Position numbers and translations under genes: made by a program
The notes under the pieces: model-generated
Database searches by the model: none
Told to the model about the DNA's origin: nothing
Seen by the model: only the letters and a program-made list of their open reading frames with translations
Source of the DNA: a virus
DNA: 48,975 nt
Virus record (IMG/VR): IMGVR_UViG_3300005466_000035
Coordinates: 1-48,975 of that record
Direction: 5' to 3' (one strand)
In this document: piece by piece, positions 1 to 48,975 of the stretch
Layout of the letters: the number at the start of each line of letters is the position of its first letter
Numbering within the stretch: the first letter of the stretch is position 1

Positions 1-30
1 GGTGCCGCTAAATTCTTCCTCCGGACACTG

Positions 31-57
31 ATCCGGGGTAGCACGATCCGGGGTAGC
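31..57 (+). repeat. 12-nt direct repeat of the tRNA 5' end
   Basis: ATCCGGGGTAGC occurs at 31-42 and again at 46-57, where the second copy forms the start of the tRNA-Asn acceptor stem and D-stem. The two copies are 15 nt apart, so the tRNA 5' end is partly duplicated upstream. Whether it matters for processing is unknown. Confidence 0.8.
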
Positions 58-120
58 TCAATCAGGCAGAGCACGCGACTGTTAATCGCGGGGTTGTGGG
101 TTCGAGTCCCACCCCCGGAG
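47..120 (+). tRNA. tRNA-Asn (anticodon GUU)
   Basis: A full cloverleaf can be folded by eye. The acceptor stem pairs TCCGGGG (47-53) with CCCCGGA (113-119), with discriminator G120. The anticodon stem CGCGA/TCGCG encloses the loop CTGTTAA, giving anticodon GTT at 81-83 (Asn). The T-arm is GTGGG-TTCGAGT-CCCAC. CCA is not encoded. The 3' end is repeated at 48856-48868, so this is the probable integration target. The 3' part is then phage-derived sequence that restores the tRNA. Confidence 0.95.
108..120. other. attL core (13-bp direct repeat)
   Basis: CCCACCCCCGGAG covers the end of the T-arm and the acceptor 3' strand of tRNA-Asn. It is identical to 48856-48868. Sequences on either side of the two copies diverge at once. 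Integration at a tRNA 3' end by a tyrosine recombinase is the standard pattern. Confidence 0.75.
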
Positions 121-303
121 TTCGTCCCCTCCGATGCGAAGTCGGGGGGGATCGCAGGCTGTAGCAGGGCTGGACCGCAATCTAGGCGCTGCGAAACCTG
201 CGAACGGTTCAGGCGACGACGGGCCTATTCCGGCTTCTAAACGGGACGCAAACCGGACGCACGCCCTCTGTAAGGGCGGACGCATACACGCGGGGGCGCG
301 GGC
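121..303. other. Non-coding attL arm with GGACGCA repeats
   Basis: No convincing gene lies between the tRNA and the first early ORF. GGACGCA occurs at 244-250, 255-261 and 278-284, spaced 11 and 23 nt, roughly one and two helical turns. A fourth copy lies in the right arm at 48789-48795. These are candidate arm-type sites for the integrase or excisionase, which is inference from position and spacing. Confidence 0.45.
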
Positions 304-498
304 GTGAGGCTCTTCGTGCTCGCCAAAGATCGCGCCGGGCTGCGGATGGTCGGCGTCCATTTTGATCTTGACGCTGCCGCGGAGGAGGCGGAGCGAGCCA
401 CGGGTTGCGGTTGGGAAGTCACGACCGTTGGAGGCTTCGATCTTCAGGACGTGATGCAGAGCCACCCCGCGTGGTTCCGGATCGAGGAGGACTCGTGA
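304..498 (+). CDS. Small early phage protein, 64 aa, unknown
   Basis: This is the first gene of the early train, with a GTG start and its stop overlapping the next GTG start (GTGA at 495). The protein is acidic and looks like a small alpha/beta fold, with a central Glu/Ala-rich helix (about residues 22-34). No family is recognised. The upstream gap shows no clear promoter. In the lysogen this gene lies just inside attL. On a circular genome it would follow int across attP and be transcribed with it. Confidence 0.6.
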   Translation: MRLFVLAKDRAGLRMVGVHFDLDAAAEEAERATGCGWEVTTVGGFDLQDVMQSHPAWFRIEEDS

Positions 499-674
499 GC
501 GAGCCGGTAATCGATCACTACGGGCGCAGGCTGACGGTCGAGCCGCACACGACTCCGGCAGGTCCGGCGGTCTACCTGGATATCAGCGGGATCGCTGAGT
601 TCTTCCGGCTTACGCCCGACAAAGCGATCGAACTCGGCAAGCAGCTTCAGCGGGTTGGGGAGGAGCAGTCGTGA
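495..674 (+). CDS. Small early phage protein, 59 aa, unknown
   Basis: The GTG start overlaps the upstream stop by 4 nt (GTGA), which argues for this start over a longer in-frame one at 405. The C-terminal half looks like a helical segment, with Phe-Phe at about residue 36 and a Lys/Gln-rich end. No family is recognised. It is translationally coupled with both neighbours. Confidence 0.6.
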   Translation: MSEPVIDHYGRRLTVEPHTTPAGPAVYLDISGIAEFFRLTPDKAIELGKQLQRVGEEQS

Positions 675-814
675 GCGGCAAGCGCGAGATCGACGATCTG
701 CTCAAGCAGGAACGGGCTTGGCTCGATCCGCCGACCAACCTTATGGCGCGGCCCATCGAATCGCCCCCGATGGTCCCGATCAAGGACACGCCGGACGAGG
801 TGGGCGAGGACTGA
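671..814 (+). CDS. Small early phage protein, 47 aa, unknown
   Basis: This short ORF fits exactly between overlapping neighbours: GTGA at 671-674 with the upstream stop, and its TGA shares base 814 with the next ATG. It is charged, with an N-terminal amphipathic helix and a proline-rich second half. It is supported mainly by the tight packing of the train; function unknown. Confidence 0.5.
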   Translation: MSGKREIDDLLKQERAWLDPPTNLMARPIESPPMVPIKDTPDEVGED

Positions 815-1395
815 TGCTCTTTGTCGCCACCCCATGCGGTTGTCAGCGGGAAATCGGGATGACCAAGGCGCGCGAGGCTCAGACCTGCGAGCACGGCAAT
901 TTGCTCCGCTACAGCAAGGCACTCAGCGGCTCAGCGTCTTCCAGGCCGTCCACGGCGTCATCTGCCCGTAGGCCTCGAAAGAAGCTCAGGCGCTCGGAGC
1001 CTAAGCGCGACTGGACCGACGCACGAGCCAAGGTCGACCACGAGGGTTGCTGCCGGATCTGCAAGCGAACTGATCGAAAACTGGAGGCCGCTCACGTCCT
1101 AGGTCGAGAGCACGACGAACCCAAGGTCTCCAAGACCACCGGGGAAATTCTGCAGGAGCTCTACGTCCACCCGGATCGTGTCTTCCCCGCCTGTGGTCCC
1201 TTCCCGGCAGGCTGCCACGGAGACGCCGAGTACCGGCGGATCAACGTCCTCTCGCACCTGACCCTCGAGGAGCAGCTGCAGGCAGTCAAGGACGCCGGCG
1301 GAATCGAGGCGGCGAGGATCAGGCTCGAACCGGTCACCCACCGCGAAGAGGTTGAAGCTTCGTCGGCCCCCGCCATAGAGGGAGCGGCAGCTTGA
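814..1395 (+). CDS. HNH-type nuclease-like protein, 193 aa
   Basis: The C-terminal half has the spacing of a zinc-bound HNH/beta-beta-alpha-metal fold. A CRIC pair at about residues 89-92 is followed by a His in EAAHVLGRE (about 103) and a later Cys...CHGD segment (about 130-143) that would supply the second metal ligands and the catalytic His/Asn side. The N-terminal 60 residues are Ser/Arg-rich and probably disordered. The start ATG overlaps the previous stop. A nuclease beside a DNA methyltransferase gene (1392) could be a restriction-like pair, but small phage HNH proteins are common alone. Function is inferred from motifs only. Confidence 0.65.
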   Translation: MLFVATPCGCQREIGMTKAREAQTCEHGNLLRYSKALSGSASSRPSTASSARRPRKKLRRSEPKRDWTDARAKVDHEGCCRICKRTDRKLEAAHVLGREHDEPKVSKTTGEILQELYVHPDRVFPACGPFPAGCHGDAEYRRINVLSHLTLEEQLQAVKDAGGIEAARIRLEPVTHREEVEASSAPAIEGAAA

Positions 1396-2097
1396 AGCCG
1401 GTACTCCTCGACCTCTTCTGCGGTGCCGGCGGTTGCACCCGCGGCTACCAGGAAGCGGGCTTCTACGTGGTCGGCGTCGATCTTCACGATCAGCCTCGCT
1501 ACTGCGGCGACGAGTTCGCGCAGGGTGACGCGGTGGACTGGCTGCGCCTGTATCTCGAAGACGGCGTTGTCCTTGGCCACGAGCTCGCCGCCATCCACGC
1601 GAGCCCACCCTGCCCGCGCTACTCCACCATCACCCCGAACGCATCTCGCGGAAAGCACCCCGACCTGATCGCAGAGACCCGGGAGCTGCTGAAGGCCACC
1701 GGCCTGCCCTACGTGATCGAGAACGTCGTCGGCGCGCCGCTCCACAACCCGATCCGTCTCTGCGGCTCGAGCTTCAGCCTTCGACGTACGGCGCCACCGC
1801 CTCTTCGAGTGCAGCTTCCCGGTCCTGGCACCTCCCTGCGACCACTCCTGGCAGACGCCCCGCTTCCAGTCCCTCGACAAAAAGATGGCCGATCGGGGCC
1901 AGCTCGCCTCAGTAGTCGGCGTCCACGGCAACTGCAACTACGCGGGCGAGTTCGAGCTGCGCTGCAAGGCGATGGGAATCGACTGGATGACGAACGGCGA
2001 GCTCACTCAGGCAATCCCCCCGGCCTACACCCGCTTCATCGGCGAGCAACTCCTTCAGCACCTCGCTCACCAACCCCAACAGGAGGCAGCCGCCTAG
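1392..2097 (+). pseudogene. Cytosine-C5 DNA methyltransferase, broken by a 1-nt frameshift
   Basis: The first 130 codons show C5-methyltransferase motifs: I (LDLFCGAGG, SAM binding), IV (ASPPCPRYS, catalytic Cys in PC) and VI (YVIENVVGAPL). After SSFSL at about 1781 the frame changes. The expected VRRHRLFE motif VIII and the rest of the protein (ending at 2097) are read one base further on. Removing one base near 1782 joins both parts into one protein of about 234 aa. As it stands, the frame-0 product runs into unrelated residues to 2114. The start is TTG, overlapping the upstream TGA. The cause may be a mutation, a sequencing error or, less likely, recoding. If active, it would methylate cytosine, perhaps to evade host restriction. 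Confidence 0.85.
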
Positions 2098-2406
2098 ATG
2101 CCCGACTCAGTTGACAGAGCAGGAGAGGAACAGAAGCAGGTAGAGGCGGTCTTCCGGTTGGTTGACGGTTCGACCTTCTACGCCGTCCAGAGCCGGTGGA
2201 TTACCGGGTGGATTACCGACGAGGGACCGGAGATGGTCAGGGTCAGAGGCTGGTTCGAGAGCGAATTGCCCGACCCGTGGATCGACCCGCCCGAGCCGAA
2301 GCGGCTGTGTCTCCAGGGCACCGCGATCATCTGGTGGCAGGAAGACGATCAGGTCGGCAACGTCCCCTTCTCACCCAGCAAAGCCGAGGCCCCCGATGCC
2401 TCCTAG
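2098..2406 (+). CDS. Early phage protein, 102 aa, unknown
   Basis: The ATG lies directly after the methyltransferase stop. The protein is acidic and Trp-rich, with several beta-strand-like stretches (about residues 15-40 and 70-80), consistent with a small beta-barrel. No family is recognised. Its stop lies inside a 17-nt repeat (2402-2418) that recurs at 2688-2704 at the next gene junction. Confidence 0.6.
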
Positions 2407-2692
2407 CTCTAACCCCCAAAAGGGCCGTTTTCGAAAGAAGCCGGTCGAGATCGAAGCGGTGCAGCTGGTGAAGGACAACCCGGGCGAGATTGTCGGCTGG
2501 GTCAACGGCAACGGCGGCGAGGCATTCATGCGAGGTGGTCCCGGCGGCGGCTCTGCTGGCGGCACGGTGATGATCGTGACGCTGGAGGGAACGCACCGGG
2601 CCGACCAGGGCGACTGGGTCATCAAAGGCGTCGCTGGCGAGTTCTATCCCTGCAAGCCCGACATCTTCGAGGCGACCTATGAACCGGCCTAG
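2396..2692 (+). CDS. PGDYG-family phage protein, 98 aa
   Basis: The C-terminal pattern, GDWVIKGV followed by [11 protein letters not shown] and a terminal TYEP, matches the small PGDYG family widespread in phages. Its function is unknown. The N-terminus ([11 protein letters not shown]) is also typical of that family. A Gly-rich loop sits at about residues 48-58. It overlaps both neighbours. The first residues, PPSSNPQ, are repeated at the start of the next gene. Confidence 0.75.
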
Positions 2693-2704
2693 CTCTAACC
2701 CCCA
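2402..2704 (+). repeat. 17-nt repeat at two successive gene junctions
   Basis: CCTAGCTCTAACCCCCA occurs at 2402-2418 and 2688-2704. In both places it contains the upstream gene's TAG stop and lies a few codons inside the downstream gene, coding for PSSNPQ. The identical placement suggests copied junctions rather than chance. Confidence 0.8.
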
Positions 2705-2909
2705 GGGTGGTAAGCAGGTGCCTTCGGTGATCAGTCGGGCCGACGAAGTGGATCGCGAGATGCACGAAGTCGAAGCCCGTAACTGGTGCATGGCTGCCGA
2801 CCGTGAAGGCGCGGACGGAAACCTGGAGGAGGCCAAGGCATTCGCTGCTGTCGCCCAGGCGCACGCCTCCGTCGCCTTCACCTATTTCTACGGGCGGTCC
2901 TACTCATGA
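2679..2909 (+). CDS. Small helical early protein, 76 aa
   Basis: The ATG start overlaps the previous gene and the stop overlaps the next ATG (ATGA, 2906). From about residue 20 to 68 it is helical, alternating acidic and Ala-rich segments, with a single Trp-Cys near residue 36. The N-terminal PSSNPQ tag is shared with the preceding gene. No known family; it could be a small helical-bundle protein. Confidence 0.6.
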
Positions 2910-5566
2910 GCCCCAAAGACTCCAGGGACCTAGTACCGGAGCAGCAGCAGGCGTGGTTCGACGGCTTGCCCGAGGAAGCCCGTAAGGCGGCGGAGCGCGC
3001 CGAGCTGGACAAGAACCTGCCGGTCCTCGCTTCGATCATGCAGGAGGTCGGGGTCGCTGGTCTGTGCGCCTGGGCTGCCTACCTCGACGTAATGGAGAGC
3101 GGCAGCGTTGACCCGTTCGACATGGGCGAGATCGTCGGCGCGGCCGTCCCCACGATCAAGCGCTCGGTCGAAAAAGAATCAGCGGAGCGCCTCAAGGAAG
3201 TAGACCGCCAGCGGGAGGAAGAACGGGCTCGGTACAGGCGCGAGAAGAAGCGGCGGAAGAAGGCCGAGGGGGCGAAGCGCCGTTGGAAGCGCCACCACGG
3301 CCAGCAGGTAAGGCGGGTGCAGCAGCTCGCCGAGTCTCTCGCCAAGGCGGTTGATGACCGGCGGTCCAACTTCAAGCGCTGGCAGGAAGACCTTCGCGTC
3401 CTCACCGCCCTTCAAAACCGGGTCACGAAAGTTCGGGCAGAGGCGAGCCGCCGACTCGAAACCGCAGAGGCCGAGCTTGAAGGCCCGGGCGCCTGCGAAG
3501 CGGACACCTACGTAGCGAAGACCTGCCGCGACCTCTTAGCGATTCTCGATACCCAGCCCTCTTCCAACCCGCCCCAGCAGGACCCCGCCGATGGCTTACC
3601 GCCGGAACTGGTCAAGGCCCTGCGCGATCCGGGCGTCACGATCCAGGCCGACCACGACACGAGGCTCGCCAACGGGCAGACGCTCGCCGAGCACCTGGAG
3701 GAATGGCGGAACGCGCCAAGCAACACCGCCAGCTCTATCTCCCCGCCCCAGCAGGACCGTGAGGACGGGGACGACTTCTGCGAGCGCTGCAACGGGAGCT
3801 TCGGCGAGATCGGTTGCGAGCACTGCAACCCGGCTGCCTACGTGGGGCTCTACAAGCGCGAGCGAGACGTTGAACGCGCCCACGTTGTCGAGCTTATCCG
3901 GGCCGTCGACAAGCACCGCGACACGCTGGACGCAGCCGCTGCCGGTGGTCCTCAACCGCTCGCCCGCGACGACGTGGACAACGCTCTCTACAACACTGCC
4001 CGCACGATCCTCCGCGAGCTGCCGCTTGTCGTTACCCAGCAGCTTTCTACCCAGCCCGAGGCGGACCCCGAGGTACCGGGAATCACCGGACACGAGATAG
4101 AGCCCGTTGCCGATGAGCTGGTGGCGGACCCCGAGGTACCACGGTGCGGTGAGGAGCTGGCGAAGACGATCCATGAGCGGGTATGGGGGCGAGACGCGGA
4201 GCACCCGGTGCATGGCGACTGGGAGCGGATGGCCGACGACTACCGGCAACGGATGGTCAAATCTGTCCGGCTCCTGGGCAGGTTGTTCGCCGAGTCACTG
4301 CAAGCCAAGGCTGCGGTTCAGCGGCAGATCCAAGACGACGAGCTCGAGCGGCGTCGGCCGGGGGCACCGGTCACCACCGCCGAGCATCGGGCCGACGCGA
4401 AGCGCATCGCTTTCGAGGAAGCGGCTCAGATACTCGACTGCCAGCCCACCCCCGAGCTACTGGGGGAGGAGAAAAGCAGCGACGAGGAGAAGGCGGTCGA
4501 TGTCCTGCGGCGCTTTATGTGCTGCAAGGCGGGCGAGCAGTTCGTTGACGAGAAGCTGCTACGGCCGTTCGGGTTCACGCTCGACGCAGGGCCGGTGGTC
4601 CGGGCCAACCGGAATCTCATCGACGCCTTGGAGTGGATCGAAGCCGAGACGGGTGAGCAGCACGTGCGGGACGCCGCCCGCCGCGCAGTCGACGCTGCCG
4701 CCTCCACCCAGCCTGTTTCGGAGTCACCGGGGGACAGCGGGGATCGGCTCGTTGCTGTGCTCCACGCGCTCAACGACTCCGACGTGGTGCTTGACGCCGC
4801 GCTGAAGAGGTTCGAGCAGGTGACCGAGACGGAGGACGTTCGTCGAGGCATCGAGCACGCCCTTGACACCGCCGTCTTCTCCGCCCGCACGATGGTCGAA
4901 ATCGACGGGGCGCCGACCGAGTGGGAGTGGGCCAGGCACACCCTCGAAGAGCACGGCGAGGAAGCGATGCCCGCCGGGACCAAGGATCAGATCGAGAAGC
5001 TCACCGAAGTCTGCCCGGAGTGCGAAGGCGAGGGCGGCGGCAGCGGGATCGACGAACCCACTTGGACTTGCGACCGCTGCGAAGGGCTCGGTCGCGTCAC
5101 GAAGGCCGCCAACCTCACCCAGCCAGTACCAGGGAACAGCGGGGAGGGGCCGGAGTTCACGGTCAACGCGCCGGGCGAGCTTTCGCCAAAGGACCACCAG
5201 GAAGTCGGGGAGCTGGTGAAGCTCGCCCACGCGAAGATGGCACCGGGATCGCTAGCCGCAGGCGTGGCTGCCCTGCGAGATGAACTGCGCGAGCTGGTGG
5301 AGCGCTTCGCACCGGCGCCGCCCCCGAACATGCCGCCGTCGGACCGCGCAGAAGGCGTCCGGGCCGTGCGTCGAGAGATAGCCGATCGCCTAGATGCGCT
5401 ACTCGCCACCGCCTCTACTCAGCCTCCCTCACCACAGGCCGAGGCAAAGTGCAAGCGGTGTCAGGATCGGCGCGTCGTTTATGAGCCGGGGACGCTTCAG
5501 ACGCACCCGCCCAGAGTCGGTTGCAACGTCCCTTGCCCCGACTGCACGGGCGGTGAGGGGCGATGA
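2906..5566 (+). CDS. Large modular coiled-coil/zinc-knuckle protein, 886 aa
   Basis: No single family fits. A highly charged coiled coil covers about residues 80-200. The rest is helical modules separated by low-complexity Thr-Gln-Pro linkers (about residues 214, 375-381, 600, 737 and 837). Three Cys clusters look metal-binding: CERCNGSFGEIGCEHC (about 291-306), a DnaJ-like CPECEGEGGG...CDRCEGLG (about 703-730) and a C-terminal CKRCQ...CPDC (about 849-880). It is far larger than its neighbours and may be a fusion of former small genes. ATGA overlaps occur at both ends. A scaffold or nucleic-acid-binding role is possible but not shown. Confidence 0.6.
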   Translation: MSPKDSRDLVPEQQQAWFDGLPEEARKAAERAELDKNLPVLASIMQEVGVAGLCAWAAYLDVMESGSVDPFDMGEIVGAAVPTIKRSVEKESAERLKEVDRQREEERARYRREKKRRKKAEGAKRRWKRHHGQQVRRVQQLAESLAKAVDDRRSNFKRWQEDLRVLTALQNRVTKVRAEASRRLETAEAELEGPGACEADTYVAKTCRDLLAILDTQPSSNPPQQDPADGLPPELVKALRDPGVTIQADHDTRLANGQTLAEHLEEWRNAPSNTASSISPPQQDREDGDDFCERCNGSFGEIGCEHCNPAAYVGLYKRERDVERAHVVELIRAVDKHRDTLDAAAAGGPQPLARDDVDNALYNTARTILRELPLVVTQQLSTQPEADPEVPGITGHEIEPVADELVADPEVPRCGEELAKTIHERVWGRDAEHPVHGDWERMADDYRQRMVKSVRLLGRLFAESLQAKAAVQRQIQDDELERRRPGAPVTTAEHRADAKRIAFEEAAQILDCQPTPELLGEEKSSDEEKAVDVLRRFMCCKAGEQFVDEKLLRPFGFTLDAGPVVRANRNLIDALEWIEAETGEQHVRDAARRAVDAAASTQPVSESPGDSGDRLVAVLHALNDSDVVLDAALKRFEQVTETEDVRRGIEHALDTAVFSARTMVEIDGAPTEWEWARHTLEEHGEEAMPAGTKDQIEKLTEVCPECEGEGGGSGIDEPTWTCDRCEGLGRVTKAANLTQPVPGNSGEGPEFTVNAPGELSPKDHQEVGELVKLAHAKMAPGSLAAGVAALRDELRELVERFAPAPPPNMPPSDRAEGVRAVRREIADRLDALLATASTQPPSPQAEAKCKRCQDRRVVYEPGTLQTHPPRVGCNVPCPDCTGGEGR

Positions 5567-6105
5567 GCTACGAATGCCCGGTCTGCCATCGCCCTCTGAT
5601 GGGGCCGAACGAAGCTTGCTCCGGCAGCTTCACCGACCAGGATCATCCGACCAACGTCGCGGCCGTCCCCACCGGCAAGCAGCCCCCGGCCGAGCCACAA
5701 GACCGCTGGCCCGACGAGGGACTAAAGCATCCGCCCCCGGAGAATCAAGAAACGGTTCGGCTCAGCCCGGCCGAGCCACAGGGTGACGTGGTGGAGAAGG
5801 CAGTCGGGATTATCGGCGGCCTTGCCTGGGGCCGCGAGTGGCGGCTGCTCGACTCCGCGCCCGAGGTCATCACCCGAGAGCGCGAAGAGAAGGCCCGCGC
5901 CGTCTTCCGCCAACTCACCCCGCTTCTCGCCCTAGAAGTAAAAGAGCGGCTGGAGGGGCTGCCACGGCACGACTGCTTTTTGGATGACGCGGGCGAGATT
6001 GCGGCGTCGATGGAACGAAGCCCTGACGGTCCTTGGCTCGACCGCGATGAAGTCATCGCCGCACTCGACACCCCCGCCCCCTCGGAACCGGAGGAGGGCA
6101 AGTGA
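5563..6105 (+). CDS. Early protein with N-terminal CxxC motif, 180 aa
   Basis: The protein opens with YECPVCHRP, a single CxxC plus a later Cys at about residue 19, a possible zinc knuckle. A Pro/Glu-rich linker (about 35-75) is followed by a helical domain with charged heptads (about 75-175). Start and stop overlap the neighbours by 4 nt, and the start uses the 19-nt repeated junction. Family and function unknown. Confidence 0.6.
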   Translation: MSYECPVCHRPLMGPNEACSGSFTDQDHPTNVAAVPTGKQPPAEPQDRWPDEGLKHPPPENQETVRLSPAEPQGDVVEKAVGIIGGLAWGREWRLLDSAPEVITREREEKARAVFRQLTPLLALEVKERLEGLPRHDCFLDDAGEIAASMERSPDGPWLDRDEVIAALDTPAPSEPEEGK

Positions 6106-6434
6106 CCCGCGAGACGATCACGCTGGAGCTGCGGGAAGCGACCACCGCACAGCTCGAAAAGGCGCTCGCTGAGGCCAAGAAAGGCGAGCAGGCTTGCCGC
6201 GACCAGAAGTCCTTCCCGCAGGCATGGCAGCGACGGCGCGAACTGCTCGAAACCGTCCTCGCCCATCGCCCCACCCCGCAGCCGGTCGTCCCCCTCAGCG
6301 AGGTAAAGGAGGCGCTGCTGGAGGCCGCGGCAGACCGTCAGGACGTGGACCTTATGCGGACGGTCGGCGAGCTGTGCGCTGAGACTTTCCCTGCTGCCCC
6401 GGCCGAGGAGAAAGGAGAGGGACGTGGCTTGTGA
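6102..6434 (+). CDS. Helical early protein, 110 aa
   Basis: The GTG start overlaps the upstream stop. The sequence is almost entirely predicted helix: an amphipathic Glu/Lys/Ala segment at about residues 14-55, a Pro-rich break at about 57-64, then a second helix. No motif or family is recognised. Likely a small accessory or protein-protein interaction factor. Confidence 0.55.
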   Translation: MTRETITLELREATTAQLEKALAEAKKGEQACRDQKSFPQAWQRRRELLETVLAHRPTPQPVVPLSEVKEALLEAAADRQDVDLMRTVGELCAETFPAAPAEEKGEGRGL

Positions 6435-6741
6435 GCCTGCGATTGCTGCTGCGGTGATGGTGAAGCTCGCGCCCGGGGAGGACCAGGGCGACCACAAGCT
6501 GGTCACCATCGAGACCGACGACGGCACTGGCCCCGACCCTCGCTGGGCATGCGAGTTGCTCTGGGATGCGGTCAAGGATGACTGGCCCGGATGGGAGGTC
6601 GCCTACGTCGCGAACCAGGCTGCCGATGACCTCGCCACCGAGCGCCGGTTGTGGCAGATCGGCATGAGCGAGCCCGACCACACGATGCCTGCCCGCATCC
6701 AGAAGTACAACGAGGAAGTCGAGGCCCGCCGTGCCCGCTGA
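6424..6741 (+). CDS. Early protein, 105 aa, unknown
   Basis: The GTG start lies 11 nt inside the previous gene. The N-terminal half looks beta-rich (residues 8-30). The middle is Trp-rich, with WACELLWDAVKDDWPGW at about 41-57, and the C-terminal third is helical and charged. No recognised family. It overlaps the next gene by 11 nt. Confidence 0.55.
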   Translation: MACEPAIAAAVMVKLAPGEDQGDHKLVTIETDDGTGPDPRWACELLWDAVKDDWPGWEVAYVANQAADDLATERRLWQIGMSEPDHTMPARIQKYNEEVEARRAR

Positions 6742-7033
6742 GCAGAGCAACGAGAGGGTGAAGAGCTGGACGCTGTGGATCTGCTCGGCGTGCGGAGGCG
6801 GCGCGGAAGTCGCTGACGATCCAACCGTCTGCAAGACGCTCTGCCGGACCTGTGGCAGCGACCGGGAACCGTACCGAGTCGAGGTCATCCCCGCCAACAG
6901 TGACCAAGTGCTCTCCGTAGAGGAGGCACGGCTGATCGCTGACAACCTCGGCGCCTTCGCGAACTCCTACCGCGACCTGGCACCGATCCGCAAGCGCCTC
7001 TCCGACTTCGCCGAGGAGGCCGGCCGTGGCTGA
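6731..7033 (+). CDS. Zinc-ribbon-like early protein, 100 aa
   Basis: Two Cys pairs, CSAC (about residues 18-21) and CRTC (about 38-41), have the spacing of a small zinc ribbon. A helical C-terminal tail of about 45 residues follows. The GTG start overlaps the upstream gene by 11 nt. It is one of many zinc-knuckle proteins in this train; partner or target unknown. Confidence 0.6.
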   Translation: MPAEQSNERVKSWTLWICSACGGGAEVADDPTVCKTLCRTCGSDREPYRVEVIPANSDQVLSVEEARLIADNLGAFANSYRDLAPIRKRLSDFAEEAGRG

Positions 7034-7367
7034 CGTAGTGGTTCGACTGGAGGCAGGTAACGCGCAGAAGCTCCTCGACCGCTGCCCTGAGGGATCTCTC
7101 GCGAGGCCGGATCAGGTTGAACTCCGGGATAAGCTCCGTGCCGCCCTCGACTCTCCACCTGTAGAGGAGCGGGTGGAGGAACGCGTCACGTCGGATCAGG
7201 GCGTTGTCGTCTACCCGGCCGAAGCGGAGGAAATGGGCTCGGAAGAACTGCGGGAGATCGCCCAGGACTACGCGCAGACGCCGAACGTCACCAACGTCCG
7301 CATCCAAACTCGCGCCGTCGTAACCACCCCTTGGACTGACCTTCCGAGTGAGGAGGGGGAGCGGTGA
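7026..7367 (+). CDS. Early protein, 113 aa, unknown
   Basis: The GTG start is embedded in the end of the previous gene. The sequence is acidic with a helical N-terminal half and a beta-like C-terminal stretch (about residues 86-105). It has no Cys cluster apart from one Cys at about 20. No family recognised; supported by its 4-nt coupling to the next gene. Confidence 0.55.
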   Translation: MADVVVRLEAGNAQKLLDRCPEGSLARPDQVELRDKLRAALDSPPVEERVEERVTSDQGVVVYPAEAEEMGSEELREIAQDYAQTPNVTNVRIQTRAVVTTPWTDLPSEEGER

Positions 7368-7705
7368 GCGACTACGGCAAGCATCTTTCGGAAGTCTGCG
7401 GGCGGCATCGGGAGTTGCCGGCAGACCAGCAGCGCATCCAAGGCCGCGAACGAGATCGTCGAGTCGAAGGCGTCAAGCGTCGGTTGGAAGAGCAGCGGGA
7501 CGAGATCAATCGCCTTGAGGGCCGGTTGACGGGCGCTCGTCGGCGTCGGGCCGCTCTGATCAGAAAGCTAGGCGAGGCGGGCCTTTCCGAGCGCGCCATC
7601 GCTCCACTGGCCGGCGTCTCCAACGTCACCGTCCACAACGTACTTCGTGGCCGAAACGTTCCGCAGGGTCTCTCCACCCCTACCCAGCACGAGGAGACCC
7701 CGTAA
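7364..7705 (+). CDS. HTH DNA-binding protein, 113 aa
   Basis: The N-terminal two thirds form a long Arg/Glu coiled coil (about residues 25-65). A helix-turn-helix follows at about 66-95: helix RKLGEAGLSERAIAPLAG, turn, and recognition helix NVTVHNVLRG, resembling resolvase or homeodomain-like tri-helical domains. The short tail contains Thr-Gln-His. It overlaps both neighbours (GTGA at 7364; stop shares base 7705 with the next ATG). Probably an early transcription regulator; its target is not visible. Confidence 0.65.
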   Translation: MSDYGKHLSEVCGRHRELPADQQRIQGRERDRRVEGVKRRLEEQRDEINRLEGRLTGARRRRAALIRKLGEAGLSERAIAPLAGVSNVTVHNVLRGRNVPQGLSTPTQHEETP

Positions 7706-7980
7706 TGGCTGATGCAACGATGCAGGGTCGGAGCGCAGATGCGGACACCTTCTGGGCGGGAGAGGGCGTCTGGTGGGACTGGGGCGACGGCGTTTGGATG
7801 ATCCGCCCACCCTGCGGCCACCATTTCCTGATTGGCGGCGACTCGTCTGGCCATGAAGTCGATGACAACGGCGACGGCACGATCACGGTCGAGTCGAAGC
7901 CCGGCAACTCGAACTCGATCCTCTGCCCTCGCTGCGGCTGGCACGGCTACATCGACAACGGCGTCTGGAGATCGGCATGA
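7705..7980 (+). CDS. DUF6527-like phage protein, 91 aa
   Basis: The protein has the arrangement of a small phage family annotated DUF6527: an N-terminal Trp-rich strand, PPCGHHFLIG (about residues 35-44), a TITVESKP strand and a terminal CPRCGWHGYIDNGVW. The CGHH plus CPRC residues probably bind zinc. Function of the family is unknown. Start and stop overlap the neighbours. Confidence 0.65.
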   Translation: MADATMQGRSADADTFWAGEGVWWDWGDGVWMIRPPCGHHFLIGGDSSGHEVDDNGDGTITVESKPGNSNSILCPRCGWHGYIDNGVWRSA

Positions 7981-8471
7981 ACCACCTCACCCTCTACGGC
8001 TACGTCTTCCGCTGCCCCGACTGCGGCTCCCCCGGCGAGCCTGAGAGCCGCTGCCAAGGCCATGAAGGACCGCTCGGTGGAACGCCCTACGAACCCGAAC
8101 GAGTGCCGGTGCGGGTCCCTGGGGTCGGGGAGGAGCCGAGGTACACGCTGGAGCAGGTAAGGGAAGGGCTGTTGAGCGCCGAGGCGAAAGCGGCGGCCGC
8201 GGCGAGCTGGGACGACGCGCACGCCCAGAAGCTCGCCCGGTTCATGCAGTCGGTCCGTCCCGGCGAAGTCGCCCAGCCGATGGAGAACTCGGACATCGCC
8301 GGGACCGCCCTCGAAGCAGCCCTCGACCACTTCACCCAGCAACCCGCCGGAGTCGGCGCTGAGGAATGGCCGCCCGGCACCGTCACCTGCGAGCACGGCG
8401 GTCCCATCAAAGACTGCGAGTTCGGATGCTCGGACGGGAACCAGCAGCCCCAAGGAGGTGGAGGGCAGTGA
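7977..8471 (+). CDS. Zinc-ribbon-like early protein, 164 aa
   Basis: The N-terminus carries FRCPDCGSPG and a Cys-Gln-Gly-His (about residues 12-32), a likely zinc ribbon. A helical middle (about 55-115) contains a Thr-Gln-Gln linker at about 120. The end has CEHGG...CEFGC, a second possible metal site, and a Gln/Gly-rich tail. Two Cys clusters around a helical core recall the modules of the 886-aa protein. No family recognised. Confidence 0.6.
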   Translation: MNHLTLYGYVFRCPDCGSPGEPESRCQGHEGPLGGTPYEPERVPVRVPGVGEEPRYTLEQVREGLLSAEAKAAAAASWDDAHAQKLARFMQSVRPGEVAQPMENSDIAGTALEAALDHFTQQPAGVGAEEWPPGTVTCEHGGPIKDCEFGCSDGNQQPQGGGGQ

Positions 8472-9157
8472 ATCTTGCCGCCGCTCTGCGCGATAGGTTG
8501 CAGCGACCCCGAGGTACGGCCGAGTGGCATCGCCTTCCTCCTGGTGTTGACAGAGATGACCCCCGAGCCGTCTGGCAGCGGCTTGCAGGCCGCTCGGCTC
8601 GGGGGGTCTTCGCTCTGCTCGTGCTCGGCGTCCTCTGGCTGGAGTGGTTAACCCGCCGCGATGAAGTGGTCACCATCGACCACGAGTACTGCATCGCTGC
8701 TACCCAGCAACCTGTAGCCGAGGGCCACTCAGTCCAATGTGGCGGGGTCGCCCTCGAACAACTGCTTGGCTGGGTGGAAGAACAGCGGGACGGGGCGAAG
8801 GTCATCGGCGACTGGCTCTCGGGCGTCGACGCGCTCCAGGAAGTCGCTGACGAGATTCGCCGCCGCTCCTCCGGTGGGCAGGAAGGCGAGGTAGAGGAGT
8901 GCGTTATCGAGGGCTGCGAGCTTCGGGGCGGACACAAGGGGCCGCACAAGGCGTGGCGGATCATCGACGCCCCTTACCTCGAAGATCGGGAGCACGTCGA
9001 ACCGTGGGAGGACGAGGTCGCCCGCGAGATCGCCGCGGAAGGCGAGGTAGAGGAGGGGCACCGATGCGAGGGTTGCGGAACGTCGGTAGGTCCCGAGCGA
9101 GGACCCTATCCACCTGACGGCGTGTACCTCTGCAAAGACTGCGAGGGCGAGCCATGA
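8468..9157 (+). CDS. Membrane-anchored early protein with two zinc modules, 229 aa
   Basis: A GTG start with GTGA overlap is preferred to an upstream in-frame start at 8366. One hydrophobic segment at about residues 47-60 (GVFALLVLGVLWLEW) could span the membrane. The region after it contains two similar Cys modules, each preceded by EGEVEE: one around CVIEGCELRGGHKGPH (about 141-156), one around CEGCG...CKDC (about 200-226). Both EGEVEE codings lie in a 19-nt DNA repeat (8881-8899 and 9037-9055), so the gene looks internally duplicated. Function unknown. Confidence 0.6.
   Translation: MNLAAALRDRLQRPRGTAEWHRLPPGVDRDDPRAVWQRLAGRSARGVFALLVLGVLWLEWLTRRDEVVTIDHEYCIAATQQPVAEGHSVQCGGVALEQLLGWVEEQRDGAKVIGDWLSGVDALQEVADEIRRRSSGGQEGEVEECVIEGCELRGGHKGPHKAWRIIDAPYLEDREHVEPWEDEVAREIAAEGEVEEGHRCEGCGTSVGPERGPYPPDGVYLCKDCEGEP
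8881..9055 (+). repeat. 19-nt internal repeat in the 229-aa gene
   Basis: GGAAGGCGAGGTAGAGGAG at 8881-8899 and 9037-9055, in the same reading frame (EGEVEE), precedes each of two Cys-rich modules. It resembles a ribosome-binding region now read as protein, as expected if small ORFs had fused. Confidence 0.75.
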
Positions 9158-9282
9158 GTGACCACCCGTGCGTTTGCGGCCACGCCTTCGATGAGCACGA
9201 CGAGGCCGACGGTCTGATCTGCACGGTCGAGGGCTGCGACTGCTGCTACTTCGACCTCGACGAGAGCGAGGCGCTGTCGTGA
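9154..9282 (+). CDS. Cys-rich micro-protein, 42 aa
   Basis: A short ORF with ATGA and GTGA overlaps on both sides. It reads MSDHPCVCGHAFDEHD and later CTVEGCDCCYF, a CxCGHxFxxH pattern with further Cys residues, which together could bind one or two zinc ions. Similar small Cys/His proteins occur in actinobacterial phages. Function unknown. Confidence 0.65.
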   Translation: MSDHPCVCGHAFDEHDEADGLICTVEGCDCCYFDLDESEALS

Positions 9283-9332
9283 CCGCCTCCACCCAGCCCA
9301 TCTCCGACTACAAGAGCGGTGAGGGGCGATGA
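9279..9332 (+). CDS. 17-aa mini-ORF, probable remnant
   Basis: GTG start in a GTGA overlap; it encodes VTASTQPISDYKSGEGR. It shares TASTQP and the final GEGR plus the 19-nt junction with the 3' end of the 886-aa gene. It therefore looks like a deleted copy of that gene's end that keeps coupling between its neighbours. It may act only as a translational link. Confidence 0.4.
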   Translation: MTASTQPISDYKSGEGR

Positions 9333-9592
9333 GCGAGCGCTGCTGGAGCGGCTGCCGGCGGGTGCACCCCCACGACGGTCCCTGCTGGCCCCGGGATTAC
9401 AAGTCCGAGCGAGACCAGCTAAGGCAGCAGGTAGAGAGGCTGCTGGGTGAGACGACGCACGCAGCAGAGCGCCTTGCCCTTGCCGACGAAGCTGAATGGG
9501 GCGACGACTTCGAGGCAGAGGTGCGCACCGTCTCCGAGGCCCTAACTGCAGCAGCCGATCAGGTCCGAAAGGAGCTGGAGGGTGATGAGTAG
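9329..9592 (+). CDS. Early protein with Cys-rich head and helical tail, 87 aa
   Basis: The N-terminal 22 residues (CWSGCRR...CWPRDY) hold three Cys and two His, a possible zinc site. Residues 25-85 are a charged helix, likely coiled coil. The start lies in the repeated junction 9316-9334. Its stop overlaps the next gene. No family recognised. Confidence 0.6.
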   Translation: MSERCWSGCRRVHPHDGPCWPRDYKSERDQLRQQVERLLGETTHAAERLALADEAEWGDDFEAEVRTVSEALTAAADQVRKELEGDE

Positions 9593-9749
9593 AAGCTGCT
9601 CGATTCCGAATTGCATCGCCTGCCAACGGGAAGAGCCCCAGCCGCGCATCCACCGCCAGGACATCGTGCAGGTCCAGAGGGAAGCGTGGGCGCGGATTGC
9701 CCGGGAAGAGCGTGAAGGCAAGCGGATGCCGTCGGTGGTGCGCTGGTGA
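9585..9749 (+). CDS. Small early protein, 54 aa
   Basis: An ATG inside the end of the previous gene starts this ORF. Its N-terminus has three Cys (CSIPNCIAC) in zinc-knuckle spacing, followed by a basic helical tail. The GTGA overlap with the next gene at 9746 supports it as real. Function unknown. Confidence 0.55.
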   Translation: MSRSCSIPNCIACQREEPQPRIHRQDIVQVQREAWARIAREEREGKRMPSVVRW

Positions 9750-10012
9750 GCGCGATCCAGATGACGTGTCCGGAATGCGGCGCCCGCTACATGGCGGGGA
9801 TGGTCGGGCGCACCCCGTGGCCTTCGCACCTCTGCCCTGAGCTTTGCGCGACCTGCGGCCACCCCCAGCGCTTCCACAACCCGTCCTGCTGCTGCGAATC
9901 GGGCGGCTGCTCCTGTCGATCATTCATCGGCGGCGGCAAATACACCTACGACTCGCGCCCCCAGGACCCGCAGCCCGTACCCAGCCAACCGCGCCACCGA
10001 CGGGAGTCATGA
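9746..10012 (+). CDS. Cys-rich zinc-binding early protein, 88 aa
   Basis: About ten Cys with three His: CPECG (8-12), a CATCGHPQRFH segment (about 34-44) and CCCESGGCSC (about 48-57). This is enough for two or three zinc sites in a compact fold, with a Pro/Gln/Arg-rich tail. GTG start in a 4-nt overlap. Possibly binds nucleic acid; no family recognised. Confidence 0.65.
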   Translation: MSAIQMTCPECGARYMAGMVGRTPWPSHLCPELCATCGHPQRFHNPSCCCESGGCSCRSFIGGGKYTYDSRPQDPQPVPSQPRHRRES

Positions 10013-10257
10013 TGCCCCTTCGACCGAGTCAGGTAGAGACGCTGAGGCTGGTAGAGCGGTTCGACGGGACGGTCGCCGTTTGGCAGGTGGCTGAGGAGCT
10101 GCACTCCGACAACTGGCTCGCCATGGAACGACTGGACCAACTGGGGCGCACGGGCCACCTCGAAGAGCTGCCGTCGCCGTCGCTCCAAGGCACTCGGATG
10201 GCCGATCTCAGCTACTGCCTCACCCAGCTAGGACATGAAGCACTGGAGGAAAAGTGA
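10009..10257 (+). CDS. Winged-helix-like small protein, 82 aa
   Basis: The pattern RPSQVETLRLVERF ... AVWQVAEELHSDNWLAMERLDQLGRTGHLE matches helix 1, then an HTH, then a wing, as in small wHTH proteins. The start is the first of two adjacent ATGs, overlapping the upstream TGA. A role in transcription control is inferred from fold only. Confidence 0.55.
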   Translation: MMPLRPSQVETLRLVERFDGTVAVWQVAEELHSDNWLAMERLDQLGRTGHLEELPSPSLQGTRMADLSYCLTQLGHEALEEK

Positions 10258-10730
10258 ATCGCTACCGGGCTGAAGAGATCGCAGCGATGGCTCACAAGGA
10301 CCAGGTAGATCTCTGCGGCGAGCCCTACATCCTGCACCCGACCGCGGTAGCCAAAGCGGTCCGCTCCTACCCCGACGCGGAGGACATCGAGCCCTACGTC
10401 TGCCTGGCTTGGATTCACGACGTTGCAGAGGACACGCTGTACCGGATCGATCCAGACGAGCTGGGCGAGGAGCTGATCCTCGCTTACCTGTCCATCACCC
10501 GGAAGAAAGGCGAGGTCTACGCCGACTACATCTGGCGCCTCTGCGACGACCCCATCGCGTCCATCGTCAAGCTCGCGGATCTTTGGCACAACCTCCAGCC
10601 GGTGCGGTTGGAGTGCCTGCCCGAGGCCCAGCAGGCCAGCCTCACCCGCCGCTACCTCGCTGCCCGTAACCAGATCTGGCTAGCGAACCGGACGGAATGG
10701 TGGCCTGAGGTACTGCAGGGGAAGCAGTGA
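10254..10730 (+). CDS. HD-domain hydrolase, SpoT/MESH1-like, 158 aa
   Basis: The motifs follow the RelA/SpoT-type HD hydrolase: AHKDQVDLCGEPYILHP (first His and the GxPYxxHP signature, about residues 13-29), AWIHDVAEDT (HD pair and following ED, about 52-61) and VKLADLWHN (Asp with the distal Asn, about 105-113). In bacteria and animals these enzymes remove the 3' pyrophosphate of (p)ppGpp. The length fits a stand-alone hydrolase without a synthetase. In a phage it could lower the stringent-response alarmone or cleave another nucleotide; substrate is inferred. GTG start in a 4-nt overlap. Confidence 0.75.
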   Translation: MNRYRAEEIAAMAHKDQVDLCGEPYILHPTAVAKAVRSYPDAEDIEPYVCLAWIHDVAEDTLYRIDPDELGEELILAYLSITRKKGEVYADYIWRLCDDPIASIVKLADLWHNLQPVRLECLPEAQQASLTRRYLAARNQIWLANRTEWWPEVLQGKQ

Positions 10731-10933
10731 CCTTGCGAACGAGTGAACAAGCGCTGGGCCTGGCCGGAAACGGAGGGTCTTTTTACGCCCTCAGTGTTAC
10801 GCGGGGCATAACAGCATCAGGAGAGCATCGCTGTCCGTCCTGCGGGGAGTGCTACCCGCAAAAGGGCACCTGTTGGGGATACGGACCCGACAAGCACGAC
10901 CCGGTTCAAACGGAGCGTGCCGATGCAGCCTGA
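10727..10933 (+). CDS. Small zinc-knuckle protein, 68 aa
   Basis: The C-terminal half contains HRCPSCGECYPQKGTCWGYG, three to four Cys in a zinc-finger arrangement (about residues 34-52). The start overlaps the HD hydrolase stop by 4 nt, and its end overlaps the RusA gene. No family recognised. Confidence 0.55.
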   Translation: MTLRTSEQALGLAGNGGSFYALSVTRGITASGEHRCPSCGECYPQKGTCWGYGPDKHDPVQTERADAA

Positions 10934-11408
10934 GCTCGTCTTCGCGATCCCCGGCGACCCGGTTCCTTGGACGTCGACCAAACAGAACCGGCACACGGGC
11001 AATCGGTTCCTGCCGGCGCGTCAGTCCGAGGCCATCGCCCACAACGTCGCGTTCATCAACCAGCGGCTCGGCGGCGAAGATCACGACCTCCTTTTCGCCA
11101 AAGCAGTCCCGCTCTCGCTGGATTGCTGCTTCTACGTGAAGCGACCCAAGGGTCACTTCCGTACGAGCCAAGCGGCCGAAAAGGAACGTGAAGAACGGAA
11201 AGGTGAAGGCCTGAAGGACTGGGCGCCGGATTACCCCACCGGCAAGCCGGACTTATCCAACCTCGTGAAAATGGCTGAGGACTGTTTAGTCCTGGCTCGA
11301 GTCCTGGCCGATGACGATCAGGTCGTCCGACTCGAGCGGCCCCAGAAGCTCTTCGTATCGCTCGGGGAGCAGCCGCGGACGGTTATTCGGATTCGGGTGG
11401 TGGAGTAG
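10923..11408 (+). CDS. RusA-family Holliday junction resolvase, 161 aa
   Basis: RusA features are visible: an N-terminal strand FAIPGDPVPW, and the acidic core KPDLSNLVKMAEDCL followed by LADDDQVVRLE (about residues 98-130), which supplies the conserved Asp residues of the metal-dependent active site. RusA enzymes are dimeric and cut four-way junctions during replication or packaging. I prefer ATG 10923, 7 nt after GGAG, over GTG 10917. It overlaps the upstream gene by 11 nt. The next gene starts immediately after the stop. Confidence 0.85.
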   Translation: MQPELVFAIPGDPVPWTSTKQNRHTGNRFLPARQSEAIAHNVAFINQRLGGEDHDLLFAKAVPLSLDCCFYVKRPKGHFRTSQAAEKEREERKGEGLKDWAPDYPTGKPDLSNLVKMAEDCLVLARVLADDDQVVRLERPQKLFVSLGEQPRTVIRIRVVE

Positions 11409-11753
11409 GTGCGCCTCTTCCCGACCGATCACGCGGTTGAGCGGTATGTCGAGCGGTTCAAGCCCCAGCTCGGGTTCGACCAGGCGAAGCGGGAGCTGCA
11501 GGCCCTGATCGACCTGGCCGAGCCCTGCGCAAAGCCGAGCTGGTTCATGGGCCGCAAGGAGGCGGACCGCTACCTGCGGCTTACCCCAGAGGTCGTCGCG
11601 GCCTCGGTCGGACGGGTCGTCACGACTGTCGTTGCCAAGCCCGCTCCCTCGGGTGGTCAGCGCACGGCCGTCCGGCGCCGGCGTATCGCTCGCAAGCGCT
11701 GGGAGAAGCACCACGCGAAGGCACTTCCGTACGCCAGGGAGGAAGCGGCATGA
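11409..11753 (+). CDS. Early protein, 114 aa, unknown
   Basis: The GTG start directly abuts the RusA stop. The N-terminus (TDHAVERYVERF) resembles a motif found in small phage proteins of unknown role. A central Trp-Phe-Met-Gly stretch and a basic C-terminal helix (about residues 80-105, RRRRIARKRWEKHH) suggest nucleic-acid contact. No catalytic motif seen. Confidence 0.6.
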   Translation: MRLFPTDHAVERYVERFKPQLGFDQAKRELQALIDLAEPCAKPSWFMGRKEADRYLRLTPEVVAASVGRVVTTVVAKPAPSGGQRTAVRRRRIARKRWEKHHAKALPYAREEAA

Positions 11754-12058
11754 CCCCCCTGGAGCAGTTCGAACACGACCTGAATCGGCTTGTCCCCGAC
11801 CACGGCCGGGACTGGACCAACCTCGTGCAAACGATCGCGGGGATGCACGGGCTGGACCGGTTCCGATCCCTGCGCTGCGATCCGGCTGTGCTGCCGTTCG
11901 GCGGGTTCTGTCGGTGGTGGGCTTGTGGCAATCAGGAGGGAGCGCGGCTCTCCCTGCTGGTTATGGAGATCTACGAACCGTGGCCCGGTGACTACGACCG
12001 CCCGATTCCTCGCCGGACCTTCCTCGCCTTCGAAAGGAGCTGGCCGTGGTCTACCTAG
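11750..12058 (+). CDS. Early protein, 102 aa, unknown
   Basis: ATGA overlap with the previous gene. An N-terminal helix is followed by an aromatic, Cys-containing middle (about residues 35-65) and a Pro-rich end. No family recognised. The following gene starts inside it with its own AAGGAG site. Confidence 0.55.
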   Translation: MTPLEQFEHDLNRLVPDHGRDWTNLVQTIAGMHGLDRFRSLRCDPAVLPFGGFCRWWACGNQEGARLSLLVMEIYEPWPGDYDRPIPRRTFLAFERSWPWST

Positions 12059-12198
12059 ACGAAGCCTGCGGGAAGGTCCAGCCCCCGGACCTCTACGCCC
12101 CTGATCCGCCTGATGAATGCCCCTACTGCCAGGCGGATCTATTCGAACTGGATTTGAACGGCTGCTGCCCCGAGTGCGGGGAGATGTTGGAGCCGTGA
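12046..12198 (+). CDS. Zinc-ribbon micro-protein, 50 aa
   Basis: GTG start 6 nt after AAAGGAG. The sequence ends in CPYCQADLFELDLNGCCPECG, a classical C-x2-C ... C-x2-C zinc ribbon with a 14-residue loop. Stop and next GTG overlap. Function unknown. Confidence 0.65.
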   Translation: MVYLDEACGKVQPPDLYAPDPPDECPYCQADLFELDLNGCCPECGEMLEP

Positions 12199-12242
12199 CC
12201 GAGCTTGCAATCAAACGAAAGGAGCAGGCAGATGTCTGCTAA
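12195..12242 (+). CDS. 15-codon leader ORF overlapping the next start
   Basis: GTGA overlap start, ending TAA at 12240-12242, with the next gene's ATG (12232) and its AAAGGAG lying inside it. It may merely keep ribosomes moving into 12232. It may not make a functional peptide. Confidence 0.3.
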   Translation: MTELAIKRKEQADVC

Positions 12243-12558
12243 TTCTGCGGTCGGGGCGGAGGTTCAAGAGTCGCGGGCTTCCGCCCCCACTCGTACCTGC
12301 TCATCCCACTGCCGTTCCTGCAACAGGCACTTTGCAGGGGACGTCGCCTTCGACAAGCACCTCGGGAAGCTGGCCCATCAGCCCTGCCGTCATCCCGACG
12401 ATGTGAAGACGGGTGACGGGCAACCTTGGTTCGAGTCGATCGAGGGCGAGTGCCGGATCAGCGGATCGAACGTCCTGAAGCCGATCACGATCTGGCGCCA
12501 GAGAGGCGCTGCGGAGCGGACCAAGGGTCTACGTCGTAGAGAGGCGGTGGCGGCGTGA
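12232..12558 (+). CDS. FDXHR-like zinc-binding protein, 108 aa
   Basis: CRSCNRHFAGDVAFDKHLG followed by a second His and CRHP (about residues 29-58) matches the small FDXHR-type zinc-binding proteins of actinobacterial phages, although the Arg is Leu here. ATG start 7 nt after AAGGAG. The C-terminus is basic, with tandem Arg. Likely binds zinc; DNA binding is plausible. Confidence 0.65.
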   Translation: MSANSAVGAEVQESRASAPTRTCSSHCRSCNRHFAGDVAFDKHLGKLAHQPCRHPDDVKTGDGQPWFESIEGECRISGSNVLKPITIWRQRGAAERTKGLRRREAVAA

Positions 12559-12728
12559 GCGCGGGAGTGCTCGGCTCAAACGGGCGCCAGAAGGGACACC
12601 TCACGGTGTGGAACTGGCACGGCGACACGAACTCCTACGGAGAGCTGGAGCCGCGGGTGATCTACGAGGGACCGGCGAAGGACTACCGGCCCAGTAATCC
12701 CGTCCACTCAAGGCGCCGCCGCAAATGA
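12555..12728 (+). CDS. Small early protein, 57 aa
   Basis: GTGA overlap at the start and ATGA at the end. The middle is aromatic and beta-like (TVWNWHGDTNSYGELEPRVIY) and the end is a run of Arg/Lys. No family recognised. Confidence 0.55.
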   Translation: MSAGVLGSNGRQKGHLTVWNWHGDTNSYGELEPRVIYEGPAKDYRPSNPVHSRRRRK

Positions 12729-13132
12729 GAGGCGCCCCCCCGAAGAACCGTCCGGAGAGGCGCCTAAGTTGCCGCGTGTCGAGCGAGGCAGGGGCGGATT
12801 TAAACCGGTCCTGCGGACAGGACCGGAACGCCGCTGGAGTGACCACAGTCGAAAATGGACCGCGAGGGGCGACGGGGACCTACCCCACCCTTACTGGCAA
12901 ATCGGGGTTCGGATCGGATTTGGACGGCCAGCGGACCGGCGACGAGATGTCGCGACTGGGGGCAAAGGCGCGATACCCGGCAATCCGGAGTTCTGAGAAG
13001 GGCGCCAGGAGTTCACTGTCGACCAGCGGGGCGCATCGAAGCTCGATTGCGTTCCTCCCTCAGGCACCTAGATACGACGCGACCTATCTCCCGGCGCCTC
13101 AGAGGGGCTTTGCCAGGAGAAGGGGTAGCTAA
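12725..13132 (+). CDS. Disordered basic ORF, 135 aa, uncertain
   Basis: The ORF joins its neighbours perfectly (ATGA at 12725, TAATG at 13130-13134), which favours a real gene. The protein is low-complexity, rich in Arg, Gly and Ser, and resembles nothing known. All three forward frames are largely open here and the region holds a strong hairpin (12805-12826), so it may instead be a structured non-coding or origin-like stretch before the TOPRIM gene. Confidence 0.4.
   Translation: MRGAPPKNRPERRLSCRVSSEAGADLNRSCGQDRNAAGVTTVENGPRGATGTYPTLTGKSGFGSDLDGQRTGDEMSRLGAKARYPAIRSSEKGARSSLSTSGAHRSSIAFLPQAPRYDATYLPAPQRGFARRRGS
12805..12826 (+). other. 9-bp perfect stem-loop upstream of the TOPRIM gene
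   Basis: CCGGTCCTG (12805-12813), loop CGGA, then CAGGACCGG (12818-12826). No T-tract follows, so it is not a classical terminator. It could be an operator, an RNA structure or part of a replication origin. Confidence 0.6.
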
Positions 13133-13782
13133 TGCCTAATCCCGGCACCTGGAAAGGCTTCCCCCTCTTCCAGCTCGAGGAGTTCGGGATTAAGGTGAAC
13201 GACCAGGGCGTCTGGGTTCCCTACTACCGGCGGGACAGGACGCTCTTCCGAGCCAAGCTCTTCGCGCACGACGGCCGCTCATGGTGGCTCGGGGGCCAGG
13301 GCAAAGGACAGATCCTCTACGGCCTGGAGCAGCTAGAAGCTCGGACCAGACCGAAAACCCTGATCCTCACCGAGGGGGAGAGCGACACGCTGGCGCTGAG
13401 GCTCGCCTGGCCGGACACCATCGTCGCGATCGGGATCCCGGGTGCCTCGAGCTGGAAAAGCGAGTGGGCGAAGATCGCCGAGGGTTTCGATCGGGTCTAC
13501 CTGAGCTTCGACGGTGACCACGGCGGAGACGGGCGGCTGGTGCCGGGAAGAAGGCCGCCGAAAGTCGGCGAGCACCTCGTGCAGCGCGTAAAGGCGGACC
13601 TGCCACAGGCACGGCGGCTCCATCTGCCCCTTGGCGCCGATTCGCGGGATGTTCTGCAGCAGCTCGGTAAAGCGGCCTATCGGGCGCTGATCGAAGCTGC
13701 GGAGGCCAAGGCTCGGTTCGACACGGCGATCCGGCAGGAGTGGCAGGTCCACGACCTGTATGAGCGACGGGTGGCGGCGTGA
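13132..13782 (+). CDS. TOPRIM-domain primase-like protein, 216 aa
   Basis: The TOPRIM signature is clear: LILTEGESDTLAL (catalytic Glu, about residues 80-92) and YLSFDGDHGGDG (DxD, about 123-134). The flanking strands and a C-terminal helical tail fit phage primase-like proteins that synthesise primers. No helicase domain is attached and no zinc finger is seen at its N-terminus, so it is shorter than gp4-type primase-helicases. It follows the previous ORF with TAATG coupling. This is the only recognisable replication enzyme in the window. Confidence 0.75.
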   Translation: MPNPGTWKGFPLFQLEEFGIKVNDQGVWVPYYRRDRTLFRAKLFAHDGRSWWLGGQGKGQILYGLEQLEARTRPKTLILTEGESDTLALRLAWPDTIVAIGIPGASSWKSEWAKIAEGFDRVYLSFDGDHGGDGRLVPGRRPPKVGEHLVQRVKADLPQARRLHLPLGADSRDVLQQLGKAAYRALIEAAEAKARFDTAIRQEWQVHDLYERRVAA

Positions 13783-14132
13783 TCCTTTCGTCCCTCTACC
13801 ACTGGTCGCCAACCGAGCGGCGTACGGCGATTCGCAGCGAGGGGCTAAAGCCCTACCAGGCGCCGACCGTCTGCACCGGCGAGCATGTCTCCTGCTACCT
13901 CTCACTCAGTCCCGATCCTGCGGTTGGCTGGAAGCTCAGCGGGGCGATGGACTGGCACGAATGCGAGGAGTGGGACCTGTGGCTGGTCACGCTGGCCGAG
14001 CAGGACGACGTACACATTCGGCCCGAGTTCGGCCCGGTCATCCAGGAGATCAAGGTCTACAACCCTGTCCCTGCTGACCGTCTTTGGTTCGTGGGGCAGC
14101 GAGGTACTCCAGCCTTCGAGGGAGCAGCATGA
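13779..14132 (+). CDS. Phage protein with ART-like N-terminus, 117 aa
   Basis: The start SLYHWSPTERRTAIRSEGLKP resembles the H-x-T/S plus GL-x-P pattern at the N-terminus of small ADP-ribosyl- or 2'-phosphotransferase-like proteins, a common but loosely defined group in phages. The rest (WLVTLAEQDDVHI, PADRLWFVGQ) suits an alpha/beta fold. The resemblance is weak and no NAD-site residues are certain. GTG start in a 4-nt overlap. Confidence 0.5.
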   Translation: MILSSLYHWSPTERRTAIRSEGLKPYQAPTVCTGEHVSCYLSLSPDPAVGWKLSGAMDWHECEEWDLWLVTLAEQDDVHIRPEFGPVIQEIKVYNPVPADRLWFVGQRGTPAFEGAA

Positions 14133-14650
14133 GCGCCCAGCCCAAGCCCAGCCTCGTCCTCCTCGACAGTGAGAACGGGGAGATCAAAGCCCCGTGCCAG
14201 CGCTGCCCAGAACTGGACAAAGAGGTCCGCTACCTGACCGAGGAGAACCAGCGGCTGGAAGACCTGATCAGCGGCCTGCAGCGAGACATCGCGGCCGAGC
14301 ACTTCCGCTACGAGAAGCTGAAGCGCGACAATTCAAAATCGGCCAAGCACCATGAGCATTACAGCGAGGTCGAAATTGCCTTCAGGTACTGGAAGGACTA
14401 CTGCAAGCACCCGAGGAGCCAATTCACGGCCGATCGCTTCTGGCTCGCGCTCCCCTACTACGAAAACCCGAAGTACGGGCTGAAGCTGATGATCCGGGCC
14501 ATCAAAGGGGCCGCTTACGATCCGTTCATCACCACCCGGCGGAACGGAACCCAGCAGCGACACGACGGCTGGGAGCTGATCTTCAGGGACGCCGGTAAGT
14601 TCGAGGAGTTCGTCAACAAGGCACCGAGAGAGGTGGAGGCCCAGGGATGA
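14129..14650 (+). CDS. Coiled-coil phage protein, 173 aa
   Basis: A CQRCPELDKE segment (about residues 23-32) precedes a coiled coil (about 32-75). The C-terminal domain (about 85-165) is compact and aromatic (RFWLALPYYENPKYG, GWELIFRD). The layout resembles conserved uncharacterised proteins of actinobacterial phages near replication genes. ATGA overlap chosen over a longer in-frame start at 14084. Confidence 0.6.
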   Translation: MSAQPKPSLVLLDSENGEIKAPCQRCPELDKEVRYLTEENQRLEDLISGLQRDIAAEHFRYEKLKRDNSKSAKHHEHYSEVEIAFRYWKDYCKHPRSQFTADRFWLALPYYENPKYGLKLMIRAIKGAAYDPFITTRRNGTQQRHDGWELIFRDAGKFEEFVNKAPREVEAQG

Positions 14651-20821: not shown

Positions 20822-22737
20822 GTTCCGCCCTCGCCAAGAAAGACGAACTCTCCGAGGACCAGAAACGGTGCCTCCAGATGGTCACCGACCGCTTCAACGC
20901 GGCCGACAAGCTTCACTCCCAACTGGTCCCTCGATGGAACAACTTCTACGGTCTGTCCCGTAACTGGCGGCGCCTCGCCTCCGCCCACCAGCAGGCGAGC
21001 AGCGAACGGGATCGAGACGTGGTGCAGCAGGAAATCCGCCGCCACTTCGGACAGGAGCTGTTCGTCCCCTACTGCTTCACGGTGATCGAGACCAACGTGC
21101 CGCGGGTGCTCTCGCGGACGCCTCGGTACAGGGGGCTGCCCTGTGGCTCCGACGTTCCGGCGGAGGCGTGTACAGCGCTCGAGCGGCTCTACGAACGCGA
21201 CTCGGCTGCCATGAAGTACGAGCGAAAGCTTCAGGAAACGGCCCGCTCCGGCTTCCGCTACGGGCTCGGTGTCCAGAAGGACTACTGGGAAAAGAAAACC
21301 CGCGACGGCAAGAAGATCGAAAAGTACTTCTTCGAGAAAAAACAAAAAGTGGTCGACGACCAGATCGTCGTCTTCGAGGGCCCGCAGGTCGAGTCGGTTG
21401 ACATCTACGACTTCTTCTGGGACCCCACCGCCCGGGACCTGGAGACCGCTTCCTACGTCATCCACCGGACCTGGCGCTCGGGCCAGTACATCAAGGACCG
21501 GGTGCAGGAAGGGCGGATGAACCGCGCCGAAGGCAAGGATCAGGGCTGGGTCGAGCTTGACCTTGAAGCCGTCGCCAAGATGGGTTCTGCCACGAAACGC
21601 GGCGAGGCGTGGGACGGCCGGCTGCAGGCTTCCGGTCTCGGCGGCTACGAAACTGAAGGCAACAGCCTCCACGAGGTCTGGGAGTGCCACGACCGCGATC
21701 AGGTCATCACGATCCTCGATCGCGAGCTGGTTGTGCAGGAGGACATCAACCCGTTCCTGCACGGCGACTTCCCGTTCCAGATCTTCCGGCCCACCATCGT
21801 CGAGCAGGAGTTCTGCGGAATCGGGGAGGTGGAGCCGATCGCCCACCTGCAGTGGGAGCTCAACACCCTTCGCGGGCAGCGGCGCGACGCGGCAACCCTC
21901 GCCCTCAACCGCGGCTACTTCTACCAGGTGGGCACTATCGACCCGTCCAAAATCGTGACGGGTCCCGGTGTCTTCAACCCGGTGTTCGCCAATCCCAGCG
22001 AGGTCATCCAGCCGATGCCCTTCATGGACCTCCCGCAGTCGGGAGAGTCGGAGGAGGCGGCGATCAAGGGCGATATCGAGCTCACGAGCGCAATGTCCGA
22101 AGCGGTAGTCGGTTCGGGCGGGGAAGAAACCGCCACCGGCACCCAGCTCGTACAGGCCGCCGCCAACCTGCGAATCAAGCAGAAGGCGAAGAACCTGCAC
22201 GTCGACCTGCTTGTTCCCGAGGCCGCCCAGCGCAAGGCCCTCTACGAACAGTTCTACGTCAGCGAGGAACGCAACCAAGAGGTGCGGATCGAAACGCCCA
22301 CCGGCTTCGCCTTCGTCGATGTCCCGGCTGAGCTGATGAGCGCGAACGTCGAAATGGTCCCAGTCGACGGCTCTACCGAAGCTGACGACCCCGCTCAGAA
22401 AAAGCACGACGCGATGGAACTTGCCAACTCGCTAGCTCCCTTCGCCGAACAGGTGAACGTGGGGGAGCTTGTGAAGTACATCCTCGGCGAGCACGGCATC
22501 GAAAACGCCGGTGACTGGATCAAAGAAGAACCGGCTGGCCCGGACGTGGGCGCCATCGTCGAGCGGATCGGCCAGGCGATGCGAGAGGCCGGTGTCGACG
22601 AAGCGGAGATCACGCAGATCCTCGAAGCCGCTCTTCAGTCCCACGAATCTGCGCAACCCGAAGAAGGGTCCGGCGAACAGCCCGGATCGGAATCCACGGC
22701 GGCGGCAGCCCCGGCGCCCGAACCCCAAGGAGCCTGA
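20818..22737 (+). CDS. Portal protein, 639 aa
   Basis: Size, place after terminase and the sequence pattern fit a podovirus-type portal. It has an N-terminal helical clip (LHSQLVPRWNNFYGL), the FFWDPTARDLETASYVIHR segment typical of portal wings (about residues 200-218), a long stem/crown region with HLQWELNTLRGQRRD (about 344-358) and an acidic, Pro/Ala-rich C-terminus. The portal forms the dodecameric ring through which DNA enters and leaves. GTG start in a 4-nt overlap. Confidence 0.8.
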   Translation: MSSALAKKDELSEDQKRCLQMVTDRFNAADKLHSQLVPRWNNFYGLSRNWRRLASAHQQASSERDRDVVQQEIRRHFGQELFVPYCFTVIETNVPRVLSRTPRYRGLPCGSDVPAEACTALERLYERDSAAMKYERKLQETARSGFRYGLGVQKDYWEKKTRDGKKIEKYFFEKKQKVVDDQIVVFEGPQVESVDIYDFFWDPTARDLETASYVIHRTWRSGQYIKDRVQEGRMNRAEGKDQGWVELDLEAVAKMGSATKRGEAWDGRLQASGLGGYETEGNSLHEVWECHDRDQVITILDRELVVQEDINPFLHGDFPFQIFRPTIVEQEFCGIGEVEPIAHLQWELNTLRGQRRDAATLALNRGYFYQVGTIDPSKIVTGPGVFNPVFANPSEVIQPMPFMDLPQSGESEEAAIKGDIELTSAMSEAVVGSGGEETATGTQLVQAAANLRIKQKAKNLHVDLLVPEAAQRKALYEQFYVSEERNQEVRIETPTGFAFVDVPAELMSANVEMVPVDGSTEADDPAQKKHDAMELANSLAPFAEQVNVGELVKYILGEHGIENAGDWIKEEPAGPDVGAIVERIGQAMREAGVDEAEITQILEAALQSHESAQPEEGSGEQPGSESTAAAAPAPEPQGA

Positions 22738-22738
22738 G

Positions 22739-23053
22739 ATGGGAGCCAAAGCCAAGACCGCCAAACCGACCGCGAAAAAGGCCACGAAACGGACTGCTAA
22801 GCCGAGGGTCAAAGGTCAGTCGGTCCCGAACCACCGCTTCGAACCGGGCACCAAGGTCGGCATCTTCCCCGCGCACGAAGTCACCGTTGAGCGTGGCCTG
22901 GGCCGCGAGCCGATCGCGAGCCCGATCAAGACCGCCACCGTCAAAAAGGACGGGTCGCTCGAGGTCTCCGGACTCAAGAAGGGCATCTACCTCGCCACGG
23001 CGTTTGTCGAGAGCGAGGACCGCCATCGCTACGTCCAGTTCAGCGTGAAGTGA
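22739..23053 (+). CDS. Stand-alone appendage N-domain paralogue, 104 aa
   Basis: A Lys/Ala/Thr-rich head (about residues 1-30) is followed by a beta-domain with FEPGTKVGIFPAHE and LEVSGLKKGIYLATAFVE. The same pattern opens the next two large fibre genes (FPDGTTVKAY..., VTFSGLTAGVAYWAAAKV; FPDDTEVGAW..., VSFTGLKNATPYFAAAFV). So this is a single-domain copy, perhaps an adaptor or decoration protein sharing a docking fold. ATG lies 1 nt after the portal stop. Confidence 0.6.
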   Translation: MGAKAKTAKPTAKKATKRTAKPRVKGQSVPNHRFEPGTKVGIFPAHEVTVERGLGREPIASPIKTATVKKDGSLEVSGLKKGIYLATAFVESEDRHRYVQFSVK

Positions 23054-23054
23054 G

Positions 23055-24515
23055 ATGAGCGCCAGCTTCAAACTCAGCGGCTCGACCTTCCCGGACGGGA
23101 CTACGGTCAAGGCATACCCGGCCTCTAACTGGCCGACGCCGGCGCAGCCGTCCGGGGCGCCGATCGGCACTGCTGCGGCGGAAGGAACCGTCAGCGGATC
23201 CGCTGTGACGTTCAGCGGCCTTACTGCAGGTGTCGCTTACTGGGCGGCCGCAAAAGTCGGGACGACCTATCGCTACGTCGGATTCGAGGCGGGCGAGGAT
23301 GTGGCCGATAGCGCCGACCATGCGACCAAAAATGACATCGAAATCATCAACCTCGGTACCGACTGGTCTGCGGGCGAACTTGTCAGCGCCCAGCTTGCCC
23401 ACAACGTCGCCGGTCTGAGGATGAACCTCCTGCACGGCACCGCTGCCTCTCCCGTCACCGCCGCGCAGCCGACCGTGAAGGTGAGCCGGGTCGAAAAAGC
23501 CTCACGTGCAGCCATCGGCGCGATCACCGGAAACAACGCCGCGGATGGGGCTGCGGGCTTGTGCGCTGGGCACTTCTCCGCGAAGGGAGTTGCGGGGTCA
23601 GAGGGTCAGGCAATCGGCTTGTTCGGCAGCGCGATTAACGAATCGAGTTACGAAGGAGAAGACGGCCCGGATGCAGTCGGCCTCTACGGGATCGGGCGCA
23701 CCACCGGGGGTTCCTCTTCACTTGCCTCCTGCTACGGCTTGGTCGCTTACGGCCGACGCGACGTAGCAACGGCTGTCGCCAACGGCGCAGAGATCGGTTG
23801 CCTCAACTACACGACGACTGCTGAGGCCTACAACCCCAACGGTTCGGGCAAGGCGCGAGGCATCTGGTTGGTGGCCGGCGGTGAAGCCGATTCAGGGGTC
23901 GGGATCACGATCAACAATCCCTTCGGCTTTCAGTTCGATGTCGGCATCGGGTTCGGGAGCACCGAAGTAAAAGGGAAGAAAGGCGGCGTCAAGTCCGCCT
24001 CGATCCGCGATGACTCGAGCTCGGAAAGGTCGATCCTGGTCAAGGGCGCCCATAGTAAGGCGGCCATCGCGGTTGCCTCAGGGGCCGGCCCAATCGTGGT
24101 CGGTACCGAAGAAGCTGCGAACGCGTCGGCCCTTCTGGAAGTCAACGGCGGAGCGGAAGCCAGAGACCCGCTCGCGGTGTTCAAGGTCACCGGGGAAAAA
24201 TCCGCTCGGAGCCAGATCATCGCCAACGGCTCAGCGAATCTCGGTGCCTTTGTTTCCGGCGGCGCGAACGGGTTTGTTACCGGCAGTGTCGTAGGTGACA
24301 CCGGCCTGCTCTTCACCGCCGGAAAGAACTTCTTCTTGGGCGCGGCAGCCAAAACCGCCGTCTTCCGTGCCAGTGAAACCGGCCTCGGGTTCTACGGCAC
24401 CGCGCCGCAGGCAAAGGCAGAAGTGACCGGATCAAGGGGGGGCAACGCTGCGCTCGCATCGCTGCTGGAAAAACTGGCAACCGTGGGGTTGATTTCGAAT
24501 GGGACGTCCGCATAA
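23055..24515 (+). CDS. Tail fibre-like protein, 486 aa
   Basis: N-terminal shared beta-domain (about residues 1-75), then Gly/Ala/Ser-rich repeats of beta strands with many ASAL-, GSANLG- and GSGKA-type turns, as in trimeric fibres. The C-terminus (LGFYGTAP ... ALASLLEKLATVGLISNGT) matches an ending common on actinobacterial phage tail proteins. It would form a host-recognition appendage. Unusually, it sits between portal and scaffold rather than with the tail genes. Confidence 0.7.
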   Translation: MSASFKLSGSTFPDGTTVKAYPASNWPTPAQPSGAPIGTAAAEGTVSGSAVTFSGLTAGVAYWAAAKVGTTYRYVGFEAGEDVADSADHATKNDIEIINLGTDWSAGELVSAQLAHNVAGLRMNLLHGTAASPVTAAQPTVKVSRVEKASRAAIGAITGNNAADGAAGLCAGHFSAKGVAGSEGQAIGLFGSAINESSYEGEDGPDAVGLYGIGRTTGGSSSLASCYGLVAYGRRDVATAVANGAEIGCLNYTTTAEAYNPNGSGKARGIWLVAGGEADSGVGITINNPFGFQFDVGIGFGSTEVKGKKGGVKSASIRDDSSSERSILVKGAHSKAAIAVASGAGPIVVGTEEAANASALLEVNGGAEARDPLAVFKVTGEKSARSQIIANGSANLGAFVSGGANGFVTGSVVGDTGLLFTAGKNFFLGAAAKTAVFRASETGLGFYGTAPQAKAEVTGSRGGNAALASLLEKLATVGLISNGTSA

Positions 24516-24517
24516 AC

Positions 24518-24751
24518 ATGGCCCGCAAAGCGCAGCCTAAGAAGCCGTCCGAGGCCGAGTTGGTCCCGCACAAGATCGTTGGGGAGCTGATCGGCAAGCG
24601 CCTCAACGAGCACGGAGACATCATCGGGGAAGAGGCGATGGGGCCAGTGGCCATCTTTGCGGCCAACTTCGGCAAGCTCCCGCAGCTCATCGATAAGGAG
24701 CTCGAGCGGGCTCGTGAGGCAGCAGAAGTGGAAGCCCGGGAGGGTCGCTGA
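24518..24751 (+). CDS. Small helical protein between two fibre genes, 77 aa
   Basis: Basic head (ARKAQPKKPSEAE), then helices with IGKRLNEHGDIIGEEAMG and a charged C-terminal helix. It is coupled to the next gene by one shared base. It could assist fibre assembly, by position only. No family recognised. Confidence 0.55.
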   Translation: MARKAQPKKPSEAELVPHKIVGELIGKRLNEHGDIIGEEAMGPVAIFAANFGKLPQLIDKELERAREAAEVEAREGR

Positions 24752-26472
24752 TGGCTTCCTTCGCTCTCGCCAACACCCCGTTCCCTGATGACACCGAGGT
24801 AGGCGCCTGGGACGCGACGGGTTTCTCGGTGCTGCCCACCAATGGTCCGCTTGGCGATGCTGTTACCACCGCTACCGCCAGCGGCCGGTCGGTCTCATTC
24901 ACCGGCCTTAAAAACGCTACGCCCTATTTCGCAGCGGCGTTTGTTGACGGGAAGTGGCTCTGGAGGCGGTTCATGACCTCCGCCGCCTCCGAACCTGAAG
25001 CGTGGGAAAACGCGTTGGCCGGTCTTGGTCTTGCTGATCTGTCCGACGTCGCCGTCGGCTCGCCAGAGGCTGGGGACCTGATCGTCTTTGACGGCGCTAG
25101 CTGGGTTCGGGTCCCCAAGGGTCAGCCCGGCGAATCGATGATCTTTCACAAAGACGGGACCGTGACCCACGACCGGTCGATCATCTATGCCAAGGGCTGG
25201 GGCGTTACCGGTAACGAATCTGCCGGCGAAGGGGCAGCGGCCAATGAAGCTCTCGCGGCTGCGAGCGCCAGCCCGGCCGGTGCGGAGGTGAAGTTCCCCA
25301 CGGGGACGATCCTTTGCGAGGAGACCGTCGAGAACCGCGCCCGCTGCTGGTTCAACGGATCGGGGCCTGGGACGGTGTTCAAGGCGGCGGCGGGGCTGAA
25401 CGCTGACGTCATCTCAACTCTCGAAGCTGGCGCCGGAGGGCAAGACGAATGCATGTGGTCTCACTTCACGGTCGACGGCAACGGGACGAACAACACGGCC
25501 GGGCGGGGCTTGGTGATGGACTCCCGCAAGGGGCGGGCATGGGGCATCGCCGTCCACTACTCTTATGAAGACAACATCGTCCAGACGCGCAGCGCGGCCG
25601 AGCAGACCAAGGAGTACGGCGGCTCCGATTTCCACATCGACCGCTGGCTGGCTTGGGGCTCGAAGACCGGCAACGGCCTGACGATCGACTCGAACGATGT
25701 CGTCGTCGGGTCGGGAACCAGCATCTTCAACGCGAAAGCGAACTTCGAAAACACCGCCAAAGGCTCGGCGGTTGTCCTGAAGGGCGTCCATAGCTGGGGC
25801 GAATGCGAATACGGCTTCCGTTTCAAAGGCTCCTTCAGCGCGACCCAGTGCCAGTCCGAGGGGGCTACGAAAGCCCTTGTGCGATGCGAGGCTGGCGGCA
25901 CCTGGACCGGGGGGCAGGTCTTCACCTCCACCTCCGCTCGCAATGTGCCGGGATTCGAAGTCACCGCCAACGCCGCCCGGATCGTCGTCATCGGCTGCGT
26001 GGGCAAAGAACTCGGCACCGGGGGAATGTTCCGAGCCTCCGCCGCCTCCGCAGGGTCCGGTTCGATCATCTCGAGCTGCACCTGCGATCAGGGCAACCTT
26101 TCTGGCGAACATCCCGTCTTTACGGCAGCCGAAGGATCGTCGTGGTCGGGCAACGTCAAGGTGGATGTTCGCTTCAAGGGGTCCGAAGTTATCGCTGGGG
26201 AAGCCTGGCCGGTCTACTCAGTTGTCGCAGCCAACGAACTGGTGATCGAGTCGGCCGCCGCCTACGTTCGAGTCACCGGCGCCACCGAAATCAAACGAGT
26301 GAAACCAACGTTCCCAGGACACGTCGTTCGGTTTCGAATGACCTCAACGGCTAAATGGCTCGACGGAGAAAACCTTCACATCGAAGGCAACTTCGAAGGC
26401 GGCCCCGACCGGATCATCACCGCCGAATGCGACGGCACCAACTGGATCGAGAGCGGGCGGAGCACTAACTGA
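24751..26472 (+). CDS. Tailspike-like beta-helix protein, 573 aa
   Basis: The N-domain (about residues 1-75) is paralogous to the two preceding genes. After a linker, DGTVTHDRSIIYAKGWG and the following repeats (short strands with Asn/Asp/Gly turns, about 140-500) resemble a pectate-lyase-type right-handed beta-helix: SHFTVDGNG, GNGLTIDSND and ISSCTCDQGN coils. Such spikes bind or cut surface polysaccharide. No catalytic residues can be assigned. Cys content is higher than usual for a spike. Confidence 0.7.
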   Translation: MASFALANTPFPDDTEVGAWDATGFSVLPTNGPLGDAVTTATASGRSVSFTGLKNATPYFAAAFVDGKWLWRRFMTSAASEPEAWENALAGLGLADLSDVAVGSPEAGDLIVFDGASWVRVPKGQPGESMIFHKDGTVTHDRSIIYAKGWGVTGNESAGEGAAANEALAAASASPAGAEVKFPTGTILCEETVENRARCWFNGSGPGTVFKAAAGLNADVISTLEAGAGGQDECMWSHFTVDGNGTNNTAGRGLVMDSRKGRAWGIAVHYSYEDNIVQTRSAAEQTKEYGGSDFHIDRWLAWGSKTGNGLTIDSNDVVVGSGTSIFNAKANFENTAKGSAVVLKGVHSWGECEYGFRFKGSFSATQCQSEGATKALVRCEAGGTWTGGQVFTSTSARNVPGFEVTANAARIVVIGCVGKELGTGGMFRASAASAGSGSIISSCTCDQGNLSGEHPVFTAAEGSSWSGNVKVDVRFKGSEVIAGEAWPVYSVVAANELVIESAAAYVRVTGATEIKRVKPTFPGHVVRFRMTSTAKWLDGENLHIEGNFEGGPDRIITAECDGTNWIESGRSTN

Positions 26473-26639
26473 TGGCGACCCGCAGAACCCAGCCCTACCG
26501 CAAAGGCCGTGCCCGCACCCCCGGAGCCGCCCTGGCGGCAATGCTTCGTGGAGAACCGCTGTTGAGGCCCCATCCGATGGCGGCGAAACGGGAACTCAAG
26601 AAGCGCAGCCGCCTGAAACGCCCTTCCGTCCGGCGGTAG
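26472..26639 (+). CDS. Small basic protein, 55 aa
   Basis: TGATG coupling with the spike gene. Strongly basic (RRTQPYRKGRARTPG, KRELKKRSRLKRPSVRR), so likely binds nucleic acid or is a disordered virion protein. The stop is followed by the CACACTGC motif at 26643. Confidence 0.5.
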   Translation: MATRRTQPYRKGRARTPGAALAAMLRGEPLLRPHPMAAKRELKKRSRLKRPSVRR

Positions 26640-26664
26640 CCCCACACTGCGCGCCGACTGTTAC

Positions 26665-26988
26665 GTGGAACCCTTACAGGACACCCCCGCACTCCCGATC
26701 GCCCTCTCGGACTCGGCGACTCGCCAGGTCGAGATCGGCGAAGAGGTCAAGGACCTACTGAAGCATCCCGGTTGGGAGCACCTGAAGGCCGGCACCGCCA
26801 CCTACCAGCGGATGCTCACCGCGCAGCTGATGGGGGTCACTGGTAGTCCGGACGCTTCGAAGTTCAACGCCCTCACGGGCGAGATGAAAGGGGTCGCACA
26901 GATCGAGCCGATCGCCCGCGGCCTCATCGACGTAGGAGAGCAGGCCAGGGCGCAGATGCGTGAGGCCGAGATCAAGGAGGAGTCCTGA
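26665..26988 (+). CDS. Head-assembly region protein, 107 aa
   Basis: GTG start without a clear RBS, 22 nt after the CACACTGC motif. Mostly helical (VEIGEEVKDLLKHPGWEHLK, then TYQRMLTAQLMGV) with an acidic tail. Its stop shares a base with the scaffold ATG. Position suggests a head-assembly helper. No family recognised. Confidence 0.6.
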   Translation: MEPLQDTPALPIALSDSATRQVEIGEEVKDLLKHPGWEHLKAGTATYQRMLTAQLMGVTGSPDASKFNALTGEMKGVAQIEPIARGLIDVGEQARAQMREAEIKEES

Positions 26989-27728
26989 TGGAGGCAAGCG
27001 TCGCAGGGATGCCGCCGGCAGCCGCCGACCAGCAGACCGTGCAGCCCACCGAGTCCGCAGTCCAGCCGACCGAGCCGGTCGCGCCTGAGCCGACCTCCCC
27101 GCAGGAGCCGGCCAAAGAGGGCATGGAAGGTGCTTTCGCCGAGATGAAAGCCTCCTTCGACCAGTTCATGGCGAGCCAGAACCCGGCCGAGGAGCCGAAC
27201 CTGGCGACCGACCTTCTGTCCCATCTGGAGCAGGAGGCCGCCGGGGATGCCGGGCAGCAGGAGCCGGTGGCCCCGGAGCCCGGTGCGCCGGAGCCTCAGC
27301 AGGGGCTACAGAGCCCGGAAGCGCAGGCTGAGCTCGAGCAGGCAAAAGCGCTGATCGCGAGCGTGGTCCAAGAACAGGTCACCCCGCTCCAGCAGGAGCT
27401 CGCGGCCCGCGACATGAAAGCTCTGGCCGAGCGTTATCCGGACATCAACTCCAAAGAGATCCTGCCGGGGCTGACCACGCAGATCAACGAGCTGGTGGCG
27501 TTGACCGGAAACCACGACCTGATCTACAACGCTCAGGTCGTCGAGAGGCTTTACAAAGTGGTGAAAGCCGAGCAGGCGGACGCCGCAGCGGTACCGGCCG
27601 AGCAGGCCGCACAGACGGGAGCGTCGATCGAGACGCACGCGGGTCAGACCCAGGCGGGCAGCCCCTCCCTAGCAGACAACTACAAAGAAGCTGTCTACCA
27701 GCCGCCGAAACCTTCGGTCTTCGGCTGA
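26988..27728 (+). CDS. Scaffolding-like protein, 246 aa
   Basis: Pro/Glu/Gln-rich, disordered first half (about residues 1-110), a helical middle (QAELEQAKALIASVVQEQ ... LAERYPDI, about 110-190) and a short basic-aromatic C-terminus (YKEAVYQPPKPSVFG). This composition and its place directly before the capsid gene are typical of phage scaffolds, which fill the procapsid and leave before or during packaging. Confidence 0.75.
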   Translation: MEASVAGMPPAAADQQTVQPTESAVQPTEPVAPEPTSPQEPAKEGMEGAFAEMKASFDQFMASQNPAEEPNLATDLLSHLEQEAAGDAGQQEPVAPEPGAPEPQQGLQSPEAQAELEQAKALIASVVQEQVTPLQQELAARDMKALAERYPDINSKEILPGLTTQINELVALTGNHDLIYNAQVVERLYKVVKAEQADAAAVPAEQAAQTGASIETHAGQTQAGSPSLADNYKEAVYQPPKPSVFG

Positions 27729-27763
27729 GCATCTAGGACAGCCCGCCTAACAGGAGAACCCCA

Positions 27764-28945
27764 ATGGCAATGGTCACGGGAGAGAGAAGGACCGACAACG
27801 TCGCGTCCGTTCAGCGTTACATCGACATCGCCCCCGACATCATCGCGCTTGAGCCCGAGGCTGCGCCCCTCACCGTCATCAGCCGTCGCTTCCGCGACGG
27901 CGGCAACACCAAAGCGACCGGCGATCCGAAATTTGCCTGGGTCGAAAGCGAGCGCGACACCCGCTGGGACGCGATCAACAAATCCGGCGGTTATGAAGCG
28001 AGCGGCACCGAACTCGTTGTCGACACCGAAGACATCTTCGCGGCCGGGCAGATCGTCCTGGTTCCGCGGACGGGCGAGGAGCTGTACGTCCTCAGCAAGC
28101 CCGGCTCGAGCAAAATCAAAGTGACCCGCGGCTTCTCCGGCACCACGGCGGCGGCTCTGAACGACAACGACTCACTCTTCGTGATCGGGGAAGTGTCCGA
28201 GGAGTTCGCCAAAGCGCCGACCCCGCGGTCCAAGAACCCGACCGAAGTGACCAACCTCACCGAGATCACCCGAACCTCGATCGAGGCGTCGGGGACCTGG
28301 ATGAGCTCGCAGAATCAGACGAACCCGCACGACTGGGTCTACCAGCACCGCGAGCGCAACCGGGAACACCTGATCGACCTGGAGACGAAGGCGATCTTCG
28401 GTCACAAGGGCGAAACCACCGGTCCGGAAGGGCGCAAACTCCGCACCAGCGGGGGACTGCTCTCCTTCTACACCGAAAACAACCAGGATGCCGGCGGCAC
28501 CCTCACCGAGGCTGAGTGGGAGTCCTTCGTACGGACGGTTTGCCGCTATGGCAGCAAGAAGACCGCGTTCGTCTCGCCGCTGGTCCTGTCGGTGATCAAC
28601 AACTTCGCCGTCGGGCGGTTGCAGGTCATCCAGGCAGATCACGACACGACCTACGGGCTCAATGTAACCAAGTACATGAGCGCCCACGGCGAAATCAACC
28701 TCGTCAAGCACAACCTCCTGGAGGGATCGGTCTGGGGCGGCTACGCGATCGTGGTCGACTTCGAGCAGGCCGCGCCGAAGTGGAGGCCGCTGGCGGGAGG
28801 TCCCGGCGGCTCCCGCGAAACGAAGCTCCTGACCAACCGCCAAGAGAACGATCGCGACGGTCAGATGGACGAGATCCTGACCGAGGGCGGGTACCAGTTC
28901 CCGCAGCCGAAAAAGGGCGGCGTCCTGACCGGCGTCACCGGCTGA
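27764..28945 (+). CDS. Major capsid protein, SU10-like, 393 aa
   Basis: After CAGGAGAA. The sequence fits the SU10-type HK97-fold capsid family: an N-arm (ASVQRYIDIAPDIIALEPEA), an inserted beta domain ending IVLVPRTGEELYVL (about residues 100-116), the central ...TSIEASGTWMSSQNQTNPHDW spine-like segment and ERNREHLIDLETKAIFGHKG (about 200-220). Length is usual for the family. It builds the icosahedral head. A strong hairpin lies just downstream. Confidence 0.85.
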   Translation: MAMVTGERRTDNVASVQRYIDIAPDIIALEPEAAPLTVISRRFRDGGNTKATGDPKFAWVESERDTRWDAINKSGGYEASGTELVVDTEDIFAAGQIVLVPRTGEELYVLSKPGSSKIKVTRGFSGTTAAALNDNDSLFVIGEVSEEFAKAPTPRSKNPTEVTNLTEITRTSIEASGTWMSSQNQTNPHDWVYQHRERNREHLIDLETKAIFGHKGETTGPEGRKLRTSGGLLSFYTENNQDAGGTLTEAEWESFVRTVCRYGSKKTAFVSPLVLSVINNFAVGRLQVIQADHDTTYGLNVTKYMSAHGEINLVKHNLLEGSVWGGYAIVVDFEQAAPKWRPLAGGPGGSRETKLLTNRQENDRDGQMDEILTEGGYQFPQPKKGGVLTGVTG

Positions 28946-28960
28946 GACAGACAGGCGTAA

Positions 28961-28982
28961 GGGGCGGGCTCCGGCCCGCCCC
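28961..28982 (+). terminator. Stem-loop after the capsid gene
   Basis: GGGGCGGGC (28961-28969), loop TCCG, GCCCGCCCC (28974-28982): nine perfect GC pairs, 16 nt after the capsid stop, no T-run. It probably stabilises capsid mRNA or weakly terminates, as is frequent behind capsid genes. Confidence 0.65.
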
Positions 28983-28999
28983 GCCTACGAAAGGACACG

Positions 29000-29593
29000 A
29001 TGAGCACCGCACTTTTCTTCAGCACGAATCCCGGAGAGACGGAGACCTCCGCGCAAGAGGTCACCTTCATCTCCAAGTGCCCGAATCAGGTGCTCACCCG
29101 TCGCAAGGCTCGCCACATCGAAGACGGCATCGGCGGCAAAAAAGTCGAGGGCTATGAGGAGTGGGTCCAGCGGCAGGAGGACATCAACGATGCCCGGCTG
29201 CTCCGGGGCGATGACCCCCTCCCGATCGACCGGACTCCCTGGAAGGTGGAGTTCGCGCACAACGTCTTCAAGACCGACGACTCGAAGCTCATCAGCTTCC
29301 TGCGAGACCACTGGCTCTTCAACAACCCGCGCGGTTTCTGGGAGATGGGAGCGGCCCCCGATGAGCCGCGCCCGACTATGGATCAGCAGATGACGGCCAT
29401 CGCAGAGGCGGCGGCAATGGGCGACCTCGAGGGGGTCGAAGCAGTCATCGCCGAGGAGAACAACACCCACAAGCGCCCCTCCGTCCTCCAGGTCGCAGAT
29501 GCGGCTCTAAAGAGGCTGAAGGAGATCGACTCCGAGCTGGAGTCTCCTGCGCCTTCCGGCAACGGAGGCGACTCATCAACTGCGGGCAGCTAA
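29000..29593 (+). CDS. Head-completion region protein, 197 aa
   Basis: AAAGGACACG precedes the ATG. An N-terminal beta-rich domain (about residues 1-60, ALFFSTNPGETETSAQEV...) is followed by a helical region (about 115-185). It resembles unnamed proteins that follow capsid genes in actinobacterial phages. The final five codons overlap the next gene and may exist only because of the base change at 29577, which would otherwise give TGA at 29576-29578. Confidence 0.65.
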   Translation: MSTALFFSTNPGETETSAQEVTFISKCPNQVLTRRKARHIEDGIGGKKVEGYEEWVQRQEDINDARLLRGDDPLPIDRTPWKVEFAHNVFKTDDSKLISFLRDHWLFNNPRGFWEMGAAPDEPRPTMDQQMTAIAEAAAMGDLEGVEAVIAEENNTHKRPSVLQVADAALKRLKEIDSELESPAPSGNGGDSSTAGS

Positions 29594-30207
29594 CCACCCG
29601 CCTCAACGACTTCGCGGGCTTTAATCTCTCCGCGGAAGAGGCACGCGACCTGCTGAACGCGGGTCGTGACCGTTTCGCTCTGGAGTCAAAGTACCCCAGG
29701 AAACGGGCGAACCTCGGCCCGACGGTCGCCGGCCAGGCAATTTACGGCTGGCCCGAAGATTTCCTGCTGCCGCTCTCCGTTTCCCTGGGTCTAGGCGCCC
29801 ACTTGGAACCTTCGGACCCCGACACCGTCCGCGAATACGAAACGGGAGCACTCAGGCTCGGGGCGGACCGCGTGTACTACGAGGACCCCGGCGAAGATGG
29901 GATTCGAAAGCTGGTCTTCTACCCCGCTCCTGTCGAAGGCCAGGCGGTGAATCTGCTCTACGTCTTCGCGCCAGAGCCGATGACCGAAGACTCCGACGAA
30001 CCCTCCGAGTTTCCCCGCCCCTTTCACGAAGCCCTTATCCCTGCTGCGGCCGCCCAGTACTACGAGACGGTCGAGGACAATCCGGAACTCGCCCAGCGCA
30101 ACTCCGAACAGCTCGATCTCTGGGTCGGCAAACTCGTTCGCTACGACAACCAGCGCCGCGGCGGGTCAGACCCGTTCATGGTCCCGATTCAGGGGATCTC
30201 AGCATGA
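29575..30207 (+). CDS. Head-tail adaptor-like protein with lost ATG start, 210 aa
   Basis: Frame and composition continue upstream of the first permitted start (TTG 29803). The protein in that extension (TTRLNDFAGFNLSAEEARD, NAGRDRFALESKYPRKR) is the helical head expected of podovirus adaptors. GGAGG at 29564-29568 stands 6 nt before ATC at 29575. If base 29577 were G, ATG would start here and overlap a TGA of the upstream gene (ATGA), like other junctions in this genome. So it is either ATC-initiated, damaged or misread. The shorter product from 29803 would lack about 76 residues. Confidence 0.65.
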   Translation: MNCGQLTTRLNDFAGFNLSAEEARDLLNAGRDRFALESKYPRKRANLGPTVAGQAIYGWPEDFLLPLSVSLGLGAHLEPSDPDTVREYETGALRLGADRVYYEDPGEDGIRKLVFYPAPVEGQAVNLLYVFAPEPMTEDSDEPSEFPRPFHEALIPAAAAQYYETVEDNPELAQRNSEQLDLWVGKLVRYDNQRRGGSDPFMVPIQGISA

Positions 30208-31988
30208 GCCCGCCGCTGCGCACGATGATCGAGCAGGCGGACTTCTCGGCGGGCATGGCCCGCGACGTTGCCCCGCCCCTGACCTCTCCGGCCGGCGCGG
30301 TCGATCTCGTCAATGTGCTGCTGGACGAAGACGGCAGCGTCTACCGCCGTGGCGGATCGGTCTACAAGTCCCTCGGCGGACTCGGGGAAGACGGTCTCAC
30401 GTGGCTTACTGACCTATATCTGAAGCCCGGACAGCGGACGATCGCTGCAAGCGAGACCGAGTTCGGCGCCCTAGCCAGCGACGATGTGACCTTCGGCTCC
30501 CTTGGCGGAACCGGGTTATCGGAACCGGCACAGTCCGCAGCGCTGCAGGACATCCTTTTTATCGGGGGCGGCTACCTCTACGGGGGCTCGCTAAAGAGCG
30601 CGACGTACAGCACCGGCACGATCAGCGTCACTAACGGCTCGACCACCGTTACGGGATCGGGGACGACCTGGAACACGCTGGTCGACGCCGGAATGCTGCT
30701 CCAGATCGGCAGCGAGCGTGTCTACGTGGTGGAACAGATCAACTCGACCACGCAGCTGACCCTTCGAGATCCCTACGAGGGTTCGACCGCGACCGGGACG
30801 GCCTACACGCTCGATCCGGTCTATCGCGTCGACGTCGCGGACCCCTACGAGGACTGGGACTTCGTCTGCGTTTGCGCCAACCGGATCGTGGTCGCCTCTG
30901 GCACGACCATCAAGTTCACCGAGATCAACAACCCGCATAGCTTCACCAACTATCTCGGGACGACGAACAGTCACAGCCTCCCGGAGGGAGCCGAGATCGT
31001 CGGGGTGGCGACCAGCGGTCAGACCGTCCTCATCTTCACGGTCCGGGGCATCTATACCCTGGACGGCCTTGCCCTCAGCATCACCGACGGCAACGGCAAC
31101 CCCCAGCACCGCATCCAGCAGCTCTCCTCGGAGATCGTGCTGGCAGGGGCGCCGGGTCTTGCCGGGTCGGGCCAGCAGCTCGTAGTGCCTGCGACTGACG
31201 GCGTCTACCTGATGGACGGGATCAGTCAGCCGGTGCGGATCTCGCGGCCGATCGACCGTCTCTACCGACGGCGTGTCTCGAGCGGCTACAAGCTCGGGGG
31301 AGCGGCCGTCTACCGCAACCACTACCTGCTGCCCTTCCTCGATCGCTTCTCGGGGGAGGTCCGGGATCTCTTCGTCTGCCGTCTGGATCGGCCGCTCCGC
31401 TCGCGCGGGCAAGTCATCTACCCCTGGACTCGGTTCGATGGCGACGGGGGCGAGGTTCGGGCCTTCGCCGTCCGCAATACGGTCGGGGCCCGGCTTCCGC
31501 TGCTGTTGGGAGCTCAGCGTCGCTCACCTTCCCGCATCCTCGACTGCTCCGGGTTTTTCGAACCGACCCACGAAAACGAAGTCGATGCCGACGGCTCCGC
31601 GCATCAGCTGGATCTCATTACCCGCGACTACGAAACGGGGGCCGGAACGGAGAATGTGGTCCGCGAGCTGGTGTTGCGCTACGAACTCGTCGGCCAGCAG
31701 GAACCCGTCCTTAAAACGGCCCGGAGTGCTGGGGCGATCGAAGCCGGCTACGCACTTTGGGGCCAAGGCCTCTGGGGTGCGTTCAACTGGGCAGCTGAGG
31801 AAGCAGGAGCCTCCTTCGTGTCGCTCAGTGACGTGCCGGTCTCCGACGAACGTCAGATCCACAAGTGCCGGGTGAACAAGAAGGACCGCTACGCCCGCTT
31901 CCGCATCCGGAGCTACGGCCCCGCCGCCTACTGCGCCCTGCGGTCGATCAGCCTACGAGTGCGCCCGAGCGGCGCGACCAGGAGATAA
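30204..31988 (+). CDS. Tail nozzle/stabilisation-like protein, 594 aa
   Basis: Repeated beta-strand patterns around IFTVRGIYTLDG, VVPATDGVYLMDG and AAVYRNHYLLPF suggest a beta-propeller, as in tail tubular protein B or P22 gp10-like stabilisers. A central insert (TISVTNGSTTVTGSGTTW, about residues 135-152) looks Ig-like. The C-terminus (GPAAYCALRSISLRVRP) ends in strands. Together with the adaptor it would close the head and form the short tail. ATGA-type coupling to the adaptor. Confidence 0.7.
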   Translation: MSPPLRTMIEQADFSAGMARDVAPPLTSPAGAVDLVNVLLDEDGSVYRRGGSVYKSLGGLGEDGLTWLTDLYLKPGQRTIAASETEFGALASDDVTFGSLGGTGLSEPAQSAALQDILFIGGGYLYGGSLKSATYSTGTISVTNGSTTVTGSGTTWNTLVDAGMLLQIGSERVYVVEQINSTTQLTLRDPYEGSTATGTAYTLDPVYRVDVADPYEDWDFVCVCANRIVVASGTTIKFTEINNPHSFTNYLGTTNSHSLPEGAEIVGVATSGQTVLIFTVRGIYTLDGLALSITDGNGNPQHRIQQLSSEIVLAGAPGLAGSGQQLVVPATDGVYLMDGISQPVRISRPIDRLYRRRVSSGYKLGGAAVYRNHYLLPFLDRFSGEVRDLFVCRLDRPLRSRGQVIYPWTRFDGDGGEVRAFAVRNTVGARLPLLLGAQRRSPSRILDCSGFFEPTHENEVDADGSAHQLDLITRDYETGAGTENVVRELVLRYELVGQQEPVLKTARSAGAIEAGYALWGQGLWGAFNWAAEEAGASFVSLSDVPVSDERQIHKCRVNKKDRYARFRIRSYGPAAYCALRSISLRVRPSGATRR

Positions 31989-31991
31989 GCG

Positions 31992-32636
31992 ATGTCATTC
32001 GCGACCCCGAAAACCTTTGTCGAAGGCACGAGCGCCAAGGCGAGCGATGTCAACGAAAACTTCGATGCGATCGAGCAGGTGGTCAACGAACTCCTGGGTG
32101 CCGTGATGCCGGTCGGCACGCTCATCGCCACCGCACGTCCCTCGGCCCCGACCGGCTACCTGCTCTGCGAAGGCCAGGCGGTCTCGAGAACCAAATACGC
32201 CGGCCTCTTCGGTGCGATCGGCACCGCCTACGGAAAAGGCGACGGCTCCACTACTTTCAACCTCCCGGATCTGCGGGGGCGCGTTCCAGCCGGGGTGGAT
32301 GGCGGCGCGGGTCGGTTGACGATTGGCCCGGGCAAACTCGGCAACGCCGGCGGCGATCAGCGCCTTCAGGGTCATACCCACGATCAGGGCAATCTCGTCA
32401 CCGACACGCAGAACGCCCTTCACTCCCACCACGTCGACCAGCAGCCCGGGACCAGGCACGAAGGCTCGGGCTTCGCCTACGACGTAATGAACAGCACCCC
32501 CGGCTTCCACTACAACACCAGCGGCGACTTCGCCACGCACTCTCACAACATCAGCGGGCACACCGGCCTCACCGGTAGCGGGGGCTCGGAGAACCTTCCT
32601 CCTTACCTGATCGTGAATTGGGCGATCAAGACCTGA
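31992..32636 (+). CDS. Tail collar-domain fibre protein, 214 aa
   Basis: The tail-collar signature is clear: MPVGTLIATARPSAPTGYLL (about residues 38-57), YAGLFGAIGTAYG, and STTFNLPDLRGRVPAG (about 78-93), followed by GHTH/HSHH His repeats that may bind metal. The short N-terminus (ASDVNENFDAIEQVVN) is the usual trimerising helix. Found on short tail fibres and in microcystin-dependent proteins. TGATG coupling to the next gene. Confidence 0.85.
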   Translation: MSFATPKTFVEGTSAKASDVNENFDAIEQVVNELLGAVMPVGTLIATARPSAPTGYLLCEGQAVSRTKYAGLFGAIGTAYGKGDGSTTFNLPDLRGRVPAGVDGGAGRLTIGPGKLGNAGGDQRLQGHTHDQGNLVTDTQNALHSHHVDQQPGTRHEGSGFAYDVMNSTPGFHYNTSGDFATHSHNISGHTGLTGSGGSENLPPYLIVNWAIKT

Positions 32637-32866
32637 TGGCCCTCGGCGGACTCAAGACCGAGGGGGATCTGAAGCGCTGGCTGGAACAGCAACTGGAAAC
32701 CCCGGGCGTGCTTCCGCAGGCGCCAAAGCCTGCGATCTCCCTGACGAAGTCGGGAGTGCCGACCGACGCTGATTTCCCGAGCCCCCCCGGCAATGGGATT
32801 CTCGCCCTGGACACCACTGGGCCAACCCTCTACACCCGCGTCGCCGGCGAATGGAAAGCGCTCTAG
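32636..32866 (+). CDS. Small tail-region protein, 76 aa
   Basis: ATG within TGATG. A helical head (LKTEGDLKRWLEQQLETPG) precedes a Pro-rich linker and a beta end (NGILALDTTGPTLYTRVAGEW) typical of the tips of fibre or baseplate helpers. No family recognised. Confidence 0.55.
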   Translation: MALGGLKTEGDLKRWLEQQLETPGVLPQAPKPAISLTKSGVPTDADFPSPPGNGILALDTTGPTLYTRVAGEWKAL

Positions 32867-33778
32867 ATGGCGATGGGGCTCGGACAAGCAGGGCGGCCAC
32901 GTAGGCCGAAAAAACCGGTCAGCGGCGGAGTGCCTGCGGCTGCTCCCAAAGCAGTGTCACCTCCTGATCCCTACGGGCTGACCCAGCCGCCTGCGATGTC
33001 ATTTGATCCGGCCCTCGAGGCCCAGCGCCGGGCTGCGCAGCGAGGACTCGAAGACACCGAAGCTGACATCACGACTAAGCGCCACTTCGGCGAACGTGAC
33101 ATGAGCCTCGCTCTGCGCGGTATCCGCATCAACGCCTCACGCAAGCGGGCCGACACGAACCGGGAGTTCGGTCGGGGGGAGCAGCGGCTGGCGAACCAGG
33201 AAACTGATACGAAAACTGATGCTGGTCGACAGCAGGAGGACTTCCACACCCGGTTAGCAGACATCGGCCGCCAGTTCGCGGAGCTGGGCCAGCGACAGGG
33301 CGAAGGCGCAAACGCCGCCGGGGTCAACGACGCCGGCACGGCAGCGGCATCTGCAGCGGCTCGGGGCCGTAACCAGGTCATCGCAGAGGCGCCGATCCAC
33401 ACCGCCGAAGGTCGTCTGCAGGAGGACCTGATGACGACGCTCGACCGGATCGCGCAGGCCCATGGCAACCTCGAGTCCGACCGCGACCGCACGCTCAACC
33501 GCCTGACCCAGGATCGGGATATCCAGCGTCGGGAAGTCCACCGTGAAGCGGGACGCAGCCTGTTCGGCCTCGGTCGCGAAGAAGAACGGGCGAAGCGGGA
33601 GGGAGCGATCACGGATACCGATTTGCTGGAACAGGAGATCTTTGCTGCCCGCCAGAGCCACCCCGGCGCGTTTTCCAAAACCGGGCAGAAGAACGGCCAG
33701 ACGGGCGGGGGTAATAACCGGTCCGCCCCGAAACCCGCCGTCGGTGGCGGAGCTCCCGCGAAAAGGAGGAGACGCTGA
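32867..33778 (+). CDS. Coiled-coil virion protein, 303 aa
   Basis: Basic, Pro-rich head (GRPRRPKKPVSGG), then almost continuous charged helix (about residues 47-250, rich in Arg/Gln/Glu/Asp) and a basic tail ending in KRRRR. Placement before the large internal proteins and lack of enzymatic motifs suggest an internal or ejected virion protein. The sequence is not similar to known T7-type core proteins by eye. Confidence 0.6.
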   Translation: MAMGLGQAGRPRRPKKPVSGGVPAAAPKAVSPPDPYGLTQPPAMSFDPALEAQRRAAQRGLEDTEADITTKRHFGERDMSLALRGIRINASRKRADTNREFGRGEQRLANQETDTKTDAGRQQEDFHTRLADIGRQFAELGQRQGEGANAAGVNDAGTAAASAAARGRNQVIAEAPIHTAEGRLQEDLMTTLDRIAQAHGNLESDRDRTLNRLTQDRDIQRREVHREAGRSLFGLGREEERAKREGAITDTDLLEQEIFAARQSHPGAFSKTGQKNGQTGGGNNRSAPKPAVGGGAPAKRRRR

Positions 33779-34614
33779 TGCCGCGGCGCATTCCCACCGT
33801 AGGAACGAAACAGCTGCACAGCGCCCAGCTCTCGCCCCAGGAGAGGCGTCTGCTGCACAAGAGGGCCGCTGCCGCAAACCGTCGCGAGATGGCGCCAGTG
33901 CTTGCGGCTGACAGGGCGGCATTCGGCGGGATCAACCAGGACTATCGCCAGGAAGCCAGTTCGGTCCGCGGTGCTGCCCAGATGACGGAGGAGATGCTGT
34001 CTCAGGCCCTCGCGGGTCTGAAGGCCTCCGGGCTGAAGGGCAACTACCTCCGCCAGGCGATGAACGAGTTGACCTCCCGTCAGGGCGACGCGGCCGCCGC
34101 GATCCCGTTCCTGCTCTCCGACGCTCGCGAAGCCAAAGCTGACGCGACGGGGGAAGCGCGGCAGCAGCTCATCCAGGATCGAGCGGCGATGCAGCAGGGG
34201 GTCGCCCAGGACTTCAATTCATCGCTTGAGTCCGCCCGCGGCGATGCCTCTCAGGTGCTGAAGGAACAGCAGGAGAAACGCGAATCCGAATCCGAAGACC
34301 ACGGGGGCCAGGGGATGTTTGACTCCAAGGACCTCCAGAACGCGAAGCTCGCCTTGCGGGACGCGCTGCAGACGTGGTCTGAAAATCCGACCGTCGAAGG
34401 ACCCGACGGGGAGGACGTGCCGCTGCGCCAGCTCAACCCCCTGAAGACCCGCGCCGACTGGCTCCGGTTCGCCAACGGCCTCGACCACCAGTACTCCGGG
34501 TTCGGCCTCGCCGAAATCAACCATGTGATCCAGCAGCTTCTTACCGACCGACAGCGCCACGAACACGAAGGCCGCCTTCCGCAACCGGGGGTCCCCGGGC
34601 CTGGCCGGGGGTAG
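33778..34614 (+). CDS. Helical virion protein, 278 aa
   Basis: TGATG coupling with the previous gene. The protein is rich in Ala, Gln and Arg; long helices (about residues 20-160) are followed by an EDHGGQGMFDSKDLQNAK segment and a second helical domain. Probably an internal virion or ejection protein by position. No family recognised. Confidence 0.6.
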   Translation: MPRRIPTVGTKQLHSAQLSPQERRLLHKRAAAANRREMAPVLAADRAAFGGINQDYRQEASSVRGAAQMTEEMLSQALAGLKASGLKGNYLRQAMNELTSRQGDAAAAIPFLLSDAREAKADATGEARQQLIQDRAAMQQGVAQDFNSSLESARGDASQVLKEQQEKRESESEDHGGQGMFDSKDLQNAKLALRDALQTWSENPTVEGPDGEDVPLRQLNPLKTRADWLRFANGLDHQYSGFGLAEINHVIQQLLTDRQRHEHEGRLPQPGVPGPGRG

Positions 34615-34617
34615 GCC

Positions 34618-37600
34618 GTGCCGACGTCGGGCGAAAAGTTCAGCGGGGGCTATAAGGGGACGCCGCGGCGGAGGCATCAGCGGGTCTCGCGACAGTCGGG
34701 GGGCACGTCCGGCGATCTTGCGATCCCGCACAAGACCAAGACCCCGGTCAAGGCCTACGACCCGGCGGCTCCCCGAACTCCGGTCCAGAAGGAGATCCGG
34801 CGCGAAAAGCACTTCCTGGCGCCCCTTCGCGACACGCTCCAGACGGCACTTACCGGTGGATACGACGCCGTCTACGGCGAGGGTGGCCAGCACATCTCCC
34901 AGGTGCAGGACGACCTCCGCCAGCGCTACGGGCAGGCCGGAGTCGACCTCGTCGAGAAAGCACTCGCCCAGCGAGACGCCGAAACCCAAAACCTGAAAGA
35001 GGACCCGATCGCCGAACTCGCAATCGGCACCCTCGCCACGGCAGGGGTCGGCGGGATCGCGAACCTCGTCCGGGGCGGTGGCACGGCTGCGCTCGCGGCT
35101 GCTGAGGCTCAGGCCGCGAAGGTTGGAGCAACGGAGGCGGCGAGCGAGGCAACTGGAGGAAGCGCACGAGCCGCACTTCAGGCCCTCATCAGAGGCGGAG
35201 CCTCCAAAGCTTCCCCCGTTACCCGGGCCATCCCGCAGAGTGTGAAAACCGCAGCAAAGGTGGCAGCTCGCGGGGCCTCCTATCCGGTCCGCCACCCGAT
35301 CACCTCGCCTCTGGCGATCGAGGCCCCCGGAGCCCTGATCCACAAAGACCCCGGAGCCCTGGTCAAGGCATTGGAAGGCAAAGGGGTCTACGGCGATATC
35401 GCGGGCGGCCTCGCCGGCGCCGCGTCCCACATCTCCCCGGTCCTCGGCGAAGGCGTCTCACTGCCAGCGGCCGTGCTGCCTTCCGCCTACCTGACCGGCA
35501 AGGCGGGAGTGGAGGCCGCGAAAGGCGACTCTTCCGAGTTGAACAACCTCATCGCCGAATGGAAGCGGACGGGAATCCTGCCCGCGCTTGCCGAAGGCGA
35601 CGTCGGCAGGGCCGCCCACAACCTCGGCGAGCATCCGCTGTACGGGCTGTTGGAAGGATCGGGTGCCGTCAATGCAGCGGGCCGGGTGGCAGGCGCCGGA
35701 GCTCGAGCGATCCCCGGAGCTGATCTCGCTTCCCTGGAGCGCAAGCCACTGCCTGTAGAGGGCACCGGCATCAACGTCCAGCGCGAGTACAGCCGGGACC
35801 TCTTCCGGCAGATGGGCCAGCGCGCCTATGACCGGAGTCCGATGGGCTTGCGTGTGAGGCCGGACACCTTTCGGGGCCGCCACTACCAGAAGGAGGCAGC
35901 CAACCGATTCGGCTCAGGGCAGGAGGCGATTCGCCGAGAGCACGCCCGCCAGGACATCCAGGCCCTCAAAGGCATCCTCCCCAAGAAGGGGCTGGTGAAG
36001 AGGCTCGACCGTAAGAGCGCGGAAGTGGTGAACCTCGCCGTTGAGCGGATCATCCAGAAGCCCGAGTCCTTCTTCAACGATCTCTCCGATTACAAGGACA
36101 TGCTGGAAGCCGCGGCCAAGGAGACCCTTGACAACGGCAAACCTCGCCTCAACAAGCGAGAGCTTGCGGCTAACAGGGAGCTGGTGAAGCAGATCGAGGC
36201 GGGTATCAAGCGCGGGAACCCCGAGCACGTCGTTCATGCCGCCAACGCCTTCATCGACCTGCAGCAGCCGATCCTCGAAGAGCTGGTCGACCTCAAATTG
36301 CTGACGCCCGACCAGGCCGAGAAGGCCAGCGCGATTCCCTTCGCCCGGGTCCACATGGGGGCGGGACATCACGAGGAGCACGGCGTGGTCGATCTCAACG
36401 GTGAGCCACTGAGCTTGGAGGCGATCAAGGCGGAGATGGAGCGGCGTGGGGTGGAGGCGCCCGGCTTTCTCAGCCACCGAGCTCCCGCGAACTCGGACTT
36501 CTATCGCCCGTCCTTCGGCGGCGCCACTCTTGACAAGGGAAGCCGTACCGGCCAGGCGGTGGCCTCCGGAACGCAGATGGGCGGGATCGAGGGGATGGTC
36601 CGCCAGCTGCGCCGCTCCCGCGGTCTTGTCGATCGCGCCCGCGGCTGGAACGAGGCGATCAATCGCTTCGGCATTGAGGTCAAAGGCGTCGACACGATGG
36701 CCGAGGCGAAGCGGGTCATGGAGGATCCGGCGCGCTACGGCCTTGACCCCGGTATCAACCCGGTTCCGGTTCCTCGCCATCCGTTCGGAGCGAAGAAACG
36801 AGAGATGGAAGGGGCGCTCGAGCATCAAAGCCCGGCGCTCGCGGACGACGCCGCCTCGGCGGTCATCGCCAACGGCCTCGACCAGGGCCTCAAGGGCACC
36901 CTCCCTGACGACGCGAAAATCATCTTCTTCCCGGAGAAGGTCGCGAAAGAGCTGCGAGCAGACGCGACTCCGAGCGGGGAGGGGCTGAAGGCGGCACAGG
37001 CCGCGACGACTGCTTTCAAGCGCGCGGTGCTCCCCTTCAGCCCGAGCTTCTACGTCGGCAACACCTTCGACAACCTGATCCGCACGACGCTGGCCGGAAT
37101 CAACCCGGCTCATTTCGCGGTTGGCGCCAAGGTCGCCCACCAGATGGACCAGGAGCAGCGGGCGCAGGTTCTCGCCGGCGCCCACTTCAGCTCGGTCGAT
37201 GCCCTTGCCCCCCACCGCAGCGTTGAGGCGGTTGTCACCGGATACGACCCGCTCTCGAAGAGCGTCCGCCAGTTCGCCGAGTGGTCGCGGAAACACGGGT
37301 GGAAACAGGCGGCTGTCAAAGCGGCGCCCAAAGTCCTCAGCAAGGCATCGCACTACCTGCTTGCGGCGAACGCTCTGCTCACCGAGACGCTGCCGCAGTA
37401 CGGAGTGCTGGGCAAGGTTGCCTTGAAAGAGATGCGGAAGACCCAGGGGTCATGGACCAAGGCGATCACCCATCTGGACGAGGCCTCGCAGGATTTCGCG
37501 AAAGGCCTCCACGACCCGGATAAGGTGATCCGCCTCCAGAAGGACTTGGAGGCCGTCTACGGCAACTACACCCGGATGTCTCCCGGCGCTCGCAAGGTTC

Positions 37601-38253
37601 TCTCCACGATCACGCCGTTCTGGACCTGGATGCGGGCGGCCTACACGTACGTCTTCTGGAACATGCCGGCGCATCACTCGGTAGCCACCGGCCTGCTCGC
37701 CGCGACCGCCAACGCGACCCGAGCCGAGCGCGAACAGTGGGGGCTCAACCGCGAAGGCGACAAACCGGTCCCGACCTATTACCAGGGCATCCCCCTTCCA
37801 GACGGTGGAGTCATCCCGCTCGCCAACTACAACAGCTTCGACTTCGCCTCCGATCCCCTGGACGCTCTGGCCCGACTCCCGTTCCCTCAGATCAGGAACG
37901 TGGCCGAAGCCCTCGCCGGGCGGGACTGGAAAGGGGAGGAAATCAAGGGCGGAGACGGCGACCGACTCGCGGCCGCTACGTGGGCGGCGGCCGGGGCGTT
38001 CGTTCCCTTCGTCAACACCCTCACCGAAGAAGAGGAAGGGCACAAGGTATTCGCTCCGCATCTCTCCCTGCCACACAAGGTGAGCGCCGAGAAAGTTGCC
38101 AAGTCGCGGGAGGAGTGGGAACAGATCTCGGTCCCCGTCGAAGGATCGTCCGGCGGGTCGTCCTCCAGCGCAGGCGGCGTCGACTACGGCCGTGTCTTCA
38201 GTGGCGGCGGCGGTTCGTCCGTGGACTACTCGAAGGTGTTCTCAGGCGGATGA
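34618..38253 (+). CDS. Large internal virion protein, 1211 aa
   Basis: By far the largest late protein, GTG start 3 nt after the upstream stop. It is largely helical, with Ala/Gly-rich hydrophobic segments (about residues 138-160 and 240-290) that could insert into a membrane, a central helical part (about 400-520) and a conserved-looking end (LSTITPFWTWMRAAYTYVFWN, about 995-1015; cited in part). The C-terminus repeats VDYGRVFSGG and VDYSKVFSGG. The N-terminal 60 residues are paralogous to those of 38396. Size and place suggest an ejection protein that forms a channel through the envelope. Confidence 0.7.
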   Translation: MPTSGEKFSGGYKGTPRRRHQRVSRQSGGTSGDLAIPHKTKTPVKAYDPAAPRTPVQKEIRREKHFLAPLRDTLQTALTGGYDAVYGEGGQHISQVQDDLRQRYGQAGVDLVEKALAQRDAETQNLKEDPIAELAIGTLATAGVGGIANLVRGGGTAALAAAEAQAAKVGATEAASEATGGSARAALQALIRGGASKASPVTRAIPQSVKTAAKVAARGASYPVRHPITSPLAIEAPGALIHKDPGALVKALEGKGVYGDIAGGLAGAASHISPVLGEGVSLPAAVLPSAYLTGKAGVEAAKGDSSELNNLIAEWKRTGILPALAEGDVGRAAHNLGEHPLYGLLEGSGAVNAAGRVAGAGARAIPGADLASLERKPLPVEGTGINVQREYSRDLFRQMGQRAYDRSPMGLRVRPDTFRGRHYQKEAANRFGSGQEAIRREHARQDIQALKGILPKKGLVKRLDRKSAEVVNLAVERIIQKPESFFNDLSDYKDMLEAAAKETLDNGKPRLNKRELAANRELVKQIEAGIKRGNPEHVVHAANAFIDLQQPILEELVDLKLLTPDQAEKASAIPFARVHMGAGHHEEHGVVDLNGEPLSLEAIKAEMERRGVEAPGFLSHRAPANSDFYRPSFGGATLDKGSRTGQAVASGTQMGGIEGMVRQLRRSRGLVDRARGWNEAINRFGIEVKGVDTMAEAKRVMEDPARYGLDPGINPVPVPRHPFGAKKREMEGALEHQSPALADDAASAVIANGLDQGLKGTLPDDAKIIFFPEKVAKELRADATPSGEGLKAAQAATTAFKRAVLPFSPSFYVGNTFDNLIRTTLAGINPAHFAVGAKVAHQMDQEQRAQVLAGAHFSSVDALAPHRSVEAVVTGYDPLSKSVRQFAEWSRKHGWKQAAVKAAPKVLSKASHYLLAANALLTETLPQYGVLGKVALKEMRKTQGSWTKAITHLDEASQDFAKGLHDPDKVIRLQKDLEAVYGNYTRMSPGARKVLSTITPFWTWMRAAYTYVFWNMPAHHSVATGLLAATANATRAEREQWGLNREGDKPVPTYYQGIPLPDGGVIPLANYNSFDFASDPLDALARLPFPQIRNVAEALAGRDWKGEEIKGGDGDRLAAATWAAAGAFVPFVNTLTEEEEGHKVFAPHLSLPHKVSAEKVAKSREEWEQISVPVEGSSGGSSSSAGGVDYGRVFSGGGGSSVDYSKVFSGG

Positions 38254-38396
38254 CCTACAGGGCCGGACCAAATTCAGCGACGGCCCACAGGCCCATCCAC
38301 ACGAGCACCGCAATGGCGCCGATCAGTGCCAGCGCTTTGATCCACAACGGCGTATCGATGTCTCCCCACATAGGGAGTAAGGGTAGCGCGGCCTGA
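38250..38396 (+). CDS. 48-codon plus-strand ORF, doubtful
   Basis: It starts with an ATGA overlap on the upstream gene and ends sharing base 38396 with the next ATG, so it fits the coupling pattern. The peptide is low-complexity, rich in Ser, Ala, His and Pro, without a recognisable fold. The opposite strand encodes a convincing membrane helix in the same place. Confidence 0.3.
   Translation: MTYRAGPNSATAHRPIHTSTAMAPISASALIHNGVSMSPHIGSKGSAA
38255..38371 (-). CDS. Antisense micro-ORF, 38-aa membrane protein candidate
   Basis: ATG to TAG on the minus strand encodes MWGDIDTPLWIKAL followed by IGAIAVLVWMGLWAVAEF: a Trp-flanked single transmembrane helix filling most of the peptide. It resembles the style of the 44-aa membrane protein at 15244. 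It lacks an obvious Shine-Dalgarno, and it would be the only antisense gene within the late operon. Confidence 0.4.
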   Translation of the reverse strand: MWGDIDTPLWIKALALIGAIAVLVWMGLWAVAEFGPAL

Positions 38397-40372
38397 TGCC
38401 CACGAGCAAATTCAGCAAGGGCTACAAGAAGAAGCCGGGTTCAACTCCGCCGCAGGGACCTCCCCCGGCTCCTCCGAGTCACAGCGGCGGGACCTCCGGG
38501 GACCTCTCGATTCCCGGCTACACCCCTTCGACTCCGACCACGCCCTACAACCCGAGCGCACCCCCGACTCCGGTCCAGCAGCAGATCCGGCACAAACGGG
38601 CGACGCCTTCCACCTCTACCGCCAACCCGCTCGCGGACCAGTACCTGCTCTCCCGCCTGGTCGACCTCGTAACCCCCGGCCCCACGGCCGCTGAGATCGC
38701 TCAGGCCGCCTCCACCCTCGGAGTGAAGCCGAAGGCCCTCAGCGCGGGAGTGTCTAGCGCTGCTGGGGGTGTGAGCGCCGGGATCAAAGAGCTGGGACGA
38801 GACGTAGCCGAAGGCGTGAAAGAGGCGACGAAGCTTCCGGACCACCGGGTCGTGCGCGCCTTCGGTCACAAAACGCTCGGGACCCCAACCCTTCGTCAGG
38901 TCTCCCAGGCTTACGACAAGGGCCAACTGGGGGTCAACCGGAAAGGCAAGCTGACGGTGCCCGCGACGAGACACGCCGCGCAAGGTCTTGCCGCTGCTCG
39001 GAAGGAGTATCGGACGAGAGCCGTACCCCACGTCAGCGGTGTCCCGAACGAAGACCAGAGGCGCTTCGCCATCTCGCTCTCCAAGCACTCAAAGCTCCCC
39101 CTGAAGCTAGCGGCTGAATGGGCACTCCAGGAGGGCGGCGGCTGGGGCTCAGATGGAGTCAGTGGAGGTGAAGCCGGAGAACAGAACTGGCTCGGCGTCG
39201 GCTATCCCGGGGAACCGACGGCCATGAGCCGGTCCCACTATTTCAACGGCGTCACTCCCGAGCAGGCCGGTAAGAACACCGCCCTCTGGCTTGAAGGAAA
39301 GATCGGCGGGGAGTTCGACTACCACGCCGCCGATTCGATCATCGGCATCTCACGCCTAGCCAAGAGCGGGGCGTCGGAAGAAGAGATCCGCCGATACATC
39401 GAAGGACCGTCGGCTTGGGGTACCGGGCAAATATCTCAGTCGGGAGTGACCGTGTCCGGGGGCAAGGCTCCGCCTGCGATTACGCAACAACTCCAGGCGG
39501 CATCCCGCTTGGCCGCCAGCCTCGGTATTCCGACGCACCAAGCAAAGAACGCCGAGCCCGAAAAGCCGCCGTGGCTACTGGCGGGTGGCCCGAAGAACGT
39601 CAAGCACGCAGTCGAAGTTGTCGGCAAGGAGCCACTGAAGAAGTGGTTGAAGCCGACGAACTCCGGAACGGCTGGCTATTGGCGGAACATCGCGACGCTC
39701 AACCCGGTGTTCGCGGGCCAGCTTGTCAAGTTGGCAAAGGCCACGGGGGAACCGATCGTCGTCACTAGCGGCTACCGATCCACGGAGGATCAGGAAGCCA
39801 TCGATCCGGGAACCAACCCGGCGGCGCCCCCCGGCTATTCAGCACATCAATTCGGCATGGCAGCCGACACCGAAATGTCCCAGCGACAGGCGGAACTCGC
39901 ACCCCAGTTCGGGCTTGAGCATGGCGCAGCCGGTCCGGGCGTGGCTGACCCGCCACATACGGAGCTAACCGACATGGGGCTCATCAAGAAGGCGATGCAG
40001 TACGGACCGATCCGATCCGGCTACGCACCTGACGGGTGGCAGTCGGTTGGTGATTTGGGAAGTTTCACGGCTCCGGCGAATCTCGCTGAAGGCGGGGAAA
40101 GCTACGGCGGAGGGGCGGCTACCGGTGCGGCGATAGGCGGTGCGCTACCGACTGCAAGCGGCGGCGGCGCGCCCAGCGTGGCCGCTCAGAAGAAGCAGGG
40201 GATCGCCCCGGCCGTCTCATTGGGTCAGGTCCCCATCAGCTCTCTGCTCGACGTCCACTCCCCGCTCCCGCGGGCATTCCAACAGTTCGAGCTAGGCGAA
40301 GCGCCTGAAGAAGAAGGATCGGGGGTAGACGAAGGCACCATCGCTCGCATCCTCAGGGGGAGGCGGCGGTAA
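38396..40372 (+). CDS. Virion cell-wall hydrolase: glycosidase-like plus M15 peptidase, 658 aa
   Basis: The N-terminus shares a tag with the 1211-aa protein (MPTS..FS.GYK, SGGTSGDLSIP). A lysozyme/glucosaminidase-like domain (about residues 215-350) contains LAAEWALQEGGGWG, with a candidate catalytic Glu, and later WLEGKIGGEFDY. A second domain (about 435-545) has the M15 pattern: VVTSGYRSTEDQ, YSAHQFGMAAD (zinc His and Asp) and DPPHTEL (third zinc His). It would cut both glycan and peptide bonds during DNA entry. Gly/Ala-rich tail. Confidence 0.75.
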   Translation: MPTSKFSKGYKKKPGSTPPQGPPPAPPSHSGGTSGDLSIPGYTPSTPTTPYNPSAPPTPVQQQIRHKRATPSTSTANPLADQYLLSRLVDLVTPGPTAAEIAQAASTLGVKPKALSAGVSSAAGGVSAGIKELGRDVAEGVKEATKLPDHRVVRAFGHKTLGTPTLRQVSQAYDKGQLGVNRKGKLTVPATRHAAQGLAAARKEYRTRAVPHVSGVPNEDQRRFAISLSKHSKLPLKLAAEWALQEGGGWGSDGVSGGEAGEQNWLGVGYPGEPTAMSRSHYFNGVTPEQAGKNTALWLEGKIGGEFDYHAADSIIGISRLAKSGASEEEIRRYIEGPSAWGTGQISQSGVTVSGGKAPPAITQQLQAASRLAASLGIPTHQAKNAEPEKPPWLLAGGPKNVKHAVEVVGKEPLKKWLKPTNSGTAGYWRNIATLNPVFAGQLVKLAKATGEPIVVTSGYRSTEDQEAIDPGTNPAAPPGYSAHQFGMAADTEMSQRQAELAPQFGLEHGAAGPGVADPPHTELTDMGLIKKAMQYGPIRSGYAPDGWQSVGDLGSFTAPANLAEGGESYGGGAATGAAIGGALPTASGGGAPSVAAQKKQGIAPAVSLGQVPISSLLDVHSPLPRAFQQFELGEAPEEEGSGVDEGTIARILRGRRR

Positions 40373-40731
40373 TGAACGGAGACGACATGGCAGCCACCGT
40401 CGCGGAAACCCAGCGGAACGCCCGCGAGATCGAAAAGCTGCGGGAACGCAACCACGAATACGGCAACGTCTTGCAGGAGTTGAAGGTGCTCGTAGGCGGG
40501 GTGGACCAGAAGCTCGACGCGACCCATACTTCCGTCAAGGGGCGGATCGCCGAGTTGCGGGCCGAGGTTAAGGAAGATCTGACGGAAATCAAAGTCCAGA
40601 CCAAGGAGACGAACGGCCGCGTCACCGAGGGGGAACGGCAGATCTCGCGGCTCCAGGGGGGGTTGGCGATGATCGCCGTTGGTCTCCCCATCATTACGGG
40701 CTTGGCCTTCTTCACCCTTGAACGGGTGTAA
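40372..40731 (+). CDS. XhlA-like holin-associated protein, 119 aa
   Basis: A long coiled coil (about residues 8-90, with LKVLVGGVDQKLDATHTSVK) ends in one C-terminal membrane segment (LAMIAVGLPIITGLAFF, about 98-114). This is the layout of XhlA-type lysis helpers that act next to endolysin genes. ATG shares a base with the upstream stop. It lies directly before the endolysin. Confidence 0.7.
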   Translation: MNGDDMAATVAETQRNAREIEKLRERNHEYGNVLQELKVLVGGVDQKLDATHTSVKGRIAELRAEVKEDLTEIKVQTKETNGRVTEGERQISRLQGGLAMIAVGLPIITGLAFFTLERV

Positions 40732-40779
40732 GGCTCGACCCTTACAGTCCGTCCGGTGAGGGGCGCACACTGCCGCCCC

Positions 40780-41619
40780 ATGACTTCGAAGAAAGCGGTT
40801 CACCGGCCCCTGTCTCTGCACTCCCCGAAGCTCCGCGGCGATGACGTTCACGCCCTCCAGAGCTCGATCAACAAGCAGTACGACCACTTCAAAATCGATC
40901 GGGAGATTGAGGTCGACGGGGTGCTGGGAGGCGAGACTTTCGACACGGCCGAGGAGATCGCAACTTGCCTCGGAGTCGTCGGCGAGGGCCAGTCCAAGCT
41001 GAAGCGCCACACCATCTCCGAGGCCACGCAGAAGCTGATCCGGGGTCGGGACCTGACCGACGAGGAGAAGCAGGCTCAGGCCCGTCGGCAGAGGTACCGC
41101 ACGACGCTCCGCAAGCGCTACGACAAGTCCCCCGGCGAGAAGGCGATCGCTAAGGCAATGGACTTGGTCGGCGTCCATGAGCAGCCGGCGGGGTCGAACC
41201 TCGGACCCGTGGTCACCAAGATGGAGGAGTTCACGGGCTACGACGTTCCGCCAGGCGTTTACTGGTGCGGGTGTTGCGCCTGCTGGATTGTCGTCCACCT
41301 AGGAGGGGCGCGCATCCCGAATCGAATCCGTCTCGGCTTCGCGCCCTACATCACTGCCGACGCTCTCGCGCACACCAACGGCCTGAAGGCGGTCAGTGTC
41401 CATAAGGCCCGTCCGGGCGATCTTGGTTCCCTTTGGGACGGCGAGCACGTCGTCACGGTCCGCGAGCCGGTCAAGCCCGGCGACACGATGGTCAAGACGA
41501 TCGAGGGGAACACTTCCGCCTCCAACGGGTCCCAGTCCAACGGCGGCGAGGTCGCGCTGAAGGAACGGCCGATCGGGGACTTCGACCGCGGCATCGTCGC
41601 CCGACCGGATTGGAGCTGA
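40780..41619 (+). CDS. Endolysin, CHAP-type amidase/peptidase, 279 aa
   Basis: The N-terminal part (about residues 1-60) fits a peptidoglycan-binding fold with VLGGETFDTAEEIA. The catalytic part starts at about 125 (AKAMDLVGVHEQPAGSN), shows a Cys in VYWCGCCACWIV (about 163-174), a His in DGEHVVTV (about 222-229) and IEGNTS near the end, the Cys-His-Asn pattern of CHAP domains. ATG 40780 is preferred to GTG 40756. The cluster CWCGCCAC-like Cys run is unusual for a CHAP site. Confidence 0.7.
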   Translation: MTSKKAVHRPLSLHSPKLRGDDVHALQSSINKQYDHFKIDREIEVDGVLGGETFDTAEEIATCLGVVGEGQSKLKRHTISEATQKLIRGRDLTDEEKQAQARRQRYRTTLRKRYDKSPGEKAIAKAMDLVGVHEQPAGSNLGPVVTKMEEFTGYDVPPGVYWCGCCACWIVVHLGGARIPNRIRLGFAPYITADALAHTNGLKAVSVHKARPGDLGSLWDGEHVVTVREPVKPGDTMVKTIEGNTSASNGSQSNGGEVALKERPIGDFDRGIVARPDWS

Positions 41620-41620
41620 G

Positions 41621-41809
41621 ATGGCATCTGAGACTAGAAGCGGCGAGCAGTCAGGATCGCCGGTAGGCCGGCAGTTCAAGGTCGAGCGCGTCATCGAGGA
41701 GTACGTGCCCGGAGGAGCTGCCTATTGGCTGGTCTGTGCCGACGAAAAGCCGCTTGAGCCTCTGGTCGAGGGGCAGATCCTCGAGGTCGTGAAGGGACCC
41801 GATTCGTGA
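41621..41809 (+). CDS. Lysis-region protein, 62 aa
   Basis: ATG 1 nt after the endolysin stop. Acidic, with a beta-rich middle (FKVERVIEEYVPGGAAYWLV) and end (GQILEVVKGP). No membrane helix. Supported by its overlap with the holin-like gene. Function unknown. Confidence 0.55.
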   Translation: MASETRSGEQSGSPVGRQFKVERVIEEYVPGGAAYWLVCADEKPLEPLVEGQILEVVKGPDS

Positions 41810-41985
41810 AGGCGATCGCCAAGCTGCTCTACAACGACCCGGTCGTCTGTCTGGGCGTCCTGACGGGAGGGCTCGGTGCTCTGGCCATGTCGGGCCTGAT
41901 TCCGGGCTGGGTTCCGGTGGCCGAGGTTGCCGCTGCCACGCCCGTCACGCGGTACTTCACGCGCCCCGACAAGCCGCGTCGATAG
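41806..41985 (+). CDS. Holin-like membrane protein, 59 aa
   Basis: GTGA overlap. A hydrophobic stretch (VVCLGVLTGGLGALAMSGLI, about residues 13-32) is followed by a second, weaker one (WVPVAEVAAAT) and a basic tail (TRYFTRPDKPRR). Short proteins with one or two helices, a basic C-terminus and a place after the endolysin are typical holins. Confidence 0.65.
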   Translation: MKAIAKLLYNDPVVCLGVLTGGLGALAMSGLIPGWVPVAEVAAATPVTRYFTRPDKPRR

Positions 41986-41986
41986 C

Positions 41987-42017
41987 GGGTCGGCCACATC
42001 GGCCTAGCAGCCGACCC
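41987..42017 (+). terminator. Terminator-like hairpin at the end of the late operon
   Basis: GGGTCGGC (41987-41994) pairs with GCCGACCC (42010-42017) over a 15-nt loop, immediately after the holin stop. No T-run. It is the last feature of the late genes before a new promoter. Confidence 0.6.
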
Positions 42018-42028
42018 AACGAAGACTC

Positions 42029-42058
42029 TAGACCGATCAGCCCGTATCGGGATATGAT
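42029..42058 (+). promoter_or_regulatory. Sigma70-type promoter
   Basis: TAGACC (42029-42034), 18 bp, TATGAT (42053-42058). It lies after the late terminator and 20 nt before a structured leader, and would drive 42137 and the winged-helix regulator. Confidence 0.55.
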
Positions 42059-42077
42059 CGACCTCGTTCCGTAAAAC

Positions 42078-42125
42078 GCCCCCGCGTCGAAAGGGTAGAT
42101 CCGACCGGGGGCATGGCACAGGAGG
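42078..42125 (+). promoter_or_regulatory. Structured 5' leader with AGGAGG
   Basis: GCCCCCG-C-GTCG (42078-42089) pairs with CGAC-CGGGGGC (42102-42112): 11 pairs with one bulged C. AGGAGG (42120-42125) follows 8 nt later and ATG 42137 after a further 11 nt. The stem could expose or protect the RBS; ligand or protein partner unknown. Confidence 0.5.
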
Positions 42126-42136
42126 TATCAGCTCCC

Positions 42137-42367
42137 ATGCGTTTCGAAACCTATAGGGGGAACCCGCTCGAATGGAGCGAGAGTCCGCGAGTAGTACCGG
42201 CCCCGCCTGGCCGTAGGGCCGGCGCCGGATCTCAGGTGCTCTTGGTGAAGGAGATCGCCGCAATGACGCTGGGAACGCTGCCGAGCTTCAAAATACTCAC
42301 CTCCCTTCGTAGGCCGATGGACGAGCCCGTGAAGCATGGGCGGGGAGGCGGACGGCAGCGTGGGTAA
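42137..42367 (+). CDS. Small protein behind structured leader, 76 aa
   Basis: AGGAGG lies 11 nt upstream. The sequence is basic and Pro/Gly-rich with one more ordered part (VLLVKEIAAMTLGTLPSFKILTS quoted only as its centre, about residues 34-55). It ends in an Arg/Gly tail overlapping the regulator gene. No family recognised. It could be a leader-controlled small regulator. Confidence 0.45.
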   Translation: MRFETYRGNPLEWSESPRVVPAPPGRRAGAGSQVLLVKEIAAMTLGTLPSFKILTSLRRPMDEPVKHGRGGGRQRG

Positions 42368-42965
42368 AGCAACGACGCGCCTCCCGCTAGGGGCAGATCC
42401 ACGAATCCTCAAGCTCCTGAGCAATCCGTTTCGCTACAAGGTCTTCTCGAAGCTCGGCGAACGACCCTGGAGCGCCACGCAGCTTGCGCCCGTCCTGGGC
42501 GAGACGCCGGAACGTGTCCGCGAAGAGATCCGCGTACTCCGGAAGGAAGGTCTGGCGGAGCTAGTAAGAACGGAGGCCGGCCCGGACGGAGGACGGGTCC
42601 ACCTGTACAGGGCGGAGCGTTTCTACTTCACCGAGGAGGAATGGGCCGCGCTCCCGGAGGAGGTCCGGACCACCGGAAGCTTCGCGTTGCTCCATCTCAT
42701 GTTCGCTGAAGCCTTGAACGCGTTGGAGAGCGGCACCCTCGAGTCGCGCTCGGACCGCGTGCTCGCCCGCTACCCGGCTTCAACTGACGCCGAGGGGGCA
42801 AAGCAGATCGAAGAGATCATGGTCCGCGCCCTCGAAGAAGTTGAAGCGGCCGTCACCGAAAGCCTAAGCCGGTGCGCTGAGGGAGAGGAGGCGCCGATCC
42901 GCTTGATGACGAGCTTCATGTCGATCCCGGTCGACGAGAGTGGCGGGGTAATTTCCCCCCCTTGA
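42360..42965 (+). CDS. ArsR-like winged-helix regulator, 201 aa
   Basis: ILKLLSNPFRYKVFSKLGER, then ATQLAPVLGETPERVREEIR and VLRKEGLAELVRTE (about residues 16-75), is an ArsR-type winged helix: dimer helix, HTH, recognition helix and wing. The C-terminal 120 residues are helical and acidic, perhaps a dimer or sensor domain. GGGGAGG is 11 nt before GTG 42360, preferred to ATG 42336. Near the immunity genes it is a candidate regulator of lysogeny or of late genes. Confidence 0.7.
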   Translation: MGKATTRLPLGADPRILKLLSNPFRYKVFSKLGERPWSATQLAPVLGETPERVREEIRVLRKEGLAELVRTEAGPDGGRVHLYRAERFYFTEEEWAALPEEVRTTGSFALLHLMFAEALNALESGTLESRSDRVLARYPASTDAEGAKQIEEIMVRALEEVEAAVTESLSRCAEGEEAPIRLMTSFMSIPVDESGGVISPP

Positions 42966-43047
42966 CGACCTTCATCTTCACCTGTTGACTGCGCGAAAGG
43001 TTGTTCCCAATGGAGCAATTTGAAGCAAACAGAACAGGGGAGAGCGG

Positions 43048-43305
43048 GTGGCAGACGAAAGCCGGGCGCCGGCGCTGATATTCGGGGAGAAGGTCGAGCG
43101 GGTCCGGGAGAATCTAGAAGCGGGCGCCTACTACGCGCTCTGGAGCCTCTACGAACTGGACCCCGTCAATGAGCCGAGGGAGTTCAGGAGGGCGAGGCTT
43201 TCCCTCGACCGTTCCCTTTCCCGCCCCGGCGACCGGCAACTCGAGCAGCCGGGAGAGGAAGATCGGCCTCCGCTGAAATTGCTTCCAGGGCCTGAAGGTT
43301 CTTGA
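43048..43305 (+). CDS. Small protein facing the repressor gene, 85 aa
   Basis: GTG start after AGGGGAGAG. The first 50 residues are helical and aromatic (AYYALWSLYELDPVN). The Pro/Arg-rich end overlaps the 3' end of the leftward repressor gene by about 120 bp. Convergent overlap suggests antisense interference or that one tail is dispensable. No family recognised. Confidence 0.5.
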   Translation: MADESRAPALIFGEKVERVRENLEAGAYYALWSLYELDPVNEPREFRRARLSLDRSLSRPGDRQLEQPGEEDRPPLKLLPGPEGS

Positions 43306-43594
43306 TGGCCGCGTCGAAGCCACCGATCTCGTCGTCGGAGGGATCGAAGAGACGCCGAGCCTGCCACATGCGGTACTCCGCGAAGGTCTCTGGCTCGATT
43401 AGGAGGGCAGCGGCCACGAACTCGATCAGTCCGATGCTCGGTTTCGCCCCTTCGGAGAGCACCGGGTGGAGGACTCCCATTGAGCGTGGATCGTCCGAAT
43501 GCCGTTCGCCCCTCCGGATCAGCTCCCGTCGACTGATGCCCTCTGCGTCAAGCAGCATCTGGACGGTCTCGCGAAACGGCTTGATGCTCCTCAT
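43184..43594 (-). CDS. Leftward HTH repressor-like protein, 136 aa
   Basis: The clearest minus-strand gene. FRETVQMLLDAEGISRRELIRRG and later PSIGLIEFVAAALLIEPETF (about residues 7-70) form an XRE-like helical DNA-binding domain; EYRMWQARRLFDPSDDE resembles sequences after such domains in actinobacterial repressors. The tail is basic (RGGKGNGRGK). ATG with GGGAGAGGAAGGGAG just upstream; TTG 43645 is less likely. Divergent from the Cro-like gene across the palindrome at 43670. Probably the prophage repressor. Confidence 0.7.
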   Translation of the reverse strand: MRSIKPFRETVQMLLDAEGISRRELIRRGERHSDDPRSMGVLHPVLSEGAKPSIGLIEFVAAALLIEPETFAEYRMWQARRLFDPSDDEIGGFDAAIKNLQALEAISAEADLPLPAARVAGRRGGKGNGRGKASPS

Positions 43595-43659
43595 TGCTCC
43601 CTTCCTCTCCCCGCGATCTCGGTCGAACCTGCCCCACCGGAGCAAGAACCTAACGCAAA

Positions 43660-43687
43660 TTGCACCGCTAGCGCTAGCGCTTGTACT
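43660..43687 (+). promoter_or_regulatory. Immunity-region promoter with palindromic operator
   Basis: TTGCAC (43660-43665), 16 bp, TGTACT (43682-43687). The spacer holds GCTAGCGCTAGC (43667-43678) and AGCGCTAGCGCT (43670-43681), two overlapping perfect 12-bp palindromes. It lies between the divergent repressor and Cro-like genes, where a repressor would block the early rightward transcript. Confidence 0.6.
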
Positions 43688-43727
43688 TGTTTCCGTCTGA
43701 CGGGTCTGATTCAGTCGTAGCTGTCAT

Positions 43728-43952
43728 ATGTCACCCAAACACGTAACATCCCTCAGCGACCTCCTTCTGTCACGCGACCGGACGGGCCAATGGCTCGCAA
43801 GGGAGTTGGACACCACCGAATCCACGGTCTCTAAGTGGCGGCGCGGGCTGGTTCCGAGCAAGACGAATCGGGAGCGGATCTACGCGAAGCTGGAGGCCAC
43901 CGAATCTGAGATCGCCCTGCTCGGCTGGGAGAAGGAGCCGGCGGGTGTCTGA
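43728..43952 (+). CDS. Cro-like HTH regulator, 74 aa
   Basis: SLSDLLLSRDRTGQWLAREL, then TTESTVSKWRRGLVPSK (about residues 6-42), is a typical XRE/Cro HTH, with STVSKWRRG the recognition helix. The rest forms one more helix. It has no clear Shine-Dalgarno, so may be weakly translated or use a short leader. Divergent from the repressor; probably counteracts it and starts lytic growth. Confidence 0.75.
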   Translation: MSPKHVTSLSDLLLSRDRTGQWLARELDTTESTVSKWRRGLVPSKTNRERIYAKLEATESEIALLGWEKEPAGV

Positions 43953-44304
43953 TCAAGCCCCGGATCCCATGGCGATGCTCGAAGTGATCGAGGAGTCGCG
44001 CCAAAGGGCGATGGCCCAGCGAGACGCTGCTGTTGAGCACATGGCATCTGCTGCCGTGTCCGCCCTGGTAGCCGGTGAAGACATTCGTCGAATTGCCAAG
44101 GCGTGCGGCTTCGATCTGGAGGCCCCTCCTGTCGTTCGGACCGAGTCGGGAGGCAGCTTTTTCGCCATCTCGTGGGGGGTGAAGAGCGAATCGCAGGTAG
44201 AGCGCTTCGCTCAGTGGCTCGGTGAAGCGGTGCGAAACATGGCGCTGGCGAAGATCGGTGAGAACGGAATCGAGACTGCCGTTCCGGAGGTCCCCAATGC
44301 CTGA
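43945..44304 (+). CDS. Early rightward protein, 119 aa
   Basis: GTG inside the end of the Cro-like gene. A helical N-terminal half (about residues 9-55, with MLEVIEESRQRAMAQRDAAV) contains IRRIAKACGF, which may be a second HTH-like segment. The C-terminal half is beta-like then helical (ESQVERFAQWLGEAVRNMAL). No family recognised. Overlaps the recombination gene. Confidence 0.55.
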   Translation: MSDQAPDPMAMLEVIEESRQRAMAQRDAAVEHMASAAVSALVAGEDIRRIAKACGFDLEAPPVVRTESGGSFFAISWGVKSESQVERFAQWLGEAVRNMALAKIGENGIETAVPEVPNA

Positions 44305-45319
44305 CACGCAGCAGAAAGACCTTCAAGCTTCGGCGAACGTGGGCGGAGCGGGTCGGCCCACGGACCCGTCCAGCGTCACGCCGGAGGTCTCCGGGAAACA
44401 GTCCTCTTCCCTTCCCGGGACCACCGCGCAGGCCGACTCCGGACCGGACTCTCCCCAGATCAACGGTCCGGAGTCGCCTGCGCCCTTTTCAACCTCTGAC
44501 CTCGCGGTGCCGGAGGACCAGCGGATCTACCAAGCACTGACGGCTGCCGACGAGCGACAGATCATCGCCGAGATCGAGGGCCGGGCCCTTGGGGCGATGG
44601 TCTACTCGTTCCCCAGCGAAGGCGGTAAGGCGACTGGCCTCTCATGGAAGGGTGTCCAGGAGGCCGTCCGCCAGATGAATACCCGGCAGATGGGCCGGAT
44701 CAAGATCGCCAGCGAGCCCATCCCGAGCTTCGAGGAGATCGCGGTCGATGTCGACACCGGTAAGCGGAACGACGACGGGCAGCCGATCAAGGAAGCGCGC
44801 CGAGCGATGAGATGCACCGTCTACGGAATTGACGAGGTCTACGGCTCGGCTCGCTTCGGCACTGCCACTCAGCTTCGCGACTTCAAGTCGAAAAAGAAAG
44901 ACAAGAAGGGGAACCCGATCTGGTTCTCCGACTCCTTCGCCGACGCGAAGGCATTGTCGAAGGCTCAGCGCAACGCGATGGAGGGGATGCTGCCGCTGGA
45001 GCTCGTGGAAGAGCTGAAAGCCGCGTACATCGGGAAGGGCTCCGTCGAATACATCAACGCCGTTGCGGTCGACGCGACTGACATGCCGCCGGCACTTGAC
45101 GACGATCGGGCCAAAGCCCTCGGAGATGAGATCCGGAAGCTTTACGCCGACTTCAAGAAGATCCACCCGGACGGGATGAAGGCGATGCCGCCGGCCGAGT
45201 TCAATCGCTACTTCGTCGCCGCGCAGCACTCCCACGAGCGGCTTGAGGACTTCAAGTCCCACATGGAGCAGCGCGTCGAGGAGGCCCAAACGAAGGCCAA
45301 GGGGAAGGCCGATGCCTGA
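44297..45319 (+). CDS. Candidate single-strand-annealing recombination protein, 340 aa
   Basis: A Pro/Ser-rich, disordered N-terminus of about 75 residues is followed by a conserved-looking core: GLSWKGVQEAVRQMN (about 114-128), strands with EEIAVDVDTG and AMRCTVYGIDEV, and ALSKAQRNAMEGMLPLELVEE (about 218-238; cited in part), a motif like the KAQRNA helix of several uncharacterised recombination-associated proteins. The tail is helical and charged. Next to a RecB-like nuclease, an annealase role is inferred. ATG 44297 overlaps the upstream stop. Confidence 0.55.
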   Translation: MPDTQQKDLQASANVGGAGRPTDPSSVTPEVSGKQSSSLPGTTAQADSGPDSPQINGPESPAPFSTSDLAVPEDQRIYQALTAADERQIIAEIEGRALGAMVYSFPSEGGKATGLSWKGVQEAVRQMNTRQMGRIKIASEPIPSFEEIAVDVDTGKRNDDGQPIKEARRAMRCTVYGIDEVYGSARFGTATQLRDFKSKKKDKKGNPIWFSDSFADAKALSKAQRNAMEGMLPLELVEELKAAYIGKGSVEYINAVAVDATDMPPALDDDRAKALGDEIRKLYADFKKIHPDGMKAMPPAEFNRYFVAAQHSHERLEDFKSHMEQRVEEAQTKAKGKADA

Positions 45320-45461
45320 GACCGTCGTCCTGGCCGGGATGGTCGTGCTCGGCTTCCTGGTCCTCTACGCCGAGATCCGACTTGAGCGCTTCCGCACCCA
45401 GAGGCGTGAGGATCGGGTCGCCGCCGAAGAACGGGCGATTGAGCGAGGCGAGTTCCGATGA
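45312..45461 (+). CDS. Small membrane protein, 49 aa
   Basis: ATG inside the end of the annealase-like gene; ATGA overlap with the nuclease. A single hydrophobic helix (VVLAGMVVLGFLVLYAEIRL, about residues 4-23) is followed by a charged Arg/Glu tail. It sits between two recombination genes, unusual for a membrane protein. It might anchor or regulate them, or block superinfection. Confidence 0.6.
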   Translation: MPETVVLAGMVVLGFLVLYAEIRLERFRTQRREDRVAAEERAIERGEFR

Positions 45462-46627
45462 CGGCAGTCGTCGCCGCCCGTGACTACCGGACCTTCCCGC
45501 CCGTGGCAGAGAACATCGACCGGCCCGACACGCTCTCCCAGACTCTCCTCGCCAAGCACGACAAGTGCCCCCGCTCCGCCTACCTGATGCGGAAATACAA
45601 GACCGGCTCTGTGGAGATGGACCGGGGGACTGCCTTCCACGAGGTGCCCGAGCGAGCGACCGCCCTGATGCTTGAACAGGAACCACCCGAGACTACGATT
45701 CCCGGTGAGGTATGCCGCGAGCTTGCCGATGCCGTGATGGCCGAGAGAACTGATCTGGTTCTTCCAGCAGAGGAGCAAGACGCCGTCCGTGCGATGGCCT
45801 GGAACTGGGGCGAGTCATGGACGGTCGACCCCGAGACCTTCATCGGTACTGAGGTACCGCTCGAGGTCGAAATCGGCGGCTGGATCGTCACCTGCAAAGT
45901 GGACTTGATCGAAGGGATCGGCTCCTCGATCCACATCTATGACTACAAGACCGGCCTCAACATCCGCAAGCGGGAGGAGATTCAGCGCGGCTTCCAGGGC
46001 AAGCTCTACGGGCTGGCGGTTCTCTTCGGCGTCCACCGTGAGACCGGGTTGAGCCTCGGCGCCGGCATCGAAGATGTCTGGTTCTACGAGACCTACCCGC
46101 GTTACCGCGACAAGGACTCTGGCGGACTGATCAAAAAGGAAGGCGTCTGGACTCGCACGGAACTTGCCGAGTTCCGGACTGCGTTGGAGCGGAACATCGA
46201 ACGCTTCAACGAATCGCTGGAAACGGGCGACTGGCCGGCCCGCGACGGTTCGTGGTGCTCCGAGTGTCCGGCCCAGGCCGAGTGCCCGATCCCCGCGCAC
46301 CTTCGCGCCGCGGAGGAGATCACCTCCGTTTCCGAGGCGCAGGATGCCTTCTCGCGGAAGATGGCCTTAGAACGGGAGAGCCGTCGGCTGCAGGGCGGTC
46401 TGCGCGGCTTCGTCCAGAGCAACGGCCCGATCTACGTCGGCGACTACGCCTTCGATGCGACCGTCACCCAGGGGAACGAAGTCAAGGACTGGGGCGAGCT
46501 GATCGTCGCCCTCACCCGCACCAGCGAGATCGGGGCGCCGTTCGAGATCACCGATCACGTGCGGGTCAAGCGGTCCACGAAGTTCGCCAAGCGCAAACAA
46601 ACCGAGGAGGAGATCAATGCAGCGTGA
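45458..46627 (+). CDS. RecB-like PD-(D/E)XK nuclease with Fe-S site, 389 aa
   Basis: The nuclease core is visible: GTAFHEVPE (about residues 53-61), KVDLIEG with the metal Asp (about 147) and IYDYKTG with D-x-K (about 165). Four Cys, one in KHDKCPRSAYL (about 36) and three in WCSECPAQAECP (about 266-277), match the 4Fe-4S cluster of AddB/Cas4-type exonucleases. Such enzymes resect DNA ends for a partner annealing protein. Here the pair would support recombination-dependent replication. Confidence 0.8.
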   Translation: MTAVVAARDYRTFPPVAENIDRPDTLSQTLLAKHDKCPRSAYLMRKYKTGSVEMDRGTAFHEVPERATALMLEQEPPETTIPGEVCRELADAVMAERTDLVLPAEEQDAVRAMAWNWGESWTVDPETFIGTEVPLEVEIGGWIVTCKVDLIEGIGSSIHIYDYKTGLNIRKREEIQRGFQGKLYGLAVLFGVHRETGLSLGAGIEDVWFYETYPRYRDKDSGGLIKKEGVWTRTELAEFRTALERNIERFNESLETGDWPARDGSWCSECPAQAECPIPAHLRAAEEITSVSEAQDAFSRKMALERESRRLQGGLRGFVQSNGPIYVGDYAFDATVTQGNEVKDWGELIVALTRTSEIGAPFEITDHVRVKRSTKFAKRKQTEEEINAA

Positions 46628-46829
46628 TCCGGTAGTCGAGCGGCGAAGCGAATCCTGGGTGGCAGTTCCAGGGGAAAGCCTGTCCGGCTCGAGGTCAGAC
46701 CTGGAGCTACGGCCCGGAGCAGACGAGGGCAAGGTTCGCGTGAAGGCAAGTGCTCTCCTAGACAGCGAGGTTGAGATCGACAAGCTCCGTGAGGGTCTCG
46801 ACGAGATCGAGAGGGAGCACCAGCGATGA
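46617..46829 (+). CDS. Small helical protein, 70 aa
   Basis: ATG inside the end of the nuclease gene. The first half is polar, the second a charged helix (LLDSEVEIDKLREGLDEIER). ATGA overlap with the next gene. Function unknown. Confidence 0.5.
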   Translation: MQRDPVVERRSESWVAVPGESLSGSRSDLELRPGADEGKVRVKASALLDSEVEIDKLREGLDEIEREHQR

Positions 46830-47185
46830 CCGGACTCTCCGTTGACATCCCGGTCTTGGAGGTAATGGCCCTCGTCAAGCGCCTTGATGGCCACGGAGGT
46901 ATGTCCGCTGCCGAGTGCGATGCGGCCCAGCGCGGACACGAGCGATTGAAGGCGGTCCTAGCCGGCCGGTCGATTTCCTACGAGTCCGGGATCGAGACCA
47001 TCGCCGAGTCGCTGGTCGGCGAGGTCGTCCGGGTCGAAAAGAACGACGGCCGGGTCTACGAAGGCGAGCTGGAGAAGCTAGTCGGATTCCGCACTGCCGT
47101 CGTCAAAGATGAGCCGTTCTCCCATCCCGTGAACTTGTCGATGGTGCGGTCGATCGAGCCGGTGCGGGCGGAGGTGGCGGCGTGA
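46826..47185 (+). CDS. Phage protein, 119 aa, unknown
   Basis: ATGA overlap. Helical first half (about residues 10-50), then a beta-rich end (GEVVRVEKNDGRVYEGELEK quoted at its core, about 66-85) like a small beta-barrel. No family recognised; belongs to the recombination operon by coupling. Confidence 0.55.
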   Translation: MTGLSVDIPVLEVMALVKRLDGHGGMSAAECDAAQRGHERLKAVLAGRSISYESGIETIAESLVGEVVRVEKNDGRVYEGELEKLVGFRTAVVKDEPFSHPVNLSMVRSIEPVRAEVAA

Positions 47186-47370
47186 ATCGACTGGAGTGGG
47201 CGCAGAAGACCTACATGGTGGACTGCCAATGCACCAACTGCGGGCACAACGGGCCGATGACTCTGCCGTTCGGAACGAAGGTACCTACGCCCGGCTCAAG
47301 CGGCTCGGCCTGTCCGACCTGCGGTTGCCTGACCCTGATCTCGAAACCGAATGCGAGACCGAGGCTCTGA
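47182..47370 (+). CDS. Zinc-ribbon protein, 62 aa
   Basis: GTGA overlap. CQCTNCGHNG (about residues 16-25) and CPTCGC (about 44-49) form a standard zinc ribbon of about 25-residue spacing. Basic tail. TGATG coupling with the excisionase-like gene. Confidence 0.65.
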   Translation: MNRLEWAQKTYMVDCQCTNCGHNGPMTLPFGTKVPTPGSSGSACPTCGCLTLISKPNARPRL

Positions 47371-47600
47371 TGGGCGTCCTCCTCCAGGGCAACTTCGGTT
47401 GCTTCCGAACCGTGGAGCTGACCAAGGCGCAGTTCGCCGCCCACCCCGAAGTTCGTCGCTCGCGACGCTGGGTTGAGCTGCGGGTCCGAGAAGGACTGCC
47501 TTCCCGGATGGACCGTAATCGTCGTATGTTCCCTCTCGACGAGGGCCTGGCCTGGTTAAAGGACCACGGCTGGCTAGGAAGAGAGAAGGGAGCAGCCTGA
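47370..47600 (+). CDS. Excisionase-like winged-helix protein, 76 aa
   Basis: VELTKAQFAAHPEVRRSRRW, then VELRVREGLPSR, RMFPLDEGLAWLKDHGW (about residues 14-68), is a compact winged-helix with basic recognition segment, as in recombination directionality factors. Size, place directly before int and coupling (TGATG at 47368; GTGA-like overlap with int) support the call. It would bind the att arms and switch the integrase to excision. Confidence 0.7.
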   Translation: MGVLLQGNFGCFRTVELTKAQFAAHPEVRRSRRWVELRVREGLPSRMDRNRRMFPLDEGLAWLKDHGWLGREKGAA

Positions 47601-48784
47601 TGCCGAAGAAGCCGACTACTCGGCTCGGAGTCAAGAAACGGGGGAAGCGCTGGCAGGCACGGCCCTACATCCCCGGAGCCGGCCACAAGTGGGCCGGGAC
47701 TCACGACACGAAGGAGGAAGCGATCGAAGCGGCCGAAACCAAGATCGCAGAGTTCCACACGCGGCCGCCTCGGCAAGAGACGATCACCTCGTTCTCCAAG
47801 CGGTGGATCCGGGACTACCCTCGTCCGAAGGACTCGACCAACGACAACTACAAAGGGGCGGCAAAGCGTTTTCGCGAACGGGTCGACCCGAAGGACAAGC
47901 GCAAGCTCCACGAGTACACGGTCCCCGAGGCACTCGCTTATGCCCGCGACCATCGCCAGGACGCCGCACCGCTACGGACGATGTATTCCGACGCCCGGCG
48001 AGAGGGGCTTGTCAAAGAGATCCCTTTTGCAGAACTTGGCATCCCGAAGAGCAAGGGGCGCAAGGGCATCATCGCTATCACTGAGGAGGAGCTGGACCTG
48101 CTGGTCGAAATCGCTCTTTCCGAGCACGGCAAGTTCGGGCCCCGGTTCGCAGCGATCATCGAGTGGGCGGCTGACACCACCATGCGGCCCGGCGAGATCT
48201 TCGGCCTCGATCGTCCAGACCTGAACCTAAAGGCGGGCAATTGCCGGATCGAGCGCCAGTTCCACAAGCGACGGATTCAGCTACCGAAGAACGGGAAGAC
48301 TCGCGTCCTGCCGTTCATTCCGCCTCGTGCGGAGCGGGCCATCCGGGCCATGCCCCGCCTGATGCCACCGACGATCTGTCCCGAGACTGAAAACGAGATC
48401 CTCTTCCCCGGCAAGAAGGGTCAGCGGATCACGGCGGGTGCGTTGTCCGGCTACTGGGCGCCGGTCCGATCGGCGTTCGAAGCGAGCCTCGATCCGATGC
48501 GGCGTGCTGAACTCAGGGTCGCCCGCGATCCCGAGTCGCCCGAAATGGATTTCTACGAGCTCCGGCACTACGGGGCCACGCAGATGGCCGAGCGGGGGAT
48601 CGAAGACTGGGTCGGTGCAGTGATGATGGGGCAGGAAGATGGCGGCAAGCTCTTCCGCGATACCTACAGTCACCCGTCTCACAAGGTTGCAGCCGAGCGG
48701 CTGCGCGAGGCGTACCGCGATACCCCCGGCGTTTCACGCTTGGCGCCTGCAGCGAATGACCGGGAGGTGGCCTTCGGTGCCTGA
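47600..48784 (+). CDS. int: Tyrosine recombinase (phage integrase), 394 aa
   Basis: N-terminal arm-binding and core-binding domains (about residues 1-150) precede the catalytic domain. Catalytic residues: Arg in DTTMRPGEIF (about 195), Lys in KNGKTR, Arg-His in FYELRHYGATQM (about 317-328) and the nucleophile Tyr in FRDTYSHPSH (about 353-362). The usual His of HxxR is Tyr, and the His of the LGH motif is Gln (MMGQEDGG), both uncommon. Place at the right end, 71 nt before the attR core, fits its role in integrating into tRNA-Asn. Confidence 0.85.
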   Translation: MPKKPTTRLGVKKRGKRWQARPYIPGAGHKWAGTHDTKEEAIEAAETKIAEFHTRPPRQETITSFSKRWIRDYPRPKDSTNDNYKGAAKRFRERVDPKDKRKLHEYTVPEALAYARDHRQDAAPLRTMYSDARREGLVKEIPFAELGIPKSKGRKGIIAITEEELDLLVEIALSEHGKFGPRFAAIIEWAADTTMRPGEIFGLDRPDLNLKAGNCRIERQFHKRRIQLPKNGKTRVLPFIPPRAERAIRAMPRLMPPTICPETENEILFPGKKGQRITAGALSGYWAPVRSAFEASLDPMRRAELRVARDPESPEMDFYELRHYGATQMAERGIEDWVGAVMMGQEDGGKLFRDTYSHPSHKVAAERLREAYRDTPGVSRLAPAANDREVAFGA

Positions 48785-48855
48785 CGCCGGACGCAATCTC
48801 GGAGCAGGCAACGCCGCCAGTCCGCTCTACAAGCCAGGTTTCGCACTTGAGCGAA
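48785..48855. other. Right att arm, non-coding
   Basis: The 71 bp between int and the attR core hold no gene. The only notable element is the GGACGCA copy. On circularisation this arm would join the left arm to form attP. Confidence 0.5.
48789..48795 (+). other. GGACGCA copy in the right att arm
   Basis: Same 7-mer (here within CCGGACGCA) as three copies in the left arm (244-284). It lies 61 nt from the attR core, between int and the core. Candidate integrase arm site. Confidence 0.4.
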
Positions 48856-48868
48856 CCCACCCCCGGAG
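48856..48868. other. attR core (13-bp direct repeat)
   Basis: CCCACCCCCGGAG, identical to 108-120. It is the original host tRNA 3' end, displaced by integration. Confidence 0.75.
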
Positions 48869-48871
48869 CTT

Positions 48872-48896
48872 CTTAGGCGGCTGCGAGCCGCCTAAG
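48872..48896 (+). terminator. Strong hairpin, probably the host tRNA-Asn terminator
   Basis: CTTAGGCGGCT (48872-48882), GCG, AGCCGCCTAAG (48886-48896): 11 perfect pairs, 4 nt past the attR core. A terminator is expected just after a tRNA gene, which supports this being the pre-integration downstream flank. The rest to 48975 shows no gene. Confidence 0.65.
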
Positions 48897-48975
48897 CGCT
48901 AGGCGCTCGACCAGTTCCGCTCCTCGCTCCGCGCCGTCGTTTTCTCGCCCCCAGGTAGCGATTTCCTGTGCCCTT

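Follow-up and report, generated by a model that had tools for sequence, protein, structure and literature searches.

The SU10-type head–tail adaptor gene of this phage is very likely intact and started at an AUC codon (29575–29577), at which a GGAGG Shine–Dalgarno sequence would place ribosomes, with initiation probably coupled to translation of the upstream gene. As judged by sequence comparison, the AUC start appears to be a conserved feature in at least eight phage lineages. The window is the complete 48,975-base virus record IMGVR_UViG_3300005466_000035, read from 1 to 48,975. The following features lie at the junction of the two genes:

29000..29593, + strand: upstream gene, 197 aa, between the major capsid and adaptor genes (open reading frame; ten homologues aligned)
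29550..29570, + strand: predicted hairpin, a putative coupling element (CGCCU-U-CCG, GCAA loop, CGG-AGGCG), the 3′ arm of which holds the Shine–Dalgarno sequence
29564..29568, + strand: Shine–Dalgarno sequence GGAGG, read from the sequence, followed by the 6-nt spacer CGACTC (29569–29574)
29575..29577, + strand: inferred adaptor start codon ATC (ATC in 8/10 lineages, GTG in 2/10)
29575..30207, + strand: SU10-type head–tail adaptor gene, 210 aa from the ATC (PF24175, AlphaFold, Foldseek)
29591..29593, + strand: stop codon TAA of the upstream gene, 16 nt past the A of the ATC
29803..29805, + strand: TTG, first in-frame canonical start codon, at residue 77 within the conserved fold; rejected as the start

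The open adaptor frame spans 29365–30207 and has the TTG at 29803 as its earliest ATG, GTG or TTG codon. Between 29365 and 29650, the ATC at 29575 is the sole codon in this frame that belongs to the seven start codons of translation table 11. As far as seen, every other conserved gene of the window has a canonical start close to the conserved N-terminus. Re-reading of the letters confirmed the original prediction that GGAGG is followed 6 nt later by ATC at 29575, and that a G at 29577 would create a TGA (29576–29578) and shorten the upstream gene by five codons. It had also been stated that ATGA/GTGA junctions are used throughout the genome; such overlaps do occur at 5563, 20818 and 30204, but "throughout" is overstated. 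TGATG junctions are found at 26472, 26988, 32636, 33778 and 47600.

By profile and predicted structure, the frame started at the ATC encodes a full-length SU10-type adaptor. The Pfam search matched residues 5–179 to positions 5–173 of the 194-position profile PF24175 (SU10_adaptor) with an E value of 1.8e-17, and the score of 64.8 bits against a gathering cut-off of 27 places the protein in the family over the length of the domain. The AlphaFold model from the ATC has a mean pLDDT of 84 with a helix at residues 3–14, and its best Foldseek match is the SU10 tail structure 7z47_A (E 2.1e-9, probability 1.00, TM about 0.5–0.6). The protein therefore shares family and fold with the adaptor of phage SU10 (PF24175; PDB 7z47), a likeness seen at the protein level. 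Its position also fits the family, since it sits in a head gene cluster with SU10_MCP (PF17236, E 1.5e-36) and SU10_portal (PF23899, E 5.6e-9). Each record gave a single adaptor match, and no further copy with an ordinary start was found.

The N-terminal part of the frame behaves as coding sequence from the ATC onwards. It had been considered beforehand that the 76 residues upstream of the TTG might not be conserved, but the alignment shows that residues 1–76 are conserved among the relatives, and a start at the TTG (residue 77) would cost two helices and three strands. Between the window and the relative L005, the differences over residues 7–76 fall 12/11/29 at codon positions 1/2/3, which is a coding pattern, and in the same frame upstream of the ATC they are flat (6/7/8).

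Relatives were found by searching viral contigs with the adaptor and capsid profiles. Ten distinct lineages have a readable junction, that is, the window and nine relatives, all metagenomic, whose adaptors are 73% down to 36% identical to that of the window (down to 41% among the ATC lineages). L009 has the same sequence as L008 and was counted together with it, while L003 is cut off before the junction and was left out. The comparison of homologous junctions, proposed in the original prediction as a check, gave ATC at the codon aligned to 29575 in eight lineages (the window, L005, L008, L034, L032, L049, L050 and L051), GTG in two (L033 and L048) and ATG in none, and it supports the suggestion that ATC is used for initiation. 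The two GTG lineages encode free-standing adaptors with GTG at the aligned codon; L048 has a second GTG three codons before it. L032 and L034 have just four open codons of the adaptor frame 5′ of the ATC, after a stop five codons before it, and no ATG, GTG or TTG was found in the 50 codons that follow the ATC. It had further been considered that homologues might lack ATG at the junction and start at the equivalent of the TTG at 29803. They do lack ATG, but that position reads CTG, TGG, GTC, TTT, TAC or TTC in the other lineages and is a canonical start in none of the nine.

The eight ATC lineages form about four deep groups, so the sample of lineages is small. They share 44 invariant residues, of which seven, the ATC start included, use one codon throughout, and no further isoleucine column is invariant. 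Since ATC is the usual isoleucine codon of these GC-rich genes (47 of 52), the conserved position is informative and the choice of ATC over ATT or ATA is not. In the capsid tree, L048 groups with L032 (support 100/100) and L033 with L034 (81/90). Both GTG lineages thus have an ATC partner, and an ATC ancestor with two changes to GTG is the simplest history; by parsimony on this tree ATC is likely the ancestral state of the ten-member clade. Nothing was therefore lost at the junction, and the earlier description of one base change that removes both a stop and a start is misleading. In the next outgroup phage, L052, the adaptor match lies elsewhere (8659–9165), and canonical starts precede the aligned position; since this phage lacks the arrangement, the latter seems confined to the ten-member clade. 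Bacterial genomes and named phages were also searched for relatives and none were found, and for the capsid protein the named relatives are distant only.

The upstream protein is conserved in all ten lineages between the capsid and adaptor genes and gave no significant Pfam or PHROG match. Its AlphaFold model has a core with pLDDT of about 85 and disordered ends, the tail at residues 181–197 falling below 50. The upstream gene overlaps the adaptor gene by its last 19 nt and is in the +1 frame; its stop follows the A of the ATC by 16 nt in seven of the eight ATC lineages and by 19 nt in L008, which is within coupling reach in all eight. The GTG lineages are without the +1 overlap: L048 has its upstream gene in the +2 frame, and L033 has 65 nt between the end of that gene and the GTG. 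The overlap-coded tail is absent in L033. Both changes to GTG thus coincide with loss of the overlap. With G in place of the C of the ATC, the upstream gene would lose its last five or six codons in six of the eight ATC lineages. In L032 and L034 the same change would turn a TCG codon of the upstream gene into TGG and give no stop.

A G-rich Shine–Dalgarno sequence lies 6–7 nt 5′ of the ATC in all eight ATC lineages. Its calculated duplex with the anti-Shine–Dalgarno sequence is about −9.5 to −9.9 kcal/mol in the window, and energies across the eight range from −5.7 to −9.9 kcal/mol; the median at canonical starts in the window is −6.35 kcal/mol (n = 24). Among the 808 ATC triplets of the window, the pairing at this codon ranks in the top 2.5%; in the other seven lineages it ranks in the top 3–13% of the ATC triplets at their own loci. 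The predicted hairpin that would hide the Shine–Dalgarno sequence reaches −13.7 kcal/mol in the window (positions −32 to −1, z −2.4), compared with a median of −6.8 kcal/mol and z of −0.18 for the same region at 23 canonical window starts. It folds individually in all eight ATC lineages (−11.3 to −16.5 kcal/mol, z −0.3 to −2.8), with 36% of shuffled sequences folding equally well for L050 and 12% for L034. Both sides change in four of the eight consensus pairs of the alignment, with a weak consensus energy and an unfavourable covariation term. In the two GTG lineages, the region has z values of −0.24 and +0.63.

Two of the readings offered with the original prediction, a wrong base and a mutated prophage, can be set aside. 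An assembly or sequencing error at 29577, with G as the true base, would restore an ordinary ATGA junction by a single-base change. However, the contig IMGVR_UViG_3300005365_000519, which matches the window exactly over 10 kb and is possibly not independent, carries the same base, and C is present in seven divergent lineages. The error would have had to arise eight times, and this reading has practically no probability left. A decayed prophage, in which the mutated gene is dead or starts at the TTG at 29803, is scarcely more probable. That TTG is the first canonical start in frame, but it lies inside the fold and has a canonical counterpart in none of the nine other lineages; moreover, the neighbouring head genes are intact and conserved, residues 1–76 are conserved and folded, and the ATC is common to the clade. 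Its occurrence across divergent lineages excludes, for practical purposes, both a sequencing error and a fresh mutation. Programmed −1 frameshifting in the overlap, giving an upstream–adaptor fusion protein, is unlikely. Relative to the upstream gene the adaptor is read in the −1 frame, which in the window, L005, L008 and L049–L051 stays open a long way 5′ of the junction, and a Shine–Dalgarno-like GGAGG can stimulate −1 shifting, as such a sequence does in dnaX. Yet the stop five codons before the ATC in L032 and L034 leaves about ten codons for a slip, none of the eight ATC lineages has a classic X XXY YYZ heptamer in the stretch open to such a slip, and L033 and L048 make free-standing adaptors from the aligned codon with GTG. 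A 42-nt block before the junction, identical in L005, was considered as a frameshift signal and rejected, as synonymous changes interrupt it in L008.

Another explanation takes the ATC as the start and bears only on the reason for keeping it: the codon would be retained for the serine codon of the overlapping upstream gene and not for a useful weak initiation. This is quite possible, although we lean against it. Every one of the eight ATC lineages has the +1 overlap, GTG is found in the two that lack it, and the early stop that a G would cause in six of the eight fits such a constraint. On the other hand, the overlap-coded tail is predicted to be disordered and is missing in L033, which makes it unlikely to hold the C, and L032 and L034 keep ATC although a G would give TGG there and no stop.

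Returning to initiation at AUC, the proposed mechanism is as follows. The GGAGG would position ribosomes at the AUC 6 nt downstream. Since the AUC lies within the 19-nt overlap at the end of the upstream gene, initiation is probably coupled: a ribosome finishing the upstream gene would open the predicted hairpin, and then either a new 30S subunit would bind the freed Shine–Dalgarno sequence or the terminating ribosome would step back about 16 nt and reinitiate. The AUC would pair with the initiator tRNA at two positions only and IF3 would discriminate against it, so the adaptor yield should be low. Tail adaptors are present in about twelve copies per particle, and a low yield would fit this need of about a dozen copies per virion against hundreds of capsid subunits. 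From the position, conservation, Shine–Dalgarno sequence, overlap and fold read in the sequence, we infer initiation at AUC, its coupling and a low yield as its selected purpose, and the start is probably set to weak initiation. A wider and tentative proposal, to which we give a little less than even weight, is that the SU10-like clade uses the AUC in the 19-nt overlap, behind a Shine–Dalgarno hairpin, to set the adaptor yield, with selection against AUG across the clade; virion assembly would then perhaps be sensitive to host IF3.

Similar starts are known from bacterial genes. The infC gene starts with AUU in E. coli and with ATC in Streptomyces (PMC5472188); it resembles the adaptor gene in its non-canonical AUN start under IF3 discrimination, but infC is cellular and is regulated by its own product, whereas the adaptor is a phage structural gene. 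The sigR gene of Streptomyces has GTC as its start codon, and IF3 represses it (PMC5472188). As would be the case here, its non-canonical start is kept across a group and sets a product ratio in a coupled operon, although that start is GTC and experimentally proven, while AUC use in the adaptor is deduced from sequence alone. In S. aureus, cvfC1 (AUU) and ccpN (AUA) have conserved starts, extended Shine–Dalgarno motifs and about 10% of the AUG yield (PMC13009471). They share with the adaptor conserved AUN starts directed by a strong Shine–Dalgarno sequence; they differ in being chromosomal genes, and gene overlap and a hairpin are not reported for them in the passages considered. In E. coli, AUC belongs to the seven codons with the strongest initiation (PMC12350097, citing Hecht et al.). 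At high IF3, a purified system made very little product from weak third-base pairings, in a set of pairs without AUC and the CAU anticodon (PMC10158994). Reinitiation and unmasking of the Shine–Dalgarno sequence are well-known routes of coupling, and the MS2 coat/lysis and atpHA pairs likewise have a start near the upstream stop and a hairpin over the Shine–Dalgarno sequence (PMC2268962); the adaptor differs from them in its non-canonical start and in that its coupling is deduced.

Some other observations were made in the window. A tRNA-Asn(gtt) lies at its left end (47–120), and the last 13 nt of this tRNA (CCCACCCCCGGAG, 108–120) recur at 48856–48868, 72 bp past a tyrosine integrase gene (47600–48784). 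The repeats are probably attL and attR of a prophage in tRNA-Asn, in which case the outermost bases of the window may be host DNA. The 658-aa protein encoded at 38396–40372 has a match to VanY (D-alanyl-D-alanine carboxypeptidase) at residues 442–505 and is possibly a virion-associated or lysis peptidase. A gene for 614 aa at 18191–20035, which relatives conserve well (88% in the L008 phage), has TTG as its first start, and the sequence in front of this TTG shows no Shine–Dalgarno pairing (+1.4 kcal/mol).

Very few genes are documented to have a conserved AUC start, and no report of one in a phage structural or morphogenesis gene was found in the open-licence literature. If the AUC start is true, gene callers limited to ATG, GTG and TTG would truncate or miss the adaptor across this phage group. 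The clade, with its two GTG lineages without the overlap, would then serve as a natural experiment on the possible tuning of virion stoichiometry by a weak start codon.

Follow-up and report, generated by a model that had tools for sequence, protein, structure and literature searches.

A recurrent N-terminal tag common to two large proteins with unrelated bodies in an SU10-like phage: a candidate signal for targeting or docking

Background

Why should two large phage proteins that diverge everywhere else begin with the same stretch of about 65 residues? The question is raised by proteins A and B of an uncultivated phage (source record IMGVR_UViG_3300005466_000035), of which positions 1 to 48,975, one strand, constitute the window, the whole stretch of DNA that was analysed. 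A first-pass annotation had proposed that the common beginning is a targeting signal for packing into the head or for ejection, carried by the two largest internal virion proteins. Both reading frames were recovered as it had described them (Table 1) and both products are large, but an 886-aa ORF (2906-5566) exceeds B, and the internal location is an expectation from gene position and domains.

The portal, capsid and adaptor proteins are all SU10-type by Pfam, which places the phage among the SU10-type short-tailed phages. Its gene order is SU10-like as well: O1, O2, A and B occupy the positions of gp20-24, which the accessible part of one account identifies as the ejection proteins of the Kuravirus SU10 (PMC9509320). 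Gene position and domains suggest that A and B are two large ejection-type proteins of a short-tailed phage, a placement in the virion that, as part of the explanation preferred below, we give an even chance. The putative scaffold protein matched nothing in Pfam or PHROG.

Table 1. Coordinates of the window features discussed in the text
Feature	Coordinates	Strand	Basis or remark
Portal protein, SU10 type (context gene)	20818..22737	+	PF23899, E=5.6e-9, above curated cut-off
Putative scaffold, candidate tag partner	26988..27728	+	Position only, directly upstream of capsid gene
Major capsid protein, SU10 type (context gene)	27764..28945	+	PF17236, E=1.5e-36, above curated cut-off
Adaptor protein, SU10 type (context gene)	29803..30207	+	PF24175, E=7.5e-9, above curated cut-off
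Protein O2, 278 aa	33778..34614	+	ORF; upstream neighbour of A, third protein of the set
HEGRLPQPGVPGPGR at C-terminus of O2	34564..34608	+	In relatives this motif stands at the head of A and B
Protein A, 1211 aa, GTG start	34618..38253	+	Large, mostly helical; at ejection-protein position
Tag of A, residues 1-64	34618..34809	+	BLASTP E=7e-12; tag profile score 92.7
Head motif FSGGYK in A	34639..34656	+	Six-frame motif scan
Middle motif SGGTSGDL in A	34696..34719	+	Six-frame motif scan
Distal motif TPVQKEIRREK in A	34777..34809	+	Six-frame motif scan
Tandem repeat at C-terminus of A, VDYGRVFSGGGGSSVDYSKVFSGG	38179..38250	+	Seen in sequence
Protein B, 658 aa, putative cell-wall-degrading virion protein	38396..40372	+	VanY, Pfam, 6.6e-6, residues 442-505
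Tag of B, residues 1-68	38396..38599	+	BLASTP E=7e-12; tag profile score 93.0
Head motif FSKGYK in B	38411..38428	+	Six-frame motif scan
Middle motif SGGTSGDL in B	38483..38506	+	Six-frame motif scan
Distal motif TPVQQQIRHKR in B	38567..38599	+	Six-frame motif scan
Middle domain of B, residues 215-354, lysozyme-like fold suggested	39038..39457	+	VIA-align

The tag and the proteins that carry it

The common N-terminus described at first pass is borne out. BLASTP aligns the two tags with 34 identities in 70 positions, every other piece that it pairs between A and B has E>=0.5, and the three blocks MPTS..FS.GYK, SGGTSGDL.IP and APxTPVQxxIR are present in both. The local alignment score of the first 100 residues is 133, against a mean of 32 and a maximum of 56 for shuffled sequences (0/500 as good). 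Across a six-frame translation of the whole window, F[SA].GY[KQ], SG.TSGDL and TPVQ..IR occur exactly twice each, with one copy in A and the other in B. The tag of B is predicted to be disordered (pLDDT 30-39), with a short helix predicted at residues 59-63. Its composition (8 Lys/Arg to 1 Asp/Glu, 25% proline), together with that of the A tag (15 to 5), is what one would expect of a generic basic, proline-rich tail, binding DNA or keeping the terminus disordered, whose likeness in the two proteins is convergent. This is very improbable: exact motifs recur, composition-preserving shuffles fall short of the observed scores, and other tags are near neutral (16 Lys/Arg and 15 Asp/Glu in genome G018; 7 and 8 in B of G014).

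The bodies behind the tags are of different kinds. Homologues of protein A were identified in 15 further phage records, of which two are near copies. No named phage matches it: tblastn found no relative among 50,697 phage records, and an A profile had no significant match among 13 SU10 proteins, with gp20-24 in the set (best E 0.015, to gp08). Confidence in the predicted structure of A is low (mean pLDDT 47). Repeats analogous to the tandem one at its C-terminus are seen in other A proteins. Protein B is a putative peptidoglycan-hydrolysing virion protein, judged by its sequence domains: cell-wall hydrolase domains score above cut-off in B of the window (VanY), in B of G008 (NlpC/P60) and in G007 (M15). 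The lysozyme-like fold of its middle domain is weakly indicated, the best VIA-align match being the autolysin 3fi7 (Z 5.6, rmsd 3.5, 114 residues aligned), with MltF, goose lysozyme, MltE and SltB1 lower down; non-lysozyme matches, mostly of helices only, were discarded. Foldseek with B returned no match at E<=0.001, and comparison of a B profile with PDB sequences gave nothing meaningful. The only named phage matching B is Geobacillus virus E3, in the peptidase part alone; repeating the B-domain scan and scanning with degenerate DNA brought in no further phages with the B domain.

Recurrence in related phages

A search of relatives shows the tag recurring on the same two proteins. In close relatives it heads A in all five readable records (G008 and its near copy G009, G002 and its near copy G011, and G010) and B in both of the records that include B (G008 and G009). 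Genome G008 is the most instructive: its A body is 84% identical to that of the window (952/1134), and its A and B tags are identical to each other at 61 of 71 residues, with the head HEGRLPQPGVPAGPRN on both proteins where the window has FS.GYK on both. Heads that match within each phage and differ between the two imply a change of head type in both proteins. Tags common to A and B are also present in G013 and G017, two more diverged phages, and in all four genomes the A-B score exceeds those of all 500 shuffles.

Genomes in which A and B are separate number eight, these four included; of the rest, G012 has the tag on A only, G014 on B only, G006 has the head motif on A only, and G005 has none. 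The G014 tag is of the FS.GYK type found in the window. Among the ORFs of 20 loci F[SA].GY[KQ] occurs four times, always at the N-terminus of A or B. In three phages A and B are fused (G001, G007, G018); two of the fusions (G001, G018) have a single tag, at the N-terminus only, and motif scans and the tag profile found none of the tag motifs in that of G007. With the tag missing from G005, from A of G014, from B of G012 and from the fused protein of G007, the wider clade does not strictly require it.

That tags match within genomes is borne out by re-pairing A and B among the eight genomes with readable separate proteins: 20 of 40,320 re-pairings reach the observed A-B sum, compared with 11,105, 2,249 and 27,403 for three 100-residue slices of the bodies. 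(The 40,320-pairing test includes G014; an earlier permutation test, made before G014 was known, gave 2/5,040.) A tag profile run on 5,678 ORFs has 18 matches at E<=0.013, all to A, B, fused A+B or O2, seven of them being training sequences and most of the other loci having been fetched by one of the motifs; the next real match lies at 0.12 and the best reversed decoy at 0.11.

Sampling bears on these counts. The TPVQ-motif scan, which supplied L047, L051 and L052-L054, gave 10 rows, six judged real by reading (L004 included); the HEGR-motif scan, which supplied L057, L059-L061, L063, L065, L067 and L077, gave 28 rows, read as 14 real and 14 chance. One motif is thus present by construction in records fetched in this way; outside that construction are the place of the motifs (at termini of A, B, the fused protein and O2), the degenerate copies in A of G017 and O2 of G013, and the FS.GYK tag of G014. 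Near copies (L052 and L053 of L054, L051 of L004) were omitted from the A-B tests. For the homologues of A and B, the start codon was picked manually among ATG, GTG and TTG. The A protein of G006, whose contig ends inside the gene and which has no A3 profile match, was assigned by position and by N-terminal likeness, judged by eye, to A of G015. Neither the fused protein of G018 nor a 76-residue tag has a relative among the 50,697 phage records (tblastn). A genome-contig scan gave one weak, partial match, to an Opitutales contig, which was not used.

Selection on the tag

The fusions raise the possibility that the tag is a relic of duplication or gene fission, a start region copied when one gene became two and now without a role: A-like and B-like parts do form one polypeptide in G001, G007 and G018, and the A and B tags of the window, with pN/pS of 0.73, are under weaker constraint. 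In G008, however, the two tags differ at pS 0.52 and pN 0.13 (pN/pS 0.24), the former being close to the pS of 0.57 between phages in the A body. Their likeness is therefore held by selection on the protein and not by a recent copy; recent gene conversion as its sole cause was set aside in view of the same pS. A relic would also not be expected to change its head alike in both genes, nor to keep its residues while third codon positions vary, as they do in the HEGR motif. We consider a relic quite unlikely.

Protein O2 and the HEGR motif

The motif HEGR..QPGVP, which heads A and B in relatives, terminates O2 in several genomes, the window included; counterparts of O2 are found in G008, G002, G010, G013 and G014. 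Scanning for HEGR gives 24 instances at >=9/12 positions and 0 in shuffles. A function of the motif in the DNA was set aside, since its third codon positions vary while its residues stay. The related motif on O2 would extend the tag idea to a third protein.

A motif that ends O2 and heads A and B is also what would be expected of parts that meet. The tag might act after ejection, or within the stored core, by stitching A, B and O2 together in the manner of the 'molecular tape' of T7 gp16, residues 157-228 of which stitch gp15 according to the available part of the source (PMC8954989); the three HEGR copies in A and two in B of G017 would suggest multivalency. Yet the fused proteins of G001 and G018 are still tagged, though stitching of A to B is unneeded there, and we rate this role as rather unlikely.

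The C-terminal location in O2 bears equally on the idea that the tag is a propeptide, which targets its protein and is then removed by a prohead protease. Shared N-terminal propeptides are a known arrangement in T4 and SPN3US, as the accessible portions of two papers describe (PMC3012670, PMC5694885), but a motif at an extreme C-terminus is unexpected for them. Moreover, Pfam matched no prohead protease family among 27 window ORFs, those from portal to capsid included, nor any protease family apart from the cell-wall peptidase of B itself. A propeptide is an improbable explanation.

Comparison with known systems

Encapsulin cargo-loading peptides are short linear motifs at the end of unrelated proteins that direct them into the shell. 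They are alike as terminal motifs, by description only, and do not belong to a phage ejection system. Closer is the capsid-targeting sequence (CTS) of T4, a short N-terminal sequence common to the otherwise unrelated internal head proteins IPI-IPIII and Alt (PMC3012670, PMC5694885, in the parts available); for IpIII ten N-terminal residues suffice, according to the accessible text of PMC8402733. The tag is likewise an N-terminal sequence common to unrelated proteins, here of putative internal location. It differs in its length (about 64-71 residues of several motifs, against 10-20), in the occurrence of a related motif at a C-terminus, and in heads that change between phages; and whereas the gp21 protease removes the CTS, as described in the T4 text available, no such protease was matched among the ORFs scanned here.

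In P22, the same accessible text reports, N-terminal parts of gp7 and gp20 mediate procapsid entry, for which scaffold is required (PMC8402733); a tag shared among gp7, gp16 and gp20 is not described there, and the likeness is one of description only. The SU10 likeness lies in the portal, capsid and adaptor and in the gp20-24-like positions of O1, O2, A and B. No common N-terminal tag was found among SU10 gp19-gp24, although gp21 is similar to gp22 (score 111, 0/200 shuffles) and gp20 marginally so to gp24 (1/200). The accessible literature yielded no report of the motif, nor of podovirus ejection proteins with a tag in common.

A proposed docking tag for ejection proteins

The targeting-signal claim is thus supported in part: a genuine tag joined to unrelated bodies is predicted to be disordered on B, recurs, is under selection in G008 and is present as a single N-terminal copy in two of three fusions; it is not universal. 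As read from sequence, the tag fits a targeting or docking signal, for packing or ejection. We propose, with moderate confidence, that the tag is disordered and serves for docking, drawing ejection proteins to the procapsid much as the T4 CTS and the P22 N-termini do. It would be flexible, a series of short linear motifs with linkers rich in proline and glycine between them. While the head is being assembled it would bind a single site, the same for both proteins and situated most likely on the scaffold or on some other protein of the core or capsid, and would thereby bring the A and B polypeptides into the procapsid before DNA is packaged.

A more tentative elaboration, possible though not probable, is an exchangeable address code. 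Head modules, FS.GYK or HEGR..QPGVP..PR, would be placed on every polypeptide that enters the core and replaced jointly on A and B upon a change of partner, and fusion, fission and swaps of enzyme modules would be tolerated provided that every polypeptide retains one matching tag. The three proteins do not fit a simple one-site key, since O2 of the window has HEGR and A and B have switched to FS.GYK.

Beyond T4 and P22, little is understood of how short-tailed phages recruit ejection proteins into their heads. The tag is compact and recurs across diverged phages, where swaps and fusions have arisen naturally, and it offers ready constructs with which recruitment can be tested; if it works on a reporter, it would be a new means of bringing proteins into phage heads.

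A shared N-terminal tag

The two large window proteins A and B are alike at their N-termini (34/70 identical between A residues 1-64 and B residues 1-68; BLASTP, E=7e-12), and this is the single significant alignment that BLASTP returns between them. The local score of the first 100 residues, 133, is reached in 0 of 500 shuffles (maximum 56), and the three tag blocks, MPTS..FS.GYK, SGGTSGDL.IP and APxTPVQxxIR, occur exactly twice each in the six frames of the window. The common N-terminal tag claimed in the first-pass annotation is thus borne out. In O1, which is encoded upstream of A, SFDPALEAQRRAAQRG near residue 45 is, by eye, loosely YDPxAPxTPVQxxIR-like.

Locations of features in the window and in related contigs
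Feature	Location	Strand	Length
Large terminase	window, at 18191		
O1	window 32867-33778		
A	window 34618-38253 (open reading frame)		1211 aa
A C-terminal repeat	window 38179-38250		
Antisense ORF between A and B	window 38255-38371	minus	38 codons
B	window 38396-40372 (open reading frame)		658 aa
Integrase	window, at 47600		
A-B fusion	L001 4901-11362		~2,000 residues
A-B fusion	L009 4936-10848		~2,000 residues
A-B fusion	L102 12644-18721		~2,000 residues
SU10 gp21, gp22	L105 21904-23937		

Relatives of A, of the G018 fused protein or of the tag were not found among named phages. IMG/VR contigs provide them at several degrees of closeness, the close ones being G002 (contig L004; A 77-79% identical to window A), G010 (L047) and G008 (L054/L095; near copy G009). 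A motif scan was the source of G012 to G018, of which 7/7 have an A homologue by profile; G001, G005, G006 and G007 were reached through the B protein or domain. A-like and B-like parts lie within one polypeptide each in G001 and G007, and G018 combines an A match with a weak B-domain match in a single 2026-aa frame. The fusions of A-like and B-like proteins, in three phages, are located in the table.

The search of these relatives finds A and B tags recurring. The G008 tags are identical at 61/71 residues; both heads are RMHEGRLPQPGVPAGPRNSP, followed downstream by SGGTSGD and APPTPVQ..IR blocks as in the window. The A proteins of G002 and G010 have heads of this kind, on contigs that stop short of B. 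EHEGRVPQPGVP is found on both A and B of G013; G017 has three copies of the relatives' head motif HEGR..QPGVP (HEGR) on A, two off-consensus and one bare HEGR, and two on B. G014 B starts with MPTSSSYFSSGYKGKKKKPEPPRQSGATSGDLSIPGY, a window-type tag, and G014 A has no tag; G006 A starts with MPTDVQKFSTGYQGG; in G012 the motifs are limited to A; in G005 neither A nor B has them, and they are absent from the fused protein of G007. Separate A and B with readable N-termini occur in eight genomes (window, G005, G006, G008, G012, G013, G014 and G017), and in four of these the two share a tag.

The HEGR motif also occupies the last few residues of O2, likewise encoded upstream of A, in the window, G002, G008, G010 and G014, and in an HSGR form in G013. 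At a threshold of at least 9/12 positions in 21 loci, with the near-identical L004 and L051 both included, 24/24 instances lie at the N-terminus of A (11), B (4) or the fused protein (2) or the C-terminus of O2 (7); shuffled ORFs yield none at 8 or more.

Matching of A and B tags within a phage

In G008 the A and B tags differ at pS 0.52 and pN 0.13; comparing the A bodies of window and G008 gives pS 0.57 and pN 0.10. The window tag pair is looser (pS 0.44, pN 0.32). Between window and G008 the A tag has a pN of 0.36, the A body meanwhile being 84% identical. When A and B are re-paired among the eight genomes, a small set in which phage relatedness is ignored, 20 of 40,320 arrangements reach the observed sum (34 at a tag length of 80 residues, 22 at 120), as do 20 of 5,040 without the window and 20 of 5,040 without G008; control slices of the bodies give 11,105, 2,249 and 27,403 of 40,320. 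Judged from such comparisons, the likeness of the two tags is probably due to selection rather than copying, and the tag changes fast between phages, with its match kept within each.

The product of the antisense ORF in the A-B gap is a hydrophobic, membrane-spanning-like peptide (MWGDIDTPLWIK...). The ORF is kept in G008 (pS 0.66, pN 0.19), and the gaps of G012, G013 and G017 have hydrophobic antisense ORFs too; that of G014 has none. Read in the sense frame, the region is open as well (ratio 0.58), and it shows no clear ribosome site. The A C-terminus has a short motif in two to four copies, differing among phages (window, G005, G008, G012, G013, G015, G016, G017), and in the fused G001, G007 and G018 proteins the A/B boundary carries a repeat of this sort.

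Phage setting

The window is an IMG/VR virus record 48,975 bases long, and its portal, capsid and adaptor match SU10 families of Pfam. In SU10 the ejection proteins gp20-24 come after the tail genes (PMC9509320), and O1, O2, A and B occupy the corresponding position. B has a VanY domain and a middle domain weakly like lysozyme-type folds; the 13 SU10 proteins compared, gp20-24 included, give no significant match to the A profile. From gene position and domains we infer an ejection-protein role for A and B. B proteins differ between phages by exchange of their catalytic C-terminal module: the window protein has VanY, that of G008 NlpC/P60 (as does that of G005, below cut-off) and the fused protein of G007 M15. 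The first 100 residues of SU10 gp21 and gp22 are alike (score 111, 0/200 shuffles).

Proposed role of the tag

Residues 1-70 of B are predicted to be disordered (pLDDT block means 30-39). P22 gp7 and gp20 enter procapsids via N-terminal parts, scaffold being needed, and ten N-terminal residues of T4 IpIII suffice (PMC8402733). By this analogy we propose that the tag, already suspected of being a signal for packing or ejection, would bring each tagged polypeptide to the procapsid via a common partner. It would act like a capsid-targeting sequence; it is longer than the T4 type (about 64-71 against 10-20 residues), and its cleavage is hypothetical, so it is not classed as a T4-type one. Stitching of the proteins together by the tag after ejection is compatible with the data as well. 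A single N-terminal tag in the fused G001 and G018 proteins and one per half in four split phages fit a pattern of one tag per polypeptide; G005, G006, G007, G012 and G014 are exceptions, and therefore other routes must exist.
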